Below the pieces are notes generated by a model. The model was not told where the DNA came from. It did not search any database and saw only the letters and a list, made by a program, of their open reading frames with translations. This document shows, in pieces, positions 1-48,939 of a stretch of 48,939 nt of DNA (position 1 is the stretch's first letter; each line of letters starts with the position of its first letter). Source of the DNA: an uncultured Ruminococcus sp. (lineage in GTDB: Bacteria; Bacillota; Clostridia; Oscillospirales; Acutalibacteraceae); the NCBI GenBank assembly GCA_902787145.1, contig CADAEZ010000008.1:1-48939 (forward strand), in the 5' to 3' direction. Made by a program: the position numbers and the translations under genes.

Positions 1-212
1 ATAAAAGCATAGATTATAAGCGTCTCGCAGAGGATATATATAAGCTCCGCTCCGATTGCCGCTACAACCCAGTACCAGATTACCTCGGTGTCGGAGTGGA
101 TAAGGTCGTTTAGTCCGTCCTTGCTGAAGAAAAAGTACAGTACGATTCCGAGGCAGAGTCCGATTACGCAGGCGTTAAATATATATTTTGGCTTAAAAAT
201 CGAATTTTTCAT
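1..212 (-). CDS. YbhN/MprF-type integral membrane protein, N-terminal part (cut by window edge)
   Basis: Only the first ~70 codons lie in the window; the reading frame is open to position 1. The translation begins MKNSIFKPKYIFNACVIG and shows two hydrophobic stretches (about residues 10-27 and 44-68) separated by a short polar loop containing SKDGLNDLI. This start resembles the lysylphosphatidylglycerol synthase transmembrane-region (YbhN/MprF flippase-like) family, whose first loop often has this form; that assignment is inference from a fragment. An in-frame ATG lies 9 bases upstream at 221, but the GGAAAGG Shine-Dalgarno (224-230) sits 2 bases from it and 11 from the 212 start. Other genes here with the same GGAAAGG context use 11-13 base spacing, so 212 is preferred. 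It follows the serpin gene by about 34 bases and probably belongs to the same minus-strand envelope operon. Confidence 0.55.
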   Translation of the reverse strand, partial: MKNSIFKPKYIFNACVIGLCLGIVLYFFFSKDGLNDLIHSDTEVIWYWVVAAIGAELIYILCETLIIYAF

Positions 213-245
213 AATCGACATAGCCTTTCCGTTAAAAAACTTATC

Positions 246-1511
246 TTAGATATCCGCGATGATTCCGGCGAAAATCGGAATATAGCTTTCGTTGTCTACA
301 ATCATAAAGAGGAATGGTCGGTTGAGAATTACTTTCTTGTCGGGAGCTTTCTTTTTAACTTTGGAGATAACCGGCTTGTCAGCTCCGGCTCCCGCGGCGT
401 TAATCTCCAGCTCAACGCTGTGGACTACGTCTCCGACCGCGCCCTTCTGGTTGAATGAGAGGTTGTGGAGATTGCCCTTTTGGTTGAACATCTCGTATAC
501 TCCGCATTCGTTGAGCGCCTTGGTATAGCTTCCGCTGTATTTTACCGAGAATCCCGGCACAGACGCCTCACAGGTTTTGAACACGCTGAGCGAGGACAGG
601 ATCTTACGGTACTCGGAGGAGTTGAGCTCCTTTATGAACTTATAAATATTAACGTCCTCGTTCGGCAGCAGCGCGATGAACTTGCAGGGTGTGTTTTTGA
701 AGCTTTTTTCGAACCCTGTACAGCGTTTTCCTTCGAGATAGAACTCGGTACCGGTCATAAACTCGGCTTTCTCCGTGCCCTTTTTACCGTTGAACTCGCC
801 GGTCGAGGTATCCTGTCTGTCATAGCCGCTGAGCCATTTGTCACGCATAAGCGTGGTGCCGGCCGCGACAATTCCGTATGACTGCGGAATCGGGTTTTGG
901 ATGATATTTTTTATTTCGTCGTTCGTGAGCGAGGCGGTATATTCGTTGATTTTTTTATATGTATCCTCGTCCGCGAAATCAGTCGCAAACAATCCCTGGT
1001 TGTAGTAATCCGCGTTTGTAAGCAGGAACTTCTGTCCGACCCTGATGTTTTTGTTAAAAAACAGGTTGTTTTTTATATTTACGTAGTTGTTCTTTTTGCT
1101 GAGCTTTTCGAGCCGCGCAAAAAAATAAGCGTTGCATTCGTTGAGGGATTCTATGGGCTGGTTGATGCCCGTAAGGTCTTTTATCTGCTTAAACGATTCG
1201 TCCGAGGCGGCGTTTTCCAGCAGGGAGAGCTGAGCGTAAAGCCCGGCCGCGGATATGACGGTGTTGTTGTCGTTCTTGTATGAAGCCCTCAGCATCTTAA
1301 AGGCAAAGTCGGCGGCGTAGTCCTTGTACGATACATAGGAGCCGGGCGACTCGGTCTTTCCGCTTTTAAATTTATATGCATAGTTTTCGTCGTGATTTAT
1401 GCCTTCCATCAGGTTTTCGCCCGGATAATTCGCGCCTGAGCAGGAGCAGAAAACCATAACGGTCACGATGAGCACGGCTAAAACCGCAGGTAGCTTTTTC
1501 AATTTTTTCAT
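246..1511 (-). CDS. Serpin-family lipoprotein
   Basis: Serpins are suicide inhibitors of serine or cysteine proteases. This 421-residue protein has a short hydrophobic export signal ending in VMVFCSCSG, a plausible lipoprotein cleavage site, so it is probably anchored outside the membrane. The body has normal serpin length, and its C-terminus shows the family signature ILNRPFLFMIVDN followed by PIFAGIIAD. The reactive-centre loop aligns without gaps to alpha-1-antitrypsin. In that alignment P15 is Gly, P1 is Lys (about residue 388) and P1' is Ala, predicting a trypsin-like target. The hinge is atypical: P14 is Ala rather than Thr/Ser, and P11-P9 read D-K-P rather than small Ala-type residues, so loop insertion and inhibition may be impaired. 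Its ATG overlaps the stop of the upstream glycosyltransferase by four bases (ATGA), so the two are translationally coupled. Confidence 0.88.
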   Translation of the reverse strand: MKKLKKLPAVLAVLIVTVMVFCSCSGANYPGENLMEGINHDENYAYKFKSGKTESPGSYVSYKDYAADFAFKMLRASYKNDNNTVISAAGLYAQLSLLENAASDESFKQIKDLTGINQPIESLNECNAYFFARLEKLSKKNNYVNIKNNLFFNKNIRVGQKFLLTNADYYNQGLFATDFADEDTYKKINEYTASLTNDEIKNIIQNPIPQSYGIVAAGTTLMRDKWLSGYDRQDTSTGEFNGKKGTEKAEFMTGTEFYLEGKRCTGFEKSFKNTPCKFIALLPNEDVNIYKFIKELNSSEYRKILSSLSVFKTCEASVPGFSVKYSGSYTKALNECGVYEMFNQKGNLHNLSFNQKGAVGDVVHSVELEINAAGAGADKPVISKVKKKAPDKKVILNRPFLFMIVDNESYIPIFAGIIADI

Positions 1512-2617
1512 CCTTTTTGTGTTGTAAGTGTTTCCAGCAAATTGTAGATTTTCTCGCAGGAATTACCGCTGAGCGTTTTTTTGCAGTTTTCGCTCATAGC
1601 GGCAAGCCTGTCGTCGTCACAGATTACGCGGTAGACTTCCGCTCCGGGATTTTTGCCCAGCATTACGGCAACTCCCTCGCCGGCGAGATATTCGGCGTTT
1701 TCGGCCTCCTGACCGGGAAACGCGCTGTATATCGCCATAGGCAGGCGGCATTGCAGACTTTCGGAAACGGTTAGTCCGCCGGGCTTGGTGATTATTAAAT
1801 CCGAACAATGCATATAGTCCTCGACGTTGTTTACAAACATAAGCAGCTTTGTGTTATCCCCCGCGATAGCCCCGAAGCGCTTGTACAGATGAGCGTTGTT
1901 GCCGGTAATTACCACAAACTGACTGTCGCCGGCTTTGGAGACTATATCCTTGTATACGTCGAGAACCTCGTTTACGCCGAAGCTGCCGGCCATAAAGAGG
2001 ATAGTTTTTTTGTCGGGGTCAAGTCCGAGCTCGGAACACAGCTCGCCGCGGTCCGGAGTCATAAGGAATTTCCGGAAAACCGGAATTCCGTACGCGTGCA
2101 CTTTTGACGGGTCTACGCCGTACCTTTCGCTCATATCGCGGACCATATCGTCGGTTGATACTATGTAATGGTCGATTCCGTCCGCCACGTATGTGTAGTG
2201 AGCCTGAAAATCGGTTATAACCGAAACTACCGGCGCCTTAATCAGTCCCTTGAGCTTCAGGTCGCCGAGCATTATCGTAATAAACGCGTGACAGCATACG
2301 ATGATATCAGGGTCAAACTCGTTTATAACAGGGAGTATATGCTTGCCCTTGGAGCGGTTCAGCCTTTCGCAAAAATTGTTAAGAGCCGATTCCCTGTCAG
2401 AGCTGCGGTACAGTCTGCCGTAGAACCTCGGCATTTTTTTGGCGAGCACGGTGTAGCCGCCGCAGATGAACTTATTATAAAATTTTCCTGTTTGGGCAAT
2501 ACCGTCAACAACCTTAACTTCGTTGTTCTTGCCGGCAAGCTCAAAATATTCCTTCATAGCGGCGGCGGCGCGTTTGTGTCCTCCGCCGGTTGAGGCAGTA
2601 AAAATCAGTATTTTCAT
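1508..2617 (-). CDS. UgtP/MGDG-synthase-like glycosyltransferase
   Basis: This 369-residue protein has the two-part layout of the processive diacylglycerol glucosyltransferase (UgtP/YpfP) and MGDG synthase family. The N-terminal acceptor domain begins MKILIFTASTGGGHKRAA, with the family GGGH motif. The C-terminal GT28-type nucleotide-sugar domain contains MAGSFGVNEVL and ITKPGGLTVSESL. Known members transfer glucose or galactose from a UDP-sugar to diacylglycerol at the inner membrane face, making glycolipid anchors. The sugar and the processivity cannot be read from sequence. Start: ATG preceded by GGGAG. It heads a minus-strand operon with the serpin lipoprotein and a YbhN-type membrane protein, which suits a role in envelope lipids. 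Confidence 0.85.
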   Translation of the reverse strand: MKILIFTASTGGGHKRAAAAMKEYFELAGKNNEVKVVDGIAQTGKFYNKFICGGYTVLAKKMPRFYGRLYRSSDRESALNNFCERLNRSKGKHILPVINEFDPDIIVCCHAFITIMLGDLKLKGLIKAPVVSVITDFQAHYTYVADGIDHYIVSTDDMVRDMSERYGVDPSKVHAYGIPVFRKFLMTPDRGELCSELGLDPDKKTILFMAGSFGVNEVLDVYKDIVSKAGDSQFVVITGNNAHLYKRFGAIAGDNTKLLMFVNNVEDYMHCSDLIITKPGGLTVSESLQCRLPMAIYSAFPGQEAENAEYLAGEGVAVMLGKNPGAEVYRVICDDDRLAAMSENCKKTLSGNSCEKIYNLLETLTTQKG

Positions 2618-2651
2618 CCGTTTCTCCCATATGATTTAGACATATATATTT

Positions 2652-2680
2652 ATTATATAATAATGAAAGAAAAAATTCAA
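2652..2680 (-). promoter_or_regulatory. Sigma-A type promoter of the glycosyltransferase-serpin operon
   Basis: On the minus strand TTGAAT (2675-2680) and TATAAT (2652-2657) are separated by 17 bases, about 35 bases upstream of the ATG at 2617. The AT-rich region shared with the divergent VanW gene holds no other gene. Confidence 0.7.
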
Positions 2681-2797
2681 TACATTATTATTGTCGAAAA
2701 GAATAACTTGATTAAAAATCCTTGTGATTAAAGGTACAAGTTTAACAAATTTTCAATTTTTTCGACAAAAAAGGCATTTTTCACTTTATTTTTGTCT

Positions 2798-2803
2798 TAT
2801 AAT
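2798..2803 (+). promoter_or_regulatory. Probable -10 box for the VanW-family gene
   Basis: A perfect TATAAT lies 55 bases upstream of the ATG at 2859, in the divergent intergenic region. No convincing -35 is present at 16-18 bases; TTGTCT (2792) with TATGTT (2815) is an alternative pair. Confidence 0.4.
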
Positions 2804-2858
2804 AGGTTATTATATATGTTGATAATTTAGTAGAGGAAATGTATACGGAGGTGATTCT

Positions 2859-4601
2859 ATGAGCGATTACGGCGATTATTTCGGCACATATTCGGGCGGA
2901 TATAATCTTGACAATTTTTCGGATACCCGCAGACGATCGGGACAGTCCCGTCCGCGCTCAGGCAGAACAACTCCGCGTATGTCACAAAGACGTACTTCCC
3001 CCGCGGCAAAAAAACCGGCTTCGGCGGTAAAGCGTACCAAGCCGTCGTCCGCAAAAAAAGCAGTCAAAGCCGCTCCCCAAAAGCCCGTTAAGACTGTAAA
3101 CCGCCACGCGGCGTCAGGCAGGAACGATTACTATCGTGTTCCCAAGAAGCCTGCCGGCAAGGGCAAAAAATTCCTGATTACCCTTATCGTGATACTCATC
3201 GTCGGCGGTATACTAGCCGGAGCGGGTGTAGTCGGCTACAATATGTATATGGATTTCAGGAAAGGCCAGCCTTTCAGATTTTCAAACGCCGTAAAGATTT
3301 CCGGTATTGACATCGGCGGACTGTCCTATGAGGAAGCCGAGAAAAAGGTCAAAAAGGAATCTATGAGCGTGGTAAAGAACATCAGCCTGAAGGTTTCCGC
3401 AAATGACGTTAAAAAGTCCTACGGCAAAAAGGACTTCAAGTATAAATTCGACTATGCCTCAGCGCTCAGGGAGGCTAAGATATACAGCCTAAAGGAGCAG
3501 GGCATTTACGAGGAAAAAACCACCGGTAAGAACACTGAGCCCGAGACCGAGTTTGTCACTATGGAGAATCCGGACTTTAAGCTCAACTACTCCGTGGACA
3601 AGAGTTCCATAGAAAACCAGGTCAGGAAGCTCGCCCTCAACGTCAACCGCGACGCAGAAAACGCCAAGGTGTCCAAGTTCACTCCCTTTGCGGAGGATAA
3701 ATTCGAATACAAGAGGGGTACCCTCGGCTACAGCCTCGACAAGGAGTATCTCAACAAGAAAATAAACAAATTCTTTAGCATAGGCAAGAAAGCCGCGAGT
3801 ATTCAGGCAAAGGTGGAGACTATCTACCCGGATATCACGATTGCCGACTTAGAGGAGAATATCGTCGGTCTCGCGACCGAGACCTCGGTATCTAACAATA
3901 CCGAAGCCGGTACCCATAATATGGCGGTCGCGCTCAAAGCCTGCAACGGCTCTATAATCGAGCCGGGCGAGCTGTGGTCGTTCAATGAATGCACCGGCGA
4001 CTCAAATAAAAAGGAAAACGGCTACAAGGAAGCTGTCGTAATCTCCGAGAAAAAACTCGACAAGGGAATCGGCGGCGGAATCTGCCAGGCCTCTACCACT
4101 ATCTTCAAGGCGGCGGCTATGGCTAATATGGATGTGGTTGAGCGTCATAATCACTACTGGGCATCCGGATACGCCTATTCGGGCGAGGACGCCACAATCG
4201 ACTATCCTAACCTCGACCTCCGCCTCAGAAACACAACGGATTACCAAATGTTTATCGAGAGCAAGGTCGACGGCCGTACCCTGATAGTAAATATCTACGG
4301 ATACCAGGAGCCCTACTACGATAACGTCAGCTTGCGAAGCTTCAACTATGATATCAACAAAGGACGCTTCTTCAGGGCAAAGACAATGCGCACTCTCTAC
4401 AAGGATCACGAGGTGGTCAGCGACGATCTTATCTGTACGTCCTACTACAGCCTTACGGAGAATCATACAGTCCGCGATGTCGACAAGGGTACCTTCCGCA
4501 CCAAGGTTAACGGTACCGTGATATACGACAACATCCCGAAGGATCCCGAAACCGAAACTACTCCGGATACGGATTCGGCAAGCGTGACAGAATCAGAATA
4601 A
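2859..4601 (+). CDS. VanW-family membrane-anchored protein with peptidoglycan-binding-like domain
   Basis: This 580-residue protein is built in three parts. A basic, Pro/Ser/Lys-rich cytoplasmic segment (about 1-102) is followed by one transmembrane helix (FLITLIVILIVGGILAG, about 105-128) and a large extracellular part. The extracellular part has a PG_binding_4-like region (about 140-330) and a VanW domain (about 340-480), with the hallmark GGGICQASTTIF and the RHNHYWASGYAYSGEDATID region. The C-terminal tail is rich in Thr, Glu and Ser. VanW domains occur in glycopeptide-resistance clusters and in many cell-wall proteins of clostridia, but their biochemical role is not settled. The basic tail could contact membrane phospholipid or nucleic acid; this is inference. 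The start has a strong GGAGGTG site 8 bases upstream. The gene is monocistronic, ending in a strong hairpin terminator. Confidence 0.9.
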   Translation: MSDYGDYFGTYSGGYNLDNFSDTRRRSGQSRPRSGRTTPRMSQRRTSPAAKKPASAVKRTKPSSAKKAVKAAPQKPVKTVNRHAASGRNDYYRVPKKPAGKGKKFLITLIVILIVGGILAGAGVVGYNMYMDFRKGQPFRFSNAVKISGIDIGGLSYEEAEKKVKKESMSVVKNISLKVSANDVKKSYGKKDFKYKFDYASALREAKIYSLKEQGIYEEKTTGKNTEPETEFVTMENPDFKLNYSVDKSSIENQVRKLALNVNRDAENAKVSKFTPFAEDKFEYKRGTLGYSLDKEYLNKKINKFFSIGKKAASIQAKVETIYPDITIADLEENIVGLATETSVSNNTEAGTHNMAVALKACNGSIIEPGELWSFNECTGDSNKKENGYKEAVVISEKKLDKGIGGGICQASTTIFKAAAMANMDVVERHNHYWASGYAYSGEDATIDYPNLDLRLRNTTDYQMFIESKVDGRTLIVNIYGYQEPYYDNVSLRSFNYDINKGRFFRAKTMRTLYKDHEVVSDDLICTSYYSLTENHTVRDVDKGTFRTKVNGTVIYDNIPKDPETETTPDTDSASVTESE

Positions 4602-4611
4602 ACCTATTAAT

Positions 4612-4640
4612 AAAAGCGTGCCCACGGCACGCTTTTCTTA
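4612..4640 (+). terminator. Intrinsic terminator of the VanW-family gene
   Basis: Stem AAAAGCGTGCC (4612-4622) pairs perfectly with GGCACGCTTTT (4626-4636) around a 3-base loop, ending in a T run, 11 bases after the stop codon. Confidence 0.9.
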
Positions 4641-4719
4641 CTCTATACGAGATTACTCAATAATTCATAGAATAATTCCTAAATTGAGCATTCATATTTA
4701 CTTGCTCCTATAGAGCCAA
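4638..4719. repeat. MITE-like element copy A (CTATAGAG terminal inverted repeats)
   Basis: An 82 bp AT-rich segment begins TTACTCTATACGA (4638-4650) and ends TCCTATAGAGCCAA (4706-4719). These ends are imperfect inverted repeats of each other. It is the most degenerate of three copies in the window and lies between two nearly identical terminator hairpins (4612-4636 and 4720-4744). Confidence 0.6.
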
Positions 4720-4744
4720 AAAAGCGTGCCTATGGCGCGCTTTT
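4720..4744. terminator. Second copy of the GCGTGCC hairpin
   Basis: AAAAGCGTGCC (4720-4730) and GGCGCGCTTTT (4734-4744) form an 11-pair stem with one G-T wobble. It nearly duplicates the VanW terminator 108 bases upstream and is followed by a T run. Confidence 0.7.
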
Positions 4745-4747
4745 CGC

Positions 4748-4786
4748 TACTCATCGCACGTTTCCGCGCAGCGGAAAACTGTGCGG
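4748..4786 (-). repeat. Covarying hairpin repeat, reverse copy
   Basis: Read on the minus strand this is CCGCACAGTTTTCCGC, then TGCG, then CGGAAACGTGCGATGAGTA. It matches the copy at 25505-25546, and the stem differences are compensatory: CGCAC/GTGCG against CGCTC/GAGCG, and TTTCCG/CGGAAA against TTTCTG/CAGAAA. Confidence 0.6.
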
Positions 4787-4803
4787 AGAATACAAATCTT
4801 TTT

Positions 4804-4893
4804 TTGCTCTATAGGAGCCGGATTAGATTATGTTTATTTTAAGTTCCTTGATTGAATAATTATACAGTTTTTGAATAATTACCTATAGAGCAA
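4804..4893. repeat. MITE-like element copy B (CTATAGAG terminal inverted repeats)
   Basis: A 90 bp AT-rich segment bounded by the perfect 12-base inverted repeats TTGCTCTATAGG (4804-4815) and CCTATAGAGCAA (4882-4893). No coding potential was seen. It is related to copies A (4638-4719) and C (25401-25493). Confidence 0.75.
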
Positions 4894-4920
4894 AAAAGGC
4901 AGCTTTCGGGCTGTCTTTTC
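4894..4920. terminator. Hairpin terminator next to repeat copy B
   Basis: AAAAGGCAGC (4894-4903) pairs with GCTGTCTTTT (4910-4919) with one wobble, followed by TCTTTG. It abuts the right inverted repeat of element B. The rest of the gap to 5132 holds the EF-G-like promoter and no gene. Confidence 0.6.
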
Positions 4921-5037
4921 TTTGTGCTAAAAAAATTATGTGTAAATTTGTTCAATATGACAACCGAAATAGCATAATGCACAAATATCAGACTGTTAAT
5001 TTGTACGGGATTTAAGGATAATATTTCGTTTTTTCTA

Positions 5038-5066
5038 TTGTGCAAAACTTACAAAAATGATATAAT
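5038..5066 (+). promoter_or_regulatory. Promoter of the EF-G-like gene
   Basis: TTGTGC (5038-5043) and TATAAT (5061-5066) with a 17-base spacer, about 66 bases before the start codon. Confidence 0.65.
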
Positions 5067-5132
5067 TGGAAAGTAAATTGTCTGCGATTTATGAAAATTA
5101 ATATAATTACATAACGAAAGGATTGTATCATT

Positions 5133-7199
5133 TTGAAACAATACAACGCGAACAACATCCTTAATATCGCTCTTGCCGGACACTCAGGCTGCGGTAAAAC
5201 CTCTGTTGCGGAGTCGATGCTCTTTCTTGCCAAAGCGAGCGAGCGTCTCGGAAAAATCTCCGACGGCAACACTGTGCTCGACTATGACGCTGAGGAAATC
5301 AAGCGCCAGGCGTCGCTTATGACAGCGGTTGCGCCGATTGAGTGGAAGAACACAAAGATCAACCTTATCGACACCCCGGGTCTCTTCGACTTTGAGGGAG
5401 GCGTTGCCGAGGGTATGCGCGCGGCAGATTCGGCGCTTATCGTGGTTTCGGGTAAAGACGGCGTAGACGTAGGCACAGAAAAGGCTGTTAAGGCAGCCGA
5501 AAAACAGGGAATCGCCAAGCTTTTCTTCGTAAACGGCGTATGCGACGAGAACGCCCGTTTCTATCGCGTATTCGAGGATTTAAAAGCTACATTCGGCCCG
5601 TCCGTATGTCCGGTAGTTGTACCGTATATCGAAAACGGCAAGGCCGAGATTTATGTAAACCTTTTCGAGTACCGCGCTTATAAGTACGACAAAAACGGCG
5701 TGGCTACTCCGACAGATATGCCCGATATGGGCGACCGTCTCGAAGGCCTCAGAGAGGCTATCAAGGAGGCTGTTGCCGAGACATCCGAGGAGATGCTCGA
5801 CAAGTTCCTTGAGGGCGAGGAGTTTACTCCCGAGGAAATCGCCGTAGGCGTATCCCAGGGCGTAAAGGATGGCTCTATCTGTCCGGTATTCTGCGGCGAC
5901 GCGCACAATACATTCGCGTTCGATATGTTCCTAAATTCGCTTATATGGCTTGCTCCCAAGGCTGATACACACGACGAGCTGGCGGTTGACGTTAACGGCG
6001 AACCCGTTGACATCGCTGTTTCGATTGACGGCGCCGCTGCCGGTATCGTGTTTAAGACAGTCAGCGACCCGTTCGTAGGCAAGCTCTCATACATAAAGGC
6101 TGTTTCGGGCAAGATTGGCTCAGATGTTCCTGTAATCAATATGCGTACAGGCGAGAACGTTCGTATCACAAAGGTTCTCACAGTCCGCGGTAAAAAGCAG
6201 GAGGACGCTCCGTATATCGGAGCCGGCGACATCGGCGCTATCCCGAAGCTTAACGACGTCAAGACCGGCGACACCCTTTGCTCTCCTCTCAGAAAGGTTA
6301 CGCTTGAGGGTATCGAATATCCTGTTTCGTCCTATGCTATGGCTATCAAGCCCAAGAAGAAGGGCGACGAGGATAAGGTTGCTCAGGCTGTTAAGAAGAT
6401 TATGGAGGAAGATCCTTCTGTCAAGTATTTCCACAACCACGAGACCCACGAAATGGTTGTTTACGGTCTCGGCGAGCAGCACCTGGACGTTGTTGTAAGT
6501 AAGATAAAGAGCAAATACAATGTTGACGCGGTTCTTGAGACTCCGAAGGTTGCTTACAGAGAGACTATCCGCAAGCCTGTCAAGGTTCAGGGTCGTCACA
6601 AAAAGCAGTCCGGCGGACACGGTCAGTTCGGCGACGTATGGATTGAGTTCTCTCCCTGCGACAGCGATTCTCTTGAGTTTACAGAGAGTATCGTCGGCGG
6701 AGCGGTTCCAAAGGGCTTCTTCCCGGCAGTAGAAAAAGGACTCAGAGAAGCAATCCAGAAGGGTCCCCTCGCCGGATATCCGATGGTTGGACTCAAGGCT
6801 AATCTCTACGACGGTTCCTACCATCCGGTAGACAGCTCCGAGATGAGCTTTAAGATGGCCGCTACAATCGCGTACAAGAACGGTATGCCAAACGCTCAGC
6901 CCACGCTGCTTGAGCCTATCGGCGCGCTCGCCGCTACAGTTCCCGACGATAATATGGGAGACGTAATGGGCGAGGTAAACAAGCGCAGAGGCCGTGTAAC
7001 AGGTATGAACCCGGCTGAGGAAAAGGGTATGCAGATTGTTGAGGCCGATGTGCCTGTAGCCGAGATGAGCGATTTCGCTACATTCATTCGTCAGTGCACA
7101 CAGGGCAGAGGCAGCTACACCTTTGAGTTTGTCCGCTACGAGGACACTCCGGCTAACGTAGCCCAGAAGGTTATCGCCGCCGCGCAGTCAGAGGAATAA
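5133..7199 (+). CDS. Elongation factor G-like GTPase (FusA2 type)
   Basis: This 688-residue protein has EF-G domain order throughout. The P-loop is AGHSGCGKTS (about 15-24) and switch II carries DTPGLFDFE. EF-G domains II-V include HGQFGDVWIEFSPCD and YDGSYHPVDSSEMSFK at the domain IV region. Switch I reads DAEEIKRQASLMTA instead of the RGITI of housekeeping EF-G, placing it in the EF-G-like (FusA2) group rather than the canonical translocase. The G4 guanine-specificity motif, normally NKxD, reads NGVCDENA, so guanine recognition may differ. A role in translocation or ribosome recycling is inference. Start: TTG, the only one with a suitable upstream site (AAAGGA, spacing about 9). It is monocistronic with its own promoter and terminator. 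Confidence 0.88.
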   Translation: MKQYNANNILNIALAGHSGCGKTSVAESMLFLAKASERLGKISDGNTVLDYDAEEIKRQASLMTAVAPIEWKNTKINLIDTPGLFDFEGGVAEGMRAADSALIVVSGKDGVDVGTEKAVKAAEKQGIAKLFFVNGVCDENARFYRVFEDLKATFGPSVCPVVVPYIENGKAEIYVNLFEYRAYKYDKNGVATPTDMPDMGDRLEGLREAIKEAVAETSEEMLDKFLEGEEFTPEEIAVGVSQGVKDGSICPVFCGDAHNTFAFDMFLNSLIWLAPKADTHDELAVDVNGEPVDIAVSIDGAAAGIVFKTVSDPFVGKLSYIKAVSGKIGSDVPVINMRTGENVRITKVLTVRGKKQEDAPYIGAGDIGAIPKLNDVKTGDTLCSPLRKVTLEGIEYPVSSYAMAIKPKKKGDEDKVAQAVKKIMEEDPSVKYFHNHETHEMVVYGLGEQHLDVVVSKIKSKYNVDAVLETPKVAYRETIRKPVKVQGRHKKQSGGHGQFGDVWIEFSPCDSDSLEFTESIVGGAVPKGFFPAVEKGLREAIQKGPLAGYPMVGLKANLYDGSYHPVDSSEMSFKMAATIAYKNGMPNAQPTLLEPIGALAATVPDDNMGDVMGEVNKRRGRVTGMNPAEEKGMQIVEADVPVAEMSDFATFIRQCTQGRGSYTFEFVRYEDTPANVAQKVIAAAQSEE

Positions 7200-7239
7200 C
7201 GCCATATATTCAGTATATGGAATAATAGGTAAAACGGCA

Positions 7240-7276
7240 GGGACTGTTGTGCGCGGCATAACAGTCCCTTTTTTTT
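7240..7276 (+). terminator. Intrinsic terminator of the EF-G-like gene
   Basis: GGGACTGTT (7240-7248) pairs with AACAGTCCC (7260-7268), followed by eight T. Confidence 0.92.
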
Positions 7277-7316
7277 ACCCTATAAGGTAAAAATTTATAT
7301 GAACTTTAGATTAGCG

Positions 7317-7325
7317 TGGTATAAT
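7317..7325 (+). promoter_or_regulatory. Extended -10 promoter of the first starch-binding-like gene
   Basis: TGGTATAAT is a perfect extended -10 box 24 bases upstream of the ATG; the -35 region is weak. AAAGGAGG follows at 7334-7341. Confidence 0.65.
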
Positions 7326-7349
7326 TCAGATATAAAGGAGGTAAAACTT

Positions 7350-8531
7350 ATGAAAACTATTAAAAAATCCTTGGGTATCATCGTTTCACTTGCTGTTTTC
7401 GCGGCGGTATTCGCGGTATTCCCGGCGTCGGCGAATTACGGTGACGAAAACCATATGCGTGATATAACCGAGGTGGTTACGTCACAGGACAATACAAAGC
7501 AGTATCGCTTCTATATGCCCGACGAGTGGAAAAACGAGTACAACGACCGCTACGACGGACAAAGTCTCAGCTCCTGCTGCGCCGGCATATTCTGGTGGGA
7601 TGGCACAAAGAACTGCTCTATGGAGGAGTACAAGGTCTATGATGAGGGCGGCTGGCCGGGATACGCGGTATCAGCCCGTGAGGCGGCTGACCCCTGTATA
7701 TTTATTGCCGAGGTTCCCGCTGATGTAGAAACAATTATCTGGAACAACGCCGTCACCAATCATAACGACAAGGAGAACGCTGCTCTCAGCGAGGCGGCGG
7801 TACAGACACAGATTATCAACTGTTTGGATTACGCCCCCGGCGAGGACGAATACGGCTTTTATCCGAGCGGAGTGGACAGCTTTGACGGAATGATTTTCGT
7901 ATGCGAACCGGGCGAAACTACACAGTCGGAGTATGTCCTTCCTAAAACCTACAACGGCGAATGGTTCTACTACTACGGCAACGGACAGTATGGTGTAAAC
8001 AAATCCCCCGTAGACGGCGAGGTTTACTCCGGCGGAAGATGGCCGGGCAGGGATAAGGCGGACGAACCGGCAACTTGGGAGACAACCGTTCCCGCGACCG
8101 AATCGACTGCTAATCAGGAGACAACCGTTCCCGCGACCGAATCGACCGCTAATCAGGAGACAACCGTTCCCACCGCAACTCCGGCTCCCAAACAGCAGCA
8201 AACCGTAGCTCCGGTCAAAAGACCTAACACCGTAAAGATTACTGTAAAGAACAGAAAGCTGTCAAAATCCACCCTCAAAAAGAGCAAAACAAAAGTAAAG
8301 CTCATAAAGGTTAAGAATGCCAAGGGCAAGGTAAGCTATAAGCTCGTAAAAAAAGGTACGTCCGGAAAAATCCTAAAGAAAATCTCGGTCAACAAAACAA
8401 CAGGAGCGGTAACATTCAAAAAAGGAGCCTACAAAAAGGGAAGTTACAAAATCAAAATTAAGATTAGCGTAACGGGCGACAAAAACTACGACGCAAAGTT
8501 CACAAAAACAGCAAAGGTAATAATAAAGTAA
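7350..8531 (+). CDS. Secreted protein with starch-binding-like N-terminal module and Lys-rich C-terminal module
   Basis: This 393-residue protein starts at the ATG after AAAGGAGG; an in-frame upstream ATG at 7299 lies before the promoter -10 box and is not used. A signal peptide (about 1-26, ending PASA) is followed by a Trp/Tyr/Asp-rich module (about 27-235) with RFYMPDEWKNEYND, IFWWDG, WPGY, TTIIWNN-like and GEWFYYYGNGQYGVNK motifs. These resemble the aromatic, WPG-containing patterns of CBM26-type starch-binding modules; binding is inference. A Thr/Pro/Glu linker follows, encoded by a 39 bp tandem repeat. The last ~100 residues are a highly basic, beta-rich (Ig-like?) module that also ends the proteins at 26534 and 46739. 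The N-terminal module is clearly paralogous to that of 46739-48022. No sortase signal was seen. Confidence 0.8.
   Translation: MKTIKKSLGIIVSLAVFAAVFAVFPASANYGDENHMRDITEVVTSQDNTKQYRFYMPDEWKNEYNDRYDGQSLSSCCAGIFWWDGTKNCSMEEYKVYDEGGWPGYAVSAREAADPCIFIAEVPADVETIIWNNAVTNHNDKENAALSEAAVQTQIINCLDYAPGEDEYGFYPSGVDSFDGMIFVCEPGETTQSEYVLPKTYNGEWFYYYGNGQYGVNKSPVDGEVYSGGRWPGRDKADEPATWETTVPATESTANQETTVPATESTANQETTVPTATPAPKQQQTVAPVKRPNTVKITVKNRKLSKSTLKKSKTKVKLIKVKNAKGKVSYKLVKKGTSGKILKKISVNKTTGAVTFKKGAYKKGSYKIKIKISVTGDKNYDAKFTKTAKVIIK
8079..8171 (+). repeat. 39 bp tandem repeat coding a Thr/Pro linker
   Basis: Two full units (8079-8117 and 8118-8156) plus a partial third encode ETTVPATESTANQ. The units differ at a single position or so, indicating recent duplication within the linker of the secreted protein. 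Confidence 0.85.
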
Positions 8532-8538
8532 AGACAAG

Positions 8539-8577
8539 CGAGTCTTTCCAAAAAAAAAAGGAAAGGCTCGTTTTTTT
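8539..8577 (+). terminator. Intrinsic terminator of the secreted-protein gene
   Basis: CGAGTCTTTCC (8539-8549) pairs with GGAAAGGCTCG (8560-8570) with one wobble, followed by seven T. Confidence 0.9.
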
Positions 8578-8644
8578 ATTTGTAAATTGCGTTGTTTTAC
8601 GCAATTATCGGTGTTTTTTGCTTGTTAGTGAGAGATGTTATAAA

Positions 8645-8797
8645 CGTCATCCTGAGTGGAGCGAAGCGGCCCCTGCCGTCATCCTGAGTGTAGCGCAGCG
8701 GAATCGAAGGATCCCCTGCCTCTATATAGCGGTAGGACAGAGCGCTAAGAAGCCGTCATCTTTCATTGTGGGATCCTTCGACAAGCTCAGGATGACG
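8645..8797. repeat. GTCATCCTGAG-type palindromic repeats
   Basis: A partial forward unit (8645-8669) and a full forward unit (8677-8715, CGTCATCCTGAG through GAAGGATCCC) are followed by an inverted unit (8770-8797, GGGATCCTTCG through CTCAGGATGACG). The full forward unit and the inverted unit can pair over a ~50 base loop. Related units lie at 17896-17925, 17979-18019 and 19072-19113. Repeats of this type are widespread in bacterial genomes. A short open frame through here is an artefact. Confidence 0.75.
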
Positions 8798-8842
8798 ACT
8801 GTTATCGTTCGTTTTAGTTGAAATCATTGGTTAAAGTGATGA

Positions 8843-8878
8843 TTGTCGGAGGATTGTCGGAGGATTGTCGGAGGATTG
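8843..8878 (+). repeat. 11 bp tandem repeat
   Basis: The unit ATTGTCGGAGG is repeated about three and a half times without change, followed by degenerate CGGAGG copies near 8936-8951. No gene; function unknown. Confidence 0.8.
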
Positions 8879-8947
8879 TTCTTTCGTAAAAAAGCCAGTG
8901 TTTATCGGGGTTTGAGTGTGTTATTCGGAGGATCGGAGGATAAATTA

Positions 8948-9005
8948 CTATAAACTATTTAACGTAGAAAAAACATATATATATTTTTACATTATATAGT
9001 TTATA
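8948..9005. repeat. Short inverted-repeat element CTATAAACTAT, copy 1
   Basis: CTATAAACTAT (8948-8958) and ATAGTTTATA (8996-9005) bound an AT-rich core with AAAAACATATATAT. A similar element lies at 44594-44648, with ends CTATAAACTAT and ATAGTCTATAG. Confidence 0.6.
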
Positions 9006-9033
9006 AAAACAGAAATCATCTTACTTCCTGTTC

Positions 9034-9060
9034 ACATTTATGACTTACCTCCATATGATG
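9034..9060 (+). promoter_or_regulatory. Possible late-sporulation (sigma-K-like) promoter
   Basis: AC (9034-9035) lies 16 bases before CATATGATG (9052-9060), near the sigma-K pattern AC-N16-CATAnnnTA with one mismatch. No sigma-A promoter is evident before the cysteine-rich gene. The match is weak. Confidence 0.3.
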
Positions 9061-9092
9061 TATTGTCAGAATAAAATTTGGAGGTAATACTT

Positions 9093-9884
9093 ATGCCTGA
9101 TGTTCCTGTAAATTCACAGCGGAATGAAGACCAGAGCTTCTGTATCGACGCCGACCGCGTCTATGATTCCTGCGGCGACAAGGATTGTCTGTCCGAGATG
9201 CGCGTGTTCTTTACCGAGGCCAACCAGCAGATTATAAACAACGCCGTATCGGCCAGAATCCGCGAGGCTAATATCATCAACACTGTCGTCAACGTCGAGC
9301 CCGTGACCTATCATTGCGGATTTTACTCCGTTGATATGACCTTCTACTTCGAGATTGTGCTCGACGTATTCACAAGCGACGGCTCCGCTCCGGCTACCGT
9401 AAGCGGACTGTCGGTGTTTGCGAAGCGCGTCATCCTCTACGGCGGCAACGGCAGCGTAGCGGTGTTCACCAGCGAGCCTGCCGGCTCTTGTGTTGATCCA
9501 AGCGACCAGAGCCTGCCTGTCGCAAAGGTGCAGGTAGCCCGTCCTATGGCGCTGACAGCCTGCCTTACCGAGTGTTGCAGTCCCTGTATGCCGTCGGCAG
9601 CGATTCCCGAATGTGTAACCGAGTATTTCGGCGCTCCGATTGTACCGTCACAGGCGCGCTCGGTACTGGCCACGATCGGAGTTTTTACGATTGTACAGCT
9701 AAAGCGTACTGTCCAGATGCTTATCCCGGCGTTCGATTTCTGTGTACCCGACAAGGAATGTGTAACCTCAACCGACAATCCCTGCGATATGTTCTCTAAG
9801 GTGGACTTCCCGGTTGAACAGTTCTTTCCGCCCAATCTTGCGGATATCGACCCCGAAAATATCGAGACGGGCTGCGGATGTTAG
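9093..9884 (+). CDS. Conserved clostridial cysteine-rich protein, possible spore-coat or envelope protein
   Basis: This 263-residue protein has no signal peptide or membrane segment. About 16 cysteines are spread over the chain, with clusters at CGDKDCLSEMRV (near 24-35), LTECCSPCMPS (centre) and a C-terminal GCGC. The FYSVDMTFYFEIVLDVF segment and the CxxKDCL opening recall a conserved but functionally unassigned family in clostridia; that is memory of the family style, not a search result. Cysteine-rich proteins of this kind are often spore-coat or exosporium components, and the upstream region carries a weak sigma-K-like promoter. Start: the ATG at 9093 after GGAGGT (spacing 8); the TTG at 9078 overlaps the ribosome binding site. 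It has its own terminator. Function unproven. Confidence 0.7.
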   Translation: MPDVPVNSQRNEDQSFCIDADRVYDSCGDKDCLSEMRVFFTEANQQIINNAVSARIREANIINTVVNVEPVTYHCGFYSVDMTFYFEIVLDVFTSDGSAPATVSGLSVFAKRVILYGGNGSVAVFTSEPAGSCVDPSDQSLPVAKVQVARPMALTACLTECCSPCMPSAAIPECVTEYFGAPIVPSQARSVLATIGVFTIVQLKRTVQMLIPAFDFCVPDKECVTSTDNPCDMFSKVDFPVEQFFPPNLADIDPENIETGCGC

Positions 9885-9894
9885 TATAAACAGT

Positions 9895-9930
9895 GGAGCT
9901 GTCGCTTTATTACGCGGCGGCTCCTTTTTA
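9895..9930 (+). terminator. Terminator of the cysteine-rich protein gene
   Basis: GGAGCTGTCGC (9895-9905) pairs with GCGGCGGCTCC (9914-9924) with two G-T wobbles, then TTTTTATT. Confidence 0.88.
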
Positions 9931-9971
9931 TTGCTATGATGTGAATATTGCACAAAATAATTTCACTACTA

Positions 9972-10000
9972 TTGACTTTTTGTCACAAATAGTCTATAGT
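9972..10000 (+). promoter_or_regulatory. Promoter of the CBS-domain gene
   Basis: TTGACT (9972-9977) and TATAGT (9995-10000) with a 17-base spacer; an overlapping TATAAT lies at 10000-10005. Confidence 0.6.
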
Positions 10001-10033
10001 ATAATTGTAGAAAAGTATTTAGAGGATTTTGAA

Positions 10034-10462
10034 ATGAATATACTGTATTTGCTTAAAATAAAAAGCGATCTAAGCTATGTATATGACGATAACTCTATGC
10101 GCCAGGGGCTCGAAAAAATGCGCAGCCACAGCTATACCGCCATTCCCGTAATTACACGCGACGGCGACTATGTCGGCACCGTCACCGAAGGCGACTTTTT
10201 GTGGCATATCCTGCGCTATGGCCGAGCGAGTATCAAAGACCAGGAGAGCTACCGTGTAGGCGATATCGTCAGAGAGGACTTTATGCTTCCCGTCAGGGTC
10301 AACGCCACCGACGAGGAACTGATAGAAAAGGCTATTAAACAGAACTTTGTACCCGTTGTGGACGACAGAAACAAGTTTATCGGCATTGTAACAAGACAGG
10401 ATATCATCAGGTTCTTTGTCGAAAAGCACACCGAAAATAAACAGCAAAGCAACGTGAGCTGA
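10034..10462 (+). CDS. CBS-domain pair protein
   Basis: This 142-residue soluble protein is made almost entirely of two CBS motifs. The first (about 8-60) has YTAIPVITRDGDYVGTVTEGDFLW and the second (about 75-130) has NFVPVVDDRNKFIGIVTRQDIIRFF. Paired CBS motifs bind adenine nucleotides or related ligands and act as energy or redox sensors; the ligand and partner here are unknown. The longer open frame starting at 9893 is not used, because promoter and ribosome binding site (AGAGGAT) lie inside it. The tandem CAP-domain genes follow in the same direction after 28 bases, so co-transcription is possible. Confidence 0.85.
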   Translation: MNILYLLKIKSDLSYVYDDNSMRQGLEKMRSHSYTAIPVITRDGDYVGTVTEGDFLWHILRYGRASIKDQESYRVGDIVREDFMLPVRVNATDEELIEKAIKQNFVPVVDDRNKFIGIVTRQDIIRFFVEKHTENKQQSNVS

Positions 10463-10490
10463 TAAGTTTAAATGAAAGGTATGTTGGAGT

Positions 10491-11549
10491 ATGAAAAAGA
10501 TAATTTGCGTATTGCTGACGTTTTTTATCTTGTCATCAGCCGCTCACTTTTCCACATCCGCAAAAACTCGTGTGGTAAAGGGTGGGTTCAACTATTCCTA
10601 TGCCAAAAAAGTCCATAAAATCATAAATAAACACAGAAGCAGAGCGGGGCTGAAGGCGCTCAAGCTCGACGACAAGCTCACCGACGAGGCAATGCTGCGC
10701 GCGGCCGAGCTGCGTGTGCGCTATTCCCACACCCGTCCGAACGGTAAATTCTGCGGAACCGCCTATAGCTGGAGCCAGACCGCCGGCGAGAACATTTCTT
10801 ACGGCGCGTTCTCTCCCGAGGAGGTTATGAAGGGCTGGATAAAATCCTCCGGCCACAGGGAGAACATCCTGCGCAAGGATTATACCCGCGTCGGAGTGGG
10901 GTGTTTTCTTGATTCGGGAGGCCAGGTATACTGGGTTCAGGCGTTCAGCGCCGGCAAGACCTCTAAGATTTGTAAAGACAATGGAACTAAATACGTAGAT
11001 GTAAAGATTTCCGCCAAGGGCAAGGCTAAAAGCCACGCTAAAACAATCAGGGATGTCTGCAAAATCAAATCTGTAAAGCTGAAAAAGACTAAGTTTATAT
11101 ACAGCGGAAGCGCGCCTAAGTATTCGGTAATTGTCAAGGACGCCAAGGGCAGGTCGATTCCGAAGAAATACTACAAGGTATCCTGTCCCGAAAAGGTAAG
11201 GGGCGTAGGCGAGTATAACGTCTGCGTCAACAGCGTGTACACCCAGCAGGAGTTTACTGTAAAGTTCAGGGTTGTGCCGCGTACTCCGACTATCAGCTCG
11301 GTTACTGCCTCGGCATACGGCTATAAGGCAAGCTGGGGGTCGGTTCCCGGTAACGGAAATTTTGAGCTGGAGTATTGCGACAAAAAGAGCTTCTCCGGCT
11401 GCAAGGTGATGGTTGTCAAGGGACAAAGCTTCGAGATGTCCTCGCTCGTAAAGGGCAGGGAGTATTATGTCCGGGTAAGAGCGTATGACGTCGGCGACAT
11501 CGGATGCGTCTATTCCGACTGGAGCAAGGTGTATACGTTTACAGCGTAA
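10491..11549 (+). CDS. Secreted CAP/SCP-domain protein with Ig-like and fibronectin-III-like C-terminus
   Basis: This 352-residue protein has a signal peptide (about 1-24, ending TSAKT). The CAP domain (about 28-165) carries the family landmarks YSHTRPNGKFC, GENISYG, GHRENIL and VYWVQAF, including the HTRP and GHRENIL histidines. A short Ig-like segment follows (about 195-265, KYSVIVKDAKGRSIPKKYYKV), then an FN3-like domain (about 266-352, ending YSDWSKVYTFTA). Bacterial CAP proteins are extracellular and stable; reported roles include lipid, small-molecule or surface interaction, and no enzyme activity should be assumed. Start: ATG after GTTGGAG. It is followed after 20 bases by a full-length paralogue with identical domain order, indicating tandem duplication. 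Confidence 0.87.
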   Translation: MKKIICVLLTFFILSSAAHFSTSAKTRVVKGGFNYSYAKKVHKIINKHRSRAGLKALKLDDKLTDEAMLRAAELRVRYSHTRPNGKFCGTAYSWSQTAGENISYGAFSPEEVMKGWIKSSGHRENILRKDYTRVGVGCFLDSGGQVYWVQAFSAGKTSKICKDNGTKYVDVKISAKGKAKSHAKTIRDVCKIKSVKLKKTKFIYSGSAPKYSVIVKDAKGRSIPKKYYKVSCPEKVRGVGEYNVCVNSVYTQQEFTVKFRVVPRTPTISSVTASAYGYKASWGSVPGNGNFELEYCDKKSFSGCKVMVVKGQSFEMSSLVKGREYYVRVRAYDVGDIGCVYSDWSKVYTFTA

Positions 11550-11569
11550 AAGAAGGGAATGTATTTATT

Positions 11570-12646
11570 TTGAAAAAGCTTATATCATTTGTTCTTGTAT
11601 TTACCGTACTTATGTCCGCGGCGGTTTTCGCGCCGGAGGCAGCGGCTAAAACACGTACCATAAAGGGCGGGTTCAACTATTCCTACGCCCAAAAGGTGCT
11701 TAAGATAATGAACAAAAGCCGAAAGAAAGCAGGACTTAAAGCCCTGAAGCTCGACGCGTCTCTCACCAAAGAGGCTATGGCCAGAGCTGCCGAGCTGGTG
11801 GTTATGTATTCGCACACACGTCCGAACAAAAGCCAATGCTCTACAGCATATAGCTGGACTCCCGAAACAGGCGAGAATATCTCCCACGGATTCAAAACCC
11901 CTGCCAAGGTTATGAAGGCCTGGATGAAATCCCCTATGCACAAAAAGAATATTATGCGCGCAAGCTTTAAACGCGTAGGAATCGGTTGCTTCCGTGATAC
12001 ATACGGCGAGTACCAATGGGTACAGGCGTTCAGCGGCGGAAGCTGCAAGAAAACGTGCAAAACCAAGTCCACCAAATACGCGGCAGTCAAGGTTCCGCTT
12101 AAGGCAAGCGGCAAAAGCAAGGTTACTTATGCTAAAAAAGTAAAAAAGATAAAAACTGCAAAGCTTAGCAAGACAAAGTTTGAGTACACCGGTAAGGCGC
12201 CGAAGTATTCGGTTATCGTCAAGGACGCCAAGGGTAAAAACATACCTAAAAATCAGTATCAGATTGAATATCCCAGAGATGTTAATAGACCCGGCGATTA
12301 CTATGTATTTATAAGGGGCTTGTACACTTCACAGCAATTTAAGCTGAGGTTCGATATACAGCCGCAGACGCCGATAATCAAGTCGGTTGAAAAATCGTCC
12401 TATGGCTATACCGTAAACTGGGATTACTCATCTGATGTAGATTATTTCTGTGATGTTGAGTATTCTACAAATAAGGATTTTTCAAACAGCCTATCTATGC
12501 CGGTACTCCACGGAAAAAGCTATGAGATATTTGACTATGACGAAAATATGACATATTACGTCAGGGTAAGGTCGCATATAATTGGAAACAATACGTTTGT
12601 GTATTCAAACTGGAGCAAGGTATATACATTTAAAACAGATAACTAA
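11570..12646 (+). CDS. Secreted CAP/SCP-domain protein, tandem paralogue
   Basis: This 358-residue paralogue of the preceding gene has the same layout: signal peptide (about 1-28), CAP domain (YSHTRPNKSQC, GENISHG, MHKKNIM, YQWVQAF), Ig-like segment (KYSVIVKDAKGKNIPKNQYQI) and FN3-like domain ending YSNWSKVYTFKTDN. The CAP helix motif GHRENIL of the first copy is PMHKKNIM here, keeping the histidine. Start: the TTG at 11570, giving MKKLISF; the sequence upstream in frame lies inside the preceding gene, AGAAGGGAA lies about 10 bases upstream, and the nearby ATG at 11559 is out of frame. The C-terminal third has diverged more than the CAP domain, suggesting different partners. The gene ends in a strong hairpin that merges into a dispersed repeat. 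Confidence 0.85.
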   Translation: MKKLISFVLVFTVLMSAAVFAPEAAAKTRTIKGGFNYSYAQKVLKIMNKSRKKAGLKALKLDASLTKEAMARAAELVVMYSHTRPNKSQCSTAYSWTPETGENISHGFKTPAKVMKAWMKSPMHKKNIMRASFKRVGIGCFRDTYGEYQWVQAFSGGSCKKTCKTKSTKYAAVKVPLKASGKSKVTYAKKVKKIKTAKLSKTKFEYTGKAPKYSVIVKDAKGKNIPKNQYQIEYPRDVNRPGDYYVFIRGLYTSQQFKLRFDIQPQTPIIKSVEKSSYGYTVNWDYSSDVDYFCDVEYSTNKDFSNSLSMPVLHGKSYEIFDYDENMTYYVRVRSHIIGNNTFVYSNWSKVYTFKTDN

Positions 12647-12652
12647 GACTTA

Positions 12653-12678
12653 GAGGCTGACCGGAAACGGTCAGCCTC
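12653..12678 (+). terminator. GAAA-tetraloop hairpin after the CAP genes
   Basis: GAGGCTGACCG (12653-12663) and CGGTCAGCCTC (12668-12678) form a perfect 11-pair stem with a GAAA loop, but no T tract follows. The same stem starts the repeat at 33967. Confidence 0.65.
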
Positions 12679-12755
12679 AGCTAAATTCGCTTCACGAGCT
12701 AAATTTGGCATTGCCAAGCTAAATTCCTGTCGGAGCTAAATCTGCTGTGCAAGCG
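12679..12755 (+). repeat. AGCTAAATT mini-hairpin ladder, copy 1 (short form)
   Basis: AGCTAAATT or a one-base variant occurs four times with 17-20 base spacing, separated by mini-palindromes such as TGGCATTGCCA, and runs on to a TGCTGTGCA motif. The copy diverges from the other two after 12755. The remaining stretch to 12851 holds no gene. Confidence 0.75.
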
Positions 12756-12851
12756 TAGCTTGCGTATAAATTCTGTCGGGCACAGCAGTGTACCGATATA
12801 TAGATTCTGTCTACACGTCATTAACTGATCACTAAAAACTAATCACTAAAT

Positions 12852-12883
12852 AAAAAAACAGGCTCGGATAATTCCGAGCCTGT
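12852..12883 (-). terminator. Intrinsic terminator of the DUF6465 gene
   Basis: On the minus strand ACAGGCTCGG and CCGAGCCTGT pair around a 6-base loop (12858-12883) and are followed by six T. Confidence 0.92.
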
Positions 12884-12896
12884 AGTAATCTTGTGA

Positions 12897-13355
12897 TTAG
12901 CAGAAGAATACGTCCATTTCTTTCTCGTCGCCGTCAGCAACAAAGTAAGCTTTGCTCTCCTCGGGCTTGAGGTAAACTGTGATATTCTTGGCAGCCTTGC
13001 CGTTTGTGAGCTTAACGTTCTTAATAACGTCGTCGATAGCAACCTGTGTACCGCCGAACTCTACGAATACCTCAACGTTTGTCTTAGCAGCGGCAGCCTT
13101 AGTTGTTGTCTTCTTGGCAGCAGGCTTCTTAGCGGCAGCCTTCTTAGCGGGAGCCTTCTTCTCCTCAGCCTTGGCAGCTGTCTTTGTAGCAGTTTTCTTA
13201 GCGGCTGTCTTCTTAGCAGGAGCTTTCTTCTCCTCAGCCTTAGCAGCTGTCTTAGCAGCAGCCTTTGTAGCGGTCTTAGTTGTCTTTTCAGCAGCCTTAG
13301 CAGCTGTCTTTGTCTCTTTCTTTGCTTCTGTTTCAGCTTTCTTAGTTGTTGCCAT
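12897..13355 (-). CDS. DUF6465-family protein with Lys/Ala-rich histone-like tail
   Basis: This 152-residue protein has two parts. Residues 1-92 are almost entirely Lys, Ala, Thr and Glu, in repeats such as EEKKAPAKK, resembling histone H1 and HupB-type tails that bind DNA or RNA without sequence specificity. The last ~60 residues form a compact domain (VEVFVEFGGTQVAIDDVI through AYFVADGDEKEMDVFFC) typical of the DUF6465 family of clostridia, whose function is unknown. Nucleoid or RNA association is inference. Start: ATG at 13355 behind GAGGAGGTC; longer in-frame extensions upstream lack a ribosome binding site and overlap the promoter. The repeats in the tail make opposite-strand frames look open, but those are not genes. 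Monocistronic. Confidence 0.82.
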   Translation of the reverse strand: MATTKKAETEAKKETKTAAKAAEKTTKTATKAAAKTAAKAEEKKAPAKKTAAKKTATKTAAKAEEKKAPAKKAAAKKPAAKKTTTKAAAAKTNVEVFVEFGGTQVAIDDVIKNVKLTNGKAAKNITVYLKPEESKAYFVADGDEKEMDVFFC

Positions 13356-13421
13356 TATAAATGACCTCCTCATAAAAAATTGAATATATACAATGTAAGC
13401 ACATTTCTGTTTACAGAATTT

Positions 13422-13449
13422 ATTATACATAATCTTTTTTAAAAGTCAA
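13422..13449 (-). promoter_or_regulatory. Promoter of the DUF6465 gene
   Basis: Minus-strand TTGACT (13444-13449) and TATAAT (13422-13427) with a 16-base spacer, implying a 5' leader of about 60 bases. Confidence 0.75.
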
Positions 13450-13588
13450 CGAATTTGCAAAACTTTGTAACTTTGTACAAATTGCACAATTACAAAAGTT
13501 GTTTTTATACAATAATCACAATGGAAATTCCCTGCTTTGGCTTAAACACTGAGTTTTTCGTATTTAGCCGAATTGTTAGTTTTAACTA

Positions 13589-13617
13589 TTGTAATTTATC
13601 GGGATAATTGGTATAAT
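13589..13617 (+). promoter_or_regulatory. Promoter of the AEC transporter gene
   Basis: TTGTAA (13589-13594), 17-base spacer and TATAAT (13612-13617) preceded by TGG, an extended -10. Confidence 0.7.
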
Positions 13618-13681
13618 GATAATATCTGGAATTATGTCTTACAATGAAAGCGCCTGACGATATAAATTATGAGGTAGTTTT

Positions 13682-14608
13682 ATGATTGGTAATATTCTGA
13701 TTGTCGCCGCGCAGGTCGCGATACTTTTTATACTTATCGCCGTTGGATTTATCTGCGGAAAGACAAAGCTGATTGCCGAGAGCGGCGCAAAATATCTCAC
13801 CGATGTTGTTTTGTATCTTGCTACGCCCTGCGTTATGATTCAGGCGTTTCAGAAGGCGGAGTTCACCCCGGAGATTATCCTGAACCTCGGAGTCGCCGCC
13901 GTATGCGCCGTGCTGATTCATATTCTTACCATACTTGTCGTGCGGCTGATGTTTAAAAAACAGAGTGAAAACCGTCGCAAAGTTATGCGCTTCGCTGTGA
14001 TATTCTCCAACTGCGGATTTATGTCTTTGCCATTGCAACAAGCGCTTCTGGGCGACAGCGGAGTACTGTACGGCTCTGTTTTTGTCGCTGTGTTTAATAT
14101 AATTGTATGGAGCTACGGCTTCGCCGATATGAGCGGAGACAAAAAGTGCCTCACGCTTAAAAAAATCATACTCAATCCCGGATTACTGGGAGCGTTTGCG
14201 GCGGTGTTATTCTTCTTTCTGAGGATTCACCTGCCTGAGATTCTGATGAGTCCTGTCGGCTATCTTGCCGGGCTAAACACCCCGGTGCCTATGCTTGTGA
14301 TCGGCTATCACCTCTCGCAGGCAGACCTTTTGAAGTCGCTAAGGGACAAGGGTATCTATGCGGTTGCCTTTATGAGGCTCGCGCTGGTGCCGTGCGTATC
14401 GCTGCTGATAATGTCGCTTTGCGGCGTAAGCGGAGACATCCTCGTCTCCTGTACTATTGCAGCCTCGGCTCCCGTAGCGGCTACCACGACAATGTTCGCG
14501 ACTAAATTCGACAGAGATGTCGACCTGTCGGTCGGGCTGGTATCTGTTACAACTATTTTTTCGATAATCACAATGCCGGTCATTATTGCTCTGTCACAGA
14601 CCATATAG
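13682..14608 (+). CDS. AEC-family (auxin efflux carrier type) transporter
   Basis: This 308-residue membrane protein has about ten hydrophobic segments in the two-half arrangement of AEC/membrane transport proteins. Examples are ILIVAAQVAILFILIAVGFICG at the N-terminus, the conserved FSNCGFMSLPLQQALLG in the middle and CTIAASAPVAATTTMFATKF near the end. Bacterial members export or import small carboxylates such as malate; the substrate here cannot be told. Start: ATG at 13682 with GAGG 7 bases upstream. A WYL-domain regulator follows after 15 bases in the same direction, so the regulator may control the transporter or simply share its transcript. Confidence 0.88.
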   Translation: MIGNILIVAAQVAILFILIAVGFICGKTKLIAESGAKYLTDVVLYLATPCVMIQAFQKAEFTPEIILNLGVAAVCAVLIHILTILVVRLMFKKQSENRRKVMRFAVIFSNCGFMSLPLQQALLGDSGVLYGSVFVAVFNIIVWSYGFADMSGDKKCLTLKKIILNPGLLGAFAAVLFFFLRIHLPEILMSPVGYLAGLNTPVPMLVIGYHLSQADLLKSLRDKGIYAVAFMRLALVPCVSLLIMSLCGVSGDILVSCTIAASAPVAATTTMFATKFDRDVDLSVGLVSVTTIFSIITMPVIIALSQTI

Positions 14609-14623
14609 TTATTCGGAGGAAAA

Positions 14624-15637
14624 ATGCCGAGATCATCACGTCAGAAGCAGAAGCTTCTGTATATCCAAAAAATACTTTTAGAAAAGACGGACGAAACTCA
14701 CGGCCTCACAATCAGCGAGATTATAAGTGAGCTCCAAGCCTACGGAATATCCGCCGAGCGAAAGAGTATCTACGACGATTTACGTACGCTGGAGGCCTTC
14801 GGACTCGATATTTGCAGCGAGAAAACAAAGACTGTGCGCTATTATATCGCGTCGAGGGATTTTCAGATTTCCGAGCTGAAGCTGCTTGTGGACGCGATCC
14901 AGGGCTCAAAGTTTATAACACAGAAAAAGAGCTTTGAGCTGATAAAAAAGGTCGAGAGCCTCGCCGGCGAAAACGAGGCTAAGCTGTTGCAAAACCAGGT
15001 GGTAATCTCGAACCGCGTAAAAACCTCGAACGAGACAATTTACTACAGCGTAGACCGCCTGCACGACGCGATAAGCAAAAATCTGTCCGTGACCTTCTAC
15101 TATAACCGCTGGAGGCTTGACCTCGGCTCGACCGAAAAAATCAAGTTGGAGCGCCGGCGCGGCGGCGAGCTATACAGCGTCAGCCCGTGGGCGCTGTGCT
15201 GGGATGACGAGAACTATTACCTCATAGCCTATGACGAGAAAAACTCCCAGATCCGCCACTACCGCGTAGACAAAATGGAGAGCATCACCGTCACCGATAA
15301 AAAACGTCAGGGAAGAGAGCTGTTTGACAAGCTCAACCTGGCCGACTACGCAAAGTCGACGTTCTCTATGTTCGCAGGCGAGCCTGCTCCGATCGAAATG
15401 TCGGTCAAAAATGATTTTGTCGGTATAATTGCCGACAGATTCGGCAAAGATGTCTTTATAACAGCTGACGAAAACCGCGACGGACGCTTCATCGTAAAGG
15501 TTAACGTTAACATCAGCGAGCAGTTCTTCGGATGGGTGTTCGCGCTCGGCGACGGTGCCGAGATTATATCACCAAAGGAAGTCCGCGCGAGGTTCGCCGA
15601 ATATATTAATAAAGTAAGTTCAATGTATCAGGAATAA
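14624..15637 (+). CDS. WYL-domain transcriptional regulator
   Basis: This 337-residue protein has an N-terminal winged-helix DNA-binding domain (about 8-75, with LTISEIISELQAYGISAERKS and YDDLRTLEAFG) and a WYL domain (about 140-225). The WYL part includes YYNRWRLDLG, YSVSPWALCWDDENYYLIAYDE and IRHYRVDKM, followed by the C-terminal WCX-type extension ending ARFAEYINKV. WYL proteins sense ligands, possibly nucleic acid or nucleotide, and regulate metabolism, stress or defence genes. No defence genes are nearby; the adjacent AEC transporter is the likeliest partner. Start: ATG behind CGGAGGA, 15 bases after the transporter stop. Confidence 0.9.
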   Translation: MPRSSRQKQKLLYIQKILLEKTDETHGLTISEIISELQAYGISAERKSIYDDLRTLEAFGLDICSEKTKTVRYYIASRDFQISELKLLVDAIQGSKFITQKKSFELIKKVESLAGENEAKLLQNQVVISNRVKTSNETIYYSVDRLHDAISKNLSVTFYYNRWRLDLGSTEKIKLERRRGGELYSVSPWALCWDDENYYLIAYDEKNSQIRHYRVDKMESITVTDKKRQGRELFDKLNLADYAKSTFSMFAGEPAPIEMSVKNDFVGIIADRFGKDVFITADENRDGRFIVKVNVNISEQFFGWVFALGDGAEIISPKEVRARFAEYINKVSSMYQE

Positions 15638-15649
15638 TATTAAGCAATA

Positions 15650-15705
15650 ATAAAGAATAATAAATAATAATAAATAATAATAAATAATAATAAATAATAA
15701 AAATA
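15650..15705. repeat. AATAATAAAT decamer tandem repeat
   Basis: About five units of AATAATAAAT follow the WYL gene, encoding nothing. Such tracts are prone to slippage. Confidence 0.8.
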
Positions 15706-15750
15706 GGCATTACCGCACAATTATGATGTGCGGATTGCGCGGTGATGCCT
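15705..15750. terminator. Long hairpin between the AATAAT tract and the zinc-ribbon gene
   Basis: AGGCATTACCGC (15705-15716) pairs with GCGGTGATGCCT (15739-15750) with one wobble, around an inner CACA/TGTG stem. On the plus strand it is followed by A-rich sequence, not T. It could terminate minus-strand reading, or shape the leader of the next gene, whose ribosome binding site starts about 11 bases later. Confidence 0.5.
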
Positions 15751-15773
15751 AAAAACAATAAGGAGGTGAGAAA

Positions 15774-16757
15774 ATGATATGTCCGAGATGCGGCAAGGAG
15801 ATTGATGATTCCGAAACTCTGTGTCCGTTTTGTATGCACGAAATCGACAAAAACGTCGAGTTCAACGACTTCCGCAAGGACGGCTACGTCCAGCTACAGG
15901 CTAAGGACGGAGTCGAAAAGCCCGAAACCCTCAGCGTAAAGCCGAAGTATTTTAAGCTGGCTGAATTCAATATTTTTGTAATCGCGATAGTTTACATCCT
16001 GTTTATCTCGGCGTTTACCGTTTTCTCGCTTCGGTATATCCAGAAAACCCACGTAGACTATGTCAAGCCCTATCATATAAAGCAGACGGTCGAAACTCCC
16101 GACGAGGAGCCTACCGAAAAAGAAATCCGCAACGACGTCAAGAGCTATTCCGTCAAGGATATTATCGGCAGCTGGTGTCTTGAATCCGACAGCGGCAGTA
16201 CGGGTCCTGTGCCTTACTATACCTTTACCTCTGACGGTGTGGCTCAGGAGAACTACGGTAGTATCGTCACCGTAGGCGATTACAAGGACGTCTCCGGTAA
16301 AAAGAAAAAGAAGATTTATATCAACCTCGACTCAACCCTTAAGGGTGTTTTTGAGTACATCCTGTCGGGTAATGAGCAGGACGGCTACAGGCTTGAGCTC
16401 ATCAGTGAGGAAAGCGAAATTGGATATATCCTCGTTCGCGCCGAGGCCAAGGCCTGGGACGTTAAGCCTCCCGATAAACCCAAGCTCAACAAAAAACTCA
16501 TCGGCAAGTGGTTCACCAAGGATAAGGATAAGGGATATGTCTTCTCCAAAAACGGTACCTTTAAGCGTGTTACCGGCCAGACTGTCACCAAGGGCTCTTG
16601 GTCGGTTAAGTCCGATTCCGTTTTCACCGTAAAATACGTCAGGGAACAGCTGATCAACAGGGATATTTCCTATCTTTTCAATTCCAAAAATACTGTTATA
16701 ATCAATGGAGTAGAATACTTCGACTTTAGCGGTAAAACTAATAAAAATACAGAGTAA
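15774..16757 (+). CDS. Zinc-ribbon membrane protein with extracellular lipocalin-like repeats
   Basis: This 327-residue protein opens with a zinc ribbon (MICPRCGKEI then LCPFCMHEI), followed by a linker and one transmembrane helix (FNIFVIAIVYILFISAFTVF, about 64-83). The part predicted outside the membrane has two related beta-rich stretches. The first begins IIGSWCLESDSGSTGPVPYYTFTSDG, the second LIGKWFTKDKDKGYVFSKNGTFKRV; both match the GxW pattern of lipocalin-like domains often annotated in clostridial proteins. The function is unknown. A stress-sensing or scaffold role, with the ribbon inside and the beta domains outside, is speculation. Start: ATG behind AAGGAGGTGAG. Confidence 0.72.
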   Translation: MICPRCGKEIDDSETLCPFCMHEIDKNVEFNDFRKDGYVQLQAKDGVEKPETLSVKPKYFKLAEFNIFVIAIVYILFISAFTVFSLRYIQKTHVDYVKPYHIKQTVETPDEEPTEKEIRNDVKSYSVKDIIGSWCLESDSGSTGPVPYYTFTSDGVAQENYGSIVTVGDYKDVSGKKKKKIYINLDSTLKGVFEYILSGNEQDGYRLELISEESEIGYILVRAEAKAWDVKPPDKPKLNKKLIGKWFTKDKDKGYVFSKNGTFKRVTGQTVTKGSWSVKSDSVFTVKYVREQLINRDISYLFNSKNTVIINGVEYFDFSGKTNKNTE

Positions 16758-16866
16758 ACCCGGTTTACTTTTACAATTATCCGGAGATTGAGCATAGCAA
16801 AGTCCGTTTTATCGGACAGCAAATCCTATATAATGTAATTAAAGACATTGTAAAGGAGGAGCCGAG

Positions 16867-17106
16867 ATGCTCAATTTCTGTGTATTTACATTTATTTTTT
16901 ACGCTGTATCAGCGATAATCAGACTTTTGTTTTTTAACAGGGGAAATGGAGCGAGAGCATTTGCGCAACCTGGTTATTATCAACAAACACGCGGGAAAAA
17001 ACGAGAGCTACAGGAGAGTCACAGACCAGCTCGAAAAGCTCAGCCTCGAAAATCCGGTGGTAAAATATACGAGTTGCCGCTCAGACGCTATAAGGATTGC
17101 GCGTGA
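16867..17106 (+). CDS. Small membrane-leader ORF overlapping the lipid kinase start (uncertain)
   Basis: An ATG 8 bases after the excellent AAAGGAGGAG site opens a 79-codon frame. It starts with a hydrophobic helix (LNFCVFTFIFYAVSAIIRLLFF) and continues as low-complexity basic sequence inside the lipid kinase gene in another frame. The kinase ATG (16946) has only AGGGGA two bases away, so it may depend on ribosomes arriving from this ORF. Alternatively a frameshift near GGGGAAA would fuse the helix to the kinase. Only the first ~28 codons look protein-like. Confidence 0.35.
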   Translation: MLNFCVFTFIFYAVSAIIRLLFFNRGNGARAFAQPGYYQQTRGKKRELQESHRPARKAQPRKSGGKIYELPLRRYKDCA

Positions 17107-17878
17107 GTTTGTAAGCGGATGTGACGATTTCGTCAGGATATTTGCCTGCGGAGGCGACGGCACCGTCAACGAGGTGCTCAGCGGAGTATACGACCTCAAA
17201 AACTGCGCCGTGGCTGTTGTGCCTATCGGCAGCGGCAACGACTTTATCCGCAGCTTCGGGTTTTCCAAAGAGGATTTTCTGGATTTAAATAATCTCGCGA
17301 ACGGCACTGAAACCAAGGTTGACCTGCTGAAATGCGGAGATTATATTAGCTGCAATTCAATCACAATCGGCTACGACTGCGCGGTCGCCAAGAACGTCGC
17401 AAGATTTAAGAACCGCAGGTTTATCACGGCGAGCCTCGCGTACAAGCTCTCGATTTTCTATTGCCTGCTAAAGGGCAGAAAGCATAACTTTAAGATAAAA
17501 ACCGACGGACATACAATCGAAAACCCGGGTACATATCTTCTGTCGGTTTCGGCTAAGGGAAAGTACTACGGCGGCGGAATAAAATGCTCGCCGCAGGCTG
17601 ATAACAGCGACGGCCTTATCGACTTTATGTCGATTCCCACCGTCGGGGTGATAAAGTTTGTATCCCTGCTGCCTACTTTTATAAAGGGTGAACATATTGA
17701 CAATCCCAAGCTCGGCTTTGTAACCCATAAGAAATGCGCGACCGTGGAGTACATAAGCGACACCCCCGTCGAAATCGGAATCGACGGCGAGATTGTACAG
17801 ACAAAGTACGCAAAAATCACTGTCCTGCCCGAGGCGGCAAGGATAATTCTTCCAAAACGAACAAGCGGCTCCCGGTGA
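16946..17878 (+). CDS. Diacylglycerol kinase-like lipid kinase (YegS/BmrU family)
   Basis: This 310-residue protein is the catalytic-domain type of lipid kinase. It has the nucleotide-binding FACGGDGTVNEVLSG (about 66-80), the VPIGSGNDFIRSFG motif (about 92-105) and the two-domain fold pattern ending VEIGIDGEIVQTKYAKITVLP. Members phosphorylate diacylglycerol or related lipids at the membrane, recycling lipid from lipoteichoic acid or glycolipid synthesis. An in-frame stop at 16934 shows it cannot extend upstream. Initiation appears weak and may be coupled to the small ORF starting at 16867. The stop lies inside the following hairpin. Confidence 0.88.
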   Translation: MEREHLRNLVIINKHAGKNESYRRVTDQLEKLSLENPVVKYTSCRSDAIRIAREFVSGCDDFVRIFACGGDGTVNEVLSGVYDLKNCAVAVVPIGSGNDFIRSFGFSKEDFLDLNNLANGTETKVDLLKCGDYISCNSITIGYDCAVAKNVARFKNRRFITASLAYKLSIFYCLLKGRKHNFKIKTDGHTIENPGTYLLSVSAKGKYYGGGIKCSPQADNSDGLIDFMSIPTVGVIKFVSLLPTFIKGEHIDNPKLGFVTHKKCATVEYISDTPVEIGIDGEIVQTKYAKITVLPEAARIILPKRTSGSR

Positions 17879-17887
17879 GCCGCTTTC
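17864..17887 (+). terminator. Hairpin terminator overlapping the lipid kinase stop
   Basis: AGCGGCTC (17864-17871) pairs with GAGCCGCT (17877-17884), then TTCTGTT. The stop codon lies in the hairpin. Confidence 0.65.
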
Positions 17888-17895
17888 TGTTCGCT

Positions 17896-18019
17896 CGTCA
17901 TCCCGAGCCTGTCGAGGGATCCCACACCTATAGATGACGGCTAAAAAACGACATTATCTTACCACTATAAAGAGAAAGGGGATTCTTCGACTCCGCTACG
18001 CTACGCTCAGAATGACGGG
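17896..18019. repeat. GTCATYCTGAG-type palindromic repeat pair
   Basis: CGTCATCCCGAGCCTGTCGA..GGGATCCC (17896-17925) faces an inverted unit GGGGATTCTTCGAC..CTCAGAATGACGG (17979-18019) around a 50 bp core. No gene. Confidence 0.7.
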
Positions 18020-18038
18020 CTTTACGCTACGCTTTTAC

Positions 18039-18067
18039 TTTACTTTATCATCAATCTATGCTACAAT
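18039..18067 (+). promoter_or_regulatory. Promoter of the phosphatase gene
   Basis: TTTACT (18039-18044), 17-base spacer and TACAAT (18062-18067) with TGC just upstream (extended -10). Confidence 0.55.
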
Positions 18068-18082
18068 TAAGTCGGTGATATT

Positions 18083-18844
18083 ATGAGGTATTACAAAAGA
18101 CTTCCGCTTGAGGGTATGAGCAACTGCCGCGACCTCGGCGGTTATCCTACAAAATACGGAAAAATAACTAATTTCGGCGTATTCGTCCGCAGTGAGGCTC
18201 CCGTTGAGCTAAGCGACAGGGACGTTAATTTTCTTAAAAAATACGGGATAAAAAAATCTCTGGATTTTCGCGGAGAAAAGAGTATCCTTGACTTTCCCAG
18301 CAGTCTCGACACCGTTGGAGTAGAGTACATCCGCCTGCCGATGTTCGGCAGGGCTGACTCCCTCGGATTTGCCGACGGCTTAGACGACCCGAGCAGGAAC
18401 TTTACCGGCTGGGGCAAGAGCTATATCCAGTGGCTGGAATGTTACAAGGGCTGGATTAAGGACGTGTTCGGCCATTTAGCCTACACCGACGGAGTTGTCC
18501 AGTACAACTGCAACGCCGGCAAGGACAGAACAGGTATCATAAGCGCGCTGGTGCTGGCGATTTCCGGAGCCGAGATGAGCGACATAGCCTTTGACTATTG
18601 TATCAGCCGCACTATGCTTAAACCGAGGTTTAAGTATCTCGTAAAACAATGGGATGACTTTCTTAAAAACGACGATGACAAGCTTATCATTAATCATCCT
18701 TTCCTCTTTACTCCGAGAGAAGCTATGTACCAGATGTTCAAGTACATAAACTACGAGTACAAAAACGCGGAAAATTACCTAAGAAGCTGCGGAGTAGACG
18801 AAAGACAGATTTATGAAATCAGAAGAAAAATGATAGGAGACTAG
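18083..18844 (+). CDS. Tyrosine-phosphatase-family protein (Y_phosphatase3 type)
   Basis: This 253-residue soluble protein begins RLPLEGMSNCRDLGGYPTKYGK, the typical N-terminal signature of this phosphatase group. The catalytic P-loop is CNAGKDRTG (about residues 151-159), with nucleophilic Cys and the Arg five residues later. Known relatives act on phosphotyrosine, phosphoserine or phosphoinositide substrates, and several are secreted virulence factors. This one has no signal peptide and is probably cytoplasmic; the substrate is unknown. The residue before the P-loop Cys is Asn instead of the more common His (YNCNAG), which may alter the nucleophile. Start: ATG behind a weak CGGTGAT site. 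Monocistronic. Confidence 0.85.
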   Translation: MRYYKRLPLEGMSNCRDLGGYPTKYGKITNFGVFVRSEAPVELSDRDVNFLKKYGIKKSLDFRGEKSILDFPSSLDTVGVEYIRLPMFGRADSLGFADGLDDPSRNFTGWGKSYIQWLECYKGWIKDVFGHLAYTDGVVQYNCNAGKDRTGIISALVLAISGAEMSDIAFDYCISRTMLKPRFKYLVKQWDDFLKNDDDKLIINHPFLFTPREAMYQMFKYINYEYKNAENYLRSCGVDERQIYEIRRKMIGD

Positions 18845-18846
18845 GG

Positions 18847-19054
18847 AGCTAAATTCGCTTAACGAGCTAAATTTGGCGTTGCCAAGCTAAATTCCTGTCG
18901 GAGCTAAATTTGCTGTGCAAGCTGTACGCGGATTTTATTTTGCTATTACTTTATGTAATATTTTCGCTGCCGAGCAGCGGCAATTTACCTTATTAACTAT
19001 TATATTATTATCAAAGGCTGACTCTTTCTCTTTATGAGTTTTGAGTCAGCCTTT
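18847..19054 (+). repeat. AGCTAAATT mini-hairpin ladder, copy 2 (full length)
   Basis: Four AGCTAAATT units separated by mini-palindromes (for example TTGCTGTGCAA) are followed by a GATTTTATTT region, a CTGCCG..CAGCGGCAATTTA hairpin and a terminal hairpin GGCTGACTC..GAGTCAGCC (19016-19052) with a T run. The last stem differs from copy 3 by a compensatory A-T to G-C change. No gene in this stretch. Confidence 0.75.
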
Positions 19055-19071
19055 TAATTTGTTAGATGTCA

Positions 19072-19113
19072 GGAAAAGGACGTCATTCTGAGTGTAGCGA
19101 AATCGAAGGATAC
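19072..19113. repeat. GTCATYCTGAG-type repeat, single unit
   Basis: CGTCATTCTGAGTGTAGCG then AAATCGAAGGATACCC, a half-palindrome matching the 8677 unit, directly downstream of the S1-domain gene stop on the opposite strand. Confidence 0.65.
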
Positions 19114-19120
19114 CCTTCCT

Positions 19121-20038
19121 TTATTCAAACACCGTTTCAACTACCCTGGGACAGCTTTCGGGCGAGTATACAAACCTGTCTATATGTCCCGAGCTCAAAA
19201 AGTATTCCGGCCTTTTCGGCGGTTCACGATCGTCGAATGTGTCTATTATTATAAGCTTAATTTTCATCTTGCGCTCGATTATGCTCTTGATATAAACGCT
19301 GACGCGCATACCCTCGCGGATATCGGGGTGCACCTCGGCCAGCCCCGCGAGGTTCGGAGTAAGCTCGATAAACGAGCCGTAGCTCTCGATACTCCTGACG
19401 ATACCCGTCACGGTTTCGCCTGCCGAGAATTTGGCGGCGTTCTCTGCCCAGGTGCCCAAAAGCTCCTTGTGGCTCAGGCTGATCCTGCCGTTTTCTATGG
19501 ATTTTACTACAGCCTTTATGTTCATTCCGGCTCTGAACCTTTCTCCGGGATGCTCGATTCTCGACACCGAGACAGCGTCAATAGGCATCAGCGCGGCAAC
19601 TCCGCATCCTATGTCGGCAAACACTCCGAAGTTCTCCGTGCGGCTGACCTTAGCGTCGATAATATCGCCGGGAGTCAGCGTGTCGATATAGTTGTCAAAG
19701 CACATCCGCTGCGCCTTTTCGCGCGACAGGATAGCGATTTTTCCGTTTTCGTCCTCCTCGATTCTGTTGATTACAAAGCATACAGGCCTGTTGACGCGGG
19801 ATATGATCGCGATATCGCGCACACTTCCCTCGCGGATTCCGATAGCCCCGTCCTCACGCGGGATAACGGCTCTCATTCCTCCGAGGTTGAGGCGCAGGTT
19901 ATGCTCTCTGTCACAAATCAGCGCCTTTGCCTCCAGTATCTTTTGTCCGTAAAGCGCTTCCGGGAGTTTTTCGGGGTTATTTATGTACAGCCGGTTTTCC
20001 TCTTTGTTCAGCAGTTCTCCCTCAGGTAAATATGGCAT
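19121..20038 (-). CDS. S1 RNA-binding domain protein
   Basis: This 305-residue protein contains two S1-type OB folds. The first (about 120-190) has GDIIDAKVSRTENFGVFADIGCGVAALMP and ISLSHKELLG; the second (about 200-265) has GETVTGIVRSIESYGSFIELTPNLAGLAEV. The first ~115 residues are a separate beta-rich region with GMRAVIPREDGAIGI, resembling an additional degenerate S1-like domain seen in ribosomal protein S1-like proteins of clostridia. It probably binds RNA or the 30S subunit, but it is far shorter than full S1 and its exact role is unknown. Start: ATG behind CGGAGGA. No plus-strand gene overlaps it. Confidence 0.8.
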   Translation of the reverse strand: MPYLPEGELLNKEENRLYINNPEKLPEALYGQKILEAKALICDREHNLRLNLGGMRAVIPREDGAIGIREGSVRDIAIISRVNRPVCFVINRIEEDENGKIAILSREKAQRMCFDNYIDTLTPGDIIDAKVSRTENFGVFADIGCGVAALMPIDAVSVSRIEHPGERFRAGMNIKAVVKSIENGRISLSHKELLGTWAENAAKFSAGETVTGIVRSIESYGSFIELTPNLAGLAEVHPDIREGMRVSVYIKSIIERKMKIKLIIIDTFDDREPPKRPEYFLSSGHIDRFVYSPESCPRVVETVFE

Positions 20039-20103
20039 TTATATTCCTCCGTATCTTTTCAATAATATTCAATAATATGATTTAATTGAGGGGTTTATTA
20101 CTA

Positions 20104-20132
20104 TTGCAATTTGTTTTGATTTGTAATACAAT
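20104..20132 (+). promoter_or_regulatory. Promoter of the cyclophilin-HAD operon
   Basis: TTGCAA (20104-20109) and TACAAT (20127-20132) with a 17-base spacer, about 38 bases before the ATG; a second TATAAT at 20148 lacks a matching -35. Confidence 0.6.
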
Positions 20133-20169
20133 AAAAGATAAGGTTATTATAATCGAAAGGAATGTTTAT

Positions 20170-21141
20170 ATGAAAATCAAAAAGATAGTTTCCGCCGCAC
20201 TTGCCGCGGCTATGATTACCTCCGGAGCACTGGCTCTATCGGCCTGCTCGGGCAACAAGACGGATTCATCCTCCAAGACCTCGTCTTCCTCTGCTTCCGC
20301 AAAGCCCACCGAAGCCGCGAAAAAGTCCAGCCCCGCGGTTGAGGACTTAAAGAAAATGGGAGTGGATACCTCGAAATGCGACCTCGATCCGCAGATTACC
20401 TATGCCGAAAACGAGCAGTACGGCTTCCAGCTTGATAAGCCGGAAAAGGGCGAGAATATTGCCGTGATTCATACCACAGAGGGCGATATTACTCTCAGGC
20501 TTTTCCCGCAGTATGCTCCGAGAACCGTAGAGAACTTCATCAAGCTCGCCAAGGCGAACAAATATAACGGCGTGATCTTCCACCGTGTTATCAACAATTT
20601 TATGATTCAGACAGGCGACTACGAGAATCAGGACGGTACCGGCGGCACAAGCGCCTTCGGCTCAGCCTTTGAGGATGAGTTCTGTGACAAGCTCAACAAC
20701 ATCCGCGGCTCGGTAGCTATGGCTAACAGCGGCAAGGATACCAACGGCAGCCAGTTCTTTATAAACCAGAATAACAAAGAGAACTTCCAAAAGAACGGCG
20801 GTTTCAAGCAGATGCAGGATAACTGGAAGAACATCAAAGCTCAGCTCCAGAAGTACGGCAAGGACGCCAATACCGTTCCTCAGATCCTCCAGTACTTCGG
20901 CCCCTCCTGCTATGACGCCGACGTGGTTCCCGACCAGATACAGACCCTTTATAACGAAAACGGCGGCAATCCGTCGCTCGACGGCGCGTATAACGCCGGT
21001 GACGCGGGACATACGGTATTCGCCCAGGTTATCGACGGTATGGAGGTTGTGGATAAAATCGCCGCTGCCAAAACCGGAACTAACGATAAGCCTGTAAAGG
21101 ATATCAAGATCAAGAGCGTAGAGATTAAGGAATATAAGTAA
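20170..21141 (+). CDS. Cyclophilin-type peptidyl-prolyl isomerase lipoprotein
   Basis: This 323-residue protein carries a lipoprotein signal peptide with the lipobox LSAC (about residues 19-22). A Ser/Thr/Ala/Lys-rich tether (about 23-60) leads to a cyclophilin domain (about 95-320). The domain shows the catalytic FHRVINNFMIQTGD and GSQFFI motifs; a ~70-residue insertion separates these from HTVFAQVIDGMEVVDKI. Cyclophilins speed cis-trans proline isomerisation; the anchored form would help fold exported proteins at the outer membrane face. Start: ATG at 20170 behind GAAAGGAA; the longer upstream frame contains the promoter. Its stop overlaps the ATG of the HAD phosphatase gene by one base (TAATG), so the two are coupled. 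Confidence 0.92.
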   Translation: MKIKKIVSAALAAAMITSGALALSACSGNKTDSSSKTSSSSASAKPTEAAKKSSPAVEDLKKMGVDTSKCDLDPQITYAENEQYGFQLDKPEKGENIAVIHTTEGDITLRLFPQYAPRTVENFIKLAKANKYNGVIFHRVINNFMIQTGDYENQDGTGGTSAFGSAFEDEFCDKLNNIRGSVAMANSGKDTNGSQFFINQNNKENFQKNGGFKQMQDNWKNIKAQLQKYGKDANTVPQILQYFGPSCYDADVVPDQIQTLYNENGGNPSLDGAYNAGDAGHTVFAQVIDGMEVVDKIAAAKTGTNDKPVKDIKIKSVEIKEYK

Positions 21142-21980
21142 TGAGCAAACCGATTATCGCGTTAATGTACGACTTCGACAAAACCCTGTGTACAAAGGAT
21201 ATGCAAAACTACCGCTTTATCCCCAGCTTGGGAATAAAGGTGAGCGAGTTCTGGGACTTTACCAACGAAGTACAGCGTCGCGAGAAGATGGACTCCGTGC
21301 TCGCCTATATGTACGCCGCGATAAAGATTTCCAACGAAAAAAACATTCCCCTGAAGCGCGAGAGGCTTGAGGAGAACGGCAAGGGGATAGAGTTTTTTCC
21401 CGGTGTGATCGACTGGTTCGGCAGGATTAACGAGTTCGGAGAAAAATGCGGAGCCCGTGTCGAGCACTACGTAATCTCCTCCGGAATGAAAGAGATTATC
21501 GACGGTACGCTGATAAGCGGTGAGTTTAAGAACATCTTTGCCTGCGAGTATCTTTATGACAGCGACGGCAACGCCGTATGGCCTAAAACCGCCGTAAACT
21601 ATACCAACAAAACCCAGTTTGTATATCGCATAAACAAGGGAGTGCCGGATATTTCGAACGACGACGATCTAAACCGCTCAATGCCGGACGACAGCAAGCG
21701 GATTCCCTTTACCAATATGATATACATCGGCGACGGACTGTCCGACGTACCCTGTATGAAGATGATGAAAAGCTACGGCGGCAAGGCTATAGCCGTGTAT
21801 CAGAATCTTGACGACAAGGTTTGCGAACTGCTCAGAAAGGACAGGGTGGACTACATCTATCCCGCCGACTACAGCGAGGGCACCGCGCTGGATTCTACCG
21901 TCAAGGATATAATCCGCGGAATGGTTATCGCCGATAAGCTGAACGAAGAATATACGCAGCAGCTTAAATCAATCGAATAA
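21141..21980 (+). CDS. HAD-family phosphatase (phosphoserine phosphatase-like)
   Basis: This 279-residue soluble protein has HAD motif I DFDKT (near residue 11), the motif II serine in YVISSGM (about 114) and motif IV IGDGLSD (about 197). The large cap between motifs I and II and the overall pattern match SerB-like or phosphoethanolamine/phosphocholine phosphatase-like HAD enzymes; the substrate cannot be chosen from sequence. Translation is coupled to the upstream cyclophilin lipoprotein through TAATG. The gene ends in a hairpin shared with the convergent TPM-domain gene. Confidence 0.85.
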   Translation: MSKPIIALMYDFDKTLCTKDMQNYRFIPSLGIKVSEFWDFTNEVQRREKMDSVLAYMYAAIKISNEKNIPLKRERLEENGKGIEFFPGVIDWFGRINEFGEKCGARVEHYVISSGMKEIIDGTLISGEFKNIFACEYLYDSDGNAVWPKTAVNYTNKTQFVYRINKGVPDISNDDDLNRSMPDDSKRIPFTNMIYIGDGLSDVPCMKMMKSYGGKAIAVYQNLDDKVCELLRKDRVDYIYPADYSEGTALDSTVKDIIRGMVIADKLNEEYTQQLKSIE

Positions 21981-22000
21981 ATGTCTTTAATAAAATACTA

Positions 22001-22036
22001 ACGGCTCAAAACCTTTTCGGGTTTTGAGCCGTTTTC
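22001..22036. terminator. Bidirectional terminator between HAD and TPM genes
   Basis: ACGGCTCAAAACC (22001-22013) pairs with GGTTTTGAGCCGT (22020-22032), followed by TTTTCG on the plus strand. It serves the convergent genes on both sides. Confidence 0.85.
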
Positions 22037-22043
22037 GTTGTAT

Positions 22044-22826
22044 TTAGAAGCTTCCGCCTCCGCCGCCGTGCGAGCTGCCTGAGGAGGAAGTATGCGTCGA
22101 GCTTCCGCCGCCGCTGTCCTTAGGCTTGGCGGTTCTTGAAACGTGAGTGTACAGGAAGTGATCGTAGCTCTGCTTGAGTTCGAGACTTCCGTCGATGAGA
22201 TAGTCGTTTGCCTCCGCCTTTAGCTTGACGGGCTTGTACTTTGACTTAACCATAAGTACGATTACTACGGCGATAACAATACCGATAAACGCCGAAACAC
22301 CAACCGCGAAAAGTATATCTGACATAGACTCGATCTTGTGATTAGTGTCATAAGGCTTGCCGGATCTTGCCTCCTTTACGAAGTCCGCGGCTAAATCGGC
22401 AAATTTGTCGAAAGCGTCGTACCACTCGCTGTTCTTCAGGTCGGGCTTGAGCGCTTCGCCGATATAATCAATGCCGTAATCCGTAAACGCGGTGATTCCG
22501 TAGCCCTTGGTGGAGATGTACCAGTTCCTGTCCTCGGTAGCTATAAGCAGCAGGATTCCGTCCTTGGCGTAGCCGTGATAGTCGTAGTAGTCGTCAGCGT
22601 ATTCCATCATTGTGCCGGATTCGAGCGTCGGAATTGTCACTACTACAACGTCGAGTCCCGCCTCATTGCTTACCTTCGTGAGCTTTTCGGTGAGCTGTGT
22701 GAACTGGGTATCGTTCATAGTCTTGGCGCCGTCAACAACGAGCTGACCGTTTTCTGCCGCCGAGAACGGCAGAGTAAGCGCCGAGATGATAACTATTACA
22801 AATAAGAATGATAATACTTTTTTCAT
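22044..22826 (-). CDS. TPM-domain membrane protein (YgcG/YdjH-like)
   Basis: This 260-residue protein has a signal peptide (about 1-24), a TPM domain (about 27-150, with VVDGAKTMNDTQF, LDVVVVTIPTL, GILLLIATEDRNWYISTKGYG), one transmembrane helix (LFAVGVSAFIGIVIAVVIVLMV, about 172-193) and a Ser/Gly-rich tail ending HGGGGGSF. TPM domains have been linked to acid phosphatase activity, photosystem repair and membrane stress, depending on the family. It lies 12 bases downstream of the zinc-ribbon gene and is the last gene of the SPFH operon. That order resembles Bacillus subtilis ydjG-ydjH-ydjI, whose products recruit the membrane-stress protein PspA. Confidence 0.85.
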   Translation of the reverse strand: MKKVLSFLFVIVIISALTLPFSAAENGQLVVDGAKTMNDTQFTQLTEKLTKVSNEAGLDVVVVTIPTLESGTMMEYADDYYDYHGYAKDGILLLIATEDRNWYISTKGYGITAFTDYGIDYIGEALKPDLKNSEWYDAFDKFADLAADFVKEARSGKPYDTNHKIESMSDILFAVGVSAFIGIVIAVVIVLMVKSKYKPVKLKAEANDYLIDGSLELKQSYDHFLYTHVSRTAKPKDSGGGSSTHTSSSGSSHGGGGGSF

Positions 22827-22838
22827 ACCGACACCCCC

Positions 22839-23927
22839 TTACAGCAAGCCAAATAATCTTCCGACGAAGAACACAATTACGCCGATCCCCGCGGCTAATC
22901 CGGCGAACAGGGCAAACAGCTTTTTGCCGTCAACAGGAAGATTACCGGTGAATTTGCCTGTCTGTCCGTTCATAGCGAAGGTGTATTTTTTGCCGTTGTG
23001 GTCGGTGTTAAGAATCCATACGGGGTAGAGGGCGTATTTTGCCTTACCGTTTGTAATCTGTACAGAGCTGGACTTGGTGATGACCGAGTGATAAGGATAG
23101 TCGATAGTAGAGCGCAGTACTTCCTCGGAGCTTTTCTTTACTCGTCTGTTGGCTCTTTCAATGCTGTCCTCCATACTTACATCGTATTTGTCGGCGAGGT
23201 AGCCGGCGAGATACGCGGTCTGAAAGTCCAGCGCCTCTGAAAAAATAAACGGCTCGATAGACTCCATAAGGTCGTCGGGCATCTGTGATGAACCGTCACA
23301 GGGGATGTTCTCGAATCTCATCGATCCGGCTCTGAATACATCGAAGAAGCTTGTCTCGGTGTAGTCGTAATCCGAGTCTGACCAGGTGCGTACCGTTGTC
23401 GCCTCATAGTTGACGGCGGCGTCGGTGTCCGTGTCAAACAGCCAGAACGGAACGTAGATTCCCTTGATTTCTTCGAGGGTGTTCTCCTGCTTAAACTTTT
23501 TGGGAGCGAATTTCTTTGAGTTAACGTATTTTTTTAGCTCCTCCTTGGCGGCTTCCTTATCGTACTTGAAGGGGATAACGTAGTCGGGCTTCAGCGTTCC
23601 CGAAAGTCTGCCGCTGAGTACGACGGGGTTGCCGCAGTAGGGGCATTCCGTGGCGGCGGTATTGGCGTCGCCGACGATTTCGCCTCCGCAGGAGTTGCAG
23701 ACGAATACGTTCATCTGCTCCTGCTCGCCGCTGTCCCATTCCTGACCGGCCTTTTCCTGCCAGGTAAAGTCATCCGGCTCCTGCTCTTCGAGTCGTTTAT
23801 CCTTGTTTAAAAATGCCTGCGGAGAGAATTCGCTGTCGCAGTAAGGACATTTCATCTTCTGGGCGTTTGCGTCAAAGTTTATCGCGCCGCCGCAGTTGGG
23901 ACATTTATATTCAAAAATATCAGCCAT
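22839..23927 (-). CDS. Double zinc-ribbon membrane protein (YdjG-like)
   Basis: This 362-residue protein opens with two TFIIB-type zinc ribbons: YKCPNCGGAINFD..MKCPYCDSEF (about 8-35) and FVCNSCGGEIV..TECPYCGNPV (about 75-102). A conserved middle domain (about 115-320, with GIYVPFWLFD and LYPVWILNTDHNGKKYTFAMNGQTGK) leads to a C-terminal membrane helix (LFALFAGLAAGIGVIVFFVGRLFGLL). This is the YdjG architecture, a membrane protein with a cytoplasmic zinc-ribbon head. Start: ATG preceded by the hairpin GCCCGCG/CGCGGGC and the site GGAAAGG. It lies 41 bases after the SPFH gene and 12 before the TPM gene, one operon. Confidence 0.85.
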   Translation of the reverse strand: MADIFEYKCPNCGGAINFDANAQKMKCPYCDSEFSPQAFLNKDKRLEEQEPDDFTWQEKAGQEWDSGEQEQMNVFVCNSCGGEIVGDANTAATECPYCGNPVVLSGRLSGTLKPDYVIPFKYDKEAAKEELKKYVNSKKFAPKKFKQENTLEEIKGIYVPFWLFDTDTDAAVNYEATTVRTWSDSDYDYTETSFFDVFRAGSMRFENIPCDGSSQMPDDLMESIEPFIFSEALDFQTAYLAGYLADKYDVSMEDSIERANRRVKKSSEEVLRSTIDYPYHSVITKSSSVQITNGKAKYALYPVWILNTDHNGKKYTFAMNGQTGKFTGNLPVDGKKLFALFAGLAAGIGVIVFFVGRLFGLL

Positions 23928-23933
23928 TTCTAA

Positions 23934-23963
23934 GCCTTTCCGCCCGCGTAAGCGCGGGCATTA
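23934..23963 (-). promoter_or_regulatory. Hairpin plus GGAAAGG translation-start cassette
   Basis: Minus strand: ATGCCCGCG, a 4-base loop, CGCGGGC, then GGAAAGGCT. The same layout precedes dapL (43266-43290) and, with a larger loop, the symporter gene (32354-32408). A 13-codon ORF starting at the hairpin ATG overlaps the YdjG-like start. Confidence 0.5.
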
Positions 23964-23968
23964 CGTAA

Positions 23969-25309
23969 TTATACCTGGTCGTTTTCGTCGAACGGGTCGC
24001 CGCACTCCGGACAGAATTTCGGAGGATTGTGCGGATCCTTTGGCTCCCAGCCGCATTTATCACACTTGTAAAGCGGAGCTCCGGCCGGCTTGGGCGAGCC
24101 GCATTCCTGGCAGAACTTGCCTTTGTTAACCGTGCCGCACTTACATGTCCAGCCGTCCTGCTGAGCCGGCTTGGGCGAGCCGCAGTTGGGACAGAACTTG
24201 CCTGTGGCGGTGCTGCCGCATTTTGCGCAGGTCCAGCCGTTCTGCGCGGGAGCCTGCTGCTGAGCTTGCTGCTGTTGTTGCTGTTGCTGCTGCTGGTTTT
24301 GCTGTGCCATATTAAAGAAGTTCTGGGCGTTCATTCCGCCGCCGGCGTTCATAGCCATTCCCATACCGACAAAGCCGTTCATAGCTCCGCCCTCGTTGGA
24401 CGCGGCAGCCTTCATAGCGTCGGCCTGTGCGCCTACGAGAGTCGCGCCTGCCATAGCCGGATCGCGCATCATACCGGCGCGCTGAGCCTGCTTGATCATC
24501 TCTGCGTCCTCCGGCGGGAGGTTGATCGGGTTAAGCGCTATGGAGACAATCTTAAGTCCTCTGAGCTCCGACCATTTCGCGGTGAGAGCCTCGTTCATAG
24601 CTTTTTCGAGGTCGGTTACGTGACCCGGAATCTGGTTCGGCCTGAGCTCCATATCGCTGAGCTTGCCGAATGCCGGCTGTAAGGCCGAGATAAACTCAGT
24701 TTTGAGCTGCATATCGAGCTCTGAGCGGTTATACGCCTGCTCGACGTTTCCGCATACGTTTGTATAGAAGAGCAGCGGATTGTCTATTTTGTAAGAGTAG
24801 ATGCCGCTGCAGCGTAGGCTTACGTCGAGGTCGAGACCGATTTTGTGGTCTACAACTCTAAAGAGAATCGGGTTCTGGGTACCGAATTTGTTGTCTACAA
24901 GCTCCTTTGTGTTGAAGTAATACACTCTCTGATCCTTGCCCGGATCTCCGCCGAATGTAAAACGCTTGCCTATCTGTTTGAATGTATCTACAATGCCCTT
25001 GCTGAGCTTGCCTGTAAAAATGCTCGGCTCGGTAGATGTATCATATACGAACTCGCCGGGCTCGGCGCAAACCTCTACGATTTTGCCCTGCTCAACGATA
25101 ATCATACACTGACCGTCGGCAACCGCTATAACGGAACCGTTGGAGATGATGTTGTCATTGCCTCTTGTGTTGGAGGAACGTCCGGTAGTACGCTTCTGTC
25201 CCTTTACCGCGAGGATGTCCTTTGCGATACTGTCGCAATAGAAAAATTCCTTCCACTGATCCGCCATAACTCCGCCGGCGGCGCCTAAACCTGCTTTAAT
25301 TAATCCCAT
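23969..25309 (-). CDS. SPFH-domain protein with poly-Gln and three zinc ribbons (YdjI-like)
   Basis: This 446-residue protein begins with an SPFH/virion-core-like domain (about 1-290, MGLIKAGLGAAGGVMADQWKEFF, then VADGQCMIIVEQGKIVEVCAEPGEFVYDT). Next come an Ala/Met/Gly/Gln-rich segment with a run of ten Gln (about 345-354) and three zinc ribbons: WTCAKCGS..FCPNCGSP, WTCKCGT..FCQECGSP and YKCDKCGW..FCPECGDP. It matches the YdjI family, related to E. coli YgcG-adjacent proteins. In B. subtilis YdjI with YdjG and YdjH recruits PspA under membrane stress. No pspA is visible in the window. It is the first gene of the operon. Start: ATG with GGAAAGG 13 bases away. Confidence 0.87.
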   Translation of the reverse strand: MGLIKAGLGAAGGVMADQWKEFFYCDSIAKDILAVKGQKRTTGRSSNTRGNDNIISNGSVIAVADGQCMIIVEQGKIVEVCAEPGEFVYDTSTEPSIFTGKLSKGIVDTFKQIGKRFTFGGDPGKDQRVYYFNTKELVDNKFGTQNPILFRVVDHKIGLDLDVSLRCSGIYSYKIDNPLLFYTNVCGNVEQAYNRSELDMQLKTEFISALQPAFGKLSDMELRPNQIPGHVTDLEKAMNEALTAKWSELRGLKIVSIALNPINLPPEDAEMIKQAQRAGMMRDPAMAGATLVGAQADAMKAAASNEGGAMNGFVGMGMAMNAGGGMNAQNFFNMAQQNQQQQQQQQQQAQQQAPAQNGWTCAKCGSTATGKFCPNCGSPKPAQQDGWTCKCGTVNKGKFCQECGSPKPAGAPLYKCDKCGWEPKDPHNPPKFCPECGDPFDENDQV

Positions 25310-25349
25310 AATTCAGCCAATGCCTTTCCGCTCACTGTATTTGGTTGAG

Positions 25350-25396
25350 GACGCTTTACCGTGAGCGTGTAAAGCGTCGTTCGCGCGCTTGCGCGC
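25350..25396. promoter_or_regulatory. Paired hairpins in the leader of the SPFH operon
   Basis: GACGCTTTAC (25350-25359) pairs perfectly with GTAAAGCGTC (25369-25378), and the self-complementary GCGCGCTTGCGCGC follows (25383-25396). They lie 40-90 bases upstream of the SPFH start on the minus strand. The operon promoter was not located with confidence. Confidence 0.45.
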
Positions 25397-25400
25397 TTCT

Positions 25401-25493
25401 TTGCTCTATAGGAAATCACTCAAAATTTGTATGTTTATTCAAAGTAGATTTCCTATTATTAGTTATACATATTCAGTTACTCCTATAGAGCAA
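25401..25493. repeat. MITE-like element copy C (CTATAGAG terminal inverted repeats)
   Basis: A 93 bp AT-rich element bounded by perfect 13-base inverted repeats TTGCTCTATAGGA (25401-25413) and TCCTATAGAGCAA (25481-25493). The core shares TATGTTTATT with copy B. Confidence 0.75.
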
Positions 25494-25504
25494 AAAATAT
25501 TATA

Positions 25505-25546
25505 TGTCCGCTCAGTTTTCTGCTGCGCAGAAACGAGCGATGACTA
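25505..25546 (+). repeat. Covarying hairpin repeat, forward copy
   Basis: TGTCCGCTCAGTTTTCTG, then CTGCG, then CAGAAACGAGCGATGACTA. Outer stem CGCTC/GAGCG and inner stem TTTCTG/CAGAAA. See the compensatory copy at 4748-4786. The rest of the gap to 25721 has no gene. Confidence 0.6.
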
Positions 25547-25721
25547 TCCGAAATGCGCGTGGGCGCTTTCTTGTATAATTATATAATATTTGATATTTTT
25601 TGTCACTATTCTAAGAGAAGCAATTAAAAAAATACAGCACAAATTTTCGACCTTATTTTTGTGCAATTTGACAACCAAACGAGATAAGGACGTTTTTTGT
25701 CGGTAAGAAAACGTGTTGCTA

Positions 25722-25750
25722 TTGATTTCTGATACCTAATGTGATAAAAT
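25722..25750 (+). promoter_or_regulatory. Promoter of the small lipoprotein gene
   Basis: TTGATT (25722-25727) and TAAAAT (25745-25750) with a 17-base spacer, 45 bases before the ATG. Confidence 0.55.
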
Positions 25751-25794
25751 GAAAAAAATATGAAAAAATCAGAATAATTAACGGAGGACTGATT

Positions 25795-26322
25795 ATGAAT
25801 AAAAGAATAACCATATCGGTTTTTGCCGTATTTGTTATGCTGGCGACAGTTATGCTTTCGTCATGCGGCGGCAGTGACGGCAAATTCCAGTGCAAAGAAA
25901 TGACTATTACGCTCGAACCCGGTTTTTCCGAGCTCGGAGCCGACGAAACAAGTAAATTCAGCGAGGACAGTATGCCCGACCTCAGCCTTTCTTCCGGCGA
26001 GAACTATGTATACATCTATCGCTCCGCCAAAGAGTGCGATTCGTATTCACTCGACGAGTATGCCCAGGCCGTAAGGGAATCCAATATGACCTCGTTTACT
26101 AAGGTGTCCGAGGTTAAAAAGTCTATGGGAGTTACCTATATCGAGGTTGAGGGCGGTTACGCCGGCGACAACGCTCAGGGTACTTCCAAGAGTATCATCG
26201 CTGTTTACGACAGCAGGGACGCGTTGTGGATGGTACAGTTCGGCGGCAACTCCGCCTCCTACGCTACTAACGTGAACACCTACCTCAAATGGGCTCGCTC
26301 GGTATCTTTCAGCGAAAAATAA
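25795..26322 (+). CDS. Small lipoprotein of unknown function
   Basis: This 175-residue protein has a lipoprotein signal (lipobox MLSSC, Cys about residue 24). The mature part is a mixed alpha/beta domain (EMTITLEPGF, YVYIYRSAKECDS, WMVQFGGN, YLKWARSVSF). The pattern, with a small surface-exposed lipoprotein of ~150 residues containing an EMTITLP-like strand, resembles unassigned clostridial lipoproteins related to PsbP-like folds; no function can be given. Start: ATG behind CGGAGGA (spacing 7). Monocistronic with its own promoter and terminator. Confidence 0.8.
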   Translation: MNKRITISVFAVFVMLATVMLSSCGGSDGKFQCKEMTITLEPGFSELGADETSKFSEDSMPDLSLSSGENYVYIYRSAKECDSYSLDEYAQAVRESNMTSFTKVSEVKKSMGVTYIEVEGGYAGDNAQGTSKSIIAVYDSRDALWMVQFGGNSASYATNVNTYLKWARSVSFSEK

Positions 26323-26337
26323 GATTAGTTTTTTCGG

Positions 26338-26370
26338 AACCGTCTGTGTATGCAGGCGGTTTCGTTGTTT
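26338..26370 (+). terminator. Terminator of the small lipoprotein gene
   Basis: AACCGTCTG (26338-26346) and CAGGCGGTT (26353-26361) pair with one wobble, followed by TCGTTGTTTT. Confidence 0.75.
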
Positions 26371-26418
26371 TATACAAAAAAACGCGCTAAACTTTGTGAA
26401 CCAAAACAGACATCGGTA

Positions 26419-26427
26419 TGGTATAAT
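26419..26427 (+). promoter_or_regulatory. Extended -10 promoter of the modular surface-protein gene
   Basis: TGGTATAAT with a weak -35, implying an AT-rich leader of about 100 bases before the ATG at 26534. The same TGGTATAAT precedes the paralogue at 7350. Confidence 0.6.
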
Positions 26428-26533
26428 AAAATATATAGCTCTTTAATATATTTTTTTAAAAAAAGTGTCACAAAATCGCCTCTCGCGGGGTTATATTATA
26501 TGGAAGACTTTTTTAACTAAAGGAGAGATTACA

Positions 26534-29500
26534 ATGTTAAAAAGAGTATTATCGGTAGTAATCTGTGTTTGTCTCGCGGTTAGCTGTTTCTCGGTTTTGG
26601 GAATAACCGCGTCGGCTGACGATACGGAGTCAATCAGAAATAAGAGCTTTATCCTGGATGTTTCGGAAATTGATGATCCGAACGATCCGTGCAGCTGGTA
26701 CGCCCTTTGCTGGGACGGATATAGTCTCGACAGAAACGACGAATACTGGGTAGAGGGACAGCCTGAGGGCGAAGGCAAGGTACGGTTTGACAATGTCAGT
26801 ACATACGCCGACTTCTATCAAAAACCCCTTAACAGCGGCGAAGGTTTTGACGACGTGATGTACAATACGGGCGATATCCTGGTTGAAGCAACCTCGGAGT
26901 ACGACGTTCTTCGACTGATTCGTACAGAAGATGATATAGATTATAGATGGGAATTATTCAGCCCCGGCGGCGCTGTGGATGATGATGAGTTCTACTACGA
27001 CACGATACCCGGCACAAATCTCGTATACTATGATTTAAAGGGCTGGGGCAATCTTTACTGCTACGCGTGGAACGATAACGGCGAGGAAAATGCCACCTGG
27101 CCGGGAGTCAGGATGGTAGGCCCGGTGGAGAACGGCTTCGGCGAGCAAATGTACGGTATAAACCTGTCTCACAAATATACTCATATTATATTTAACGATG
27201 GATTCACAAATGGCGATGATAACCGTACAGTAGATATTGATTACGACGGCGAGTACGTAGGCTTTGCATATTACAGTGATGATGTATTATGGGGCTGGAC
27301 AAGTTCCGGCCAATATAAGGAATTCCCCGACGATGATTCGGGAGATATCTGGGGAGGATCCGATGCGCTGACAGCCCGAATCTGCCTCAACGGCGAGGAG
27401 GTCAGTAAGACAGTTATCAGCGACAAAACCTTTAAGGTAACATATAACCTGAAGCACAACACTCCTATAGTTGACGCTCAGGCGACGCTGACATATGACA
27501 ACAGCAAGCTTATACTGGATAACTGGGATTTTCCCGTTGTAGAATATTCCGTAATCGACAACCTCAGCGCGAGCGATAAAACAGCCGCGTTCAACTTTAC
27601 GAGTTCGAAAAGACCATTCGATTTCTCGCAGGGAGCCGAGCTGGTAACGGCTTACTTTACCGTCAAAGACGGTGCCGAGGGTACCGCGAATGTCAACCTT
27701 GATGTTGAGGAGCTCGACGACACGAACTGCCCGCTTATAACAAATGGCAAAGTCAGCGACAACGGCGCCGCCGCGTTTAATTCGCTTAAAAATATAGCGG
27801 TTGCTCCCGTTATCAAGGACGTTATTTCCGATGACCTTACGGCTAACATATGCCTGAACAGCGAGAGTGTAAAATCTCAGGTTATAACAGGCGACAGATT
27901 CAGCGTTACATATAAGCTAAAGTCCGCCAAGCCGATTATAGACGGACAGTTTACTCTTCGCTATAACCACAACAAGCTGAGTCTTGAATCCTGGGATTTC
28001 CCTGTAATTAACCCCGTGGTAATTGATAATCTTGCATCCACAGAGGATACAGCCGAGTTCAACTTTACAAGTCCGAAAAGACCGTTTGACTTTTCAAGCG
28101 AAGATGTTCTCGTGACAGCGTACTTCTCTGTTAGGGAAGACGCAAAGGGCGAAGCGCTGATCGATCTTTGCGCCGAGGTGCTCGACGACACCGAAAATAA
28201 TTTGATTGATAAGGAAAAAGTGACCGAGAAGGGCGCTTCAGTGTATAATTCGCTAAAAAATATCGAGATAAATGAAACCGAAGAGTTAACAAACGACGAT
28301 CTGCAAGCTGTCGTTTGTCTGGACAACAATCTGATGAAATATCAGCGTATCGACGGCGACGTGTTCTATGTAACATACAGCCTTCAATCCGATATTCCTA
28401 TAACCGACGGACAGTTTGAGCTTTACTACACCGGCTCAAAGGTCAAACTGGAGGACTGGAGCTTCCCGGTTATCGACAGAGCGGTTATAGATAATAAAGA
28501 TATTGTGCCGGCGTATTTTAATTTTACAAGTCCGAACCGGCCGTTTGATTTCTCAAGCGGAAACGAGCTCGTCACACTCAAGTTCAGGGTTGATCCCGAC
28601 GCTTACGGAATCGTGGATGTTAACCTGGTTACAAAGGAGCTCGACGGCGACGATAACTTTATGATCGTTAACAACGGCGAGGTTACTTCACAGGGAAAAT
28701 ATATCTACAACTCCCTGAGGAATGTTGTGATTTCCGATGAGCCTTATTATTATGAATACGGAAACTCGGAGGAAACCGAAGATCCTACCGAGGGTTACGA
28801 ATCAACCGAACCAACCGAAAACTATACGGAAGAGCGTGAAAATCCCACTGAGGGAAATGAATATATCTACTTCGACGCTTCCGGCTGGAGCAATTATTCG
28901 AAAATTTACTGCCATATCTGGGAGAGAGGCGGGCAAGGTTTCTACAACTGGCAGGCCAAGAAAGAGGCTTGTAAAAAGGTAAGCGACAATATTTATGCGT
29001 ATGACCTTGACGCCGCTAATATTACACTCGATCCCGATAAGGATTACTGCGTTATCTTCTCATCTAACACAGGTATCCAGACTTTTGATATAACTATCGG
29101 TAAGGATTGTATCGGCGATACAGCCAAGCTCACAGGCAACAAGATTGAGAACCCTGTAGACCCCGATAAGAAGTCTGACGAGGCTGTATGGACAACAAAC
29201 AGCTCAGAATACGGTCCTCACCTTACTATCACATCTATCGGCAACATCGTTGGTACCAAGCTCTGCCCCCACGAGAACGGCACAGAGGTTATCGGTGACT
29301 GGCTCCCGACATATTACAACAGCCCTTTCGTCGATCCTGTAAAGGCTCTCGCTACAGCTATTCCGAAGTTTGGTATCACATCCGCTGATGACCTCGATAC
29401 AATCTACGATTACATCATCAACAAGAACCCAAGCCTCTCTTACGGCGAAAAGAAGGACATCTACAATGTTCTCGCCGAGGGATTCAAGCAGGCTTTCCCT

Positions 29501-30277
29501 CCAAAGCCAAGCGAAGTTAAGTCTGATGACGAGTCTGCAAATCCCACAGAGCCCGATACCAAGCCTTCCGGAGAAAAGCAGATATTCTACTTCCAGCCTG
29601 ACATCGGTGATATAGCCGCCGGCTATACCTTCAAGCTCGCGGTCAAGGTAGCGGGCAGCGACGAGATTCAGTATTACGAGTTTGCTCCGACTGCCTACGA
29701 AAATGACGGAGTAACGCTGTACGCTGCTGAGCTTCCTGCCGAATTACAGGTAGAATCACTCGAATATCAGGTTTATAACGGCGATGTACGCGTATCCAAG
29801 GTGGAGAAAACATCCGATAGTATCGCCGCGTTAGCAGGTAATGTAGTGAAATCCGACGGTACTGTATACAACATCAGATCGGCATCAATCAGAAAGAATC
29901 CCGGTTCGAACACCAAATCCGACAGCAAAGCTGTCGCCCCAACCGTAAAGCCTGCTCAAAAGGTTAAGGCGAATACCCTTAAGGTTTCGGCCAAAAACAA
30001 GACAGTCAAGGCTAAAAAGCTCAGCAAAAAAGCTCAGAAGATCAAGCCTCTCAAGATTAAAAACGCAAAAGGCACGGTCAAGTGCAGAATACTCAAAAAG
30101 GGTACAGATAAGAAAATCTACAAAAAGCTCACTATAAACAAAAAGGGCGTTATCAAAATCAAGAGTTGTAAACTCAAGAAGAAAAAATACAGTGTAAAGG
30201 TCGAGGTAACCGCTTCCGGTAACGACAACTACTACACCAAAACAATTAAAAAGGTGTTTAAGATTAAGGTTAAGTGA
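26534..30277 (+). CDS. Large secreted modular protein: CBM26-like module, three cohesin-like repeats, Lys-rich C-terminus (scaffoldin candidate)
   Basis: This 1247-residue protein has a signal peptide (about 1-28, ending ITASA). An N-terminal region contains a CBM26-like starch-binding module (about 155-245: NLVYYDLKGWGNLYCYAWND, ATWPGVRM, YTHIIFNDGF). Three ~145-residue repeats follow (about 277-423, 433-578, 588-732). Each has the order DxFxVTYxLK..PI.DxQxxLxY..xKLxLxxWxFPV, then FNFTSxxRPFDFS and LVTxxFxV, closing with YNSLKNxxI, which resembles cohesin folds. A Thr/Glu/Pro linker (about 745-776), a second carbohydrate-binding-like module (YIYFDASGW..IYCHIW, about 776-1000), a further beta domain and a basic Ig-like C-terminus shared with genes 7350 and 46739 complete it. 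Cohesins bind dockerins, so this may be an amylosome scaffoldin; that is inference. Start: ATG 8 bases after AAGGAGAG; the frame opens earlier but without a ribosome site. Confidence 0.75.
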   Translation: MLKRVLSVVICVCLAVSCFSVLGITASADDTESIRNKSFILDVSEIDDPNDPCSWYALCWDGYSLDRNDEYWVEGQPEGEGKVRFDNVSTYADFYQKPLNSGEGFDDVMYNTGDILVEATSEYDVLRLIRTEDDIDYRWELFSPGGAVDDDEFYYDTIPGTNLVYYDLKGWGNLYCYAWNDNGEENATWPGVRMVGPVENGFGEQMYGINLSHKYTHIIFNDGFTNGDDNRTVDIDYDGEYVGFAYYSDDVLWGWTSSGQYKEFPDDDSGDIWGGSDALTARICLNGEEVSKTVISDKTFKVTYNLKHNTPIVDAQATLTYDNSKLILDNWDFPVVEYSVIDNLSASDKTAAFNFTSSKRPFDFSQGAELVTAYFTVKDGAEGTANVNLDVEELDDTNCPLITNGKVSDNGAAAFNSLKNIAVAPVIKDVISDDLTANICLNSESVKSQVITGDRFSVTYKLKSAKPIIDGQFTLRYNHNKLSLESWDFPVINPVVIDNLASTEDTAEFNFTSPKRPFDFSSEDVLVTAYFSVREDAKGEALIDLCAEVLDDTENNLIDKEKVTEKGASVYNSLKNIEINETEELTNDDLQAVVCLDNNLMKYQRIDGDVFYVTYSLQSDIPITDGQFELYYTGSKVKLEDWSFPVIDRAVIDNKDIVPAYFNFTSPNRPFDFSSGNELVTLKFRVDPDAYGIVDVNLVTKELDGDDNFMIVNNGEVTSQGKYIYNSLRNVVISDEPYYYEYGNSEETEDPTEGYESTEPTENYTEERENPTEGNEYIYFDASGWSNYSKIYCHIWERGGQGFYNWQAKKEACKKVSDNIYAYDLDAANITLDPDKDYCVIFSSNTGIQTFDITIGKDCIGDTAKLTGNKIENPVDPDKKSDEAVWTTNSSEYGPHLTITSIGNIVGTKLCPHENGTEVIGDWLPTYYNSPFVDPVKALATAIPKFGITSADDLDTIYDYIINKNPSLSYGEKKDIYNVLAEGFKQAFPPKPSEVKSDDESANPTEPDTKPSGEKQIFYFQPDIGDIAAGYTFKLAVKVAGSDEIQYYEFAPTAYENDGVTLYAAELPAELQVESLEYQVYNGDVRVSKVEKTSDSIAALAGNVVKSDGTVYNIRSASIRKNPGSNTKSDSKAVAPTVKPAQKVKANTLKVSAKNKTVKAKKLSKKAQKIKPLKIKNAKGTVKCRILKKGTDKKIYKKLTINKKGVIKIKSCKLKKKKYSVKVEVTASGNDNYYTKTIKKVFKIKVK
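29120..29525 (+). other. Segment of unusual codon usage inside the modular protein
   Basis: Within the second carbohydrate-binding-like module Lys is almost always AAG and Thr often ACA, with many GCT and CTC codons, while flanking parts of the same gene prefer AAA and mixed codons. This bias resembles that of the gene at 46739 and suggests module shuffling. Confidence 0.45.
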
Positions 30278-30283
30278 TCTTTC

Positions 30284-30364
30284 GGAGCTGTCGCATAACG
30301 CGACAGCTCCGCTTACAAGTTGCCACTTAATACTGAGGGGATGTCGTGATTTTCGACATCCTCA
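30284..30364 (+). terminator. Two hairpins after the modular protein gene
   Basis: GGAGCTGTCGC (30284-30294) pairs perfectly with GCGACAGCTCC (30300-30310). A second hairpin GAGGGGATGTCG..CGACATCCTC (30335-30363) follows with ATTATTG. Neither has a long T run. The direct repeat GCTTTAAAGCTTT occurs twice at about 30393-30422; no gene lies here. Confidence 0.6.
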
Positions 30365-30468
30365 TTATTGTGCAAAAAATACACATTTCACCGCTTTAAA
30401 GCTTTTATGCTTTAAAGCTTTAGTAATTTAAACCAAAAAAGTTACCGTAATTCCGTTAATTATCACAA

Positions 30469-30497
30469 TTGACTTGTAACTTTTATTGCGTTATAAT
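30469..30497 (+). promoter_or_regulatory. Promoter of the acyl-CoA synthetase gene
   Basis: TTGACT (30469-30474) and TATAAT (30492-30497) with an ideal 17-base spacer; transcription should start near 30504. Confidence 0.85.
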
Positions 30498-30512
30498 TAT
30501 AACAACTTACCC

Positions 30513-30538
30513 AGTCCCGAAAGAGGTCGGGACTTTTC
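30513..30538 (+). terminator. Leader terminator hairpin (possible attenuator) before the acyl-CoA synthetase
   Basis: AGTCCCG (30513-30519) pairs with CGGGACT (30528-30534), then TTTTC. It sits between the promoter and the ribosome binding site, about 36 bases before the ATG, a position suited to transcription attenuation. Confidence 0.6.
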
Positions 30539-30573
30539 TATTGCATTAATGTATTGATTAAAGGAGAATCAGA

Positions 30574-32214
30574 ATGCCGATTACAGAACTACTCACAAAA
30601 AACGCTACATATTTTAAGGACGACGTGGCATTGGTCGAGATTAATCCGGACGTAAAGGGAATCCCGCGCGTTACGTGGAGGGAGTATTCGCTTATTGAGT
30701 CCGACAGGAACGGCGCTTTTCGCAAGCAGCTTACATGGGGCGAGTTTGACGTGCGCGCCAACCGCTTCGCCAATCTCCTGCTCACCAGAGGAATCCAAAA
30801 GGGCGACAAGGTCGCTATCCTGCTGATGAACTGCCTAGACTGGCTCCCGATTTACTTCGGAATCCTCAAGGCCGGCGCCGTAGCCGTACCGCTCAACTTC
30901 CGCTACACAGCCGACGAAATCAAGTATTGTCTCGAAAAATCCGACTCGGACGCGCTTGTTTTCGGTCCTGAGTTTATCGGACGCGTAGAGCAGATTATCG
31001 GCGGTGTCCCAAAGGTAAAGAACAGCTTCTATGTAGGCGACGATTGTCCCAGCTTTGCCGACAGCTACGAGAAGATGATTTCTCACTGTTCGTCAATGGC
31101 TCCCAGCGTATATATCACCGACGACGATGACGGCGCGATTTACTTCTCATCCGGCACGACCGGATTCCCGAAGGCTATTTTGCACGCGCACAGGAGTCTC
31201 TCTCATTCCGCAAAGGTTGAGCAGGCTCATCATCACCAGACAAAGGACGACGTGTTCCTCTGTATTCCTCCGCTCTATCACACAGGCGCAAAGATGCACT
31301 GGTTCGGCAGCCTTATCTCCGGCGGCAAGGCGGTATTGCTCAGAGGCGTAAGCCCCGAATGGATTATCCGCTGTGTAAGCGAGGAGAGATGTACGATCGT
31401 ATGGCTTCTTGTGCCGTGGGCACAGGACATCCTCGACGCTATCGAGAGCGGAAAAATCAACCTTGACAACTACGAGCTAAGCCAGTGGAGGCTTATGCAC
31501 ATAGGCGCCCAGCCTGTGCCTCCGACGCTTATAAAGAGGTGGAAGGCTATCTTCCCCAACCATGATTATGATACAAACTACGGCCTCAGCGAGTCTATCG
31601 GCCCCGGATGTGTACATCTCGGAATCGAAAATACCGACAAGGTCGGCGCGATCGGAATTCCGGGCTACGGCTGGGAGGTCAAGATTGTCGATCCAGACAG
31701 AAACGAGATAACGGACGGAGTCGGCGAGCTCGCGGTAAAAGGCCCCGGCGTTATGAAATGCTACTACAAGGACGTAAAGGCTACCGAAGAGGTTATGGAT
31801 GACGACGGCTGGCTCTATACAGGTGATATGGCCGAGCGCGACGAGGACGGATTCATCTATCTTGTCGACCGTAAAAAGGACGTTATTATCACCGGCGGAG
31901 AGAACATCTATCCCGTTCAGATCGAGGACTTCCTGCGTTCCAACAACGCGGTCAAGGATGTAGCCGTAATCGGACTTCCCGACCATCGTCTCGGCGAAAT
32001 CGCCGCCGCAGTTATCGAGGTAAAGCCCGGCTTTAGCCTCACTGAGGACGAAGTAAACGACTTCTGTATGGCGCTTCCGAGATACAAGAGACCTCGCAAA
32101 CTTATCTTTGCCGATGTTCCTCGTAATCCTACCGGCAAAATCGAGAAGCCTGTCCTCAGGAAGAAGTACTGCGGAGAGAGCGTTGTTGCTCAGCAGAACG
32201 AGATAAAGCTTTAA
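30574..32214 (+). CDS. Class I adenylate-forming acyl-CoA synthetase/ligase
   Basis: This 546-residue protein has all core motifs of the AMP-binding family: the phosphate loop IYFSSGTTGFPKAIL (about 188-202), the aromatic YGLSESIG motif, YTGDMAERDEDGFIYLVDRKKD and IITGGENIYPVQIE. The catalytic lysine lies near the end in PRNPTGKIEKPVLRKKY. The enzyme activates a carboxylic acid to its acyl-adenylate and passes it to CoA; substrate specificity (short, medium or aromatic acid) cannot be chosen here. It is followed by a sodium:solute symporter on the same strand, 205 bases on, so uptake and CoA activation of one carboxylate is a reasonable inference. Start: ATG behind AAAGGAGAA. A hairpin with a T run in its leader suggests attenuation. 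Confidence 0.88.
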   Translation: MPITELLTKNATYFKDDVALVEINPDVKGIPRVTWREYSLIESDRNGAFRKQLTWGEFDVRANRFANLLLTRGIQKGDKVAILLMNCLDWLPIYFGILKAGAVAVPLNFRYTADEIKYCLEKSDSDALVFGPEFIGRVEQIIGGVPKVKNSFYVGDDCPSFADSYEKMISHCSSMAPSVYITDDDDGAIYFSSGTTGFPKAILHAHRSLSHSAKVEQAHHHQTKDDVFLCIPPLYHTGAKMHWFGSLISGGKAVLLRGVSPEWIIRCVSEERCTIVWLLVPWAQDILDAIESGKINLDNYELSQWRLMHIGAQPVPPTLIKRWKAIFPNHDYDTNYGLSESIGPGCVHLGIENTDKVGAIGIPGYGWEVKIVDPDRNEITDGVGELAVKGPGVMKCYYKDVKATEEVMDDDGWLYTGDMAERDEDGFIYLVDRKKDVIITGGENIYPVQIEDFLRSNNAVKDVAVIGLPDHRLGEIAAAVIEVKPGFSLTEDEVNDFCMALPRYKRPRKLIFADVPRNPTGKIEKPVLRKKYCGESVVAQQNEIKL

Positions 32215-32262
32215 TTGCTGAATATTCAGTCACCTGTTTAACGTGGCTGAAATGAGGATATA

Positions 32263-32278
32263 GTGTGATAAATCACAC
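32263..32278. promoter_or_regulatory. Palindrome GTGTGATAAATCACAC
   Basis: A perfect 7-base inverted repeat with 2-base spacer between the acyl-CoA synthetase and the symporter gene. It could be an operator (CRP/FNR-like half sites TGTGA/TCACA, but with a 4-base gap) or a weak terminator, since GATTTTT follows. Confidence 0.45.
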
Positions 32279-32292
32279 CAAAAGATTTTTGT

Positions 32293-32333
32293 TGTCCGCT
32301 CAGCTTGCCGCAAGCGGCAGCCAGCGATGACTA
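32293..32333 (+). repeat. Covarying hairpin repeat, variant copy
   Basis: TGTCCGCTCAG and AGCGATGACTA flank a different inner hairpin TGCCG-CAAG-CGGCA. The outer frame matches the copy at 25505-25546. Confidence 0.5.
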
Positions 32334-32353
32334 AATCGCCGCTTTACGCCTTA

Positions 32354-32407
32354 TCCGCCCACGGTAAGGTTGTAAGGATTCTTGATGACTATTTGTGGGC
32401 GGAAAGG
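32354..32407 (+). promoter_or_regulatory. Hairpin overlapping the symporter ribosome binding site
   Basis: TCCGCCCAC (32354-32362) pairs perfectly with GTGGGCGGA (32395-32403); the last three bases belong to the GGAAAGG site (32401-32407). Pairing could block initiation. Confidence 0.45.
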
Positions 32408-32419
32408 CTATGGATAATT

Positions 32420-33958
32420 ATGATATTAAAAATTCTAATGCTGGTGTTGTTTTTCGGCGTTATGGTAGGTGTAGGAATCTACTGCCGCAAGCACGCCACA
32501 GACGTTAACGGCTTTGTACTCGGCGGACGCAGCGTAGGCCCGTGGCTTACCGCTTTCGCGTACGGAACATCTTATTTTTCCGCGGTAATCTTTATCGGTT
32601 ACGCCGGCCAGTTCGGCTGGAAGTACGGTATAGCCTCAACATGGATCGGTATAGGCAACGCGCTTATCGGATCCTTCCTCGCGTGGGCAATACTCGGCAG
32701 AAGAACCCGTATTATGACCCAGCACCTCGACTCGGCTACAATGCCCGAGTTCTTCGGAAAACGCTTTGACAGCAAAGGGCTTAAAATCGGCGCTTCGATC
32801 ATCGTTTTCATCTTCCTTATTCCATATACAGCCTCGCTCTACAACGGACTCTCGCGTCTGTTTGAGATGGCGTTCGGAATCCCGTATATTTACTGCATCG
32901 TCGCTATGTCGATCCTCACCGGTATCTATGTAATCGCCGGCGGATATATGGCTACCGCCATCAACGACTTTATCCAGGGTATTATAATGCTCTTCGGTAT
33001 AATCGCGGTAATCGCCGCGGTGCTCGCCTCCAAGGGCGGATTTATGGCCGCGCTTGAGGGTCTTGCAAATGTTAACGACCCTGCGGTATCTTCCGCTCCG
33101 GGAGCGTTTAACTCCTTCTTCGGCCCCGATCCGCTTAACCTTTTGGGAGTTGTAATACTTACATCCCTCGGTACCTGGGGACTTCCGCAGATGGTTCAGA
33201 AATTCTACGCTATCAAGCACGAAAAGGATATCCGCAAGGGTACGGTAATCTCCACCGGATTCGCTATCATTGTAGCCGGCGGATGCTACTTCCTCGGCGG
33301 ATTCGGCAGACTCTTCAACGTTGACGTTGAGGCTGTCGGCTTTGACGCAATCATTCCGACAATGCTCTCCAGCCTGCCCGATATTCTTATCGCGATTGTT
33401 GTGATCCTTGTGCTTTCGGCTTCTATGTCGACGCTGTCTTCTCTTGTAATCGCGTCGAGTTCAACTCTTACAATCGACCTCTTAAAGGGCAATATCGTCA
33501 AAAAGATGACAGAGAAAAAAGAAGTGCTCCTGATAAGAATTTTTGTAGTTGTGTTCATCGCTATTTCGGCGTTTATCGCAATCTATCAGACCCAGAGCCA
33601 GAACGAAAGCGTAAAGTTTATCGCTCAGCTTATGGGTGTATCGTGGGGCGCTCTCGCCGGAGCATTCCTCGCTCCCTTCCTGTATGGATTATACTGGAAA
33701 AAGACAACCAAGCTCTCCTGTTGGATAAGCTTTGTTTTCGGAGCCGGAATTATGCTTCTTAACCTTTTCTTCCGCTCTGCTTTCCCGGTAATTCTTCAGT
33801 CACCGATCAACTGCGGCGCGTTCGCTATGCTGGCAGGACTTATCATCGTTCCGATTGTGAGTCTTATCTCTCCGAAACCCGACAAAAAGCTGGTTGAGGA
33901 ATCCTTCGCCTGCTACGAAAAGCGAGTTCCCGCGGCTCAGAAACGTTCACTTGATTAA
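32420..33958 (+). CDS. Sodium:solute symporter (SSS family)
   Basis: This 512-residue membrane protein has about 12-13 hydrophobic helices in the LeuT-fold pattern of the SSS family. Landmarks are GFVLGGRSVGPWLTAFAYGTSYFSAVIFIGYAGQFGWKYGI in the first core helices, the sodium-site region LSASMSTLSSLVIASSSTLTIDL and the late GVSWGALAGAFLAPFLYGLYWK. Substrate is unknown; SSS members carry proline, pantothenate, acetate, sugars or other solutes. Start: the first ATG with the GGAAAGG site upstream (spacing 12); an ATG at 32410 is out of frame. Its neighbour, an acyl-CoA synthetase, hints at a carboxylate. A hairpin overlapping the ribosome site may regulate translation. Confidence 0.87.
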   Translation: MILKILMLVLFFGVMVGVGIYCRKHATDVNGFVLGGRSVGPWLTAFAYGTSYFSAVIFIGYAGQFGWKYGIASTWIGIGNALIGSFLAWAILGRRTRIMTQHLDSATMPEFFGKRFDSKGLKIGASIIVFIFLIPYTASLYNGLSRLFEMAFGIPYIYCIVAMSILTGIYVIAGGYMATAINDFIQGIIMLFGIIAVIAAVLASKGGFMAALEGLANVNDPAVSSAPGAFNSFFGPDPLNLLGVVILTSLGTWGLPQMVQKFYAIKHEKDIRKGTVISTGFAIIVAGGCYFLGGFGRLFNVDVEAVGFDAIIPTMLSSLPDILIAIVVILVLSASMSTLSSLVIASSSTLTIDLLKGNIVKKMTEKKEVLLIRIFVVVFIAISAFIAIYQTQSQNESVKFIAQLMGVSWGALAGAFLAPFLYGLYWKKTTKLSCWISFVFGAGIMLLNLFFRSAFPVILQSPINCGAFAMLAGLIIVPIVSLISPKPDKKLVEESFACYEKRVPAAQKRSLD

Positions 33959-33966
33959 CAGAAAAC

Positions 33967-34217
33967 GAGGCTGACCCCAAAAGGTCAGCCTCAGCTAAAT
34001 TCGCTTCACGAGCTAAATTTGGCTTTACCAAGCTAAATTCCTGTCGGAGCTAAATTTGCTGTGCAAGCTATATGCGAATTTTATTTAGCTTTTCGTTAAA
34101 AACGAAAAATTCAGCTATTACACTATGTAATAATTAAGCTGCCGCGCAGCGGCAATTTAACTCATTATTTTTATTGTCAAAGGCTGGCTCTTTCTCTTTA
34201 TGAGTTTTGAGCCAGCC
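33967..34217 (+). repeat. AGCTAAATT mini-hairpin ladder, copy 3 (full length)
   Basis: It begins with the hairpin GAGGCTGACC..GGTCAGCCTC (33967-33992), which may also terminate the symporter transcript. Four AGCTAAATT units with mini-palindromes follow (from 33993), then TTTCGTTAAAAACGAAAA, the CTGCCGCGCAGCGGCAATTTA hairpin and the closing GGCTGGCTC..GAGCCAGCC hairpin. No gene. Confidence 0.75.
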
Positions 34218-34276
34218 CTGTTTTAGTTTTTAATTACAAGCGCCAAGTAGCAAGCGGAAAGTTAAAACCGCTTGCT

Positions 34277-34954
34277 TTATTTTCTTTTTAATCCCCGCAA
34301 ATGTTCTTTGTGCTCGTCCGATACCCTGTAGCTTTCGCACGCTTTTTGGATTGCCTTGTTATGAGTCCATTTGTCCAGCTTTTCGTTCTCGATATAGGGG
34401 AGAGCGGCGTCGTATTGCTTAGCCAGCGCGGTCGCGAAGTACCACGCCGTCATCATATTGACGTAGTATTCGTCCGAGCGGATTTTGCTCACCGTCTCCG
34501 GATATTCGGGGCTGAAATCTTCATCAAGGAAAAACCTCATCAAAAGTCCGACAGCGAATCTTACGGTGTATGTCTCTCCGCTTTCTATCCATTTTGTGAT
34601 GTAGGGCAAAAGCTCGTTTTTGTGTTTTCTGAACACTTTTGGAATAATCGTGTCGCAGGTTGCCCAGTTGTCAACGTAGGGCAAAAACTTCTCTGTGTTT
34701 ACGATTGCCGTGTCGTAGTCTTTTTCTATCGAAAGCAGAATCGCGTGGAGCTGGTTTTCGTCATAGTAATAATGCGGAAGCGCTTCGAGGAATTCCCCGC
34801 GCTCCGCTTCCTTATAAAACTCCTTAGCCAGTTTTTTAAGCTGCGGAAGGCGTACTCCTATAATGCGATCCTTTTCGACTGTCGGTATAAGCTTGCTCTG
34901 AAAATCGCGGTATCCCTCGTCTCTGAGCTCAAATATTCTTTTTGTTATATCCAT
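34277..34954 (-). CDS. DNA alkylation repair protein (AlkD-like HEAT-repeat glycosylase)
   Basis: This 225-residue all-helical protein follows the AlkD/AlkC-type HEAT-repeat pattern (IIGVRLPQLKKLAKEFYKE, HYYYDENQLHAILLS, LPYVDNWATCDTIIPKVF, YTVRFAVGLLMRFFLDE). AlkD family glycosylases remove bulky or cationic alkylated bases such as 3-methyladenine or 7-methylguanine. The DNWATCDT segment fits the conserved Trp/Asp of the family active site. Start: ATG at 34954 behind AAGGTG; a longer frame to 34996 lacks a ribosome site and reads through the glutamine synthetase terminator. It lies 57 bases downstream of the glutamine synthetase gene, so read-through is possible. Confidence 0.87.
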   Translation of the reverse strand: MDITKRIFELRDEGYRDFQSKLIPTVEKDRIIGVRLPQLKKLAKEFYKEAERGEFLEALPHYYYDENQLHAILLSIEKDYDTAIVNTEKFLPYVDNWATCDTIIPKVFRKHKNELLPYITKWIESGETYTVRFAVGLLMRFFLDEDFSPEYPETVSKIRSDEYYVNMMTAWYFATALAKQYDAALPYIENEKLDKWTHNKAIQKACESYRVSDEHKEHLRGLKRK

Positions 34955-34969
34955 TGTCACCTTGTATAA

Positions 34970-34994
34970 GAGGCTGTCGCGACGCGGCAGCCTC
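34970..34994 (-). terminator. Hairpin between glnN and the AlkD-like gene
   Basis: Minus strand GAGGCTGCCGC, GTC, GCGACAGCCTC: an 11-pair stem with one wobble, followed by TTATAC. Termination is probably partial. Confidence 0.6.
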
Positions 34995-35011
34995 AATAAT
35001 ATAATCTCGTC

Positions 35012-37105
35012 TTATACTCCGAAAAGCATCTCGCCGTATGACGGGTACGGCCAGTACTCGGAGGCTGTCTGTGTCTCCATATCGTCGCCGATAGCTCTCA
35101 GCGCCTGCATATCGGCGAACACAACGTCACAGTAGTAGTCGGCGTAGGCCTGCATATCACCGGACAGCTCGGCGGCCTTTATAAGGTCGTTTTCGAGATC
35201 CGATACCTTGTCGGCGAAGCATACGAGCTTGCGGCTCAGATCGGTAACTAACTTGGTCTCCAGCGAAACCGGAATCTCGGTTGACAGCGCCTGCTTGGCG
35301 AGAGCTGTGTCTGTAAGGCTCTTGACGTACTCGGTGATAGAGGGGATGATGTCCTTCTTAGCCATATCAATCATTGTGAGAGCCTCGATGTTGATGAGCT
35401 TTGCGTAGTTTTCGAGCTCAACCTCGTATCTCGCTCTGAGCTCGTCCTCGGTGAACACCTCGTTTTCGGTGAACAGGTCGATGTTCTTTTGGTCTGTATA
35501 GTGTTTCAGCGCCATTGGAACGCTCTTGAGGTTCAGCAGTCCGCGTCTTTCGGCTTCCTTTACCCATTCCTTGGAGTAGTTGTCGCCGTTAAAGATGATT
35601 CTGTCGTGCTTCTTAAAGGTTCTGGCAACCAGTCTCTTTGCGGCAGCCTTGACGTCCTTTACGGATTCAAGTCTGTCGGCGAATTCCTTGAGCTCCTGAG
35701 CGACGATAGTGTTAAGTATGATGTTCGCGCTCGCTATGTTCGAAGCCGAACCGAGACTTCTGAACTCAAATCGGTTGCCGGTAAAGGCGAACGGTGAGGT
35801 TCTGTTTCTGTCGGTTGTATCCATTCTGAGGGATGGAAGAACCTCTACGCCGAGATCCATATTCTCGATATCCTCGCTCTCGTAATCCTCGCCCTCCTCG
35901 ATTGAGTGAACAACCGCGTCAAGGTCGTCGCCGAGGAATACGGACAGTATCGCCGGCGGAGCCTCGTTAGCTCCGAGACGGTGATCGTTGCCGGCTGAGG
36001 CTACCGAAATCCTCAGCAAATCCTGGTACTCGTCGACAGCCTTTACGATAGCCGCGAGGAATACGAGGAACTGTAGGTTCTCTGCGGGATTCTTGCCGGG
36101 TTTAAGCAGGTTTTCGCCTGTATTAGTCAGGATCGACCAGTTGTTGTGCTTGTCGGAGCCGTTTACGCCGGCAAAGGGCTTTTCGTGCAGCAGGCATACC
36201 AGGTTGAACTTCTCGGCGGTTTTCTTCAGAATTTCCATCAAAAGCTCGTTGTGGTCAACGGCTACGTTGGTGGTGGTAAAAATCGGAGCGATCTCGTGCT
36301 GTGACGGCGCAACCTCGTTGTGCTTGGTTTTGGCGTAGATGCCGTATCTCCAAAGCTCAATGTCGAGCTCCTTCATAAATTCGGAGATCCTGGTCTTTAT
36401 AGCGCCGAAGTAATGGTCGTCAAGCTCCTGACCCTTCGGAGCCTTGGCGCCGAAAAGGGTTCTGCCTGTATATATAAGGTCGGGACGCGCGTCGTATACG
36501 TCCTTGTCGATAAGGAAGTATTCCTGCTCCGGACCCACCGTGGTGATTACACGGTTAACGTCGGTTTTGCCGAAAATATGGAGAATTCGTACCGCTTCCT
36601 TCGAAATCCTCTCCATAGAGCGGAGGAGCGGAGTCTTTTTGTCGAGCACTTCGCCGGTGTACGAGGCGAAGGCAGTCGGGATATACAGTGTTCCGTCTCT
36701 GGCGAACGCGGGTGACGTAGGATCCCACGCGGTATAGCCCCTGGCCTCAAATGTGGCGCGGATACCGCCGTTGGGGAAGGATGACGCGTCGGGCTCGCCC
36801 TTTATGAGCTCTTTACCGCTGAAGGTCATCAGCACCTTATCCTCGCCGTCTGGGGTGATAAAGCTGTCGTGCTTTTCGGCGGTGATACCGGTGAGTGGCT
36901 GGAACCAGTGGGTAAAGTGCGTGCAGCCCTTTTCGATAGCCCACTCCTTCATAGCGTGAGCGACCGCGTTGGCCACACTGTCGTCCAGGGTCTCGCCGTC
37001 CTGAATAGTCTTCTTAAGCGCCTTGTATACCGGCTTAGGAAGCCTTTCCTTCATTACATCATCGTTAAATACGTTGCTGCCAAACAGTTCGGGAACGTTA
37101 ATCAT
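35012..37105 (-). CDS. glnN: Type III glutamine synthetase
   Basis: At 697 residues the protein has the length of the GSIII class (about 700), far larger than GSI. It carries GSIII features [13 protein letters not shown] at the start, [43 protein letters not shown] and the glutamate/ATP region [33 protein letters not shown] and [19 protein letters not shown]. It makes glutamine from glutamate, ammonia and ATP in the cytoplasm and is the main ammonia entry point in many ruminococci and bacteroides. A consensus promoter and a 5' leader with a strong GC hairpin suggest regulation, and an ANTAR RNA-binding regulator lies divergently 303 bases away. Start: ATG behind AAGGAG. Confidence 0.96.
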
Positions 37106-37138
37106 AGATAATCTCCTTGTGTTATTGTAAAATAGTAA

Positions 37139-37164
37139 GGCGCCGCGGAAAACTCCGCAGCGCC
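37139..37164 (-). promoter_or_regulatory. Leader hairpin of glnN
   Basis: Minus strand GGCGCTGCGGA, GTTT loop, TCCGCGGCGCC (one G-T wobble), then TTACTATTTT. It forms within the ~70-base 5' leader, about 34 bases before the ATG. Confidence 0.6.
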
Positions 37165-37183
37165 GTTGCTGTGTTCAAGTGTC

Positions 37184-37212
37184 AGTATATAACGGCGGGG
37201 GTTATTTGTCAA
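37184..37212 (-). promoter_or_regulatory. Promoter of glnN
   Basis: TTGACA (37207-37212) and TATACT (37184-37189) with an ideal 17-base spacer. Confidence 0.88.
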
Positions 37213-37408
37213 TAGAAAACCGCAAATAAAAACAAAAACATTATTTCTATAAAAATTCACCCCTAATCTGGAATATTTATGTACAAAAATTTTGCGTCAA
37301 TGCAAGCGTTTATCGGGATTTTCGTAAAATATTTTTTATTATTCTATAAAGTAAATTCTTTTGTGCTCAAATGCATTAAAATAATACGATGGAATATGGT
37401 GGATAACT

Positions 37409-37978
37409 ATGAAAAAAGCATTGATTGTTTCGAAAACCGAATCCGGTATCAAGGCGATATCGTCTTTGCTTTCAAACGAGGGCTTCGACGATATTGTGTG
37501 CACGGTTTCGGCCTGTGACGCCGAGGCCAAGGCGCGCGAGGACAGCTTTGAGCTTATTATAATCAACACTCCTCTCGATACCGAAACAGGTCTTGAACTT
37601 TCTGTTTCCTGCGCCGAAAAAACCAAATCCTGTGTTTTTCTGGTTGTAAAGCAGGAAAAATCAGGCGAAGCGTTCGACATAGTCGACGGCAGCGGAGTAA
37701 TGGTTATCAGCAAGCCCATCAACAAACGCCTGTTTGCCAATCTTCTTCATTATTCCGCGGGATTCAAGAACAGGCTGATTCCCTCGATTGAGGAGAGCGA
37801 AAAGCTCCGTTCCGAAATGGAGGAAATGAAAGTCATCAACCGCGCCAAGCTGCTTTTGATTCAGTGTCTTTCTATGACCGAGAATCAGGCGCACAGGTAT
37901 ATCGAGCACCAGGCGATGAATATGCGCAAAAGTAAGCTCGATATTGCCAAGCAGGTTATTCGAACATACCAGAACTAG
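37409..37978 (+). CDS. ANTAR-domain antiterminator with degenerate receiver domain
   Basis: This 189-residue protein has a receiver-like domain (about 1-115), a coiled-coil (about 127-142) and an ANTAR domain (about 140-188, INRAKLLLIQCLSMTENQAHRYIEHQAMNMRKSKLDIAKQVI). ANTAR proteins bind paired hairpins in mRNA leaders and prevent termination. The phosphoacceptor position reads IIINTPL (Asn instead of Asp) and the usual acidic pair at the N-terminus is VSKTES, while the conserved lysine (VISKPI) is kept, so phosphorylation is unlikely. The gene lies divergently next to glnN, and ANTAR proteins next to nitrogen genes commonly control them; that target is inference. carA follows after 44 bases on the same strand. 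Confidence 0.88.
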   Translation: MKKALIVSKTESGIKAISSLLSNEGFDDIVCTVSACDAEAKAREDSFELIIINTPLDTETGLELSVSCAEKTKSCVFLVVKQEKSGEAFDIVDGSGVMVISKPINKRLFANLLHYSAGFKNRLIPSIEESEKLRSEMEEMKVINRAKLLLIQCLSMTENQAHRYIEHQAMNMRKSKLDIAKQVIRTYQN

Positions 37979-38022
37979 TATTACAACTATTCTTCTTAAT
38001 ATATTATGAAAGGAAGTATTTT

Positions 38023-39102
38023 ATGAGCCGAACCGCATACCTTATTCTCGAAAACGGTAAATACTTCGAGGGCAAAGCCTTCGGAGCTGAAAAGGAAACA
38101 ACAGGGGAGCTCGTCTTTACTACCGCGATGACAGGCTATCTTGAAACACTCACCGACCCAAGCTATTATGGTCAGGTGGTTATTCAGACATTCCCTCTCA
38201 TCGGTAACTACGGGGTGATTCCTTCTGATTTTGAGAGCGAGTCTCCCGCTTTAAAAGCTTATATTGTTAGAAACTGGTGCCAAGCTCCCAGCAACTTCCG
38301 TTGTGAGGGGGATCTTGACACTTTTTTAAAAAGCGCCGGTATTCCCGGACTTTACGATATCGACACAAGAGCCCTGACCCGTATTGTAAGGGAGTTCGGT
38401 GTTATGAACTGCAAGCTCACCTATACGCTTGATAACCTCGATAAGGACGTCGAGGAGATTAAGCCCTATAAGGTCACCGAGGCGGTCAGCTCAACTTCGA
38501 CAAAGGATAAACAAGTCTTTAAGGCCGAAAAGCCGGAGCGCGAAGTGGTGCTTATCGACTACGGCGCCAAGCATAATATAGGCCGCGAGCTTGTAAAGCG
38601 CGGATGCAACCTCACCGTTGTGCCGTATAATACTTCCGCCGAGGAAATCCTTTCGCTCGATCCCGACGGTATAATGCTGTCGAACGGCCCCGGAGACCCT
38701 CAGGAGAATACCGAGGCCATAGAACAGCTCAAAAAGCTGTGCGAAAAGAAAATCCCGACATTCGGCATCTGCCTCGGACATCAGCTTCTGGCGCTGTCCC
38801 AGGGAGCAAAGACCGAAAAGCTCCACTACGGTCACCGCGGAGCCAATCAGCCCGCTAAGGAGATTAAGACCGACAGAGTGTTCATCACATCCCAGAACCA
38901 CGGTTACGCCGTAATCAACGACTCCGTACCCGATAACGCCGAAGTAAGCTTCGTAAACGGTAACGACGGAACCTGCGAGGGCGTCACATACAAGGATATG
39001 CCTGCTTTTTCGGTTCAGTTCCATCCCGAAGCCTGCGGAGGTCCCAAGGACACGGCCTTCCTCTTTGACAGATTCATTGAAATGATAGACGAGAATAAGT
39101 AG
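38023..39102 (+). CDS. carA: Carbamoyl-phosphate synthase small subunit
   Basis: This 359-residue protein has the CarA amino-terminal domain (LILENGKYFEGKAFGAEKETTGELVFTTAMTGYLETLTDPSYYGQVV) and a class I glutamine amidotransferase domain. The catalytic Cys lies in FGICLGHQLLAL, and His-Glu in FSVQFHPEACGGP. It hydrolyses glutamine and channels ammonia to the large subunit for carbamoyl phosphate synthesis, feeding arginine and pyrimidine pathways. Start: ATG behind GAAAGGAAG. It is 29 bases upstream of the carB-dapF gene. Confidence 0.97.
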   Translation: MSRTAYLILENGKYFEGKAFGAEKETTGELVFTTAMTGYLETLTDPSYYGQVVIQTFPLIGNYGVIPSDFESESPALKAYIVRNWCQAPSNFRCEGDLDTFLKSAGIPGLYDIDTRALTRIVREFGVMNCKLTYTLDNLDKDVEEIKPYKVTEAVSSTSTKDKQVFKAEKPEREVVLIDYGAKHNIGRELVKRGCNLTVVPYNTSAEEILSLDPDGIMLSNGPGDPQENTEAIEQLKKLCEKKIPTFGICLGHQLLALSQGAKTEKLHYGHRGANQPAKEIKTDRVFITSQNHGYAVINDSVPDNAEVSFVNGNDGTCEGVTYKDMPAFSVQFHPEACGGPKDTAFLFDRFIEMIDENK

Positions 39103-39131
39103 ATTGATTTTATATAGATAGGAATGATTAT

Positions 39132-42100
39132 ATGCCGTTGAAATCAGATATAAAAAGAGTAATGGTAATCGGCTCAGGCCCGATTGTAATCGGCCAGGCT
39201 GCCGAATTCGACTACGCGGGTACCCAGGCCTGCCGCGCTCTTAAGGAGGAGGGGCTCGAGGTAATCCTCGTAAACTCCAACCCCGCGACTATTATGACAG
39301 ATAACGCTATGGCGGACAAGGTCTATATCGAGCCGCTTACGCTGGAGATTGTAAAGCGAATTATCATCAAGGAGAGACCCGACTCCCTGCTCTCGACTCT
39401 GGGAGGTCAGACAGGACTCACCCTATCGATGCAGCTCGCCAAGGAAGGTTTCCTCGACAAATACGGAGTAAAGCTCCTCGGAGCGGTTCCCGAGACAATC
39501 GACAAGGCCGAGGACAGACAGATGTTCAAGGATACTATGCTGGAGATCAACCAGCCTGTCATTCCGTCAACCGTAGTAAACGACGTCGAGCACGCTGTAA
39601 GATTCGCTGATGAAATCGGTTATCCCGTAATTGTGCGTCCGGCATTTACTCTCGGCGGCACCGGCGGCGGTATCGTCGATAACGAGGAAGAGCTCCGCGA
39701 AATCTGTTCCAACGGACTGGAGCTTTCCCCGATTACACAGTGCCTTATCGAGAAGTGTATCTCCGGCTGGAAGGAAATCGAGTTCGAGGTAATGCGCGAT
39801 TCGCTCGGCAATGTTATCACCGTATGTTCCATGGAGAACTTCGACCCTGTCGGAGTGCATACCGGCGACTCAATAGTAATCGCGCCGGCCGTTACCCTCG
39901 CCGACAAGGAGTACCAGATGCTCCGTTCGGCGGCGCTCAACATTATCTCGGCGCTCAAGGTCGAGGGCGGTTGTAACTGTCAGTTCGCGCTTAACCCGGA
40001 GACCTTCGAGTACGCTGTAATCGAGGTTAACCCCCGTGTATCGCGTTCATCCGCGCTCGCCTCAAAGGCTACCGGTTATCCGATTGCCAAGGTTGCGGCG
40101 AAAATCGCGATCGGCTATACTCTCAACGAGATTCGTAACGCCGTAACAGGCTCCACCTATGCCTGCTTCGAGCCTGCGCTCGACTATGTTGTAGTTAAGC
40201 TGCCTAAGTGGCCGTTTGATAAATTCGTATACGCCAAGCGTTCGCTCGGAACCCAGATGAAGGCTACCGGCGAGGTTATGGCAATCGCGCCTACGTTTGA
40301 GCAGGCGATTATGAAGGCTGTAAGAGGAGCCGAGATATCCCACGATACCCTCGACGACGAGATGTTCGAGGAGATGACCGACGAGCAGATCGTCGAGAGA
40401 CTTTCGGTCTGCGACGACCTGAGGATGTTCTGTGTATATGAGGCGCTCAAGCGCGGAGTATCCGTAGATAAAATCCACGAAATCACACTCATAGACGAGT
40501 GGTTCCTCGATAAGCTTATTTATATTGCCCAAATGGGTGAAAAGCTTAAACAAGGCAACCTCACCGATGAGCTCTACAGACAGGCCAAGGAGCTCGGTTA
40601 TCTCGACAGAACTATCGAGAAATTCAGCGGACAGAAGGTCGAAAATCCCCTTGTGCCGGTATTCAAGATGGTTGATACCTGCGCGGCTGAGTTTAACGCC
40701 GAGACCCCGTACTTCTACTCGACATATGACGAGGAGAATGAGGCTGAGCTGTTTATACAGGAGAGAAAATCCGACAAAAAAACAGTAATCGTATTTGGCT
40801 CCGGCCCGATCCGTATCGGCCAGGGCATCGAGTTCGACTACGCGTCCGTACACTGCGTATGGGCTCTTAAAAAGGCGGGCTTTGAGGTTGTTATCGTAAA
40901 CAACAACCCCGAAACCGTATCGACAGACTTTGATACAGCCGACAGGCTTTACTTCGAGCCTCTTACCACCGAGGACGTTATGGGTATTATCAAAACCGAA
41001 AAGCCGTTCGGCGTAGTAGTAGCCTTCGGCGGACAGACGGCGATAAAGCTCACCCAGTTCCTCGACGAGAGCGGAGTAAACATCCTCGGAACTTCCTACG
41101 ACGCTATTGATATGGCCGAGGACAGAGAGCGCTTTGACGAGCTGCTCGAAATGCACAACATCGCCCGCGCCAAGGGCGTGACCGTTATGACCAAGGATGA
41201 GGCGCTCAAGGCAGCCAACCGTATAGGATATCCGGTTCTGCTTCGTCCGTCATATGTGCTCGGCGGTCAGAATATGATTATCGCGTTTAACGACGCTGAC
41301 GTCGACGAATATATGGATATCATTCTCGCTCAGGAGATTGAGAACCCGATTCTTATTGATAAATACCTTATGGGCACAGAGCTTGAGGTAGACGCTATCT
41401 GTGACGGCGAGGATATACTTATTCCGGGTATTATGGAGCACGTAGAGCGTTCGGGAGTTCATTCCGGCGACTCTATCGCCGTATATCCCGCGTGGAACGT
41501 AACCGACGAGATGACCGATATCATCATCGAGGCCACACGCAACCTCGCGCTTTCGCTAAAGACAAAGGGTCTCGTAAATATCCAGTACATCGTATATAAC
41601 GGCGAGCTCAACGTAATCGAGGTTAATCCGCGTTCCTCGCGAACAATTCCGTATATCAGCAAGGTAACCGGAGTTCCCATGGTGGACCTCGCGACAAAGG
41701 CTATGCTCGGCGAGAAGCTCTCGGATATGGGCTATGGCACCGGACTCTATAAGAAGTCTCCGTACTTTGCCGTAAAGGTTCCCGTGTTCAGCTTCGAAAA
41801 GCTCATCAACGTAGACAACCACCTCGGCCCGGAGATGAAGTCCACCGGCGAGGTTCTCGGAGTTGCCGGAACGCTGGAGGAGGCTCTCTACAAGGGTCTT
41901 ATCGGAGCCGGCTACAAGATGAATCACGGAGGCGGAGTGTTTGTCACCGTGCGTGATTCCGACAAGGCGGAAATCGGCGACATCGTCAAGAAATACGCCG
42001 ATATGGGCTTCAGGATTTACGCGACAAATGGTACCGCAAAGGTGCTCGAAACCTACAATATAGAATCAACGATAGTAAGCAAAATCCACGAGGACGACGA

Positions 42101-43184
42101 CAATAACACGCTCACACTAATCGAAAGCGGAGAGGTTCAGTACGTAATCTCGACCTCTGCCAAGGGCAGGATCCCAAGCCGCGACTCGGTAAAAATCCGC
42201 CGCAAGACGGTTGAGCGCAACATCCCGTGCCTTACATCTCTCGACACAGCCAACGCTCTCGCCGACTGCCTAAGAAGCCGTTATTCCCAGGTCAGCACCG
42301 AGCTTGTTGATATCAACAATATGCGATCCGAGAAGATGATGCTCAAGTTTACAAAGATGCAGGGAGCCGGAAACGACTATATCTACTGCTCAACCTTTGA
42401 CCAGGAAATCAACAATCCCGAGGCTCTCTCCGTGCGTCTCTCCGACCGTCACTTCGGTATCGGCGGCGACGGACTCATCCTCGTGTGTCCGTCCGATATA
42501 GCCGACGCCAAGATGCGTATGTTCAACCTCGACGGCTCCGAGGGCAAGATGTGCGGTAACGGAATCCGCTGTGTCGGCAAATTCCTCTATGACCACAATA
42601 TGCTGGATATCAACGACCGCGACGAGTTTACCATAGAAACCCTCAGCGGCGTAAAGAACCTCAAGGCCTATACCCAGGACGGCGAGGTCACTACGCTCAG
42701 AGTTGATATGGGCAAGGCGGAGCTTGATCCAAAGCTCATCCCCGTAAACTTCGACAAGGACAGAATGATTGACGAGGAAGTTGTGATTTCGGGTCAAAAG
42801 TACAACGTAACCTGCGTATCAATGGGTAATCCGCACTGTGTTGTGTTTGTGGATAACGTAGACGGACTCGAAATCGAAAAGATCGGTCCCGCATTCGAGA
42901 ACGACCCGATTTTCCCTGAACGCGTCAATACCGAGTTCATAAAAATCCTCAACGACCATACGATCAAGATGAGAGTATGGGAGCGCGGCTCCGGCGAGAC
43001 ATGGGCCTGCGGAACAGGCGCCTGCGCCGTAGCTGTAGCGGCCTGCGAGAACGGATTCTGCAAAAAAGGCGAGGATATCACAGTCAAGCTCAAGGGCGGC
43101 GACCTTATAATCAACTACACCGACGATACCGTTTATATGACCGGTAAGGCTGAAAAGGTATTTGAGGGCGAAATCGAAATCTGA
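39132..43184 (+). CDS. carB-dapF: CarB-DapF fusion: carbamoyl-phosphate synthase large subunit joined to diaminopimelate epimerase
   Basis: One uninterrupted frame of 1350 residues contains two complete enzymes. Residues 1-1068 are a full-length CarB. The first ATP-grasp half begins VMVIGSGPIVIGQAAEFDYAG and the second TVIVFGSGPIRIGQGIEFDYA (about 550); an MGS-type allosteric domain (about 930-1060) ends DCLRSRYSQVSTELVDIN. Residues 1069-1350 are a complete DapF starting MMLKFTKMQGAGNDY, with both active-site cysteines (CGNGIRC and CGTGACA). CarB makes carbamoyl phosphate; DapF converts LL-DAP to meso-DAP. The junction has an in-frame ATG ATG (42336) with only GAGAAG touching it, so separate DapF initiation would be weak. 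Downstream dapL supplies the epimerase substrate. CarB length matches unfused homologues. Confidence 0.95.
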   Translation: MPLKSDIKRVMVIGSGPIVIGQAAEFDYAGTQACRALKEEGLEVILVNSNPATIMTDNAMADKVYIEPLTLEIVKRIIIKERPDSLLSTLGGQTGLTLSMQLAKEGFLDKYGVKLLGAVPETIDKAEDRQMFKDTMLEINQPVIPSTVVNDVEHAVRFADEIGYPVIVRPAFTLGGTGGGIVDNEEELREICSNGLELSPITQCLIEKCISGWKEIEFEVMRDSLGNVITVCSMENFDPVGVHTGDSIVIAPAVTLADKEYQMLRSAALNIISALKVEGGCNCQFALNPETFEYAVIEVNPRVSRSSALASKATGYPIAKVAAKIAIGYTLNEIRNAVTGSTYACFEPALDYVVVKLPKWPFDKFVYAKRSLGTQMKATGEVMAIAPTFEQAIMKAVRGAEISHDTLDDEMFEEMTDEQIVERLSVCDDLRMFCVYEALKRGVSVDKIHEITLIDEWFLDKLIYIAQMGEKLKQGNLTDELYRQAKELGYLDRTIEKFSGQKVENPLVPVFKMVDTCAAEFNAETPYFYSTYDEENEAELFIQERKSDKKTVIVFGSGPIRIGQGIEFDYASVHCVWALKKAGFEVVIVNNNPETVSTDFDTADRLYFEPLTTEDVMGIIKTEKPFGVVVAFGGQTAIKLTQFLDESGVNILGTSYDAIDMAEDRERFDELLEMHNIARAKGVTVMTKDEALKAANRIGYPVLLRPSYVLGGQNMIIAFNDADVDEYMDIILAQEIENPILIDKYLMGTELEVDAICDGEDILIPGIMEHVERSGVHSGDSIAVYPAWNVTDEMTDIIIEATRNLALSLKTKGLVNIQYIVYNGELNVIEVNPRSSRTIPYISKVTGVPMVDLATKAMLGEKLSDMGYGTGLYKKSPYFAVKVPVFSFEKLINVDNHLGPEMKSTGEVLGVAGTLEEALYKGLIGAGYKMNHGGGVFVTVRDSDKAEIGDIVKKYADMGFRIYATNGTAKVLETYNIESTIVSKIHEDDDNNTLTLIESGEVQYVISTSAKGRIPSRDSVKIRRKTVERNIPCLTSLDTANALADCLRSRYSQVSTELVDINNMRSEKMMLKFTKMQGAGNDYIYCSTFDQEINNPEALSVRLSDRHFGIGGDGLILVCPSDIADAKMRMFNLDGSEGKMCGNGIRCVGKFLYDHNMLDINDRDEFTIETLSGVKNLKAYTQDGEVTTLRVDMGKAELDPKLIPVNFDKDRMIDEEVVISGQKYNVTCVSMGNPHCVVFVDNVDGLEIEKIGPAFENDPIFPERVNTEFIKILNDHTIKMRVWERGSGETWACGTGACAVAVAACENGFCKKGEDITVKLKGGDLIINYTDDTVYMTGKAEKVFEGEIEI

Positions 43185-43265
43185 TACCGCGTAAGCTTCG
43201 ACAGAGTTCGCTTTTATTCGCTTACAATTTAATATATTATAAAGGTAATGGAAGGAAAGTCAAAA

Positions 43266-43290
43266 ATGCCCGCTTGCGGGCGGAAAGGCT
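43266..43290 (+). promoter_or_regulatory. Hairpin plus GGAAAGG translation-start cassette of dapL
   Basis: ATGCCCGC, TT, GCGGGC, then GGAAAGGCT. Same layout as at 23934-23963 on the minus strand. Confidence 0.5.
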
Positions 43291-43322
43291 GGAAAATTTA
43301 TGGAAATCAACAGAAACTTTGA
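43266..43322 (+). CDS. Possible 18-codon leader peptide overlapping dapL start
   Basis: An ATG with GGAAGGAAAG about 6 bases upstream encodes MPACGRKGWKIYGNQQKL, then TGA at 43320. It is out of frame with dapL and its ORF spans the dapL start (43300) and the hairpin CCCGC/GCGGG. It may couple or regulate dapL translation. Evidence is only position and ribosome site. Confidence 0.35.
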   Translation: MPACGRKGWKIYGNQQKL

Positions 43323-44499
43323 CAATCTTGTTCCCAACTACCTCTTTGCCGAGGTAGCCAAGAGAACTAACGACTATATCGCCAAGAACCCCGACAAAAA
43401 GGTTATCAAGCTCGGTATCGGAGACGTAACCCTGCCGCTTGCTCCTGTAGTTGTAGAAGCTATGAAGCAGGGAGCCGATGAGCTCGGCAACAAGGAAACC
43501 TTCAAGGGCTATCCCGATTACGAGGGCTACGAGTTCCTGCGTCAGGCGATTTCGGACTATTACAAGAGCTTCGGCGTATCCGTAGACTGCGACGAGGTGT
43601 TTGTGTCCGACGGCGCAAAATCCGACTGCGGAAACATCGGCGACATCTTCGGCGCCGACAATACCGTTCTCGTAACCGACCCGGTATATCCTGTCTATGT
43701 TGACAGCAATATTATGGCCGGCCGCGAGATAGTCTACGCCAATTCTACCGAGAAAAACGGCTTTGCCGCTATGCCTCCCAAGGACTTAAAGGCGGATATA
43801 ATCTATCTTTGTTCGCCAAACAATCCCACTGGTTCCGCGTATACCTATAACGAGCTTGAGGCGTGGATAGATTACGCTCTCGAAAACGACGCCGTAATTC
43901 TCTACGACGCCGCCTACGAGGCCTTTATCACCGAGGAGCTTCCGCGTTCGATATTCGCTGTCGAGGGAGCTCGCAAATGCGCCATAGAGTTCTGCTCACT
44001 CTCCAAGACAGCAGGCTTTACCGGTACACGCTGCGGATATACAATCATCCCCAAGGAGCTGGAGCGTGACGGTCACAACCTCAACAAGCTCTGGTACCGC
44101 CGTCAGGCAACCAAGTTCAACGGCGTATCGTGGCCTGTACAAAGAGGCGCCGCCGCTGTGTTCAGCGAGGAAGGACAAAAACAAATCCGCGAGAATATCG
44201 CGTACTATCAGGAGAACGCCCGTATCATTTCCTCCGCTCTCGACGAGCTCGGAATCTACTACACAGGCGGCAAAAACTCCCCCTACATCTGGCTTAAATG
44301 CCCCGGCAAAATGTCCAGTTGGGAATTCTTCGACTATCTGCTCGAAAACGCCAACGTAGTCGGTACACCCGGCGAGGGCTTCGGCTCAAACGGAGCCGGA
44401 TATTTCCGTCTCACCTCCTTCGGCGACAGAGAAAATACGATTGAAGCCGTCGAAAGAATCCAGAGACTCTTGTCCGAAAAACTGATAGATAATGTATAA
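43300..44499 (+). CDS. dapL: LL-diaminopimelate aminotransferase
   Basis: This 399-residue PLP enzyme (aminotransferase fold type I) shows the DapL hallmarks NRNFDNLVPNYLFAEV and VIKLGIGDVTLPLAP. The PLP region has DGAKSDCGNI, SPNNPTGSAYTY and CSLSKTAGFTGTRCGY, where the Lys binds PLP. It converts tetrahydrodipicolinate and glutamate directly to LL-DAP in the lysine and peptidoglycan pathway, bypassing the acyl-blocked routes. Its product is the substrate of DapF, which is fused to CarB 115 bases upstream on the same strand. Start: ATG behind GGAAAGG (spacing 11); an overlapping leader ORF may tune it. Confidence 0.96.
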   Translation: MEINRNFDNLVPNYLFAEVAKRTNDYIAKNPDKKVIKLGIGDVTLPLAPVVVEAMKQGADELGNKETFKGYPDYEGYEFLRQAISDYYKSFGVSVDCDEVFVSDGAKSDCGNIGDIFGADNTVLVTDPVYPVYVDSNIMAGREIVYANSTEKNGFAAMPPKDLKADIIYLCSPNNPTGSAYTYNELEAWIDYALENDAVILYDAAYEAFITEELPRSIFAVEGARKCAIEFCSLSKTAGFTGTRCGYTIIPKELERDGHNLNKLWYRRQATKFNGVSWPVQRGAAAVFSEEGQKQIRENIAYYQENARIISSALDELGIYYTGGKNSPYIWLKCPGKMSSWEFFDYLLENANVVGTPGEGFGSNGAGYFRLTSFGDRENTIEAVERIQRLLSEKLIDNV

Positions 44500-44510
44500 A
44501 TCGCAAAAAT

Positions 44511-44540
44511 GACCGCCGAGGTTTTCCCTCAGCGGTCTTT
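44511..44540 (+). terminator. Terminator of dapL
   Basis: GACCGC..GAGG (from 44511) pairs with CCTC..GCGGTC with a small bulge, then TTTATTTC. Confidence 0.75.
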
Positions 44541-44593
44541 ATTTCTCTATAGTAAATTTAGAGGTATTTTGGTAGGGGTAGTGAGGTAAATAT

Positions 44594-44648
44594 CTATAAA
44601 CTATTCAATGAATAAAAACATATATATTATTTACTATATAGTCTATAG
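44594..44648. repeat. Short inverted-repeat element CTATAAACTAT, copy 2
   Basis: CTATAAACTAT (44594-44604) and ATAGTCTATAG (44638-44648) around an AT-rich core with AAAAACATATATAT. See copy 1 at 8948-9005. Confidence 0.6.
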
Positions 44649-44659
44649 AAATTACATAC

Positions 44660-45050
44660 ATCCTCCACCTATGTATATACAAGAAAGGCGCGCCTTTCAG
44701 ACTGTAAAAAGACTAATTTATAGAAGCAGTTTGGATTAAGCGTTGTAGGGACAGCCCTCTGTGGCTGTCCGCTCGTTTCTGCTATAGCTCTTTGGAGTCG
44801 AGCGCAGAAACCTATATTATCAGAGTTCTGCATAGGAGCGGGCCGGCGCGGAGGCACGGCCCCTACAAGATATCGCTCCTTTAGAGTTATAGGCGCAGCC
44901 CCTACATTAATGAGCAATATAGGATGGGAACGGGATGGAGACTCCCTTGTTAAGGGAGATGTCGCGAATGCGACAGAGGGTTTGCCGTCTCCGGCTGAGG
45001 AACGGAGGCCATCCCCTGCAAATGTGACATAAACTAATCTACTTTTCGAC
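44660..45050. repeat. Composite of dispersed repeats, no gene
   Basis: This stretch contains a GTAGGGACAGCC..GGCTGTCC unit, a variant of the hairpin repeat (44766-44811), a GTAGGG-type unit in reverse (GCCCCTAC at 44870 and 44898) and a CTCCCTTGTTAAGGGAG..GCGACAGAGGG unit (44942-44990). Such units are common in clostridial genomes. A 127-codon minus-strand frame across it is low-complexity and rejected. Confidence 0.6.
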
Positions 45051-45081
45051 AAACATAAAGGCGCGCCACCGGCACGCCTTT
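45050..45081 (-). terminator. Terminator of glyQS
   Basis: Minus strand AAAGGCGTGCC, GGT, GGCGCGCCTTT (one wobble; 45057-45081), followed by A/T-rich ATGTTTG. It is closely related to the hairpins at 4612 and 4720. Confidence 0.75.
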
Positions 45082-45104
45082 CTTAAATATTATCAGAAAT
45101 ATTA

Positions 45105-46481
45105 TCAAAACTTTACAAGCTCGGTAATATAATCCTTAAGCTTGTCGATAGCGACTCTTTCCTGCTCCATAGTATCGCGGTTACGGATAGTTACACAGCC
45201 GTCCTCTACGCTGTCAAAGTCATAGGTAATGCAAATCGGAGTACCGATTTCGTCCTGACGGCGGTATCTCTTACCGATAGATCCGGCGTCGTCGTAGTCG
45301 ACCATAAAGTCCTTGCTGAGTTCTTCGAACACCTCGCCGGCCTTGTCGCCGAGCTTCTTGGAAAGCGGAAGTATCGCAGCCTTAAACGGCGCCAGCGCCG
45401 GGTGAAGTCTAAGCACGGTTCTGGTATCCTTTTCGTTTACAACTTCCTCGTCATAAGCCTCTGTCATAATCGCGAGGAAAAGTCTTTCAACGCCGAGCGA
45501 CGGCTCGATTACATACGGAATGTACTTTTCGTTAGTCTGTGGGTCAAAGTACTCCAGACTCTTGCCGCTTGTGTTGATATGCTGAGTAAGGTCATAGTCG
45601 GTTCTGTCCGCAATGCCCCACAGCTCGCCCCATCCAAACGGGAAGAGGTACTCGAAATCGGTGGTAGCCTTACTGTAGAAGCTCAGCTCCTCCTTGTCGT
45701 GATCGCGGAGTCTGAGGTTTTCTTTCTTTATATTGAGCGAATACAGCCAGTCGCGGCAGAAGCCTCTCCAGTATTCGAACCATTCAAGGTCAGTATCCGG
45801 CTTGCAGAAGAACTCAAGCTCCATCTGTTCAAACTCCCTTACGCGGAAGATAAAGTTGCCGGGAGTGATCTCGTTTCTGAAGCTCTTACCAATCTGCGCT
45901 ACGCCGAACGGCACCTTCTTGCGGCTGGTTCTCTGGATATTCGCGAAGTTTACGAAGATACCCTGAGCTGTCTCCGGACGAAGATAAAGCTCGTTCTTGC
46001 TGTCCTCGGTAACACCCTGGAAGGTCTTGAACATCAGGTTAAACTGACGTATGTCGGTAAAGTTGCGCTTGCCGCAGTTGGGACAGCAGATTTCCTTTTC
46101 ATTAATATAGTCCATCATCTGCTCGTTAGACCAGCCGGCTACGTTTGTGCCGTCAAAATCCTCGATAAGATTATCCGCTCTGTGTCTGGTCTTGCACTCG
46201 CGGCAGTCCATAAGCGGGTCCGAAAAACCGCCGAGATGTCCCGAAGCTATCCATGTCTGCGGATTCATCAGAATCGCCGAGTCCAGTCCTACGTTATATT
46301 TATTTTCCTGCACAAACTTTTTGAGCCATGCTTTTTTGATATTGTTTTTCAGCTCAACTCCGAGCGGACCGTAATCCCAGGTGTTCGCCAGTCCTCCGTA
46401 GATTTCTGAGCCGGGATATACAAAGCCCCTGCCTTTGCAAAGAGCTACTATGTTGTCCATTGATTTTTTGTTATTGTCCAA
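45105..46481 (-). CDS. glyQS: Glycyl-tRNA synthetase (dimeric, class II)
   Basis: This 458-residue protein is the alpha2-type GlyRS, which charges tRNA-Gly with glycine. It has the class II motifs [21 protein letters not shown], motif 2 [33 protein letters not shown] and motif 3 [18 protein letters not shown]. Between them lies a zinc-type insertion with [11 protein letters not shown] and [10 protein letters not shown], and the anticodon-binding domain ends the protein. Start: TTG at 46481, the only start with a good ribosome site (GAGGGA, spacing 5); the ATG at 46460 has none. No T-box leader is visible between promoter and start. Confidence 0.96.
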
Positions 46482-46513
46482 AACAATCCCTCTTTTCTAT
46501 TTATATGTATATT

Positions 46514-46542
46514 ATACTAAACAAAAAACCACCCTTTGTCAA
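46514..46542 (-). promoter_or_regulatory. Promoter of glyQS
   Basis: Minus strand TTGACA (46537-46542) and TAGTAT (46514-46519) with a 17-base spacer, 33 bases before the TTG start; a TATAAT overlaps just downstream. Confidence 0.6.
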
Positions 46543-46654
46543 GATAACTTATTTATATTTATACTGAGTAATGGTAGTTATGCATAAAAAGAGTATTAAG
46601 AAATTGTGCAAAATAACAAAAATAGTTTTATCCAACAAAAATAATATTTACCAC

Positions 46655-46683
46655 TTGCAAAATTTGTTGTAATAAATTATAAT
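46655..46683 (+). promoter_or_regulatory. Promoter of the second starch-binding-like gene
   Basis: TTGCAA (46655-46660) and TATAAT (46678-46683) with a 17-base spacer. A CCGC-TTTT-GCGG hairpin lies in the leader (about 46700-46711) just before AGGAGG. Confidence 0.8.
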
Positions 46684-46738
46684 AAAACTAAGCTTAAATC
46701 CGCTTTTGCGGAAATATTATATTTTAGGAGGTTTTTTT

Positions 46739-48022
46739 ATGAAAACATTAAAGAAAACTTTAAGCTTAATTCTTTCTGTTTGCCTTATCGCCTCAATTTT
46801 TGCAGTAGCCGCGGTTACTGTTTCTGCTAACTACGGCGACGAAGAGCACAACAAGAACATCGTGGATTGTGTAAAGTCCACTTCAACAAAGACACTCCGT
46901 TTCTATATGCCACAGGAGTGGAGAAACGCTTACAATGATACTTATGACGGACAGGATCTCGCATCTTGCTCAGCCGGTATCTATTGGTGGGAAGGTTCTG
47001 ACAACTGCAAGCTCGAAGAGAATATGTCCAGAGGTAAAGACTGGCCGGGCTACAATGTTACAGAAACAGACCCCGATTGCGCTAACGTATTTGTTGCGCA
47101 CGTTCCTGATGACGTCACAACAATTATCTGGCACAACACTGTTAACGGTCCCGAGAAGTTCGAGGACGATCCTACTCTCTATCAGGCTGCTATGCAGGTT
47201 GAGAACACAAGCTCAGAGTACTTTATGCCGGGCGAAGACATTTACGGCTTCTATCCTGACGGCACAGATGACTTTGACGGTATGATCTATGTATGTAACC
47301 TCAAGGACACTGCCATCAACGAATACAACGGCAAGATGACATTCAAGGGCTGCTGGTTCTATTATTACGGCCAGGGCAAATATGGCGTTAACAAAGAGCC
47401 TGTAGAAGGTCAGGTATTTGAGAACGGCGAATGGCCCGGCGGCGAGACTCCGGAAGAGACAACAGTTGATCCTTCTTCTACAGAAGAGACAACAACTCCC
47501 GTAGAGGATACAACAGCTGATCCTTCTGCTGCACAAGATACAACAGCTACTCAGGAAGCAACAAACGCTACTGGTGAAGATGAAGGAAAAACTCCTCAGG
47601 AAACAACAGAGCCTCAGGAAACAACCGTTCCTGCAACAACAGCTGCTCCTCAGGAGACAACAGCTGCTCCTCAGGGAACAACAGCTGCTCCTGCTAAGCC
47701 CGCAGTTACTCCTGTAAAGAAGGTTCTGGCTAACACAGCTAAGATCTCCGCAAAGAAGGTTACTGTAAAGGCTAAGAAGGCTAAGAAGAAGGCTGTTACT
47801 GTTAAGCCTATCACAGTTAAGAACGCCAAGGGCGCTGTTTCTTACAAGGTAGCTAAGAAGGACAAGAAGAAGGTTCTCACACTTAAGAAGAACGGTTCTG
47901 TAAAGGTTAAGAAGGGTGCCAAGAAGGGTACTTACAAGATGACAGTTACTGTTTCCGTAAAGGGTAACGCAAACTACGCTCCTGTAAAGAAGAACGTAAA
48001 GGTTACTGTTAAGGTTAAATAA
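46739..48022 (+). CDS. Secreted protein with starch-binding-like N-terminal module and Lys-rich C-terminal module, paralogue of 7350-8531
   Basis: This 427-residue protein has a signal peptide (about 1-30, ending VSAN) and an N-terminal module (about 31-230) sharing many residues with the protein at 7350: NYGDE, LRFYMPQEWRNAYND, YDGQDLASC, IYWWEG, WPGYNV, TTIIWHN, YGFYPDG..DFDGMIYVC and WFYYYGQGKYGVNK. A long Thr/Glu/Pro linker (about 238-330, with QETTAAPQ) leads to the basic Ig-like C-terminus (about 335-427). Codon usage is strongly biased (ACA, GCT, AAG), unlike the paralogue, indicating high expression. Starch binding is inference. Start: ATG 7 bases after AGGAGG; the earlier ATG at 46706 lies in the leader. 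A dockerin gene follows. Confidence 0.82.
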   Translation: MKTLKKTLSLILSVCLIASIFAVAAVTVSANYGDEEHNKNIVDCVKSTSTKTLRFYMPQEWRNAYNDTYDGQDLASCSAGIYWWEGSDNCKLEENMSRGKDWPGYNVTETDPDCANVFVAHVPDDVTTIIWHNTVNGPEKFEDDPTLYQAAMQVENTSSEYFMPGEDIYGFYPDGTDDFDGMIYVCNLKDTAINEYNGKMTFKGCWFYYYGQGKYGVNKEPVEGQVFENGEWPGGETPEETTVDPSSTEETTTPVEDTTADPSAAQDTTATQEATNATGEDEGKTPQETTEPQETTVPATTAAPQETTAAPQGTTAAPAKPAVTPVKKVLANTAKISAKKVTVKAKKAKKKAVTVKPITVKNAKGAVSYKVAKKDKKKVLTLKKNGSVKVKKGAKKGTYKMTVTVSVKGNANYAPVKKNVKVTVKVK

Positions 48023-48040
48023 TTCTAATTGAATTGTCCT

Positions 48041-48070
48041 AAGGGATTCGTCTTTTGACGAATCCCTTTT
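48041..48070 (+). terminator. Terminator of the second starch-binding-like gene
   Basis: AAGGGATTCGTC (48041-48052) pairs with GACGAATCCCTT (48057-48068), then TTTTCTT. Confidence 0.88.
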
Positions 48071-48259
48071 CTTATCTCTGAATCGCCTATTACACATCAT
48101 CCGGTATTAGAGCGATGAGCACAAAAAGCTATGCGTATTACTGATTTTTATTGTAATTAGGTACTCATTGTTCTAAAAAGACAAAATAAGAAGAAAACTA
48201 TTAGACAATTTTAACAAATTTAAGCTTTAAAATTCTAACCATAAAAATCTTTTATGCTA

Positions 48260-48288
48260 TTGATTAAATTGCAGAGACGTAGTATAAT
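48260..48288 (+). promoter_or_regulatory. Promoter of the dockerin gene
   Basis: TTGATT (48260-48265) and TATAAT (48283-48288) with a 17-base spacer. Confidence 0.7.
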
Positions 48289-48330
48289 TATTTTGTACAA
48301 TTTTGTATAAGCATTAAAAGGAGGAAAATT

Positions 48331-48939
48331 ATGCTAAGAACCATGAGAAAAGCTTTAAGCTTTGTACTCGCCTTAACAATAATTATGTCTATGGCGAGTA
48401 TTTCACAAATTGGCGCCGGCGCTGCATCGCAGAAGTACAGGCTCGGTGACGTCACACTTGACGGAACAGTTGATGTTCGTGACGCAACAAAAATTCAGCA
48501 GTATGTTGCTGAGTTAGTCACACTCAACGATATCGAATTGTACCTCGCCGATGTGGATGGTAATCCGGGCGTTGACGTTCGTGACGCAACATTAATCAAG
48601 CAGTGGATTGCTGAGATTGTTGACGATGCGAACCTTCCTAAGAACGCCGCTGGAGAAAAGCTCAACGAATGGCATGACTTCGGATCCGAATCACAGACAT
48701 TCACAGCTACTCTCTCTGCAACCGGATTTACTACTGGTGACGAGGACTGGTACGCCTACACCTGGTCCGGTGCCGATAGCAAATGGGTCAAGCTTGCTAA
48801 CAACGTAGCAACAGGCCTTCTCGAAAACGTGATTTTTGCACGTGTACCAAAGGGACAGACACCTGCATCTGACTGGAACAATGTATGGAACCAGACAGAG
48901 GATCAGACAACAGTTGACGGCGGCACATTCACAATCACA
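48331..48939 (+). CDS. Secreted protein with N-terminal type I dockerin and starch-binding-like module (cut by window edge)
   Basis: The frame is open to the last base (203 codons) and begins with ATG behind AAGGAGG (spacing 6). A signal peptide (about 1-32, ending GAGAASQ) is followed at once by a type I dockerin (about 35-97). Its two calcium-loop helices are YRLGDVTLDGTVDVRDATK and LADVDGNPGVDVRDATLIK, with loop aspartates at the dockerin spacing and matching VR pairs after them. A beta-rich module then starts (DWYAYTWSGADSKWVKL, VIFARVPKGQTP, WNNVWNQT), similar in style to starch-binding modules. Dockerins plug proteins into cohesin scaffolds. An N-terminal dockerin is less usual than a C-terminal one; the rest of the protein is outside the window and may be an enzyme. 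Confidence 0.85.
   Translation, partial: MLRTMRKALSFVLALTIIMSMASISQIGAGAASQKYRLGDVTLDGTVDVRDATKIQQYVAELVTLNDIELYLADVDGNPGVDVRDATLIKQWIAEIVDDANLPKNAAGEKLNEWHDFGSESQTFTATLSATGFTTGDEDWYAYTWSGADSKWVKLANNVATGLLENVIFARVPKGQTPASDWNNVWNQTEDQTTVDGGTFTIT

Follow-up and report, generated by a model that had tools for sequence, protein, structure and literature searches.

Enzyme paralogues that have lost catalysis can act as regulators, as in HisZ, where an enzyme fold is kept as an amino-acid-binding regulatory part. Carbamoyl-phosphate synthase (CPS) is found fused to other enzymes in CAD of eukaryotes, a multifunctional protein of CPSase, ATCase and DHOase (excerpts of PMC6245113). Diaminopimelate epimerase (DapF) of E. 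coli activates RppH without catalysis, also as the C73&217A variant (excerpts of PMC4227774), and the two lobes of C. glutamicum DapF close on binding of diaminopimelate (DAP) (excerpts of PMC5296763). Open-licence PMC papers yielded no account of a fusion between DapF and CarB, the large subunit of CPS, nor of an inactive DapF joined to a different enzyme, in keeping with the initial annotation of the DNA analysed here, which knew of no such enzyme.

The fusion gene and its locus

We analysed a 48,939-nucleotide stretch of DNA from an uncultured Ruminococcus sp. (the window), in which carB and dapF form one gene on the forward strand (39132..43184). Its single open reading frame of 1350 aa begins with ATG at 39132, runs to the stop codon ending at 43184 and contains no internal stop. 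The CarB part (residues 1-1051, 39132..42284) matched NF003671 with 1492 bits (residues 1-1051, profile positions 1-1050 of 1058) and TIGR01369 with 1454 bits, and the DapF part (residues 1072-1348, 42345..43175) matched TIGR00652 with 299 bits (profile positions 2-268 of 270), all far over cut-off; the best solved DapF was 2otn, with 282 bits. Both CPSase ATP-grasp halves, the oligomerisation domain, the MGS domain and two DAP_epimerase stretches were found, with the allosteric MGS domain (PF02142) at residues 949-1035 (41976..42236), aligned to 1bxr 926-1056. The two parts are joined by residues 1052-1071 (42285..42344), SQVSTELVDINNMRSEKMML; this linker is predicted to be ordered in the structure model (block pLDDT 84-91), and a VDIN tail resembling it ends the unfused CarBs of three loci (L278, L279 and L281). 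The catalytic cysteines are Cys1141 (42552..42554), at the position replaced in many fused relatives, and Cys1293 (43008..43010). The DAP-contact residues listed in excerpts of PMC5296763, mapped by motif and spacing, are also present. Below, fused DapF domains with both catalytic cysteines are termed CC and those with a catalytic cysteine replaced x-type.

The neighbouring genes lie on the same strand. The CPS small (glutaminase) subunit gene carA (38023..39102; NF009475, 478 bits) ends 29 bp upstream of the fusion, and dapL (43300..44499; TIGR03542, 519 bits), for the LL-diaminopimelate aminotransferase that makes the DapF substrate, lies downstream. An ANTAR-domain response regulator (37409..37978; PF03861), 44 bp upstream of carA, is a possible regulator of the car-dap operon; a relative of it precedes carA in 14 CC-type loci and one x-type locus and is absent from the other loci with room for it (28 CC-type and 66 x-type). 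Known regulatory RNAs were not detected at gathering score within the window, and ten related loci gave only three tRNAs, all in one locus (L178). No full CarB other than the fusion was found in the source genome, which is 87.5% complete. This genome also encodes Ddh, so the DapF domain of the window need not be the sole route to meso-DAP there. At the two ATGs near the old DapF start, Shine-Dalgarno pairing was -1.8 and -3.0 kcal/mol, compared to a mean of -7.2 kcal/mol for 95 stand-alone dapF genes. The initial annotation had described two intact enzymes in one frame, followed by dapL and with no convincing internal ribosome site between them, and these observations bear it out.

Distribution and catalytic state of the fused domains

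Searches among relatives and at the level of order, class and phylum recovered the same architecture, which is therefore not a product of chance. Sampled fused loci span 42 family codes and 83 genus codes, and the fusion is also present in three single-contig genomes (G883, G907 and G614) and in a named strain, Ruminococcus sp. FC2018 (L105). In the CarB tree, the 131 fused CarBs make up one side of one branch, which is starred and has a support of 99-100 in three trees. None of 40 unfused CarBs, a chosen sample, fell inside the fused clade, and thus no removal of DapF was seen. Since the fused CarBs form one clade, all sampled fusions probably stem from a single old event; the isolated loss of a carB stop codon, which the initial annotation had offered as an option, does not fit a fusion of this age kept in dozens of families. 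In locus L080, the leader resembles the linker. The shared letters include a Shine-Dalgarno sequence and the leader could also be an unfused one, and we therefore did not take this locus as proof of fission.

Of 163 distinct fused DapF domains, 84 had a catalytic cysteine replaced, usually the first by Ala, Gly or Ser, and the remaining 79 kept both, while all 97 stand-alone DapFs carried both. In C. glutamicum DapF, Cys-to-Ala at this position almost eliminated activity (excerpts of PMC5296763). The 84 x-type domains lack the pair of cysteines that defines DapF, and are therefore not classed as epimerases. Mapped onto the CarB tree, cysteine state changed 13 times, at least 10 of which are forced by starred branches, a count that carries no direction of loss or regain. 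The second cysteine was retained by 82 of the 84 x-type domains in one count, whose sample had been fetched in part by a pattern containing this residue, and by 78 of 84 in a second count; it is gone in L319, L320, L322, L181, L223 and L330.

At the genome level (62 CC and 72 x-type genomes), searches of 57 of the 62 CC genomes found no DapF besides the fused one, and 17 of the 48 CC genomes tested had neither a stand-alone DapF nor Ddh. Thus, the window protein is very likely both a CPS subunit and a working epimerase. A further DapF or Ddh was found in 68 of 72 x-type genomes, and wherever the further DapF was fetched (15 of 42 x-type genomes) it carried both cysteines; the search found neither in four x-type genomes, one of them 99% complete (G321). 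Paired comparisons on the tree between cysteine state and the presence of a further DapF, or of any alternative meso-DAP route, were not significant: most pairs showed no difference, and the few that differed did so mainly in the expected direction.

Pocket conservation and a proposed second role for DapF

Nine DAP-contact positions were each kept in 80-84 of the 84 x-type domains (95-100%). All nine persist in L319, L320 and L322 (f189 genomes) despite the loss of both cysteines, and one or two are changed as well in L181, L223 and L330. Retention at 11 pocket positions was not significantly better than at 56 other conserved positions in x-type domains (p 0.17), and a general constraint on the fold may therefore suffice to explain it. 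Some strongly conserved positions are relaxed in x-type domains, namely Asn14 (kept in 66 of 84), Tyr18 (40), Asp46 (67) and Met164 (23; domain numbering); in the DapF of H. influenzae, Asn14 contacts the substrate. The median dN/dS of the DapF part was 0.10 for x-type (15 pairs) versus 0.08 for CC (24 pairs), which shows that purifying selection remains strong in x-type domains, and the ratio of DapF to CarB distance was 1.24 versus 1.35. The equivalent of Lys993 in the MGS domain was kept in 47 of 47 CC and 46 of 84 x-type CarBs; a link between loss of this nucleotide site and cysteine loss was not significant in the paired test and was dropped as evidence.

In x-type domains, loss of a catalytic cysteine goes along with retained DAP contacts and sustained purifying selection, which points to a second, non-catalytic role of DapF. 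We favour, with a probability of about 0.6, a two-enzyme polypeptide that arose by one old fusion and in which DapF has such a role, most simply ligand-responsive control of CPS. A single event would have put carAB ahead of an operon of dapF and dapL and, through a linker of few residues at the natural CarB C-terminus, fused carB to dapF, giving one polypeptide that would act as CPS large subunit, with CarA, and as DAP epimerase. The DapF domain would also serve CPS, for which its fold and DAP pocket would be needed and catalysis would not: DAP binding would close the two lobes beside the MGS domain, and closure would match carbamoyl-phosphate supply to the cell-wall and lysine pool. Where meso-DAP comes from another enzyme, either a stand-alone DapF or Ddh, the fused domain would be free to lose its catalytic cysteine and the second role alone would remain. 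DAP-responsive control is the simplest candidate for this role, although we know of no DAP effect on any CPS. In its fullest form, which we advance tentatively and rate at a little less than even odds, clostridial CPS gained a DAP-sensing domain through the fusion, at first an epimerase, as it would still be in the window, and turned into a pure sensor in about 10 lineages after cysteine loss, such that DAP, as a precursor of peptidoglycan and lysine, would directly control synthesis of carbamoyl phosphate, the precursor of arginine and UDP. The initial annotation had suggested that the fusion would tie meso-DAP and lysine supply to carbamoyl phosphate production; a tie of this kind is possible, but simple coupling fails to explain the relatives that lost the cysteine and kept the DAP contacts.

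The strongest competitor, to which we give a minority chance, is a plain bifunctional fusion without cross-talk that fixes an expression ratio, with x-type DapF as an entrenched structural appendage for CarB folding, solubility or dimerisation. DapF is dimeric (excerpts of PMC5296763), CPS oligomerises (excerpts of PMC6245113), and the pocket residues do not stand out from other conserved positions, all of which suit an appendage; however, the almost complete retention of the DAP-contact set, even in the f189 genomes without either cysteine, exceeds what a scaffold needs, and removal of DapF was not seen among the 40 chosen unfused CarBs. It is doubtful that the one-cysteine domain is instead a new enzyme, which would act by one-base chemistry, via the second cysteine, on DAP or a similar diamino acid: this residue is widely kept in both counts, the first partly pattern-selected, as are His, Glu and further residues of the pocket, but the six loci that lack it argue against such chemistry.

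Slightly less probable still is internal initiation that makes DapF also or mainly as a separate protein, with the fused frame a by-product of joined genes. In three CC loci (L016, L017 and L097) the linker encodes AGGGAGG ahead of an in-frame ATG, a strong signal from which a separate DapF could also arise, and further CC genes reach -6 to -7 kcal/mol at the old start. Against this, the signal in the window is weak, 36 of the 79 CC fused genes lack a start codon in the region of the old start, including those of six genomes in which no other DapF or Ddh was found (G314, G036, G309, G132, G098 and G168), and the linker is conserved at the protein level, mostly as N-x-M-R, while its Arg codons vary. 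An assembly artefact or a recent stop-codon loss in one genome might be suspected from the 102 contigs of the window assembly; recurrence of the architecture across 42 family codes, in the single-contig genomes and strain FC2018, and within one CarB clade makes this scarcely credible, and we rejected it.

Comparison with known systems

If the favoured reading of a non-catalytic, ligand-responsive DapF domain is correct, the first step of arginine and pyrimidine synthesis would be linked to the cell-wall amino acid DAP within one chain in many families of Clostridia. The fused DapFs form a natural series of repeated catalytic-residue loss after fusion, with the binding site kept, and the matched pairs within it make conversion of an enzyme to a regulator testable. 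Furthermore, about half of the sampled fusions (84 of 163) would be misjudged if every fused DapF were called an epimerase or if meso-DAP synthesis were deduced from the fusion.

The window protein resembles the bacterial CarB 1bxr in all CarB domains including MGS (1042 bits, residues 1-1049), but 1bxr, with 1073 residues, stops after MGS whereas the window protein continues into a DapF domain some 280 residues long. This domain matches TIGR00652 and solved DapFs over its full length, with both cysteines and the DAP-contact residues, yet DapF elsewhere is a free protein, whereas in the fusion it lies C-terminal to CarB and about half of the fused domains lack a catalytic cysteine. CAD likewise joins CPS to another enzyme, but its activities are consecutive steps of one pathway, and the DapF of the fusion comes from a different one. 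HisZ differs from the fused DapF in its unrelated fold and in not being fused to CPS. In E. coli, DapF too controls another enzyme, RppH, by direct contact and does not need epimerase catalysis to do so (excerpts of PMC4227774); this case differs in that the partner is non-covalent and the target is another enzyme.

One reading frame for CarB and DapF

The fused gene (39132-43184, forward strand) is a single uninterrupted frame of 1350 aa. NCBIfam profiles matched the window protein as CarB over residues 1-1051 (1492 bits) and as DapF over residues 1072-1348 (299 bits), and Pfam placed CarB domains, including MGS at 949-1035, ahead of two DapF stretches. Both catalytic cysteines of the DapF domain, Cys1141 and Cys1293, are there. 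Judged from its sequence, the protein is a carbamoyl-phosphate synthase (CPS) large subunit and, very likely, a working DAP epimerase in a single chain.

We compared mean Shine-Dalgarno pairing where dapF formerly started, using only genes with a start codon there: it was -7.2 for stand-alone genes (95), -3.4 for fused genes retaining both cysteines (CC class, to which the window gene belongs; 73) and -1.4 for fused genes with at least one cysteine replaced (x-type; 70). The window values were -1.8 and -3.0, and in 36 of 79 CC genes the stretch from -3 to +4 codons around this position lacked any start codon. Three loci (L016, L017, L097) retain AGGGAGG and ATG as part of the linker codons for MRE, perhaps a former ribosome site that is now translated. 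AlphaFold modelled residues 557-1350 from 40 sequences with a mean pLDDT of 82.8 and a pTM of 0.80, and the linker blocks (linker, residues 1052-1071) were predicted at pLDDT 84-91.

The gene lies 29 bp downstream of carA and 115 bp upstream of dapL, whose product makes the DapF substrate. A dapL resembling that of the window directly followed the fused domain in 22/71 CC but 0/72 x-type cases, counting only domains with enough downstream sequence and without tree correction. An ANTAR response regulator gene (37409-37978) precedes carA, and beyond it, on the opposite strand, lies a type III glutamine synthetase gene (35012-37105), an arrangement that would fit a nitrogen-regulated operon; an ANTAR relative stands ahead of carA in 14 CC loci. 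Elsewhere in the window, the 1270-aa protein encoded at 26465-30277 matches the starch-binding module CBM26 in two stretches.

Distribution and origin of the fusion

DapF-domain searches covered 59 relatives, 394 genomes of the order, 291 of the class and 398 of the phylum; the match tables overlap and hence yield no prevalence figure. Among the matches listed, DapF lay in frames of ~1300-1570 aa in many families and of ~260-430 aa in others. The fused loci examined span 42 family codes and 83 genus codes, and 34 of 80 named loci (the best 80 among the matches listed) were fused. Carriers include Ruminococcus sp. FC2018 (locus L105), a named strain, as well as three single-contig genomes (G883, G907, G614). 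A record named Treponema (L142) also has the fusion and groups with Clostridia; it is perhaps a mis-binned contig. In locus L076 (genome G551, contig C31), the fused gene's CarB appears as two segments (matching the profile at 3-738 and at 742-1051), through either a frameshift or a real split.

In CarB trees restricted to ORFs with more than 900 aligned residues (for the 151-row tree, to ORFs at least 950 long), a single branch separated all fused genes from the rest: 111 among 151 rows with FastTree (100*), 73 of 99 with IQ-TREE quick (100*) and 131 among 171 in the largest tree (99*; 170 kept of 177 ORFs, plus the window). The fused clade contained no unfused CarB, out of a selected set of 40. 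The join lies at CarB's own C-terminus, since three unfused CarBs (L278, L279, L281) have a C-terminal VDIN tail similar to that at the junction. The DapF tree (260 rows, lower support) needed four fused/single changes: the half made up largely of fused rows also included seven stand-alone DapFs, of which four (L079, L080, L081, L084) were nested within fused groups, and fused L124 and L141 adjoined stand-alone DapFs, making their DapF parts possible domain replacements. In L080 (G687), the leader upstream of stand-alone dapF reads NMREARM, like the fusion linker, with a strong Shine-Dalgarno inside; it may be a fission relic or an unfused leader. Furthermore, L285 (G010, of the window's genus) and L271 (G473) have a separate, unfused CarB lineage ending 1-5 bases short of dapF, in loci that also carry dapL, and therefore the carAB-dapF neighbourhood arose at least twice. 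G473 holds both this unfused neighbourhood and a fused gene, and in L219 (G262) a stand-alone DapF lies close behind the fused gene on the same strand.

Catalytic cysteines and constraint on the DapF domain

Both cysteines were present in 79 of 163 distinct fused DapF domains compared to 97/97 stand-alone ones, the latter gathered by similarity to the window domain, a possible bias. The first was replaced and the second kept in 82/163 (A 53, G 16, S 8, F 5); the second alone was lost in one, and both in one. The 80 named loci were fetched with patterns containing the second cysteine and not the first, which may bias these counts. Both cysteines are absent, with Ser and Ala instead, in three loci of family f189 (L319, L320, L322), whose genomes include the single-contig G883 and G907, and also, with other replacement letters, in L223 and L330. 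Among the 131 fused genes with nearly full CarB, 47 were CC and 84 were not. The 171-row CarB tree required 13 changes of cysteine state, of which starred branches force at least 10 (14 with 11 forced on 99 rows; 12 with 10 forced on 151 rows), a count in which loss and regain are not told apart. In the MGS nucleotide site, the Lys993 equivalent was replaced in 38/84 x-type but 0/47 CC CarBs (paired test not significant), and the Lys954 equivalent in 45/84 but 1/47 (Arg).

A further DapF (TIGR00652) was found in 42/72 x-type genomes compared to 5/62 CC genomes, with both cysteines in all 15 of these 42 examined. A further DapF or Ddh, an alternative meso-DAP route (counted above its cut-off), was present in 68/72 x-type genomes; neither was found in 4/72 (G217, G040, G402, G321) or in 17/48 CC genomes tested, absences that are uncertain because many genomes are incomplete. 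The window's own genome (2.01 Mb, 102 contigs, 87.5% complete) shows one DapF, one full CarB and a Ddh. Plain Fisher tests of class against other DapF/Ddh, ignoring kinship, gave p 5e-10 and 4e-5; tree-paired tests of cysteine state against alternative meso-DAP routes were not significant.

The DAP contacts of C. glutamicum DapF are listed in PMC5296763, which also reports that the enzyme is nearly inactive as a C83A or C221A mutant. Motifs and spacing placed nine of these contacts on the window protein, at residues 1132, 1142, 1143, 1233, 1266, 1284, 1285, 1294 and 1295. Each was retained in 80-84 of 84 x-type domains, and all nine in L319, L320 and L322; one was changed in each of L181 and L223, and two in L330. 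Two results count against special preservation of the pocket: its retention did not differ significantly from that of 56 other conserved positions in x-type domains (average 93%; p 0.17), and some domain positions were relaxed, namely Asn14 (kept in 66/84), Tyr18 (40/84), Asp46 (67/84) and Met164 (23/84). Among close pairs, DapF had a median dN/dS of 0.10 in 15 x-type pairs and of 0.08 in 24 CC pairs, by simple NG86 with overlapping pairs and some synonymous distances near saturation, and the DapF/CarB distance ratio was 1.24 and 1.35, respectively. By these sequence measures the fused DapF domain is not decaying.

A proposed second role for DapF

CPS effectors are described as working via the domain that immediately precedes the junction, where UMP depends critically on Thr977 and Lys993 (PMC6245113). 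Across the family, the DapF domain would serve CPS in a second role that outlives loss of catalysis. The simplest proposal is that it would provide DAP-responsive control of CPS, because an effector domain precedes the junction, DapF lobes are reported to close on DAP (PMC5296763) and a precedent exists. E. coli DapF is reported to activate RppH through direct binding, even as C73&217A (PMC4227774), and thus offers a known case of DapF regulating another enzyme without catalysis.
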